Positions 1-23,889 of a stretch of 23,889 nt of DNA are shown here, piece after piece; the stretch's first letter is position 1; the number at the start of each line of letters is the position of its first letter. The position numbers and the translations under genes are program-made. Source of the stretch: a virus; the IMG/VR virus record IMGVR_UViG_3300031578_000332, positions 1 to 23,889 of that record. One strand, 5' to 3'. The notes under the pieces are model-generated. The model did no database searches, had not been told where the DNA came from, and worked only from the letters and a program-made list of their open reading frames with translations.

Positions 1-663
1 CGCAAGGCTGAGTCCTCTACTCGCTCTCGTATTGACTCTGATATAGCAATAAAGGAAAGACAGCTAAGACAAAAGGAAGCTGGATTAAATACTATTGATA
101 AGGGCTTTGATAAAATGTCGAAGAACATTGACGCTACTGAGGGATTGATAACTTTCTCAAACTGGCTATCATCTGTAAGCGGACAGTATCCAGATAAAAT
201 AATAGGCTGGTTCTATATCTTCAAAAATGTATTCAGTGAGTTTTTGGGGCTAGGGTTGATAATGCTATCAGGGCTTGAGCTTAAACCTACCTCCCCTACC
301 TCAAGAGAAATGAAGGAACCATCAAACAAACCAGGTATATTCAATAGATTAAAAAAATTCAGACCTTCTATGGCTACAATAAAATCCAAGGTAACTCCTG
401 AAAGTCAGTCCGGTACGAAACTACAAGACCACTACCCCACTCCAGAAGTTTCTAACGCAATTAAAGTTTATGCTTCTGCTGTCTTAAAAAATCCTAAGTC
501 TGACAGGTCTTGCCCGGGGTTAACCACTATAGCCAAAAATACAACCCTTTCCCGGAATGATTTATTGAAAGCTAAGAGTTACCTGGAAGAAAAGAAAATA
601 CTGACAGTACAAGGAACTACCACGTATGTAAACGACGTAAATAAGCTAATGAGGTATACATAA
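1..663 (+). CDS. Partial membrane/winged-helix protein, function unknown (5' end outside window)
   Basis: The reading frame is open from the first base, so this is the C-terminal part of a longer protein; the internal ATG at 115 has no convincing ribosome binding site. The first ~40 visible residues are charged and helix-prone (coiled-coil-like, rich in K, R, E, D and Q). Then comes one hydrophobic segment (about residues 70-95 counted from base 1, around GWFYIFKNVFSEFLGLGLIM), a polar Pro/Ser/Lys linker, and a C-terminal ~75-residue stretch that reads like a winged helix-turn-helix (helix TTIAKNTTLSRNDLLKAKSY followed by a beta hairpin with LTVQGTTTYV). I do not recognise the family. A membrane anchor plus a DNA-binding-like tail would suit a mobile-element regulator or replication/partition protein, but that is inference. 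It is on the strand opposite the phage late genes and converges on them. Confidence 0.6.
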   Translation, partial: RKAESSTRSRIDSDIAIKERQLRQKEAGLNTIDKGFDKMSKNIDATEGLITFSNWLSSVSGQYPDKIIGWFYIFKNVFSEFLGLGLIMLSGLELKPTSPTSREMKEPSNKPGIFNRLKKFRPSMATIKSKVTPESQSGTKLQDHYPTPEVSNAIKVYASAVLKNPKSDRSCPGLTTIAKNTTLSRNDLLKAKSYLEEKKILTVQGTTTYVNDVNKLMRYT

Positions 664-720
664 AACCTTGTAGCCTGTCGTATACAAACCTAAAATGAGA
701 ATCGAGAGGGAGGATAAATC

Positions 721-882
721 ATGAAAGAAAATATAACAGTTGTATTTGAAGATAAAATAATAAAGTGCCTTCAAATAGTAATAAAATATGGTTGCATAAT
801 ATTTGAAACGCCTTATCATAGACTTTGCAATAAAAATGAGAGGGAGGGGAAGGGGAAGGTTACATTACAAAATTTTGAATAA
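721..882 (+). CDS. Small hypothetical protein (53 aa)
   Basis: An ATG at 721 lies 8 nt after a good ribosome binding site (GGGAGG at 707-712), and the frame runs 53 codons to TAA at 880-882, immediately before the terminator at 884-918. The product begins MKENITVVFEDKIIKCLQIV; it has a hydrophobic middle and a basic, Glu/Lys/Gly-rich C terminus, and three cysteines. No family is recognised. It sits 57 nt after the stop of the plus-strand gene ending at 663 and may be co-transcribed with it. The ribosome binding site and the terminator placement support a real gene; its length and lack of homology leave doubt. Confidence 0.45.
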   Translation: MKENITVVFEDKIIKCLQIVIKYGCIIFETPYHRLCNKNEREGKGKVTLQNFE

Positions 883-883
883 C

Positions 884-918
884 AAAAAGGCTATACACCA
901 ATAATGTATAGCCTTTTT
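884..918. terminator. Bidirectional intrinsic terminator
   Basis: A perfect 14-bp inverted repeat (884-897 with 905-918, 7-nt loop) has A5 on its left arm and T5 on its right arm, so both directions give a GC-containing stem ending in a U-run. It lies exactly between the stop codons of the convergent 53-aa ORF (882) and the amidase gene (924), and so would end both transcription units. Confidence 0.9.
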
Positions 919-923
919 CATGC

Positions 924-1658
924 CTATTTATCTATCAGCGATTCATATTTTTCAACCAAAGTAGGCAACGATTTAAATATTTCTAAATCTCCCAAATCTC
1001 CTTTTTGATTTGCCATTTCAGTTAACGCATTAAATCCACGTATCCATTTCTCATTTTCAATTGTTCGTTTTTGTAGAGATTCTTTCCAATTCAAATTTAC
1101 CACCGCCTTTTTTTGCAAATCATAGACTCGTACAATTGCATTTAGCACAAGATTTATATATTTATCGTAAAAATCAGGTGACTTTAAAATGGCTGAATCG
1201 TTGGCGCTGTCAATGAATAACGGCTCAATTATTATTGCATTAAATGATCCTTCTCTATGCATTGCATAGTAGTCTCCATTGTCTCCACGTTCTGAAAATA
1301 CTCTCCTGAGTGGTACGTCAAATCCATTAGAAATATTTTGTGCAATAACATTTGCAAGAATAACTATATTTTTGTCAGCGTTTACGCTATGTATAGTCTC
1401 TGTACCACTGCCACCACCACCATTTACGTGCAAATCTAACACTAAATCAGCGTTTCTACTTTTTATAACATGACACAATCTTGTTATGTCAATCGTTTGG
1501 TCATCAACTCTAATAGATTCAGTTAGAACATCTTCGTATTTTGATAGTTTTTTTTGCAGCATCAAAGCACACTTCAAATTAATATCTTTCTCACGAAGAT
1601 TATTTGCACATGCTCCGGGGTCATTTCCACCATGCCCAGCATTAATTACTATTTTCAT
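924..1658 (-). CDS. N-acetylmuramoyl-L-alanine amidase (endolysin)
   Basis: Endolysin of the Amidase_3 family: a zinc enzyme that cuts the bond between N-acetylmuramic acid and L-alanine in peptidoglycan to release phage progeny. Visible in the 244-aa sequence: the N-terminal motif INAGHGGNDPGA (zinc ligand H9), the Glu of REKDIN (E23), the second zinc His in LDLHVNGG (H77), and the late catalytic Glu in IIIEPLFID (E145). The catalytic domain fills residues 1-~180. The last ~60 residues (NLNWKESLQKRT onward) form a separate helical tail, probably a wall-binding or dimerisation domain that I cannot name. Start: ATG at 1658 follows GGAGGTG, and that site overlaps the end of the holin gene. Last gene of the late operon. 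Confidence 0.93.
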   Translation of the reverse strand: MKIVINAGHGGNDPGACANNLREKDINLKCALMLQKKLSKYEDVLTESIRVDDQTIDITRLCHVIKSRNADLVLDLHVNGGGGSGTETIHSVNADKNIVILANVIAQNISNGFDVPLRRVFSERGDNGDYYAMHREGSFNAIIIEPLFIDSANDSAILKSPDFYDKYINLVLNAIVRVYDLQKKAVVNLNWKESLQKRTIENEKWIRGFNALTEMANQKGDLGDLEIFKSLPTLVEKYESLIDK

Positions 1659-1661
1659 TCA

Positions 1662-1841
1662 CTACACCTCCATGTCCGGGTTATTAAAAATACCTAATAA
1701 AACTAATATTTGCAATAAACTTGCAACTACGTTTGTAATTAATTCGCCATTATCAAACGAAATTACTTTTGTAAGCAATAATATACTTACTATTTGTGCA
1801 AAAATAGCAACCCATAGTTTTTTATTTTTCAATTTACTCAT
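1662..1841 (-). CDS. Phage holin, phiLC3-type (59 aa)
   Basis: Small holin expected to form membrane lesions that let the endolysin reach the wall. The frame extends farther upstream, but the start is set at ATG 1841 because a strong AGGAGG lies 5-7 nt before it. The product MSKLKNKKLWVAIFAQIVSI... has a short basic N terminus, two hydrophobic stretches (about residues 10-27 and 38-52) and a C terminus ending LLGIFNNPDMEV, which resembles the conserved LGI-x-(N/D)-(D/N)-P ending of phiLC3-family holins. The gene lies 8 nt after the XhlA-like gene and 3 nt before the amidase gene, the classic XhlA-holin-amidase cassette. Confidence 0.85.
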   Translation of the reverse strand: MSKLKNKKLWVAIFAQIVSILLLTKVISFDNGELITNVVASLLQILVLLGIFNNPDMEV

Positions 1842-1849
1842 AATTCCTC

Positions 1850-2041
1850 CTACTTTTTTACCCAATAAGTTATTAAAAATCCTGTTATGCCGAGCATTGT
1901 AAAAATAAATGTTGCCATGCATCCCTTTAACATGACAACCAAACTTTTCATTTCATCAATTAAATTTTCAAGTTTTACACTCATGATTGCCTCCGTATTT
2001 TCTAATTTTCTTAGTCTTTCTTCGTTTTTACATTCGTGCAT
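1850..2041 (-). CDS. XhlA-like lysis accessory protein (63 aa)
   Basis: Layout typical of the haemolysin XhlA/BhlA family: a charged amphipathic N-terminal helix with heptad-like leucines (about residues 6-38, RLRKLENTEAIMSVKLENLI) and one C-terminal transmembrane helix (about residues 41-60, CMATFIFTMLGITGFLITYW) followed by VKK. In Bacillus phages XhlA acts with the holin in lysis or membrane permeabilisation. The ATG at 2041 is preceded by GGAGGT with suitable spacing. The gene is directly upstream of the holin in the same operon, which supports the role. Confidence 0.8.
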   Translation of the reverse strand: MHECKNEERLRKLENTEAIMSVKLENLIDEMKSLVVMLKGCMATFIFTMLGITGFLITYWVKK

Positions 2042-2094
2042 GTTATATACCTCCGAAATTTATTTTATATCACCTTCTTTTTTCGTATGTATTT

Positions 2095-3960
2095 TTAGTA
2101 GTCGCCACCGCCCACAGATTGCATGTATACTTGCTTTACGACATTTGCAAATATTCGGGCCAATCCTTTTGGATTATTTGCATCTGTTCCTGGTATAACC
2201 TCAACTGTGTGAAAAACTCCTCTATTTACTTTTGTTCCAGTTTTCGTAAGGTATGGTACTATGTCTATGTCAAATCCTGTAAGTCCTACAACACCTGTAA
2301 CAACGTTACCATCCACCTTTACAACAACGCTAGGTGGTAGATATCCAAATTCATATATACCGTGTTCGATATCATGCGTATGGTCTGCAACCGTGTGAGT
2401 ATGCGCCATTCCATGGGTATGCTCTCCACCTTGGTGAGTATGTGCCATGGAATGCGTATGCCCGTTAATATTAACACTGTGAGAATGGTCATATACATCA
2501 TGTCCATGCAAGTAAAAATCGCTTGGTTCTTCTGGTACTGATACTTTACTGTTAAGTCCAGTATAATCAACAAAAACTGAACCTAATGTCATGCTACCAA
2601 TTTCCAGATTTTCATTTCCTGATACTGTTGTTGCTTCACTTGATGCTCCAGATGTTACCACACCTCCACCAGCTGTTGTTGCTTCACTTGATGCACTTGA
2701 TGTTTGTCCACCTCCACCTTTTACACTAGCACTATATGCCCGAAATGCTGCAACATCATAATTCAACATACATTTATTAAGCCTTACAACTTCATCACTA
2801 AGATAAAACTTAATTAAGGCTGCATGTGTAGCATCACAATTGTCCTGGAAATCATGACTATCGATATTTGTTGCGCCTTGACTATATAATTCATTTACGC
2901 TAGCTTTAACTTGCAACGTAGATATAGTATTGTTTATATCTTCAACTTTATTACTTATCTGCAACTCAATATCTCCAGGATTGCTAACAATATCACTTTT
3001 TGAAATACTCACAACTCTGGAATTAAAACTAAATCCTGTCTCTGAGTCATCAACTTGTACTAAATTACCCAACTCAAATTTATCAAGACTTTCTGAAGTA
3101 ATTTGATATATATCAGCTGCTTTTACTGTATAAGTAATTTTAGGGATTTTATTTTCCTCTAAAATCGCTGTCATCATTGCTTTTAGTGTAGTAGCATTTT
3201 CAAACTTTGTATCAGCAAAAATCCTTGAAATTGTGCCATACGTACCAATAGTTGATGCATCAATATAAGGTAGTCCACCGTTAATTGCAGATATAGTAAG
3301 CTGATTAACTCCTTCGCCATATCCAAGTCCATACAGCCGAGTTATAAGGTTCGTAGGGTCTTCAAACTTCTCTATGCCTACTAGATTTCGCTTGTATAAT
3401 ATGCGTGCATCCACGTCAGCACTAGGTATAATCAAACTTAATTTCCATGGATAAACTGCTGTGTTCCATGTCCATTGATAAGCAGTATTAAACGGTTTCG
3501 GTACTGCAAATACAGCATTAAGCAAGTTTTCATTTTCCCACTTATACTCATAAGTTTCGGTAAAACTACAAACATCTAAAACCCAATTTGTAACTGTCTG
3601 AAACGCTAGTATATAGTCAATTACATCATTTGTGTGGTCTGTAATACTTCCGACAACTTGCAATTGAAACATTAAATCATCTAGCAAAGTTGATAATACA
3701 TGTTCGCATTGAAAATTAATTACATGTGAGCCTGAATCTTTGTTTTGTTTGGTCGGCATAATCCTAAACAAGTCAATTCTTTCGGCTCCGTCAAAAATCT
3801 CTACGTAAGAGTAAGGCAGACAATCCGTAACTTTTGGATCGTCTGCAGGAAGTGAAAAACTTGCTGTATGTAGTTCGTTTAGTCGTTGTTCATACGATAT
3901 GTTAAATGCGTTTTGAAGAATAGCGACTAAAACACGACTTGAATTATATAATTTAATCAT
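2095..3960 (-). CDS. Phage minor structural protein / tail endopeptidase-type (Tal-like)
   Basis: The N-terminal ~350 residues match the Prophage_tail / 'phage minor structural protein N-terminal' family (MIKLYNSSRVLVAILQNAFN, then YEQRLNELHTASFSLPADD), the Tal-type hub protein at the tail tip. The middle is a Gly/Ser/Thr linker (GGGG...SSASSEATTAGGG) with a repeated SSEATT unit. About residues 487-545 are strikingly His-rich (many HTH and HxH motifs), then a C-terminal beta-rich domain ending in QSVGGGDY. Start: I choose ATG 3960, which has GAGGTG just upstream; the ATG at 3972 overlaps the stop of the spike gene (TAATG) and has no ribosome binding site, so translational coupling is also possible. 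621 aa from 3960. It follows the tail spike gene, whereas Tal usually comes right after Dit. Confidence 0.8.
   Translation of the reverse strand: MIKLYNSSRVLVAILQNAFNISYEQRLNELHTASFSLPADDPKVTDCLPYSYVEIFDGAERIDLFRIMPTKQNKDSGSHVINFQCEHVLSTLLDDLMFQLQVVGSITDHTNDVIDYILAFQTVTNWVLDVCSFTETYEYKWENENLLNAVFAVPKPFNTAYQWTWNTAVYPWKLSLIIPSADVDARILYKRNLVGIEKFEDPTNLITRLYGLGYGEGVNQLTISAINGGLPYIDASTIGTYGTISRIFADTKFENATTLKAMMTAILEENKIPKITYTVKAADIYQITSESLDKFELGNLVQVDDSETGFSFNSRVVSISKSDIVSNPGDIELQISNKVEDINNTISTLQVKASVNELYSQGATNIDSHDFQDNCDATHAALIKFYLSDEVVRLNKCMLNYDVAAFRAYSASVKGGGGQTSSASSEATTAGGGVVTSGASSEATTVSGNENLEIGSMTLGSVFVDYTGLNSKVSVPEEPSDFYLHGHDVYDHSHSVNINGHTHSMAHTHQGGEHTHGMAHTHTVADHTHDIEHGIYEFGYLPPSVVVKVDGNVVTGVVGLTGFDIDIVPYLTKTGTKVNRGVFHTVEVIPGTDANNPKGLARIFANVVKQVYMQSVGGGDY
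2625..2694. repeat. 22-bp direct repeat pair inside the tail-tip gene
   Basis: Two identical 22-bp copies lie at 2625-2646 and 2673-2694, 48 bp apart start to start (16 codons). They encode the repeated Ala/Ser-Ser-Glu-Ala-Thr-Thr linker unit before the His-rich segment. In-frame loss or gain of a unit by slippage would change linker length without breaking the gene. Confidence 0.8.
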
Positions 3961-3971
3961 TTTACACCTCA

Positions 3972-6401
3972 TTATGGTTTTATTACTTTAACTCTCCATG
4001 TTCCACTTGCTAAATTTATATTTCCACCTGTACCATTTTGCACTCTAATTTTAACACTATCAGTAGCATCTACATATGGATGAGCAATACAACCTTGCAA
4101 ATCATAAGGAGCACTACATACAACTTGATCACCAAGTGCAGCCCCAGTAACCGTAATTGACGCCGATGTTTCACCTGTTCCAGTCACTAAATCAGCAGGA
4201 TCCCAAGTTGTCGAACCAGATAGGTCAGTCACGCCAAATTTTACCCAAGTACCGCCAGCCCCACCAACAGTACATACCCAACCTATATTACCGCCTGCAA
4301 CTGGAACAGTATTATAAATAATATCCCCAACAGACCATATGTCAAAATTAGGTTTAGCACTCAAGTAATTTATATTAGCACAATTAATCTTTTTAACATT
4401 GTCTGTAAATCCTGCACCTATTATTCTAGTATTTTGTGCCCAACTAGTAAAATCGAGTCCATCCAGTAACCAGTTAATTATATAAGATGAAGCAACAGAT
4501 GTAATCATTGCTATTGCGCCTGTACCTCGTTTTGATATATTACCTGTTATCGTAACGTTTTCAGCTGCTTTATTGCCTGATTTATTTATACAGTATGAGC
4601 CTGCTAGAACGCTCATAATATCCAAATCAAGTTTGATATCTTTACACTCTGTTATTGTTATACCTCCAGATACGGAATTTACAATAATAATTTTAGCGTT
4701 TAAATTAGTTACTTGTTTCTCAAAACCAATGTAAGAATACCCAACATTTGTTCCTTTAGCTAATTTAATATTTACATTGTCGCACACTTTATCAGTGGAA
4801 CTACCACCAATGTATAGTAATTGGTCATAACCTGCACCATCAGCTTGTAACGAATTTATATATACATTTGATGCGGATATTATACAACACTTATTTATAG
4901 TATTTTGTTTTTTTACTTTTATTATATTAACGCTATCAACAAATATATCTGTTACGGTAGAATTATTTGTAGCCATTATTGCAAAAGGATTAGTCCCAGC
5001 ACTTTTTATATATGCTGTACCTATATGTACATTGTTTACAATATCTGTATTAAGACTTGGTTCAATGTCAAACCCACCTGGCATTGTCATATGGCCAGTG
5101 TTGTCGCATATTAATGTATCTACAAAAATATTAATTCCTGTGATTATTGATAGACTATTTCTACCGACACATTTCGTTGATTTTGTATGTAATATATTAA
5201 TTCTGACATTATTTGTATTTACAATAGTTAATCCATCACCTGTCGGATTTAGCGCATAAAATGTTCCAATTTCGATATTATCGCAAGTGTCTAAACGTAA
5301 ACAATGTAAAAATTCGAGTACGCTAGCTTGTAGTGGATTATCTTCATCGCCACCATTATTAAGAGCATTCCCATCCATATTTAAAAATGGTATTTTTACA
5401 TTTGTACAACTAATTAATTCAATTATTGCTGAACCTGCGCTACTATCAGGTCTTTTCATAATACCTTTACAATTAATGCCAAAATTGTCCTTGGTATTAA
5501 GTGTTATATTATTAGTTACCACAGTATTTTTTTCTAAAATTGTTAAATTTGCATGTGCTAACACGGCAAAATTAAACGCTTTCTGTAAAATAATTGTCTC
5601 TGTTGTTCCGTCATACTGTACCCCAAACCATTCGGGGTAAACATCTATTACATTCCATGTTCCTGCCAAAGTACCACCTAGACTTAAATCAAAAATTTGA
5701 TATAATCCAGTAGCAATCTTAGTATTTGTCCCAGTTATTGTATATGTATTATAAATCTTTAATATAGAACCATAAAGTGGTTTTATTATAATGTTTTCAG
5801 GTATAATAACATTTGTTGCAATTTTGTAAGTTCCAATGCTTAAATATAGTGTAACTTTAGTTACTCCAATTTCTGTAATCCAAGTATTTAATTGTATAGC
5901 ATCATTATTACTATCATCTCCTACCATACCAATATCTATAGAGTGATATCCTAATTGATTTTCAATTGATTCAAGTCGATCGTCTAAAACTGTAAAAACT
6001 TTATTTTTTACGCCAGAACTACGTGCATCTGTAACCTCAGCCGGACTGGTACCAGCGCCTACGATTAAATTATCAATTCTTTCATCGAGTAAATCTAATC
6101 CTTCTTTTACTTCTGTTGCGCCTGCTACGCTGCCAGAATATACTATGTCTTGTGAATTATGAGCAGTCGATGAAGCTAAATGATTGTCAGCATCTAAATC
6201 TAATTTATCAAGCGCATTTGATACTTTTATACCCGTTACATTTACTGAGTCATTTGTTATATTGCTTGCTGGATGTATATCCGCCGTGCCATCAACGTGA
6301 CTATTTATCATTGTTCTAAGTGACGCAAAATAGGCATTTAATCTTATATAATCATTTTTTAATTTACCTGTAACATCTAGTATAAATGATGGTAAAGACA
6401 T
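3972..6401 (-). CDS. Tail spike / tail fibre with right-handed beta-helix domain
   Basis: 809-aa receptor-binding-type protein. Residues 1-~150 form a helical, baseplate-attachment-like region (DVTGKLKNDYIRLNAYFASL...). From ~155 a pectate-lyase-like beta-helix begins, typical of tail spikes (IDIGMVGDDSNNDAIQLNTW, then DVYPEWFGVQYDGTTE, about residues 250-265). Many N-rich beta-rung repeats follow to ~690 (for example NVKIPFLNMDGNALNNGG). The C-terminal ~85 residues (GSTTWDPADLVTGTGETSAS to the end) match a compact beta domain common at phage fibre ends (TWDP...VTGAALGDQV...GGNINLASGTWRVKV). Start ATG 6401 follows AAGGAG. Whether the helix binds or degrades a host glycan cannot be told; no catalytic residues can be assigned. 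Confidence 0.82.
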   Translation of the reverse strand: MSLPSFILDVTGKLKNDYIRLNAYFASLRTMINSHVDGTADIHPASNITNDSVNVTGIKVSNALDKLDLDADNHLASSTAHNSQDIVYSGSVAGATEVKEGLDLLDERIDNLIVGAGTSPAEVTDARSSGVKNKVFTVLDDRLESIENQLGYHSIDIGMVGDDSNNDAIQLNTWITEIGVTKVTLYLSIGTYKIATNVIIPENIIIKPLYGSILKIYNTYTITGTNTKIATGLYQIFDLSLGGTLAGTWNVIDVYPEWFGVQYDGTTETIILQKAFNFAVLAHANLTILEKNTVVTNNITLNTKDNFGINCKGIMKRPDSSAGSAIIELISCTNVKIPFLNMDGNALNNGGDEDNPLQASVLEFLHCLRLDTCDNIEIGTFYALNPTGDGLTIVNTNNVRINILHTKSTKCVGRNSLSIITGINIFVDTLICDNTGHMTMPGGFDIEPSLNTDIVNNVHIGTAYIKSAGTNPFAIMATNNSTVTDIFVDSVNIIKVKKQNTINKCCIISASNVYINSLQADGAGYDQLLYIGGSSTDKVCDNVNIKLAKGTNVGYSYIGFEKQVTNLNAKIIIVNSVSGGITITECKDIKLDLDIMSVLAGSYCINKSGNKAAENVTITGNISKRGTGAIAMITSVASSYIINWLLDGLDFTSWAQNTRIIGAGFTDNVKKINCANINYLSAKPNFDIWSVGDIIYNTVPVAGGNIGWVCTVGGAGGTWVKFGVTDLSGSTTWDPADLVTGTGETSASITVTGAALGDQVVCSAPYDLQGCIAHPYVDATDSVKIRVQNGTGGNINLASGTWRVKVIKP

Positions 6402-6413
6402 TAAATCAGCTCC

Positions 6414-7088
6414 TTATATATGTAATTGTCTAAAGTTAAAGTTAAAATCTACATTACCACCAGTTTTTGTATAACTTATTACATTTGCGCCTGGCAATAA
6501 TTTTAAAAATTCTGTTGTATCACCTGTTAATTTACTCATTTTATTAGTTGTACCATTTTTGCATGTAGCGTTTACGTTATCTATTGTTATTGTCTGAGCC
6601 GTTACGCTTTCTGTATATGTAAGCGTTTTACCGTTGCAAGTTATACTAAAAACTGTAAATGTTCCTGTAACTAATATTTCAAATAATGATCCTTTTTCAG
6701 ACCCTAAGCCAAGTTCAAAATTGCCGTTGTACCACAATGTCAAAGTTGCAGCATTTATTTGTTTTGTTGCTGTTACTTTTACACTTGTAGTTATAATTTT
6801 ATCTATATTTTTTCTGATTACTGGATTTACCTTGGTTGTAGTTGTTACATTTTTACCTATATCATGTACCATTACTGGATTAATTTTAGTAATGGTTGTT
6901 ACATTTTTACCAGTTGTTTTTTGAATCGTTGGATTAATTTTAATACTTGATGATGTTAATGTTTTTGTTATATCGTGTATCATTGTCGGATTAACTTTGG
7001 TAATTGTTGTTACAACTTTATCAATAGATTTTTGAAAAGTTGGATTTACTTTTATGCTAGTTGTTAATGTAAGGTCTGTATTAGCCAT
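6414..7088 (-). CDS. Repeat protein with C-terminal Dit-C-like tail domain
   Basis: 224 aa from ATG 7088, chosen because AAGGCGGTG precedes it; a TTG at 7112 lies inside a hairpin. Residues ~8-105 are five to six tandem units of 18 (once 19) residues centred on K-(V/I)-NP: NP falls at 15, 33, 52, 70 and 88, followed by variants of I-x-K-x-V-T-T. Residues ~112-224 resemble the C-terminal domain of siphovirus distal tail proteins (Sipho_tail/Dit): a GNFELGLGS strand, CNGKTLTYTE, ITIDNVNATCKNGT, NKMSKLTGD, and LLPGANVISY before the final strands. That motif order (NGKT, IDxxxxT, GTTNKM, PGAN) is characteristic. It could be a structural partner of the Dit-N protein encoded at 7772-8257. Confidence 0.65.
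   Translation of the reverse strand: MANTDLTLTTSIKVNPTFQKSIDKVVTTITKVNPTMIHDITKTLTSSSIKINPTIQKTTGKNVTTITKINPVMVHDIGKNVTTTTKVNPVIRKNIDKIITTSVKVTATKQINAATLTLWYNGNFELGLGSEKGSLFEILVTGTFTVFSITCNGKTLTYTESVTAQTITIDNVNATCKNGTTNKMSKLTGDTTEFLKLLPGANVISYTKTGGNVDFNFNFRQLHI
6774..7067 (-). repeat. Tandem 54-bp (18-aa) coding repeats
   Basis: About five and a half degenerate units of 54 bp (one of 57 bp) within the gene 7088-6414. Each encodes a Thr-rich start, a K-(V/I)-NP core and an I-x-K end. The copies have diverged in bases while keeping the protein pattern, so the array is not recent, but its length may vary between relatives. Confidence 0.85.
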
Positions 7089-7101
7089 ATTCACCGCCTT
7101 G

Positions 7102-7123
7102 GAGAGTGCCAATCGACACCCTC
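7102..7123 (-). promoter_or_regulatory. Intercistronic RNA hairpin before the repeat protein gene
   Basis: In minus-strand RNA a 9-bp stem (7123-7115 with 7110-7102, two G-U pairs) closes a GAUU loop. The G-U pairs would be A-C mismatches on the plus strand, so the structure belongs to the minus transcript. It ends a few bases before the ribosome binding site of the gene starting at 7088 and has no U-tract, so a translational or mRNA-processing role is more likely than termination. Confidence 0.5.
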
Positions 7124-7136
7124 ATTTAGAGTTTTA

Positions 7137-7529
7137 CTATCTTGTAAACACGTTATTTATAGTAAAAGTTATAGAATCCCCTACTGAAACACTAATGTCA
7201 GAAAATGTACCTCTAATTGACAAATCACCGGTTGTCAGATGTGAAAATACTCCAACTTCCTTGATTATTTTATCTGCTCCAGTGCATGTTATAAGTGCAA
7301 CAATTCTATATGTATCATTTGTTACTCCACCGCCAGATGTTTGCTGTGATACTGTACCTACTGTTCTTGCTTCTGCTCCGGGACTTTCAAGCGCGGTGTC
7401 TTCGTGGTCTGCTGCTGCTGCTGCTAATACTCCCCATCCTACCCAATGCGGAGTTATAACGCTTATGCTTGCCAGTAAATCTGTTATTTTTGCTAATCCA
7501 ACATCTGTAAATACCGCTACATCAGCCAT
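7137..7529 (-). CDS. Phage structural-type protein, function unknown (130 aa)
   Basis: 130-aa Ala/Thr/Val-rich protein with features I associate with a phage-tail-associated beta protein: an N-terminal FTDVGLAKITDLLAS, a central GWGVLAAAAADHEDTALESP, EARTVGTVSQQ, VTNDTYRIVALITCTGADK, and a terminal ...IRGTFSDISVSVGDSITFTINN. The pattern (EVGVF..., IRGTF, VGDSITFTI) recurs in proteins of tail gene clusters, perhaps fibre or baseplate parts, but I cannot give a function. Start ATG 7529 follows GAGGAGG and overlaps the stop of the 79-aa gene upstream. It lies between the two Dit-like segments. Confidence 0.65.
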   Translation of the reverse strand: MADVAVFTDVGLAKITDLLASISVITPHWVGWGVLAAAAADHEDTALESPGAEARTVGTVSQQTSGGGVTNDTYRIVALITCTGADKIIKEVGVFSHLTTGDLSIRGTFSDISVSVGDSITFTINNVFTR

Positions 7530-7761
7530 TTTTGTTGTCCTCCTCTATTTTTTTTAATTCCAATTTTTTTTGTATATATTTTGGGTCATTCCAATAATAT
7601 TCCTTCATTTGTTTTAATTCCATTTCTTTTATTTCTAATCTTTTTTCGTAAATTTTCGCCATTTCTTTCCCACAAATTACACCTAAATCTTCAATTGTGC
7701 CGTCTTTTCGCGTAATTACTGCCGATATAGTTATAGTAGGTCTTTTAACTTTTGCTTCCAT
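7522..7761 (-). CDS. Small hypothetical protein (79 aa)
   Basis: MEAKVKRPTITISAVITRKD is a short beta-prone N terminus (a hairpin to about residue 30, ending LGVICGKEMAK). A highly charged helix follows (residues ~34-76, Lys/Glu/Met-rich, KRLEIKEMELKQMKEYY), probably a coiled coil. No family is recognised. ATG 7761 has an excellent GGAGGG site. Its end overlaps the next gene by 8 nt, so the two are translationally linked. Position between Dit-N and the 130-aa protein suggests a tail role, by context only. Confidence 0.55.
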   Translation of the reverse strand: MEAKVKRPTITISAVITRKDGTIEDLGVICGKEMAKIYEKRLEIKEMELKQMKEYYWNDPKYIQKKLELKKIEEDNKNG

Positions 7762-7771
7762 TATACCCTCC

Positions 7772-8257
7772 TCAAAAATGTATTATATGCGCATCTGTAT
7801 TATCCCAAGCTATGTCCATTCCCCAAGTTGCGTCATCACCCCATACAATATCCTGATTGCTTGTAATTGTTTCAATTGCGTGAGGTTGGCACTCAAGCTG
7901 TAGTGTTGTTTTACCCAGTCTAAAAAAATTCTCAAGTTCTGTTGCATCATAAATTTTAGCAAGATAATATTTGTCTGGTTCATCGTCAAATATAAGTTTT
8001 TTGTAACTTGTCTGACTTATCCATGCTGCAATATCTCTTGCATTAAGTCGTAAATCGTTAAAACTAGTGCCAACATACTGTATTGCAATGCTTAAAACCC
8101 TGTTGTCGTAAGTGTTTAACTCAAAATCATAAGTACCATGTTTACCAGGTACGCTCAGTTCTCGTTTTCGCATACTTGGCAATAATACCCTATTTGTAGA
8201 CTTTGCAATTATGCCATATGTGGTATAAGCATTTATGGAATTAAACTCAAATCCTAT
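7772..8257 (-). CDS. Distal tail protein (Dit), N-terminal domain; non-canonical start
   Basis: Homologous in pattern to Sipho_tail/Dit N-terminal domains, which form the ring joining tail tube and tail tip: IGFEFNSINAYTTYGIIAKS, then LLPSMRKRELSVPGKHGTYD, AWISQTSYKKLIFDDEPDKY, and the closing FFRLGKTTLQLECQPHA. The first ~25 family-type residues lie upstream of any ATG, GTG or TTG. The only plausible start is ATA at 8255-8257, overlapping the tape measure TAG stop (ATAG, like an ATGA coupling) with GGGGTG upstream. Starting at the TTG 8182 would delete the first strands. From ATA the product is 161 aa. The C-terminal Dit domain is absent here; a Dit-C-like domain occurs in the gene 7088-6414. 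A base error (ATG read as ATA) cannot be excluded. Confidence 0.75.
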   Translation of the reverse strand: MGFEFNSINAYTTYGIIAKSTNRVLLPSMRKRELSVPGKHGTYDFELNTYDNRVLSIAIQYVGTSFNDLRLNARDIAAWISQTSYKKLIFDDEPDKYYLAKIYDATELENFFRLGKTTLQLECQPHAIETITSNQDIVWGDDATWGMDIAWDNTDAHIIHF

Positions 8258-11200
8258 CGTACTAACACCCCATTTCCACGAGCTCTTGACCGTTGCTGAT
8301 TGTACATATACTGTGATATTACTTTACCATCCAAGTGTAAATTAATGTTAATAGCTTGATTACTATTATTGTTTTGTCCCATAGCGGTTGCAATTTGCAT
8401 AGAAATATCATGTGGAATTACATTTGCGCCACTTGGTAGATTAACAATTTCTCCACCACGTTCATTTATTCTGGCAATACCACCTGAAAAATTATTTACA
8501 CCACTTGCAAAACTTGGCATACTAAAACTAGGTAGTGAAAAACTAGGTAGTGAAAAACTAAATTTATTTTTTATATTGCTAACAATTCCATCTAAAGTAC
8601 TATATAACCAATTAGCAGATGATTTAATCCCATTTATCAATCCGTCCATCAAATTTGTTCCAAGATTTATAAATCCATCATACATTTGTCCGGATATATT
8701 TTGGATAACGGATAATGCAGTATCCATTAATTCAGTAAAACTATTAGCCCAACCTTTCCAAGTTGCTAAAGCATCATTAGTTCCACTTCTCCATGCTTCT
8801 TTCCAATCAGCAAACCAAACATCCCAATTAGATTTTATTTGTCCAGTTGTCCATTCAACTTCATTAACATGTTCTTTTGCTTGTAATTTTGCTTGTGATA
8901 TTATTTTTGTATGCATATCAGTTGCAATATTAACACTTTCATCACGTTGTTTGGTAGCTTCTGCTATTAAATTTGCAGCTTGTTCGGCTGTAATAGCGCC
9001 TGATTCATCACGCATTTTAATTATTTCAGCTATAGATTTACTATATTGTTCCTCTGCATTTTTAACAGTTTCTTCCTTAGTTTTCAAGCTGTTTTTTACA
9101 ATCTCAGCTGCTTGTAATGCTGTTATTTCGGATGCTTGCTGTTTCATTCTTTCAAGTATTATTTTAGATTCAACTTCACCCTGGGATAGATTTTTTACAG
9201 CATTATCTTTCATTGTTAATTGTATTTGATTTATTTTTATTTGTTCATCTAATGTCAACGCTCTTTTTGCTTCAGATGCAAGTCTTAATATCTCTTGTAT
9301 TTTTGCAACTTGTTCATCTATTATTTTTTTTCTATCCTCTGTATTTTGTTTCATCTTTTCAAGTGCTAATGTTTCCTCAGTTTCAGTTAAAGTTTTAGAA
9401 TTCAAGAAAAAAGTACGCATAATTTCAAGTGATTTATTAAATTTTTCTTCCATTCCACCTTTTATTTGTTCACCCATTTTTGCAAAAGTATCAGTTAAAT
9501 TTATTGATGTTTCTTTGGATATAATTTCGCCTGATATTTTCATTTTTAATAATGATTTTTCAGCACTATTAGATAAATTCAAATATCCTTCTACTGCTTT
9601 TTTTGTAGCATCTGATATACCAGTTCCAAACAAATTTGCTGCTGGTATTGCATCTGACATTGCAAATTGTACGCCTTTTATTGCTGCAACTATACCAACT
9701 ACCAATAATGCTGCTGGATTTAACAATGTAAATGCACTAACTAAGATTTTTATAGGACCAGGTAAGTCCAAAAATGATTGTTTTACTTTATCCCAATTTA
9801 AATATAGTGCTGTTGCTGCTGCTACTAATGCACCTATTGCTACAACTACTAATCCCACTGGATTTGCTGTCATTGCCGCATTTAAAGCCCATTGCGCAAA
9901 GGTTAATCCTGTTGTTGCTGCTGTCCATGCTGTATATAATGCTATAGCTCCAGTTATTACCGATTGTGCTATTATTGCTGCTGTTACTCCTGCTACTGCC
10001 GCAATAACTAAATCCATATTTTTAACTAGTAGTTTTACAACTACAATAAATCCATCAAAGGCAACAAATGCTGCATTCATTGCAACTTCAATATTGGATT
10101 TAATTTGTGGCATATTGTCAGATGCCCATTTTGCAAGTTTATTTAACTCTGGTAATATTTTTTGACCAATTGGTATTGCTAATCCAACCTCAAACTGTCT
10201 GCCTAATCCTGTTATTGCTTCACCAAAGGTATTGTATTTTACTTCATTTATTTTCTTGAGTGCATCAATAGTTAAATTTATTTTACTGTTTGTCGTGTTT
10301 AAAGCTAGTATGCCTGATTTTCTTAAATCTTCCCACTTTGTACCAAATAATTCAACACCTTGAGCAGACTGTTCTAATGGATCTTTTATCAATGATAAGC
10401 TTAGTATAATGTCCTTAAACGCCTGATTTGCACTAGCTCCACCAGCCACAAATTTTTTGGTAGTCTCGTCAGCATCAAGTCCTATCGCTGTAAATGCATC
10501 CTTAGTTTTTTTGCTACCATCTCCAGCTCTTATTACAAATTCTTTTAGCCCGTCTCCTAATACATCGATTGAAAAAGCTCCAGCGTCTGCACCAGCTAGT
10601 AGCATATTAAACATTTGTTCAGCCGAGACTCCAGCTCCAGCAAATTGAACTGAATACTCATTAATTATATCCATTAAATCTTCATTTTTATTAAGCCCAT
10701 TCTGTGCACCTTGTGCAATCAAATTATAAGCATCGTTTCCGTTTAATCCAAATTGTATCATTAATTGATTGACAGCCCTTGTTGACTCACTTACTTCAAA
10801 CTCAAATGTATCTCTTAATGCCAATGCTGATTTTGTAGCTTCTGTAAGTTCTATACCTGACAATTTTGTTTGAGTGGCAATAAGTCCCATTGACTTACTA
10901 ATATCTTCAAAACTTTCACCAAAATTATTACCGTAAATGTCAAGCATACTTTCTTTCATGCCGCTCATTTTTTCGTCTGCTGTTCCTGTTGATGCTTGTA
11001 ACCCATTAAGCGCTTTTTGTAATTCATCAGCCGCTTTTACTCCTGCTACTGCTAATCCTGCAACTGCTGCTGCTCCTAGTGCTGCAAGTCCTGTTGCTGC
11101 ATTTTTTAAAGCATCTCTCATGGGTGCCATGCGCTCTGTCAATCTCTCATTTGCTTCTGTAAACCTTTGCAATCTTGTTTGATTTTCAGGTAATTGAGTC

Positions 11201-11802
11201 GCTTGTGTTGCTAATTCTTCGTTTGCTCTAACAAGACTAGTGCGCAAATCTCCTAATGTTTCTACAGACCGTTGTAACTGTGATTCAAGTCTTTGTGCTT
11301 GTGTTGAGCCTTCTCCAAACTGGTCTGTTGCTTGTCTCAATGCTTCCCGTGCTCTATCAACAACTTGTTCCTGATTTGATATAGCTGCATTAAGTTGATT
11401 TACATGAGCACTACTACTATCAGATGCATTACCAAAGTTAGTTATTTCTTGAGTGGTCCTATCCAAACTAGTTCTCAGAGTTACAAGTGTAGTTTCTGCT
11501 CTTCTTAGCTGTAATTCATAATTAACTGCTTGCGCTGACCCTTCACCAAACTGCTCTGTTGCTTGTCTATGCGCCTCTCTCATTTGCTCTACAACACGTT
11601 CTTGCAGTCCAACAGCAGTAGTTAATTGTTCAGTTCTTGCCGCCGCAATTGTCATTGCATCGTCTACTCTATCAAGTCCAGCTGTAACTTGACGAAAATC
11701 CTCACGAGCAATCGATATTTGCTGGCCCATTGTTCTTATACCTTGCCTAAATTCCGCTGTATCTAATGCTACTCTTGCCGATATACTACCAACATTAGCC
11801 AT
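8254..11802 (-). CDS. Tail tape measure protein
   Basis: 1182 aa, the longest gene, as expected for the protein that sets tail length and leaves with the DNA. The N-terminal ~200 residues are coiled coil with an internal duplication (residues ~57-113 and ~134-190, both containing QAT-x-QFGEGS and ending RTSL). Residues ~250-510 match the tail tape measure core (PhageMin_Tail: ADELQKALNGLQASTGTADE ... GLNGNDAYNLIAQGAQNG ... ELFGTKWEDLRK). Residues ~580-715 hold several hydrophobic segments that may insert into the host membrane. A long charged helical stretch follows, then a Ser/Phe/Pro repeat (SFSLPSFSLPSFSMPSF) and a C-terminal IARINERGGEIVNLPSGANV. Start ATG 11802 follows AAGGTGGTG. Its stop overlaps the Dit start. 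Confidence 0.95.
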   Translation of the reverse strand: MANVGSISARVALDTAEFRQGIRTMGQQISIAREDFRQVTAGLDRVDDAMTIAAARTEQLTTAVGLQERVVEQMREAHRQATEQFGEGSAQAVNYELQLRRAETTLVTLRTSLDRTTQEITNFGNASDSSSAHVNQLNAAISNQEQVVDRAREALRQATDQFGEGSTQAQRLESQLQRSVETLGDLRTSLVRANEELATQATQLPENQTRLQRFTEANERLTERMAPMRDALKNAATGLAALGAAAVAGLAVAGVKAADELQKALNGLQASTGTADEKMSGMKESMLDIYGNNFGESFEDISKSMGLIATQTKLSGIELTEATKSALALRDTFEFEVSESTRAVNQLMIQFGLNGNDAYNLIAQGAQNGLNKNEDLMDIINEYSVQFAGAGVSAEQMFNMLLAGADAGAFSIDVLGDGLKEFVIRAGDGSKKTKDAFTAIGLDADETTKKFVAGGASANQAFKDIILSLSLIKDPLEQSAQGVELFGTKWEDLRKSGILALNTTNSKINLTIDALKKINEVKYNTFGEAITGLGRQFEVGLAIPIGQKILPELNKLAKWASDNMPQIKSNIEVAMNAAFVAFDGFIVVVKLLVKNMDLVIAAVAGVTAAIIAQSVITGAIALYTAWTAATTGLTFAQWALNAAMTANPVGLVVVAIGALVAAATALYLNWDKVKQSFLDLPGPIKILVSAFTLLNPAALLVVGIVAAIKGVQFAMSDAIPAANLFGTGISDATKKAVEGYLNLSNSAEKSLLKMKISGEIISKETSINLTDTFAKMGEQIKGGMEEKFNKSLEIMRTFFLNSKTLTETEETLALEKMKQNTEDRKKIIDEQVAKIQEILRLASEAKRALTLDEQIKINQIQLTMKDNAVKNLSQGEVESKIILERMKQQASEITALQAAEIVKNSLKTKEETVKNAEEQYSKSIAEIIKMRDESGAITAEQAANLIAEATKQRDESVNIATDMHTKIISQAKLQAKEHVNEVEWTTGQIKSNWDVWFADWKEAWRSGTNDALATWKGWANSFTELMDTALSVIQNISGQMYDGFINLGTNLMDGLINGIKSSANWLYSTLDGIVSNIKNKFSFSLPSFSLPSFSMPSFASGVNNFSGGIARINERGGEIVNLPSGANVIPHDISMQIATAMGQNNNSNQAININLHLDGKVISQYMYNQQRSRARGNGVLVR

Positions 11803-11815
11803 TTACTCACCACCT

Positions 11816-11998
11816 TTATAAAACATCATCTGCAAAAGCTAATTGCTCAGGAGGGTTCTTTTCTTCATTTTCACATTCCATGAATGCAACATATTGTTTT
11901 AGCGTTAGTCTACGTGTTTCAGTTTTTGTAAACCCCCATTTGACTCTACAGCGGTAATGGATTTGATTGAAGTTAATTTTTTTTTTCTGTTGCACTAC
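11816..11998 (-). CDS. Tail assembly chaperone frameshift extension (gpT-like)
   Basis: A second open frame overlaps the end of the chaperone gene and has no start of its own. It is open from 11998, passes through a run of ten A (11986-11977 on the minus strand) and continues 53 codons past that run (INFNQIHYRCRVKWGFTKTE ... RRLTLKQYVAFMECENEEKN) to TAA at 11818-11816. It is +1 (equivalently -2) to the chaperone frame and lies just before the tape measure gene, the position of lambda gpG-T style extensions. Expected product: a fusion of the chaperone with this ~53-aa tail, about 178 aa, made by ribosomal frameshifting or transcriptional slippage on the A-run. Confidence 0.75.
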   Translation of the reverse strand, partial: VVQQKKKINFNQIHYRCRVKWGFTKTETRRLTLKQYVAFMECENEEKNPPEQLAFADDVL

Positions 11999-12353
11999 TT
12001 ACCTCGTCTTTAGTTTCAGGCAAGCTTTCCACAAAACATCTTGTCAAAACTGTCAATATTTTGTGCATATTTCTAAATGTTATCATTTTTCTAATTTCTG
12101 CTTCTGTAATTTCTTCGTCCATGTCACATAATCCAGCATAAACTAGTGTTACGAGTGCGTCCAAATCTTCCAAAGTTATGCCTTTTGCCATGTTATCCAT
12201 TACTTCAAAAGATTTCATTACGCTACCATGTGCCTTTGCTAATACCGCCATACCACCCATTCCATAGAGTAATATTCTTTTTTTACCACCTAATTTTATT
12301 GTTTCACCCATATAATCCATGTCATTTATGTCAAGTATTTCATTTTTATTCAT
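11973..12353 (-). CDS. Tail assembly chaperone (gpG-like)
   Basis: 126-aa protein, mostly helical and acidic, between the major tail protein and the tape measure, where siphophages encode the chaperone that coats the tape measure before tube assembly. Features: MNKNEILDINDMDYMGETIK, GGMAVLAKAHGS, then TLEDLDALVTLVYAGLCDMD and a helical FRNMHKILTVLTRCFVESLP. The zero frame ends EKKN-stop within an A10 run, the typical site for the longer frameshifted product (see 11816-11998). Start ATG 12353 follows GAGGTG. Assignment rests mostly on position and on the frameshift architecture. Confidence 0.8.
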   Translation of the reverse strand: MNKNEILDINDMDYMGETIKLGGKKRILLYGMGGMAVLAKAHGSVMKSFEVMDNMAKGITLEDLDALVTLVYAGLCDMDEEITEAEIRKMITFRNMHKILTVLTRCFVESLPETKDEVSSATEKKN

Positions 12354-12382
12354 ATCAACACCTCATTTTTTAAAAATTAAAA

Positions 12383-12398
12383 GGGGTATTGCTACCCC
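12383..12398 (-). terminator. Intrinsic terminator after the major tail protein unit
   Basis: In minus-strand RNA a perfect 6-bp stem GGGGUA/UACCCC closes a GCAA (GNRA) loop and is followed by UUUUAAUUUUU. It lies between the tRNA-like element and the chaperone gene, inside the late operon. It would end a share of transcripts and so raise major tail protein mRNA over downstream genes. Confidence 0.75.
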
Positions 12399-12407
12399 AA
12401 TTATAAA

Positions 12408-12489
12408 ACTTAACGTTCCCATCAAACACTGAAGGAGTTGAACCTTCTATTCAGCTACCGAGCTGTACGGAATCGAACCGTCATTAAGT
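12408..12489 (-). ncRNA. Candidate tRNA-like structured RNA (two T-loop arms and a D-arm-like arm)
   Basis: Directly after the stop codon of the major tail protein gene, the minus strand folds by inspection into a closed multi-branch structure. An 8-bp outer stem pairs 12489-12482 with 12415-12408 (one U-G). Inside are three hairpins: ACGG-UUCGAUU-CCGU (12481-12467), CAGCU-CGGU-AGCUG (12465-12452), and GAAGG-UUCAACU-CCUUC (12447-12431). Both 7-nt loops fit the tRNA T-loop consensus UUCRANY, and the middle hairpin with its surroundings resembles a D-arm (AGCUCGGUAGC). About 15 unpaired nt follow (12430-12416). It is not a real tRNA: there is no anticodon arm, and T-arms sit at both the first and last arm positions. 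A terminator follows. Function unknown; it may be a 3'-UTR element or a processed small RNA. Confidence 0.6.
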
Positions 12490-12490
12490 A

Positions 12491-13378
12491 TTATGCTGCT
12501 GTAAAGTTTGATACATTGATTGCTGCAAGCGCATTACCAGATTTGTCGACTACATTTGTAGTTGCAATTGCAATGTGTGCAACTGTTGTTAAGTCGCCAG
12601 TCGGATTGAACGTTACGACTGTATCATTTGTTGAGATACTAAGCACACCAACGATTGGAGTTCCATCCGATGCTATCATTACGAAGAAGTTTGAAGCAGT
12701 TACGCAACTTGGCAAAATTGCTTCCGAAAAAGTCCAAACAATGTTGTTAGATTTTGGAAATGCACCCTCTGTATCAACTGGGACAATTGTAACGGTTGGT
12801 GCTACGACATCAGGAGAAATATCACCAGTTGTAAACCAACCAGTTCCAGTACCAGCCACCCAACTTGCTGCGCTTTCATCCGCTATTCTTTTCCTTAATC
12901 CATCGTAGATTCTCTGTACTGCAATCCCAACTACTTTATCAGTTTGAGGACTTACTTTATCTTTTTTAGTCTCTAAATCATCATCAGATTCGCTGAATTT
13001 TACCTTTAGAAACTTATAGTATTTATACGTACTGTCTCTCTTTTTTGCCTTAAAAGATACCGCAAAAAATGGTTTAACATCACTTGAAGTTGGTGTTCTA
13101 ACTCCTGCAACCATAGTTTGACCATTTACATAAGCTCTTTCATCCTCTGTGAAATCTGTCAAATCAAGTGTGAGCTCACAGTCTCCATCATCGTCATATG
13201 TATCCACTACTATATCATCAGCATATTGCAGTTCCTGAGACGTTTTATTCTTTATCCCAGCTTTCATAAGTTTTTTAGTAAATGGAAATGCTACATCATA
13301 GGTTGTCGATACCGATGTGTCCGTTAATACCTTATGCATAACTAAATTTTCAATTCCAATTCTACTATTTGCAGCCAT
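12491..13378 (-). CDS. Major tail protein with C-terminal Ig-like domain
   Basis: Tail tube subunit of the phi13-type major tail family. Residues 1-~185 carry the family pattern (GIENLVMHKVLTDTS, LMKAGIKNKTSQELQYADD, CELTLDLTDFTEDERAYVNG, PFFAVSFKAKKRDSTYKYYK, then LETKKDKVSPQTDKVVGIAV). After a Gly/Thr linker, residues ~190-295 form a SbsA-type Ig-like (Big_5) domain: PDVVAPTVTIVPVDTEGAFP, IVWTFSEAI, VTFNPTGDL, VVDKSGNAL. Such add-on domains decorate the tube surface and often bind sugars weakly. Start ATG 13378 follows GGAGG. The structured RNA begins 2 nt after the stop codon. Confidence 0.9.
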   Translation of the reverse strand: MAANSRIGIENLVMHKVLTDTSVSTTYDVAFPFTKKLMKAGIKNKTSQELQYADDIVVDTYDDDGDCELTLDLTDFTEDERAYVNGQTMVAGVRTPTSSDVKPFFAVSFKAKKRDSTYKYYKFLKVKFSESDDDLETKKDKVSPQTDKVVGIAVQRIYDGLRKRIADESAASWVAGTGTGWFTTGDISPDVVAPTVTIVPVDTEGAFPKSNNIVWTFSEAILPSCVTASNFFVMIASDGTPIVGVLSISTNDTVVTFNPTGDLTTVAHIAIATTNVVDKSGNALAAINVSNFTAA

Positions 13379-13401
13379 TATATTACCTCCAATTTTTTAT
13401 T

Positions 13402-13776
13402 TTATACTGTAAATGTACCTGTAAAACTCATTATTTTATGCTTTATAATAACGCCTGTATCCAAGGGTTCATCTTGGTCTTGAGCGTAATTTCTTGTAAA
13501 TCCTATTGCGTTCATTATACGGTTTACATGCCCTGCTATAGTGCTATTATTAGCAGTACTCCAAATATGTATTCTAAATGTAACTTCGCTTTCTATTTCT
13601 GTGTCATCGGCAACTAATCCCCTTATATTACCTATTTCATCATAAGTCAAATAAGGATAAATAGGCTCACCCGTAAATTTTGCACTGCCATCAAACATCC
13701 TTATCTTAGGTACTAGTGCAATTAATGACACATCAGTGCTTAATGCTGTTGCGATAGTTGGTTTTGCATTATACAA
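13402..13776 (-). CDS. Tail completion / tail terminator-type protein (DUF3168-like)
   Basis: Small neck/tail-joining protein in the position of SPP1 gp17-like tail completion proteins, between the HK97 gp10-like gene and the major tail gene. Features: a helical start (AKPTIATALSTDVSLIALVP), IYPYLTYDEIGN, and SEVTFRIHIWST followed by a helix with HVNRIMNAIGF, then C-terminal strands IIKHKIMSFTGTFTV; the pattern (P-Y-x-x-Y, strand, IHIWS, helix) suits this family. The frame can begin at GTG 13785, but AAGGGGTG lies directly against that GTG; I choose TTG 13776, with about 6 nt spacing. It overlaps the upstream gene by 8 nt. Confidence 0.75.
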   Translation of the reverse strand: MYNAKPTIATALSTDVSLIALVPKIRMFDGSAKFTGEPIYPYLTYDEIGNIRGLVADDTEIESEVTFRIHIWSTANNSTIAGHVNRIMNAIGFTRNYAQDQDEPLDTGVIIKHKIMSFTGTFTV

Positions 13777-14167
13777 TAAGCTCACCCCTTATTACATCCG
13801 CTATTTTGTCTAAAACTTCTTGTCGTTTGCTTATTACAGATGGTTCTCCAAATGGCTTTGCTAGCATTTTTAACGTTCCCCATTCAAGCCACCGATCATA
13901 AAAAAACTCAGGTGAGCTTCGACTTCGTTCAATCGCTCCAACTAGTACGTATTTCTCCTCATCACCTTCGCCTTTTATATCTGTAACTATAATATTGTCA
14001 CTAATATGGCGCCCTTGTGATGTTGCTCGTGATACTCTTTGAGCCATTTCTTGGCGCAAAACTAATGCACCTTTTAAGATAGCTTTTTCTTTTATTTTTT
14101 CTACATCTTTTCCCATTCTTTCAATTTGTAATAGCATTTCTTCAATTCCATCTACTTGCATAGCCAT
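13769..14167 (-). CDS. HK97 gp10-like neck protein
   Basis: 132-aa member of the HK97-gp10-like family of tail-completion/neck proteins: an N-terminal helix (GIEEMLLQIERMGKDVEKIK), AILKGALVLRQEMAQRV, GRHISDNIIVTDIKG, VLVGAIERSRSSPEFFYDRW followed by LEWGTLKMLAKPF (the EWGT...PF core seen in the family), and a helical end. The family helps join the finished tail to the head. Start ATG 14167 follows GAAGGTGG; TAA of the adaptor gene lies directly before the start. The end overlaps the next gene. Confidence 0.85.
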   Translation of the reverse strand: MAMQVDGIEEMLLQIERMGKDVEKIKEKAILKGALVLRQEMAQRVSRATSQGRHISDNIIVTDIKGEGDEEKYVLVGAIERSRSSPEFFYDRWLEWGTLKMLAKPFGEPSVISKRQEVLDKIADVIRGELIV

Positions 14168-14168
14168 T

Positions 14169-14489
14169 TTATACCGCCACCTTCGCAGTTATGATAATTT
14201 CTTGATTTTTTTCGTCTGTGTTGATAACATCTAAGATTTCAAAATATTTGCACCTAAATAATAACCTTAAATGTGGCGATACTCCACCAATATAGCGTAT
14301 TTTAAACGCTTCTGTTATATCTGAGTTTACAGTGGCAAGTTTATAGTATTCTTTTCCCGTTTTAGGCATTGGTTGCGCCCACAAAGTACGCCAATTTATC
14401 CAAGTTTCAATTGGATTCAGCTCGGAATCTTGGGTTATTGACTTTTTTTGTAGTGTTATTTGATGTGTTAATTCGCCAGCATTAATCAT
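14169..14489 (-). CDS. Phage head-tail adaptor (SPP1 gp16-like)
   Basis: 106 aa with the head-tail adaptor pattern: AGELTHQITLQKKSI (family: L-x-H-x-I-x-[LI]-Q), PIETWINWRTLWAQPMPKTG (family: W-x-x-x-x-x-x-W-A-x-I/x-P), GKEYYKLATVNSDITEAFKI with RYIGGV, and a beta end (YFEILDVINTDEKNQEIIIT). It seals the connector ring after DNA packaging. Its ATG at 14489 overlaps the TGA stop of the connector gene (ATGA), so the two are translationally coupled. Confidence 0.88.
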   Translation of the reverse strand: MINAGELTHQITLQKKSITQDSELNPIETWINWRTLWAQPMPKTGKEYYKLATVNSDITEAFKIRYIGGVSPHLRLLFRCKYFEILDVINTDEKNQEIIITAKVAV

Positions 14490-15421
14490 AATTGCACCAA
14501 CTTATCCTGCCAAAGTAACGCTGATAATGTAAAATCTATCTCTTTTGCGCTGCCTAATGCTTGGTCAACAGGAGTTCGATTAGTAAACCAGTGTGATATC
14601 AATAGTTTCATGGCTTGTATAACCTTTTCAGGTACCGCACTAGCTGCACCAAAACCACATGTAAATGTTATTAATATAGCATCAAGCGGATATGGCGTAA
14701 ATGATGGCCATGATTTACCATATGCCGGGACAACTCGACCAACTACACCTCTAATGCTTGTAATATAGTCAGTTGCAACCGTTAATGTTGTAATAGTACC
14801 AACACTATTCTTGTAACTAATAGAATCAATAGTTTGTAGATTGCCAAGTGGTATTTCAATTTCGTAGCAAGGAAAATCTTGCATTGCCATCTCCCAAACT
14901 TGTGTGATATAAGCTTTGCCTTGATACTCTTCGCAATATTGACGCGCTGCTGTTATTAAGCTTGTTAAATAAGTATCCTCGGACGTATACCCTTGATTTA
15001 AAATTACATTAACAGAATAAGTAGCATTTGCAAATGTAAGAACTCCAACAACTCTTATATATTGATTATCGCCTGTGTACTGATACTTAAAGGTTTGGTC
15101 ATCATTTGTCGGAGTAATTTGTGTAAAACTGTACCAATCTACCCAAGTTGAATGATCGTTACTTTCTTGTATTTTTACGTCAAGTTTACCAGTAGCAACT
15201 ACAGTCCCAACATTTAATTCTACTGTAGCACTATAACCTAATACATCAATATAGTCACCATTTACAGTAGCTGGAGTTCTTAATGCAGTTAATATAGATT
15301 CTTCGATTGTTAATCCTGCGCATGTGTCTGCATAATCAGATATTTTTAAATAATCTTTTATTTCAGAAAGCGTTATTGGCTCAGATGTTGGAGGTGTTTT
15401 AAGTGTTAAATTATATTTCAT
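14486..15421 (-). CDS. Head-tail connector (gp6-like) with inserted beta-rich domain
   Basis: A gp6/QLRG-type connector that docks under the portal. The family's first helix (residues ~16-30, PITLSEIKDYLKI) and second helix block (residues ~148-169, EDTYLTSLITAARQYCEEYQ) are normally separated by a short loop. Here ~110 residues (~36-146) are inserted, reading as a beta-sandwich: TVELNVGTVVATGKLDVKIQ, ESNDHSTWVDWYSFTQI, QYTGDNQYIRVVGVL. After it the standard core resumes (KAYITQVWEMAMQDFP, IPLGNLQTIDSISY, PEKVIQAMKLLISHWFTNRT). 311 aa, about twice the common length. Start ATG 15421 follows AGGGGGT. The inserted part resembles the decoration-like protein at 17295-17753. Confidence 0.85.
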   Translation of the reverse strand: MKYNLTLKTPPTSEPITLSEIKDYLKISDYADTCAGLTIEESILTALRTPATVNGDYIDVLGYSATVELNVGTVVATGKLDVKIQESNDHSTWVDWYSFTQITPTNDDQTFKYQYTGDNQYIRVVGVLTFANATYSVNVILNQGYTSEDTYLTSLITAARQYCEEYQGKAYITQVWEMAMQDFPCYEIEIPLGNLQTIDSISYKNSVGTITTLTVATDYITSIRGVVGRVVPAYGKSWPSFTPYPLDAILITFTCGFGAASAVPEKVIQAMKLLISHWFTNRTPVDQALGSAKEIDFTLSALLWQDKLVQL

Positions 15422-15430
15422 TTTTACCCC

Positions 15431-15785
15431 CTAATAAATATGGTATTCTACTCCTAGTGATATTGTGTTTGGTCCAGCATCTAATGTACATAATGATACA
15501 GATATTCTTTCTCCTGCAACAAATCTAGGGGTCATAATATAAATAGGCTCTAATGTATCTTGGGCGTTTGCCTTTATTATTCTTTTAGTACTTACTCTTT
15601 CTTCGTATCCTGATAAGCCTTTCCAAAATATAACTTGGTAGGTTGTTGTTGCCGTAGGAGCGGAAGGTGTAAAAAAGTGTAAATCAAATGACTCTCCAAC
15701 ACCTACGCCCGGTGTTGTATGTACCTAACGTATGAGCCAAAGCAACTGCACCTGTATAATTTTTTACATCTAAATGATTAATCAT
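15431..15785 (-). pseudogene. Frameshifted structural gene broken by a 4-bp tandem duplication
   Basis: ATG 15785 follows a perfect GGAGGT and overlaps the previous stop (ATGA). The frame begins MINHLDVKNYTGAVALAHTL but ends after 33 residues. The other frame continues without interruption for ~95 residues to TAG at 15433-15431 (TTPGVGVGESFDLHFFTPSA ... PRFVAGERISVSLCTLDAGP ... LGVEYHIY). At the junction TACA is tandemly duplicated (15723-15716). Removing one copy joins both frames into a smooth ~116-residue protein (...AHTLGT-TTPGVGVG...). The intact product would be a beta-rich virion protein, perhaps a head decoration or fibre, from its neighbours and composition; no family is recognised. 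It could be a true mutation, a sequencing error, or a rarely bypassed frameshift. Confidence 0.8.
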
Positions 15786-16012
15786 TTTTTACCTCCAAAT
15801 TTCTTTGTAGGTTTTATTGTTTCTACTATTTTTTCTGCTATTTCTGCTATTTCTTCAACTTTTTTAATTATTACTTCTTCTTTATTTTTAATTTCTATAG
15901 CCTGTAAATTTTGTATTAAAGCATTAGCAAGTTTATCAGATAAATTTGCAACATCTCCATTTTTAAAATTTCCTTCAGGACCACAAATATCAACATTTAA
16001 TTTAACTTTCAT
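15782..16012 (-). CDS. Small head-region protein (76 aa), function unknown
   Basis: MKVKLNVDICGPEGNFKNGD reads like the beta-turn start of small phage proteins with a GPEG-x-(F)-x-x-G-(D/E) motif found near capsid genes. Next is a short helix (LSDKLANALIQNLQAIE), then a long Lys/Glu/Ile-rich coiled coil (residues ~42-68) and a basic tail KPTKKFGGKK. Function unknown; a role in the capsid or neck is inferred from location only. ATG follows AGGAGGT. The stop TGA overlaps the start of the broken gene downstream. Confidence 0.65.
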   Translation of the reverse strand: MKVKLNVDICGPEGNFKNGDVANLSDKLANALIQNLQAIEIKNKEEVIIKKVEEIAEIAEKIVETIKPTKKFGGKK

Positions 16013-16030
16013 TTTTACCTCCTAAAATAT

Positions 16031-16051
16031 TAGAGGGAAATTAATCCCCCG
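16031..16051 (-). terminator. Possible weak terminator hairpin
   Basis: Between the beta-helix gene and the 76-aa gene, minus RNA can form GGGGGA-UUAA-UUUCCC (6 bp, two G-U; 16050-16045 with 16040-16035), followed by UCUAAUAUUUU. The stem is short, so it may be a partial terminator or chance. Confidence 0.35.
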
Positions 16052-16066
16052 TTATATTTTATTTAT

Positions 16067-16996
16067 TTATGCTAGTGCATCCTGTGCAGGATATACCATA
16101 TTAGTTTTATTGCTAGTTGTGAAACGGTTATCCTGGGCTAATTGTACATTACATACTACTGCTCCTGCTATAGTAGCACCGCCAGATGTTGCAAGTGTCA
16201 TACCTCTATTACCAATAACGTACACCTTATTAGATGCGTCATTAATACACGCTAAAGTGCTTGCAATCACATTGTTTTTTATCATGCCATATTTCCCAAC
16301 TGCAAATGTAGCTGCACCAATATCTATTCCCATGTTTGCACCTTGAATCAAGCAATCTTCAACAAGGAAATCGTCTGCTTGACCAGCTCCCAATTCAATA
16401 ACGGCATCCGAAAACGCACCTTTTGTTACGCATTTTCTGAACTCAAGACCAACACAAGCTGTTGCTAATACGGCTGCTGTTGCTGCTGTTGTTGAGTCTG
16501 CCATAAATTCACAATTATTGAAACTTATACCATGTTGACCTGTCAAAGTGATTATGTCTCCACCAACTAAAACTGGACCCTTAAACATGATATTGTGAAA
16601 TTTGCAACCCATGTAACTAGTAGTAGCACCAACAACGATATTGCCAATCAATTGTGGTTTATCCTTCCAGTCAGTTGAGCCAATTCCAATTACATCTGTT
16701 TTCTGTGCAAGTTTTGTTAAATCCTCGCCTTCTGCTGTTGCAGTTTGGTCACCTTTAAATAAAATTACATTTCTTGCAGCATAACCAAGCTTATCTGCTG
16801 CTGCAATGTCAGCATGACTTAGTGCCATAGCTATTGACATTTTTTTTACGCATGATTCCCATGACATGCCATCGTTTGTGTCAACGCCTGCGTTAGAGTC
16901 AACCATATATACTGTATGTGCTGCCCCAAGTAGGCTTGCAATTTGTTCTGAAAACATAAAACTTGGAGTCGTATTATAACCATTGGGTATTCCCAT
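16067..16996 (-). CDS. Beta-helix virion protein of the head region
   Basis: 309 aa from ATG 16996, chosen for the GGAGGT 9 nt upstream (the frame's TTG at 17017 overlaps that site). The N terminus (MGIPNGYNTTPSFMFSEQIA) is followed by VYMVDSNAGVDTNDGMSWES, the entry pattern of phage beta-helix proteins (V-D-x-x-x-G-x-D-x-x-D-G-x-S-W). After a helical segment (SIAMALSHADIAAADKLG), about ten beta-rungs follow (GISFNNCEFMADS, LEFRKCVTKG, FLVEDCLIQGANMGIDIG, MIKNNVIAS), with Cys and Asn at stacking positions. It is likely a capsid-surface decoration or head fibre, judged from its place in the head module. Enzymatic activity cannot be inferred. Confidence 0.7.
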   Translation of the reverse strand: MGIPNGYNTTPSFMFSEQIASLLGAAHTVYMVDSNAGVDTNDGMSWESCVKKMSIAMALSHADIAAADKLGYAARNVILFKGDQTATAEGEDLTKLAQKTDVIGIGSTDWKDKPQLIGNIVVGATTSYMGCKFHNIMFKGPVLVGGDIITLTGQHGISFNNCEFMADSTTAATAAVLATACVGLEFRKCVTKGAFSDAVIELGAGQADDFLVEDCLIQGANMGIDIGAATFAVGKYGMIKNNVIASTLACINDASNKVYVIGNRGMTLATSGGATIAGAVVCNVQLAQDNRFTTSNKTNMVYPAQDALA

Positions 16997-17023
16997 TATT
17001 TGTTTACCTCCATTCAAAATTTA

Positions 17024-17041
17024 AGGGCTGTTTCCAGCCCT
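17024..17041. terminator. Hairpin with possible terminator function
   Basis: A perfect 7-bp stem AGGGCTG/CAGCCCT has a GAAA (GNRA) loop in the minus orientation. In minus RNA it is followed by UAAAUUUU (weak tract); in plus orientation by CTTTTTATTTAT (better tract). It sits between the NUMOD3 ORF and the beta-helix gene and may end or trim part of the capsid mRNA. Confidence 0.55.
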
Positions 17042-17049
17042 CTTTTTAT

Positions 17050-17298
17050 TTATGCGTTTTTTGCACGAATCCATATTCTTTCACTGTAATTGTATTTGTC
17101 CTTAAATCTCTTTCTAGTCATACCATCCTTTACATCGTTAATCATTTCTTGCGTAATACTCTTTTGTCTATACGGACGTGGTTCTTGAAGCTTTTTTTTA
17201 GTTAATTCTGATGGTATATGTCCTTTGTGAGATTCCGATAATTTTTGTCTATGCTCATCTGATAATTTTCTACCTAGATAAAGGAGAGGGCATGTCAA
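17050..17298 (-). CDS. NUMOD3-motif small ORF, probable homing-endonuclease fragment
   Basis: 82 aa. Residues ~10-32 (GRKLSDEHRQKLSESHKGHI) match the NUMOD3 DNA-binding motif found in tandem in GIY-YIG and HNH homing endonucleases (S-x-E-H-[RK]-x-K-[LI]-S-x-x-x-K-G). The rest (RPYRQKSITQEMINDVKDGM ... FKDKYNYSERIWIRAKNA) looks like a small helix-turn-helix DNA-binding segment. No nuclease domain is present. The first possible start is TTG 17298, overlapping the previous stop, with no ribosome binding site; the frame also stays open upstream inside the neighbouring gene. Either a remnant of a mobile endonuclease or a small DNA-binding protein expressed by coupling. Confidence 0.5.
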   Translation of the reverse strand: MTCPLLYLGRKLSDEHRQKLSESHKGHIPSELTKKKLQEPRPYRQKSITQEMINDVKDGMTRKRFKDKYNYSERIWIRAKNA

Positions 17299-17753
17299 CT
17301 TAAACCGATTGAAACCGCACCATCGGCCAACGTTGATAGTTCAACAGTTGGAACGGTTTTTGAATTATATCTAATAGCAATTATACTGTCTAAAGCGCTT
17401 GCTGCTGTATCAAGTACTAGGTCAGGTCTAATATATCTTTTGCCCGGTCTTACACAATCAAGCACAAGTATATTATTATTTGTATCTGTTCCAGCAGCAG
17501 TTACAGTAGCAGTTGTTGTTGCGTATGCTTGACCACTTGCAAGTCCTGCCGTATTACCAGCCAAGGCTTTAAGCGTACAAACTGCAGTAGTTAACACTGT
17601 GCTAAAACTTGCTATAAAACAAACGCTATCAAACACGCCTTCGGTTGGGGATGCCATGTCAATTTCTGTTGCCGTTTCTACATCTGTTGTAGATGCTGCT
17701 TGATATCCAAAGCATCTAGTAATAAGGCAATTTTTAAAAATAGATTCAATCAT
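17295..17753 (-). CDS. Capsid decoration-like protein (152 aa)
   Basis: Gene directly after the major capsid gene. The protein is beta-rich with the pattern of a phage decoration/stabilisation fold: a short N-terminal arm (MIESIFKNCLITRCFGYQAA), VFDSVCFIASFSTVLTTAVC, TLKALAGNTAGLASGQAYAT, TVTAAGTDTNNNILVLDCVR, then PGKRYIRPDLVLDTAASALD and SIIAIRYNSKTVPT. This arrangement (FDSVxFIA, LKAxxGNT, DxxNNILVLDxxRPxxRYIRP) is one I associate with small proteins encoded after HK97-type capsid genes. A good GGAGGT precedes ATG 17753. A related-looking domain is inserted in the connector (14486-15421). Confidence 0.7.
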   Translation of the reverse strand: MIESIFKNCLITRCFGYQAASTTDVETATEIDMASPTEGVFDSVCFIASFSTVLTTAVCTLKALAGNTAGLASGQAYATTTATVTAAGTDTNNNILVLDCVRPGKRYIRPDLVLDTAASALDSIIAIRYNSKTVPTVELSTLADGAVSIGLS

Positions 17754-17786
17754 TTACATTTACCTCCGTTAATTTATTTTTATTAC

Positions 17787-18986
17787 TTATCCTAATTTAA
17801 CTCTTGCGAATGCTTCTGCTAAAACTGGAGCACCATCTGTTTCTATTCTTGCTATATAATCAACCTGATTTGTTCTAGCTAATAGTTCGAGCAAAACATT
17901 TATTTCAAGAATCAAACTATCGCAAATCCAATAATTCATTAGGTCGCCATACAAACCTGTGTATAAACCAGTTGTAAATGTAGAAGGTGCATATTCAGAC
18001 ATGTTAACGGGCTTTCCAAGTAACATATCAGGAGTGCCCATTACTACGGATGGTTGCCAAATGTATTGACCATCTGAATCTTTCAATTTTGCAATTTGAC
18101 CAATTCCAAGTCTAGCAAAAATCCATTCCGCTCTTGATTGATACTGTGCTTTTACGCTATATTTAGCATTCATAAGACCATCAAATTTCATTTCAGTTGC
18201 AGAATTTCCAGTCGAAACGTCTCTTGCTGCTGGTATTCCATCAACAGAATTAGTAAATAATCCAAGAGGAGAATTAACGCCAGTTCCAGTCATATATGCA
18301 TTTTCAAGTAATTCAGCAAAAGCATAAACAAGTTCACTTCTAACAATTCCTTCTACTCCAGGTGCATTTCTGATAAGAGTTTTCGAAATTACTATTTCAG
18401 CAGTTGCAGGATTTGGCTTAAATTCCCTTTTGCCAAATGCAAGAGTAGTATCTGCGGTTGGTGCTGCAATCTCAGTTCCCCAAACAGCTGCGCTCATTCT
18501 AGCCGTACGAGTTGGATAACCTAAACTTTGCGCATCTTTCAATGGTGGTAATACTTTGGCTTTCTGTCTTATGAACATTGTGTTATCAAGCTCTTTAATA
18601 AGCTCTGATACAAACTGTTGAGGTGATACAAGATAGCCTGCTTGAGCTGGATTGCCCTGTTGTAATGCATTGTAAATTTGTTTTGGATGGTCGGAACCAG
18701 TTCTTAAAAACTCATTAAATGCATTTGTTATTTCTTCGTTTGTGTTTGTATTTTTCTTTTCAGGCTCTTGCTTTTCTCCGATGATTCTTTCTCGCTCGAG
18801 ATTTTTTTCACCAGCTACGATATCAAGATTAAATGCGTCAAACTTAGCTTCAAGTTTTGCCATTTCATCCTTATTTGTAACGTCCATTTCCTTTCCCTCG
18901 TGCTCATTTATAAGAGCCTTTATGCTATCATAAATATTTGCACGTTCTTGCTTTGCTTCGATAATTTTTTTACCTGTGTTTAACAT
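17787..18986 (-). CDS. Major capsid protein, HK97 fold
   Basis: 399 aa. Residues 1-~100 form a charged coiled coil (the scaffolding-like delta domain: AKQERANIYDSIKALINEHE ... KLEAKFDAFNLDIVAGEKNL) followed by a polar linker (EPEKKNTNTNEE) and the HK97-fold core: AGYLVSPQQFVSELIKELDN, SLGYPTRTARMSAAVWGTEI, FGKREFKPNPATAEIVISKT, NAYMTGTGVNSPLGLF, and the C-terminal YGDLMNYWICDSL with LARTNQVDYIARIETDGAPV. The protease encoded just upstream would remove the delta domain, probably near residue 100-110; the exact site cannot be read from sequence. TAATG overlap with the protease gene and a GGAGG site before ATG 18986. Confidence 0.95.
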   Translation of the reverse strand: MLNTGKKIIEAKQERANIYDSIKALINEHEGKEMDVTNKDEMAKLEAKFDAFNLDIVAGEKNLERERIIGEKQEPEKKNTNTNEEITNAFNEFLRTGSDHPKQIYNALQQGNPAQAGYLVSPQQFVSELIKELDNTMFIRQKAKVLPPLKDAQSLGYPTRTARMSAAVWGTEIAAPTADTTLAFGKREFKPNPATAEIVISKTLIRNAPGVEGIVRSELVYAFAELLENAYMTGTGVNSPLGLFTNSVDGIPAARDVSTGNSATEMKFDGLMNAKYSVKAQYQSRAEWIFARLGIGQIAKLKDSDGQYIWQPSVVMGTPDMLLGKPVNMSEYAPSTFTTGLYTGLYGDLMNYWICDSLILEINVLLELLARTNQVDYIARIETDGAPVLAEAFARVKLG

Positions 18987-19723
18987 TATAAAATTCCTCC
19001 ATAAATCTTATTTTTGATACGATTAATTTCTTGTTGCTGTGCTAATTTATATGATGATGTGGGCTGAGGGATTGCCTCCCCATTTTCATTTTCATTTGTG
19101 TTTGGTTGTTCTTTTTGCTTAGCTAAATAATTTCTCATTTTTTCAATTACTTTTTCTGAAATTAATCCATCTCCAGTACTCGCTGATAATCTAAGTTCGT
19201 TATCAAACATGATTTCATCTACAAACCCATTGTCTAAAGCTGTCTTAGCATTAAAGTAAGTTTCTTTATCCATCATTTCTAATATTTCTTTTTTGTCTTT
19301 TCCAGTTTTGAGCATGTAAGCATTTGCTATTCCAACGTCATGCGAAGCTAATAATTCGGATATGCTTTCAAATGTTTTTGTATTTCCTGATACTGCAACC
19401 GATACCCGATGAATCATAACTTGGCCAGTAGGTGTAATTTTAAGTATTTGACAAGCCATTGCTACAACAGATGCAGCACTTCCAGCTAAACCAACAATTT
19501 TTCCAACAACTTTCCCTTTGTATTCTTTCAATGCTGTGTAAATTTCAGAACCTGCGTATACATCACCGCCACCTGAAGAAATTTCAACCTCTAAATCCTC
19601 ATTATCTTTCGTGGATTCAATTGCCTTTATTACGTCTTTTGGAGAAACAGCATCCATTTCAAGCCAATCATAAATCCATTTACTGTCATTTCTTACAATT
19701 GCACCTTTTATATTAATTTTCAT
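18986..19723 (-). CDS. Prohead maturation protease (ClpP-like)
   Basis: Serine protease of the ClpP-like head-maturation type, which trims the capsid delta domain during assembly. The catalytic triad can be placed: Ser82 in GLAGSAASVVAMA, His105 in VMIHRVSV, Asp129 in LASHDVGIANAY. Upstream is the substrate-binding EISSGGGDVYAGSEIY. The C-terminal ~55 residues are polar and unstructured (QKEQPNTNENENGEAIPQPT) with a final basic helix, as in other phage members. Start: ATG 19723 with GGAGGCG ahead; the longer frame to 19765 would run through the palindrome at 19748-19789 and lacks a ribosome binding site. 245 aa. Confidence 0.93.
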   Translation of the reverse strand: MKINIKGAIVRNDSKWIYDWLEMDAVSPKDVIKAIESTKDNEDLEVEISSGGGDVYAGSEIYTALKEYKGKVVGKIVGLAGSAASVVAMACQILKITPTGQVMIHRVSVAVSGNTKTFESISELLASHDVGIANAYMLKTGKDKKEILEMMDKETYFNAKTALDNGFVDEIMFDNELRLSASTGDGLISEKVIEKMRNYLAKQKEQPNTNENENGEAIPQPTSSYKLAQQQEINRIKNKIYGGIL

Positions 19724-19747
19724 TTTGTTGCGCCTCCTTTTTTTGTG

Positions 19748-19789
19748 CAAAAAAAGAAAGCACATAATATTATGTGCTTTCTTTTTTTG
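19748..19789. terminator. Perfect 42-bp palindrome, bidirectional intrinsic terminator
   Basis: A 21-bp perfect inverted repeat centred between 19768 and 19769, with A7 on one side and T7 on the other. Either strand gives a long stem ending in U7. It overlaps the last codons of the HNH remnant and precedes the protease ribosome binding site by ~10 nt, so it would stop or cut late transcripts between the portal and protease genes. Confidence 0.85.
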
Positions 19790-20009
19790 TATTAAAAAAA
19801 TTTAATATTTTTTCTTCTCGTTGTTTATCGTAATATTTATATTTTGGGTACCATTCAAAAAAATTTTTATAACTTTTTGAATTATTGCATGATTTGCAAG
19901 ATGGTATAATGTTTTTATCTGTATATTCTCCACCCTTAATTAGTGGTATGAAGTGTTCTTGTTCTAACTTTTTTTCTTTACCACAATATACGCATACATT
20001 AAAGGTAAT
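19770..20009 (-). pseudogene. HNH endonuclease remnant without canonical start
   Basis: An uninterrupted frame of 79 codons from ATT 20009 carries an HNH signature: C-x2-C (VCVYCGKE), EHFIPLIKGGEYTDKNIIP (His as general base, Asn downstream), then C-x2-C with SCKSCNNSKSYKNFFEWYPK, the usual zinc-bound beta-beta-alpha fold. HNH proteins assist packaging or act as homing nucleases. No ATG, GTG or TTG exists in frame, and TAA lies just upstream (20016-20018). AAGGAG at 20013-20018 is close to the ATT, so start at ATT or GTA is conceivable but weak. The C terminus reads into the palindrome (KKEST). It is inserted between portal and protease, whereas phage HNH genes are usually next to the small terminase. 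Probably a degraded mobile insertion. Confidence 0.65.
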
Positions 20010-20034
20010 TACTCCTTATCTATCTCACGTAACA

Positions 20035-21321
20035 TTATACATTATTATCTTTGGAATTGCCAACCTTTTGCATAGATTTTGGTAAGTTATTTACAGCGTT
20101 TGCAAGACTTATAAAATTACCATTAACCAACAAAGCATCCCCACCATCTTCTGTTGGAATGTCATTTAAATCTTCAAATTCCCTAATATCGTTGGCACTC
20201 AATACACCATTATTTCTCATTGTGTTATAATAGTTTGTTCTTGCTGCTATATCTCCCTTCAACAAAGTTTTGGTATCAAAGTTAGCATAATGGGTTTTCT
20301 TTTCGTTGAATGACAACAGATCCTTGTATATGCTTTGGGATAATCTAGCATTCATAGGCTGTATTGCTTCATTAAAATATTCAATGTTTGATTGTTCCAT
20401 TGAGCTATAACTTACACTTTCCATTGCAAAACATTTTGAAGGTGGGACACCCATCATTCTACAAACTTCAATTACTTGAAATTTTCTTGATTCTAATGCT
20501 TGAGCTTCTTCTGGGTTGCTATCCATCTTGTTTAGTTCAAATCCACCTTCAAGCAACACCCATTTATGTTGATTCATAACGCCTGAATACATTTTTCCCC
20601 ATTCTTCTTTGAATTTGTTAAAGGCAGCAGTATTAATTCCGCTAGGATACTGTATAAAACCACCAGGATTGCTTCCAGTAGTAAAATAATCATCTGCAAA
20701 ATTATTTAAATTCATAGTTAATCCTAGTACATCACCGGCAATTCTAACGAAATCTTCTGATTGTTCTTCATCCTGAAATCTTAGTCCCGGAGTATACATC
20801 ATATTTTGTTCATATATTCTCTCACCCATAATTCCTGTGTGAGAGTTCTGAGGATAAGTAACATCTATGTATCTTTCCCCTGTTACAAGATTTCGGTATG
20901 GTGTAACATGACTTGTTGGTATATTCCAAATCTCTGTTATAAATCCATTATTGTCTCTTATAATTTTTGCATATGCTCCACTTGTAAGCATAAGATTAAA
21001 AACATACATATGAAAAAAATCATATGAAGTTGTTTCTGAATTGGGCATAAATTTTAATAGGCTATATAATCTATTGTTTTTTGCTTTTTCTCTACCCGTC
21101 TTTGTTTCTCTAAACAAATCACAGCCAAGGCTAGCCATTGTTTTTGCTACAACATCCGCACATCTTATTACAACTGCTATCTTTAATGCTGTATCTGCGC
21201 CAACTCCATACCCTGCTCCACGCAAATAACTTGCCCATGCACTATCATCATGCAATGGCGGTAGCGTTTGATTTTTTATGCTATTTATATTTATATTTAT
21301 TAATTTGTTAAATAGTCCCAT
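20035..21321 (-). CDS. Portal protein, HK97 type
   Basis: 428 aa, close to the HK97-family size. Features: a typical N-terminal start (MGLFNKLI), ALKIAVVIRCADVVAKTMAS, the SLLKFMPNSETTSYDFFHMY block, GAYAKIIRDNNGFITEIWNI, NNFADDYFTTGSNPGGFIQY, FNKFKEEWGKMYSG, WVLLEGGFELNKM, QVIEVCRMMGVPPSKCFAME (the conserved 'I-x-RxxGVPP' core), and GVLSANDIREFEDLNDIPTE near the C terminus. It forms the dodecameric ring through which DNA enters and leaves. ATG 21321 follows GGTGGTGA. The stop of the small membrane protein overlaps its start (TAATG). Confidence 0.95.
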   Translation of the reverse strand: MGLFNKLINININSIKNQTLPPLHDDSAWASYLRGAGYGVGADTALKIAVVIRCADVVAKTMASLGCDLFRETKTGREKAKNNRLYSLLKFMPNSETTSYDFFHMYVFNLMLTSGAYAKIIRDNNGFITEIWNIPTSHVTPYRNLVTGERYIDVTYPQNSHTGIMGERIYEQNMMYTPGLRFQDEEQSEDFVRIAGDVLGLTMNLNNFADDYFTTGSNPGGFIQYPSGINTAAFNKFKEEWGKMYSGVMNQHKWVLLEGGFELNKMDSNPEEAQALESRKFQVIEVCRMMGVPPSKCFAMESVSYSSMEQSNIEYFNEAIQPMNARLSQSIYKDLLSFNEKKTHYANFDTKTLLKGDIAARTNYYNTMRNNGVLSANDIREFEDLNDIPTEDGGDALLVNGNFISLANAVNNLPKSMQKVGNSKDNNV

Positions 21322-21488
21322 TAGTCACCACCCTTGCCTGAAGGCCATCCTAAAAATATTAAAAATAATCCTATTATAAGATACATAGATGGTTTATAAA
21401 TTGCATATAATCCATATGCTAGCATTAATAAGCCTATTATCATTATGATATCTTTTATATTTATAGTATTTTTAAAACTTTTTATCAC
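21321..21488 (-). CDS. Small two-helix membrane protein (55 aa)
   Basis: GTG 21488 follows GGGTGGTG with 5-nt spacing; the frame runs 55 codons. Product: a short basic start (MIKSFKNTINIKD), two hydrophobic helices (about residues 13-30 and 35-48), a Tyr-Lys-Pro-Ser turn, and a polar end GKGGD. It overlaps the portal start by one base (TAATG), indicating translational coupling. A tiny membrane protein between terminase and portal occurs in several Firmicute phages, but I know of no established function. Confidence 0.7.
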   Translation of the reverse strand: MIKSFKNTINIKDIIMIIGLLMLAYGLYAIYKPSMYLIIGLFLIFLGWPSGKGGD

Positions 21489-21500
21489 ATTAACACCACC

Positions 21501-23249
21501 CTATAACATTATTATTCCTCTATTTTCATCATATGGACACGCATCCTTACTCAATAATGCCCTAAACATTGCATTAATTATTGCTGCTAATAGGTCAATT
21601 CTTTGGCTATCATTCTTGTGTTTCTTGCTAAGTTTAATTAATTCACCTTCGCCGGTTACTTCGATTGCATTTGAGCAACACCAGGTCAGCAAAGGGCTTC
21701 CGTCGTGTACGATCTTCCCTTGCAATACTAATTCTCGGAATGTTTTCGTTGGTTCTGAAAGCGTTGTAAAACCTTGCCTGGTCTCTATGCAAGTATAACC
21801 CTCGTCAGTCATTTCGTTGGAAAATTGTCTGGCTCCATAAGGATCATAGCAAATTTCCCTCACAGTCCAGGCTTGCGAAAATTCAATATCATGCAGATAT
21901 GTTCTTATTTCCCTGTCATCTGTTACTGCACCATCAGTTATAGTGCACCATCCATGATCTGACCAGTATTTGTAAGGCACTTTGTCGGTGTGTTCGTGCT
22001 TTGTGACCTGTTCAGCAGGTATAAAACCATGAGCGCAAACCGCAAAGCGTCCATCTTGCAACAGAAAAACAAATCCCATGGCTGTTAGATCTATGCATTT
22101 TGATAAATCCAAGCCTGTCCAGCAAATAGAACCTTTGACAAGTTTTAAAAATTCTTCCCTTGTTACTGCTAATGATTTCCATTTGTCCATGCAGCCGCTG
22201 AAATATTTATTCTCTGATCCAGACTGGAATCTGTTAACTCTCTTTATCATCCATTGCCGAATTTTTGACGGATCCCCGGAACCAAATGCCAGGTCGTATT
22301 CTTTTTTTATAGTTGACTTTAATGTTTCTGAATATGAGTCGTTCATCTGAAACATTGGGTTTGCTTTTGCCCAGCACGATTCATCATGTGGATCATCGTC
22401 ATCGTCAATCTCGCGGATCATACAATAATAATTTTCGCTAACCATGTCACCGCTTAAAATCTGCTTACACATGTTATCTTCTTTGTAACATGGACTGTTT
22501 TCTGCATCTTCTCCCGCGGTAGTTATTATAAATTCAAGGCATTGCAGCCGCTTTCCCTTGCCGCTTGCAGTTGTATCCCTGATTAAACTGGTTGGATGAG
22601 CGTGATATTCGTCAATAATAATTATCGTTGGACTTCCACCATCTTTGTTTTTGCTGTCTTTTGACAGTTTACGCATCTTACCTTTGCGTGTTTTGTGCGT
22701 GATTGTTGATTTATTTATCGTCAATCTCTTGGATATTCCAGGAGATGCCAGTCCCATCTCACGAGCGTCGCCCCAGACTATGTTGGCCTGTTCTCTATCT
22801 ACTGCACCTATAACAATCTCAGGTGCAAATTCATAAATCGCAAGGTCAGGTCGGTTTGGAATATAAAGTGCATCAGCACACATTCCGTAATTTGCAGTGC
22901 CTGACATCTCTGTTGATTTTGTGTTGCCTCTTGCAATCCTTATATATGCAATATCAAAACGTCTAACGCCTGTATCTTTATGTACCCATCCAAACACACA
23001 TCCAAGATCAAATTTTTGCCAGTCTCCTAGGATTATAGGCTGATTTGCAAACGGGCCGCGAACATGGCGACAGATTTTAAACCATTCAATGATCCTGTCA
23101 GCTCTGCTCTCGTCAAAAACAAAAGGGAATTCTATTGTGCCTTGACGTTCTAAGTCTTTAAGATGTCTGGAACATGCTAATTTCTCCCACTTACAAGAAA
23201 TAATATCACCATACACAACGTTAGTTGCATACTGAGTTACCACATGCAT
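21501..23249 (-). CDS. terL: Terminase large subunit
   Basis: 582-aa packaging motor and nuclease of the Terminase_1 family. ATPase: Walker A variant ARGNTKST (residues 106-113), Walker B TIIIIDEYHAH (D213, E214), coupling motif IITTAG (~241-246). Nuclease: acidic residues in CWTGLDLSKCIDLTAMG (D381), REICYDPYGARQF (D469) and SQRIDLLAAIINAM (D552), the usual RNase H-like triad. The N terminus (CKWEKLACSRHLKDLERQGT) also fits. ATG 23249 follows GAAGGTG, 12 nt after the small terminase gene. By eye its base composition is less AT-rich than the tail genes, consistent with phage mosaicism. Confidence 0.95.
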   Translation of the reverse strand: MHVVTQYATNVVYGDIISCKWEKLACSRHLKDLERQGTIEFPFVFDESRADRIIEWFKICRHVRGPFANQPIILGDWQKFDLGCVFGWVHKDTGVRRFDIAYIRIARGNTKSTEMSGTANYGMCADALYIPNRPDLAIYEFAPEIVIGAVDREQANIVWGDAREMGLASPGISKRLTINKSTITHKTRKGKMRKLSKDSKNKDGGSPTIIIIDEYHAHPTSLIRDTTASGKGKRLQCLEFIITTAGEDAENSPCYKEDNMCKQILSGDMVSENYYCMIREIDDDDDPHDESCWAKANPMFQMNDSYSETLKSTIKKEYDLAFGSGDPSKIRQWMIKRVNRFQSGSENKYFSGCMDKWKSLAVTREEFLKLVKGSICWTGLDLSKCIDLTAMGFVFLLQDGRFAVCAHGFIPAEQVTKHEHTDKVPYKYWSDHGWCTITDGAVTDDREIRTYLHDIEFSQAWTVREICYDPYGARQFSNEMTDEGYTCIETRQGFTTLSEPTKTFRELVLQGKIVHDGSPLLTWCCSNAIEVTGEGELIKLSKKHKNDSQRIDLLAAIINAMFRALLSKDACPYDENRGIIML

Positions 23250-23261
23250 TCAATCACCTTC

Positions 23262-23831
23262 TCAATCGCCGAACATTGCCGCATCCGCATCGACTTCAAC
23301 CTTTTCTTTTTTAGGTACGTTTCTAACTTTGGCGAGTGGGTTCAAGAATAGCCTATCCTCCATCTTGATTAACAGGTCCATTTTTTTATTGATAGCAGTT
23401 TCTATTGTCAATATCGCTCCGATGGAAAAAAGATCTCTAAGTTGCTTTTTTACTTTATAAGCAAACAAAACATTATCGTCTTCATCTCTACTGTCTAAAA
23501 ACTCGTCCAATTCTTCGCAATCATAATGTATCTCACTGACGCACTGATACGATTTGAGTAACATTTGATATTCGCTAAATGTTTTGCAATATCTACCGAT
23601 TAAGGTAACGTCACTAGATGATATAAAATCTATATCCTTGAAAAGGTTTTTTAATTCTCGCCACTTTGAAAATGCAACAGTGTCATTTTTCACATATGCA
23701 GGACATAATAATTCTTTGCCTCCAAGTTTTATTTCGGACTCTTGGCGCTGTTTTATTTCGGCTTTAGTTAATCGCCTTTTATTTCCATTTTGAAGATGTA
23801 ATTGGATAGGCTTTGCTGGTCTGCCTGCCAT
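23262..23831 (-). CDS. terS: Terminase small subunit, P27 family
   Basis: 189-aa P27-type small terminase, which recognises phage DNA and hands it to the large subunit. Features: MAGRPAKPIQLHLQNGNKRR (the family's GRPxKP... start), then LCPAYVKNDTVAFSKWRELK, a helical core LIGRYCKTFSEYQMLLKSYQ, an acidic segment (ELDEFLDSRDEDDN), KVKKQLRDLFSIGAILTIET, and a C-terminal Pro/Lys/Ala tail. The insert around DCEELDEFLDSRDEDD is longer than usual. ATG 23831 has a strong GGAGGTGG site. First complete gene of the late operon here. Confidence 0.9.
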   Translation of the reverse strand: MAGRPAKPIQLHLQNGNKRRLTKAEIKQRQESEIKLGGKELLCPAYVKNDTVAFSKWRELKNLFKDIDFISSSDVTLIGRYCKTFSEYQMLLKSYQCVSEIHYDCEELDEFLDSRDEDDNVLFAYKVKKQLRDLFSIGAILTIETAINKKMDLLIKMEDRLFLNPLAKVRNVPKKEKVEVDADAAMFGD

Positions 23832-23889
23832 GTTTTACCACCTCCGGGTGATTATTTGTTCTATTTCACGATATTTTTAAACAGATGTG

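Follow-up and report, generated by a model that had tools for sequence, protein, structure and literature searches.

Small phage RNAs that carry a T-arm and have no assigned function have been known since RNA C of phage T4, in the 1970s. RNA C is the stable RNA also called species 1 or band C, and RNA D is its neighbour. Its expression is late and its function obscure (PMC9697503, PMC3014915). In Pseudomonas phage PAK_P3 an abundant late RNA with an 11-nt T-loop sequence, sRNA2, was seen by RNA-Seq (PMC4933390). In the sRNA2 region (L408:42310-42436) a closing stem GCUGUGU/ACACAGC was read around the T-arm; judged from this pairing, sRNA2 as published appears to belong to a longer tRNA-like RNA that this stem closes, with the T-arm beside it. 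Lak megaphages contain tRNA introns that may themselves encode tRNA (PMC6784885). A literature search, with subscription journals mostly outside its reach, found no description of a class of phage RNAs with two T-arms.

The window analyzed here is the whole 23,889-nt stretch of IMG/VR virus record IMGVR_UViG_3300031578_000332 (positions 1 to 23,889), from a tailed phage. On its minus strand, between a tail protein gene and a tail chaperone gene, are two T-arm hairpins and a middle hairpin. An earlier reading without database searches (the sequence-only reading) had named the neighbouring genes correctly: the upstream gene encodes the major tail protein (12491..13378, minus strand; phrog_88, E=1.6e-31), and the downstream gene (11973..12353, minus strand) matches a tail protein/tail assembly chaperone (phrog_2115, phrog_4888). 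As that reading also stated, the element starts 2 nt past the stop codon and is followed by a terminator with a GNRA loop. This intrinsic terminator, GGGGUA-GCAA-UACCCC plus a U tract, occupies 12373..12398 on the minus strand (hairpin 12383-12398) and begins 32 nt past the second T-arm. Near the end of the chaperone gene (11970-11990, minus strand) there is an A run, AAAAAAAA, and a short reading frame that overlaps comes after it; judged from the sequence, this is likely to be a programmed frameshift of the kind common in tail chaperone genes. A short ORF near the capsid genes (17050-17298, minus strand) contains GRKLSDEHRQKLSESHKGH, which resembles a homing-endonuclease DNA-binding motif.

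The first T-arm-like hairpin, ACGG-UUCGAUU-CCGU (12467..12481, minus strand), has 4 bp, and the second, GAAGG-UUCAACU-CCUUC (12431..12447, minus strand), has 5 bp; the two were identified from the folds and a motif count, the first also directly from the sequence. Both loops fit UUCRANY, as had been claimed, and both motifs match GGUUCRANYCC perfectly, 35 nt apart. The window contains a single GGTTCRANYCC pair at 12-42 nt spacing, and dinucleotide shuffling of the whole window, repeated 100 times, never produced one, so the T-arm pair is not a product of chance. The middle hairpin, CAGCU-CGGU-AGCUG (12452..12465, minus strand), has 5 bp and GG in its loop, and is present in the minimum free energy (MFE) structure of a 101-nt fold and in the centroid structures. 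All three hairpins of the sequence-only reading were thus found, but the third, which it had likened to a D-arm, was rejected as such: it has a 4-nt loop and lies between two T-arms. The minus strand, to which the RNA had been assigned, is favored by energy (-22.8 kcal/mol, versus -17.7 kcal/mol for the plus strand) and by co-direction with the genes.

The 8-bp outer stem said to enclose the hairpins did not hold up. It pairs ACUUAAUG (12482..12489) with CGUUAAGU (12408..12415), both on the minus strand, and is no stronger than what shuffled flanks yield at best (P=0.40, or 0.04 when the stem has to abut T-arm 1). An alternative stem of equal energy competes with it, pairing UAUCAAAC (12506..12513, within the last codons of the tail gene) with GUUUGAUG (12420..12427), likewise on the minus strand, and is part of the MFE structure of the longer fold. 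This alternative is the nearest acceptor-like candidate; it starts 3 nt after T-arm 2, with a spacing that resembles other members of the wider class treated below, and in strength it, too, does not exceed chance (P=0.32). The two stems interlock (5' a, 5' b, 3' a, 3' b), and both at once would make a pseudoknot. The stability of the element fold is not unusual (z=-1.2; 24 of 200 shuffles equally good). The outer stem as proof of a closed cloverleaf was ruled out by the shuffled-flank test.

The phage has a length of 34.6 kb and is without tRNA genes according to ARAGORN, which found none in the window and none in the 12.7 kb that were read from the rest of a longer contig. For the element, the tRNA covariance model RF00005 was not reported at E<=10. 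The comparison with Rfam proposed in the sequence-only reading gave no match at the gathering cut-off among the families of Rfam 15, and the best sub-threshold matches were at chance level. Nothing significant was found by blastn of the element against phages. The pattern CTNGGTAG, searched in viral and bacterial collections, returned the identical contig plus other families only; patterns of this type matched 26 stretches of viral contigs, compared with 8 across the 257 Gb of bacterial and archaeal genomes. The blastn, pattern and tail-protein relative searches yielded no diverged homologue of the element. The sole other copy is on the longer contig of the same phage (L001/L197), which is identical over the 5.9 kb compared and adds no covariation; the window element therefore shows none.

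Two further tRNA readings were considered. T-arm 1 could be read as the anticodon arm of a class II tRNA (UUCGA = CGA), as ARAGORN reads the first arm in 6 of 129 viral loci among the matches listed. This was rejected for the window, where no D-arm exists, and as a general explanation, since in one related family (family A, below) the position corresponding to R57 varies between CGA and CAA, a change that is tolerable in a T-loop but not expected in an anticodon. An attP or tRNA 3'-end reading was set aside in view of the two T-arms, the lack of an acceptor end and the location inside structural genes.

Searching twice with the tail protein yielded no more than 24 loci, and the intergenic region was read in 19 relatives, whose tail proteins are 54-59% identical and more distant; those with names are Firmicutes phages and plasmid prophages. 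Apart from the window's own copy, no T-loop hairpin was found in the intergenic region of any of the 19 relatives read, and no T-arm motif in the records of eight relatives. In most relatives the stop codon is soon followed by a simple terminator-like hairpin, for example TAATTGATGGCGGGGGAAACCCCGCC. The sequence-only reading had looked to a position 3' of major tail genes in relatives and had named unrelated sequence beside the same tail genes as evidence against itself; unrelated sequence is what the 19 relatives carry at this locus. In the window, ATAATT stands before the terminator and ATAAT also stands before the element (12400-12404 and 12490-12494), a 5-bp repeat that by itself could be due to chance in AT-rich DNA. 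The simplest reading of the sequence is that the element represents an insertion of about 85 nt (12405-12489, minus strand) between stop codon and terminator, because ATAAT flanks it on both sides and its removal would bring the stop codon directly up to the terminator, the arrangement seen in relatives. Since the element looks like an insertion without counterpart in the relatives, neither covariation nor conservation is demonstrable at the locus.

Two families of RNAs with related architecture were recognized, and both are sound on their own, by covariation. Family A (L144:2094-2197 and 30 other loci, alignment A3) is an RNA of about 95 nt from uncultured phages, with the layout AGUCAGG...T-arm...GGGUAGCUCCC...T-arm...CCUGACU and neither D-arm nor anticodon arm. 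Its 31 sequences covary strongly: 98.5% of pair cells are paired, and 11 of 21 pairs have double changes, a value as high being reached in none of 500 shuffles. One member was scanned; it had no Rfam match at the element and was miscalled tRNA-Pro by ARAGORN. Family B (L274:6877-6987, L275:5841-5951, L220:815-925, L277:2660-2770 and others, alignment A4) comprises 21 sequences from phages and from bacterial and archaeal contigs, including an archaeal (Desulfurococcales) MAG and contigs that bear the names Pseudomonas sichuanensis and Asaia bogorensis. Its layout is GUGCC-T-arm-UCGYUGGYCGAGRCUUGGUAGRA-T-arm, with compensatory changes in both T-arms, and the elements are often followed by another UUGGUA hairpin.

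Both families share with the window two T-arms with GGUAG between them. Unlike the window, family A needs a stem of the AGUCAGG/CCUGACU type abutting T-arm 2, and family B needs UCGYUGGYCGAG between the arms. Against the family A model (R1) the window scored 18 bits (E=0.012), with several closing pairs broken. For the other feature of family B, two T-arms enclosing GRCUUGGUAGRA, the family B model (R2), trained without the window, gave it a borderline 38.5 bits (E about 1e-12 alone), a score that comes partly from the two T-arms themselves and an E-value that, like the others, is rough, having been obtained from a short calibration. In the R2 ranking the window stands below the members (at least 41 bits) and above the sequences judged to be non-members (at most 37.2 bits, except L260 with 44). 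The UCGYUGGYCGAG block that follows T-arm 1 in family B is deleted in the alignment of the window. Because the closing stem of family A is broken and the block of family B is missing, the window is filed under neither family.

A wider class was defined post hoc as a T-arm, a hairpin of at least 4 bp with GG in its loop, and a T-arm, within about 50 nt. The window meets this core with its 5-bp, CGGU-capped hairpin between two perfect T-arms. The class was assembled after the window had been seen, the motif patterns select for T-arms, and the samples are not independent; all figures for T-arm pairs in viral contigs are counts among the matches listed. In the first, unselected sample of 129 pairs (among the matches listed), ARAGORN recognized neither arm in 78, and 45 consisted of a true tRNA and an orphan second T-arm. 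A perfect 7-bp acceptor-like stem abuts T-arm 2 in 68 of 194 well-paired pairs, versus 15.9 with shuffled acceptor strands (among the matches listed; the 68 loci include many family A copies). Again among the matches listed, GG-loop hairpins between T-arms number 28 (17.2 expected), and pairing of at least 4 bp around GGTAG between T-arms occurs 11 times (2.8 expected), with the window itself accounting for two of the 11. Where GGU stands between the T-arms, 23 of 49 pairs have a GG-loop hairpin of at least 4 bp, against 5.1 expected among the matches listed, and the middle hairpin of the window has the same position and GG cap. Stem sequences vary while pairing is kept (GGCU-GGGU-AGCC, GCACU-UGGU-AGUGU, UCGAG-UGGU-CUCGG), although a few of the 49 are mutually related. 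GGTAG was dropped as a specific marker, being present in 6 of 129 pairs of the unbiased sample and not enriched, and the GG-capped hairpin was used alone.

The wider class of viral double T-arm RNAs is apparently broad, heterogeneous and undescribed. Its elements elsewhere adjoin helicase, polymerase, RNA ligase, RtcB, rIIB, portal and terminase genes, and some loci (L024, L039) have three or four T-arms. At one of these (L039:9930-10150, minus strand), a phage RtcB (tRNA splicing ligase) gene is followed immediately by four T-arm motifs within about 220 nt. In a tRNA-rich phage contig (L158:7685-8367), a double T-arm element and a GOLLD RNA are separated by a few hundred bases. An unannotated RNA of Streptococcus suis prophages is found with the late transcription regulator on one side and the terminase or portal genes on the other (phi5218, Javan577; contigs L046, L323, L350). 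Loci of this type are L403:700-812, L406:700-815, L350:2994-3108 and L323:1388-1500. Their middle hairpin shows a compensatory pair (AAGCA/TGCTT to ACGCA/TGCGT); in phiS10 and Javan570, as at L404 and L405, the acceptor 3' strand and the last T-arm are kept and the interiors differ. Many other class members have a convincing acceptor-like stem, often of at least 7 bp and abutting T-arm 2, whereas the outer stem of the window is within chance. The window element is a clean case of the middle hairpin, yet a weak representative of the class because no diverged copies exist. The tRNA-elbow-like RNA of undescribed architecture put forward in the sequence-only reading has indirect support, from the recurrence of the core well above chance, the covariation of two related families and the absence of an Rfam match; the enclosing stem is unsupported.

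The account that best explains the element as a whole, held with about as much confidence as doubt, is that it may be a lineage-specific, tRNA-elbow-like late RNA of the T-arm/GG-hairpin class. An RNA module of two T-arms flanking a GG-capped hairpin would have been inserted in this lineage between the stop codon of the tail protein gene and the terminator, and would be transcribed with the late tail operon. The GG of the middle loop might dock into one T-loop in the manner of tRNA G18/G19, giving a compact elbow. Host T-arm-binding proteins, such as the U54 methyltransferase, the psi-55 synthase TruB, RNase P and RNase Z, could recognize such a late RNA, and the module would probably act through them. 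It might be released and serve in trans, either as a decoy or as a stable RNA resembling a tRNA, with possible benefit to the phage, or might be retained and keep the 3' end of the tail mRNA protected. Action in trans is preferred over regulation of the tail genes because similar RNAs adjoin unrelated genes and the tail-gene relatives lack the element.

The main rival is a real possibility, if short of a probable one: a functionless tRNA-derived insertion made of fragments from one or two tRNA genes, T-arms and a scrap of a D- or variable arm, tolerated in a non-coding spot and not yet decayed. Its inserted appearance and its absence from all relatives read fit such a remnant, as do the lack of homologues in the searches made, the lack of a significant closing stem and the pairs of a real tRNA and an orphan T-arm in the viral sample (45 of 129 among the matches listed). 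Against a remnant, neither the covariance model nor ARAGORN matched the element, both T-arms and the hairpin between them show full pairing and fit the consensus in a phage without tRNA genes, and the same T-arm/GG-hairpin/T-arm order recurs elsewhere with different stem sequences. A cis element of the tail operon is improbable. Structured mRNA 3' ends are generally protective, and the position between stop codon and terminator, in the gene order first described, would suit either protection of the 3' end of the abundant tail-protein mRNA or tuning of read-through into the chaperone gene. The role proposed earlier for the tail-tube mRNA or for chaperone synthesis nevertheless finds no backing in the comparison: the relatives manage without the element, most with a terminator alone, related RNAs adjoin unrelated genes, and the existing terminator already supplies a structured 3' end. 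Chance likeness of ordinary hairpins to T-arms, to which the modest fold score (z only -1.2) and the outer stem might point, is highly improbable given the paired stems on both arms and the lack of any such pair in 100 window shuffles.

With the element read as an elbow-like late RNA, a wider proposal can be made tentatively, and is itself rather doubtful: phages of diverse kinds may make unrecognized late trans-acting RNAs, composed of two T-arms and a GG-capped hairpin, that imitate the tRNA elbow and occupy or redirect host proteins of tRNA processing, tRNA modification or tRNA-targeting defence, the window holding a compact member without anticodon. If RNAs of two T-arms around a GG-capped hairpin are a common class, orphan phage T-arm RNAs become testable as a group, and it can be asked what binds the elbow, and whether a tRNA-directed host defence is countered or tRNA processing is borrowed. 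The S. suis prophages are named genomes in which this can be asked.

Among the systems compared, the S. suis prophage RNA shares with the window the order T-arm 1, UGGU-capped hairpin and T-arm 2, at similar spacing and with no ARAGORN call; unlike the window, it forms a D-arm-like hairpin, one more hairpin and a clear acceptor-like stem of 7 bp (GGGAACA/UGUUCCC), and it occupies another genomic place. The tRNAs of Lak megaphages likewise include a phage tRNA-like RNA with a nested second tRNA-like unit, but are recognizable tRNAs with an anticodon, in large tRNA-rich genomes. PAK_P3 sRNA2 is comparable as a late, abundant phage RNA containing a T-loop sequence; it differs in having one T-arm, a position between two tRNA genes and a different interior, and its R2 score of 13 bits is near background. 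T4 RNA C, with 139 nt, one T-arm, a place in a tRNA cluster and a far more stable fold (z=-4.6), differs from the window element, and resembles it in being a phage small RNA that is not a tRNA and carries a perfect T-arm, CCGGG UUCGAAU CCCGG, at its end.
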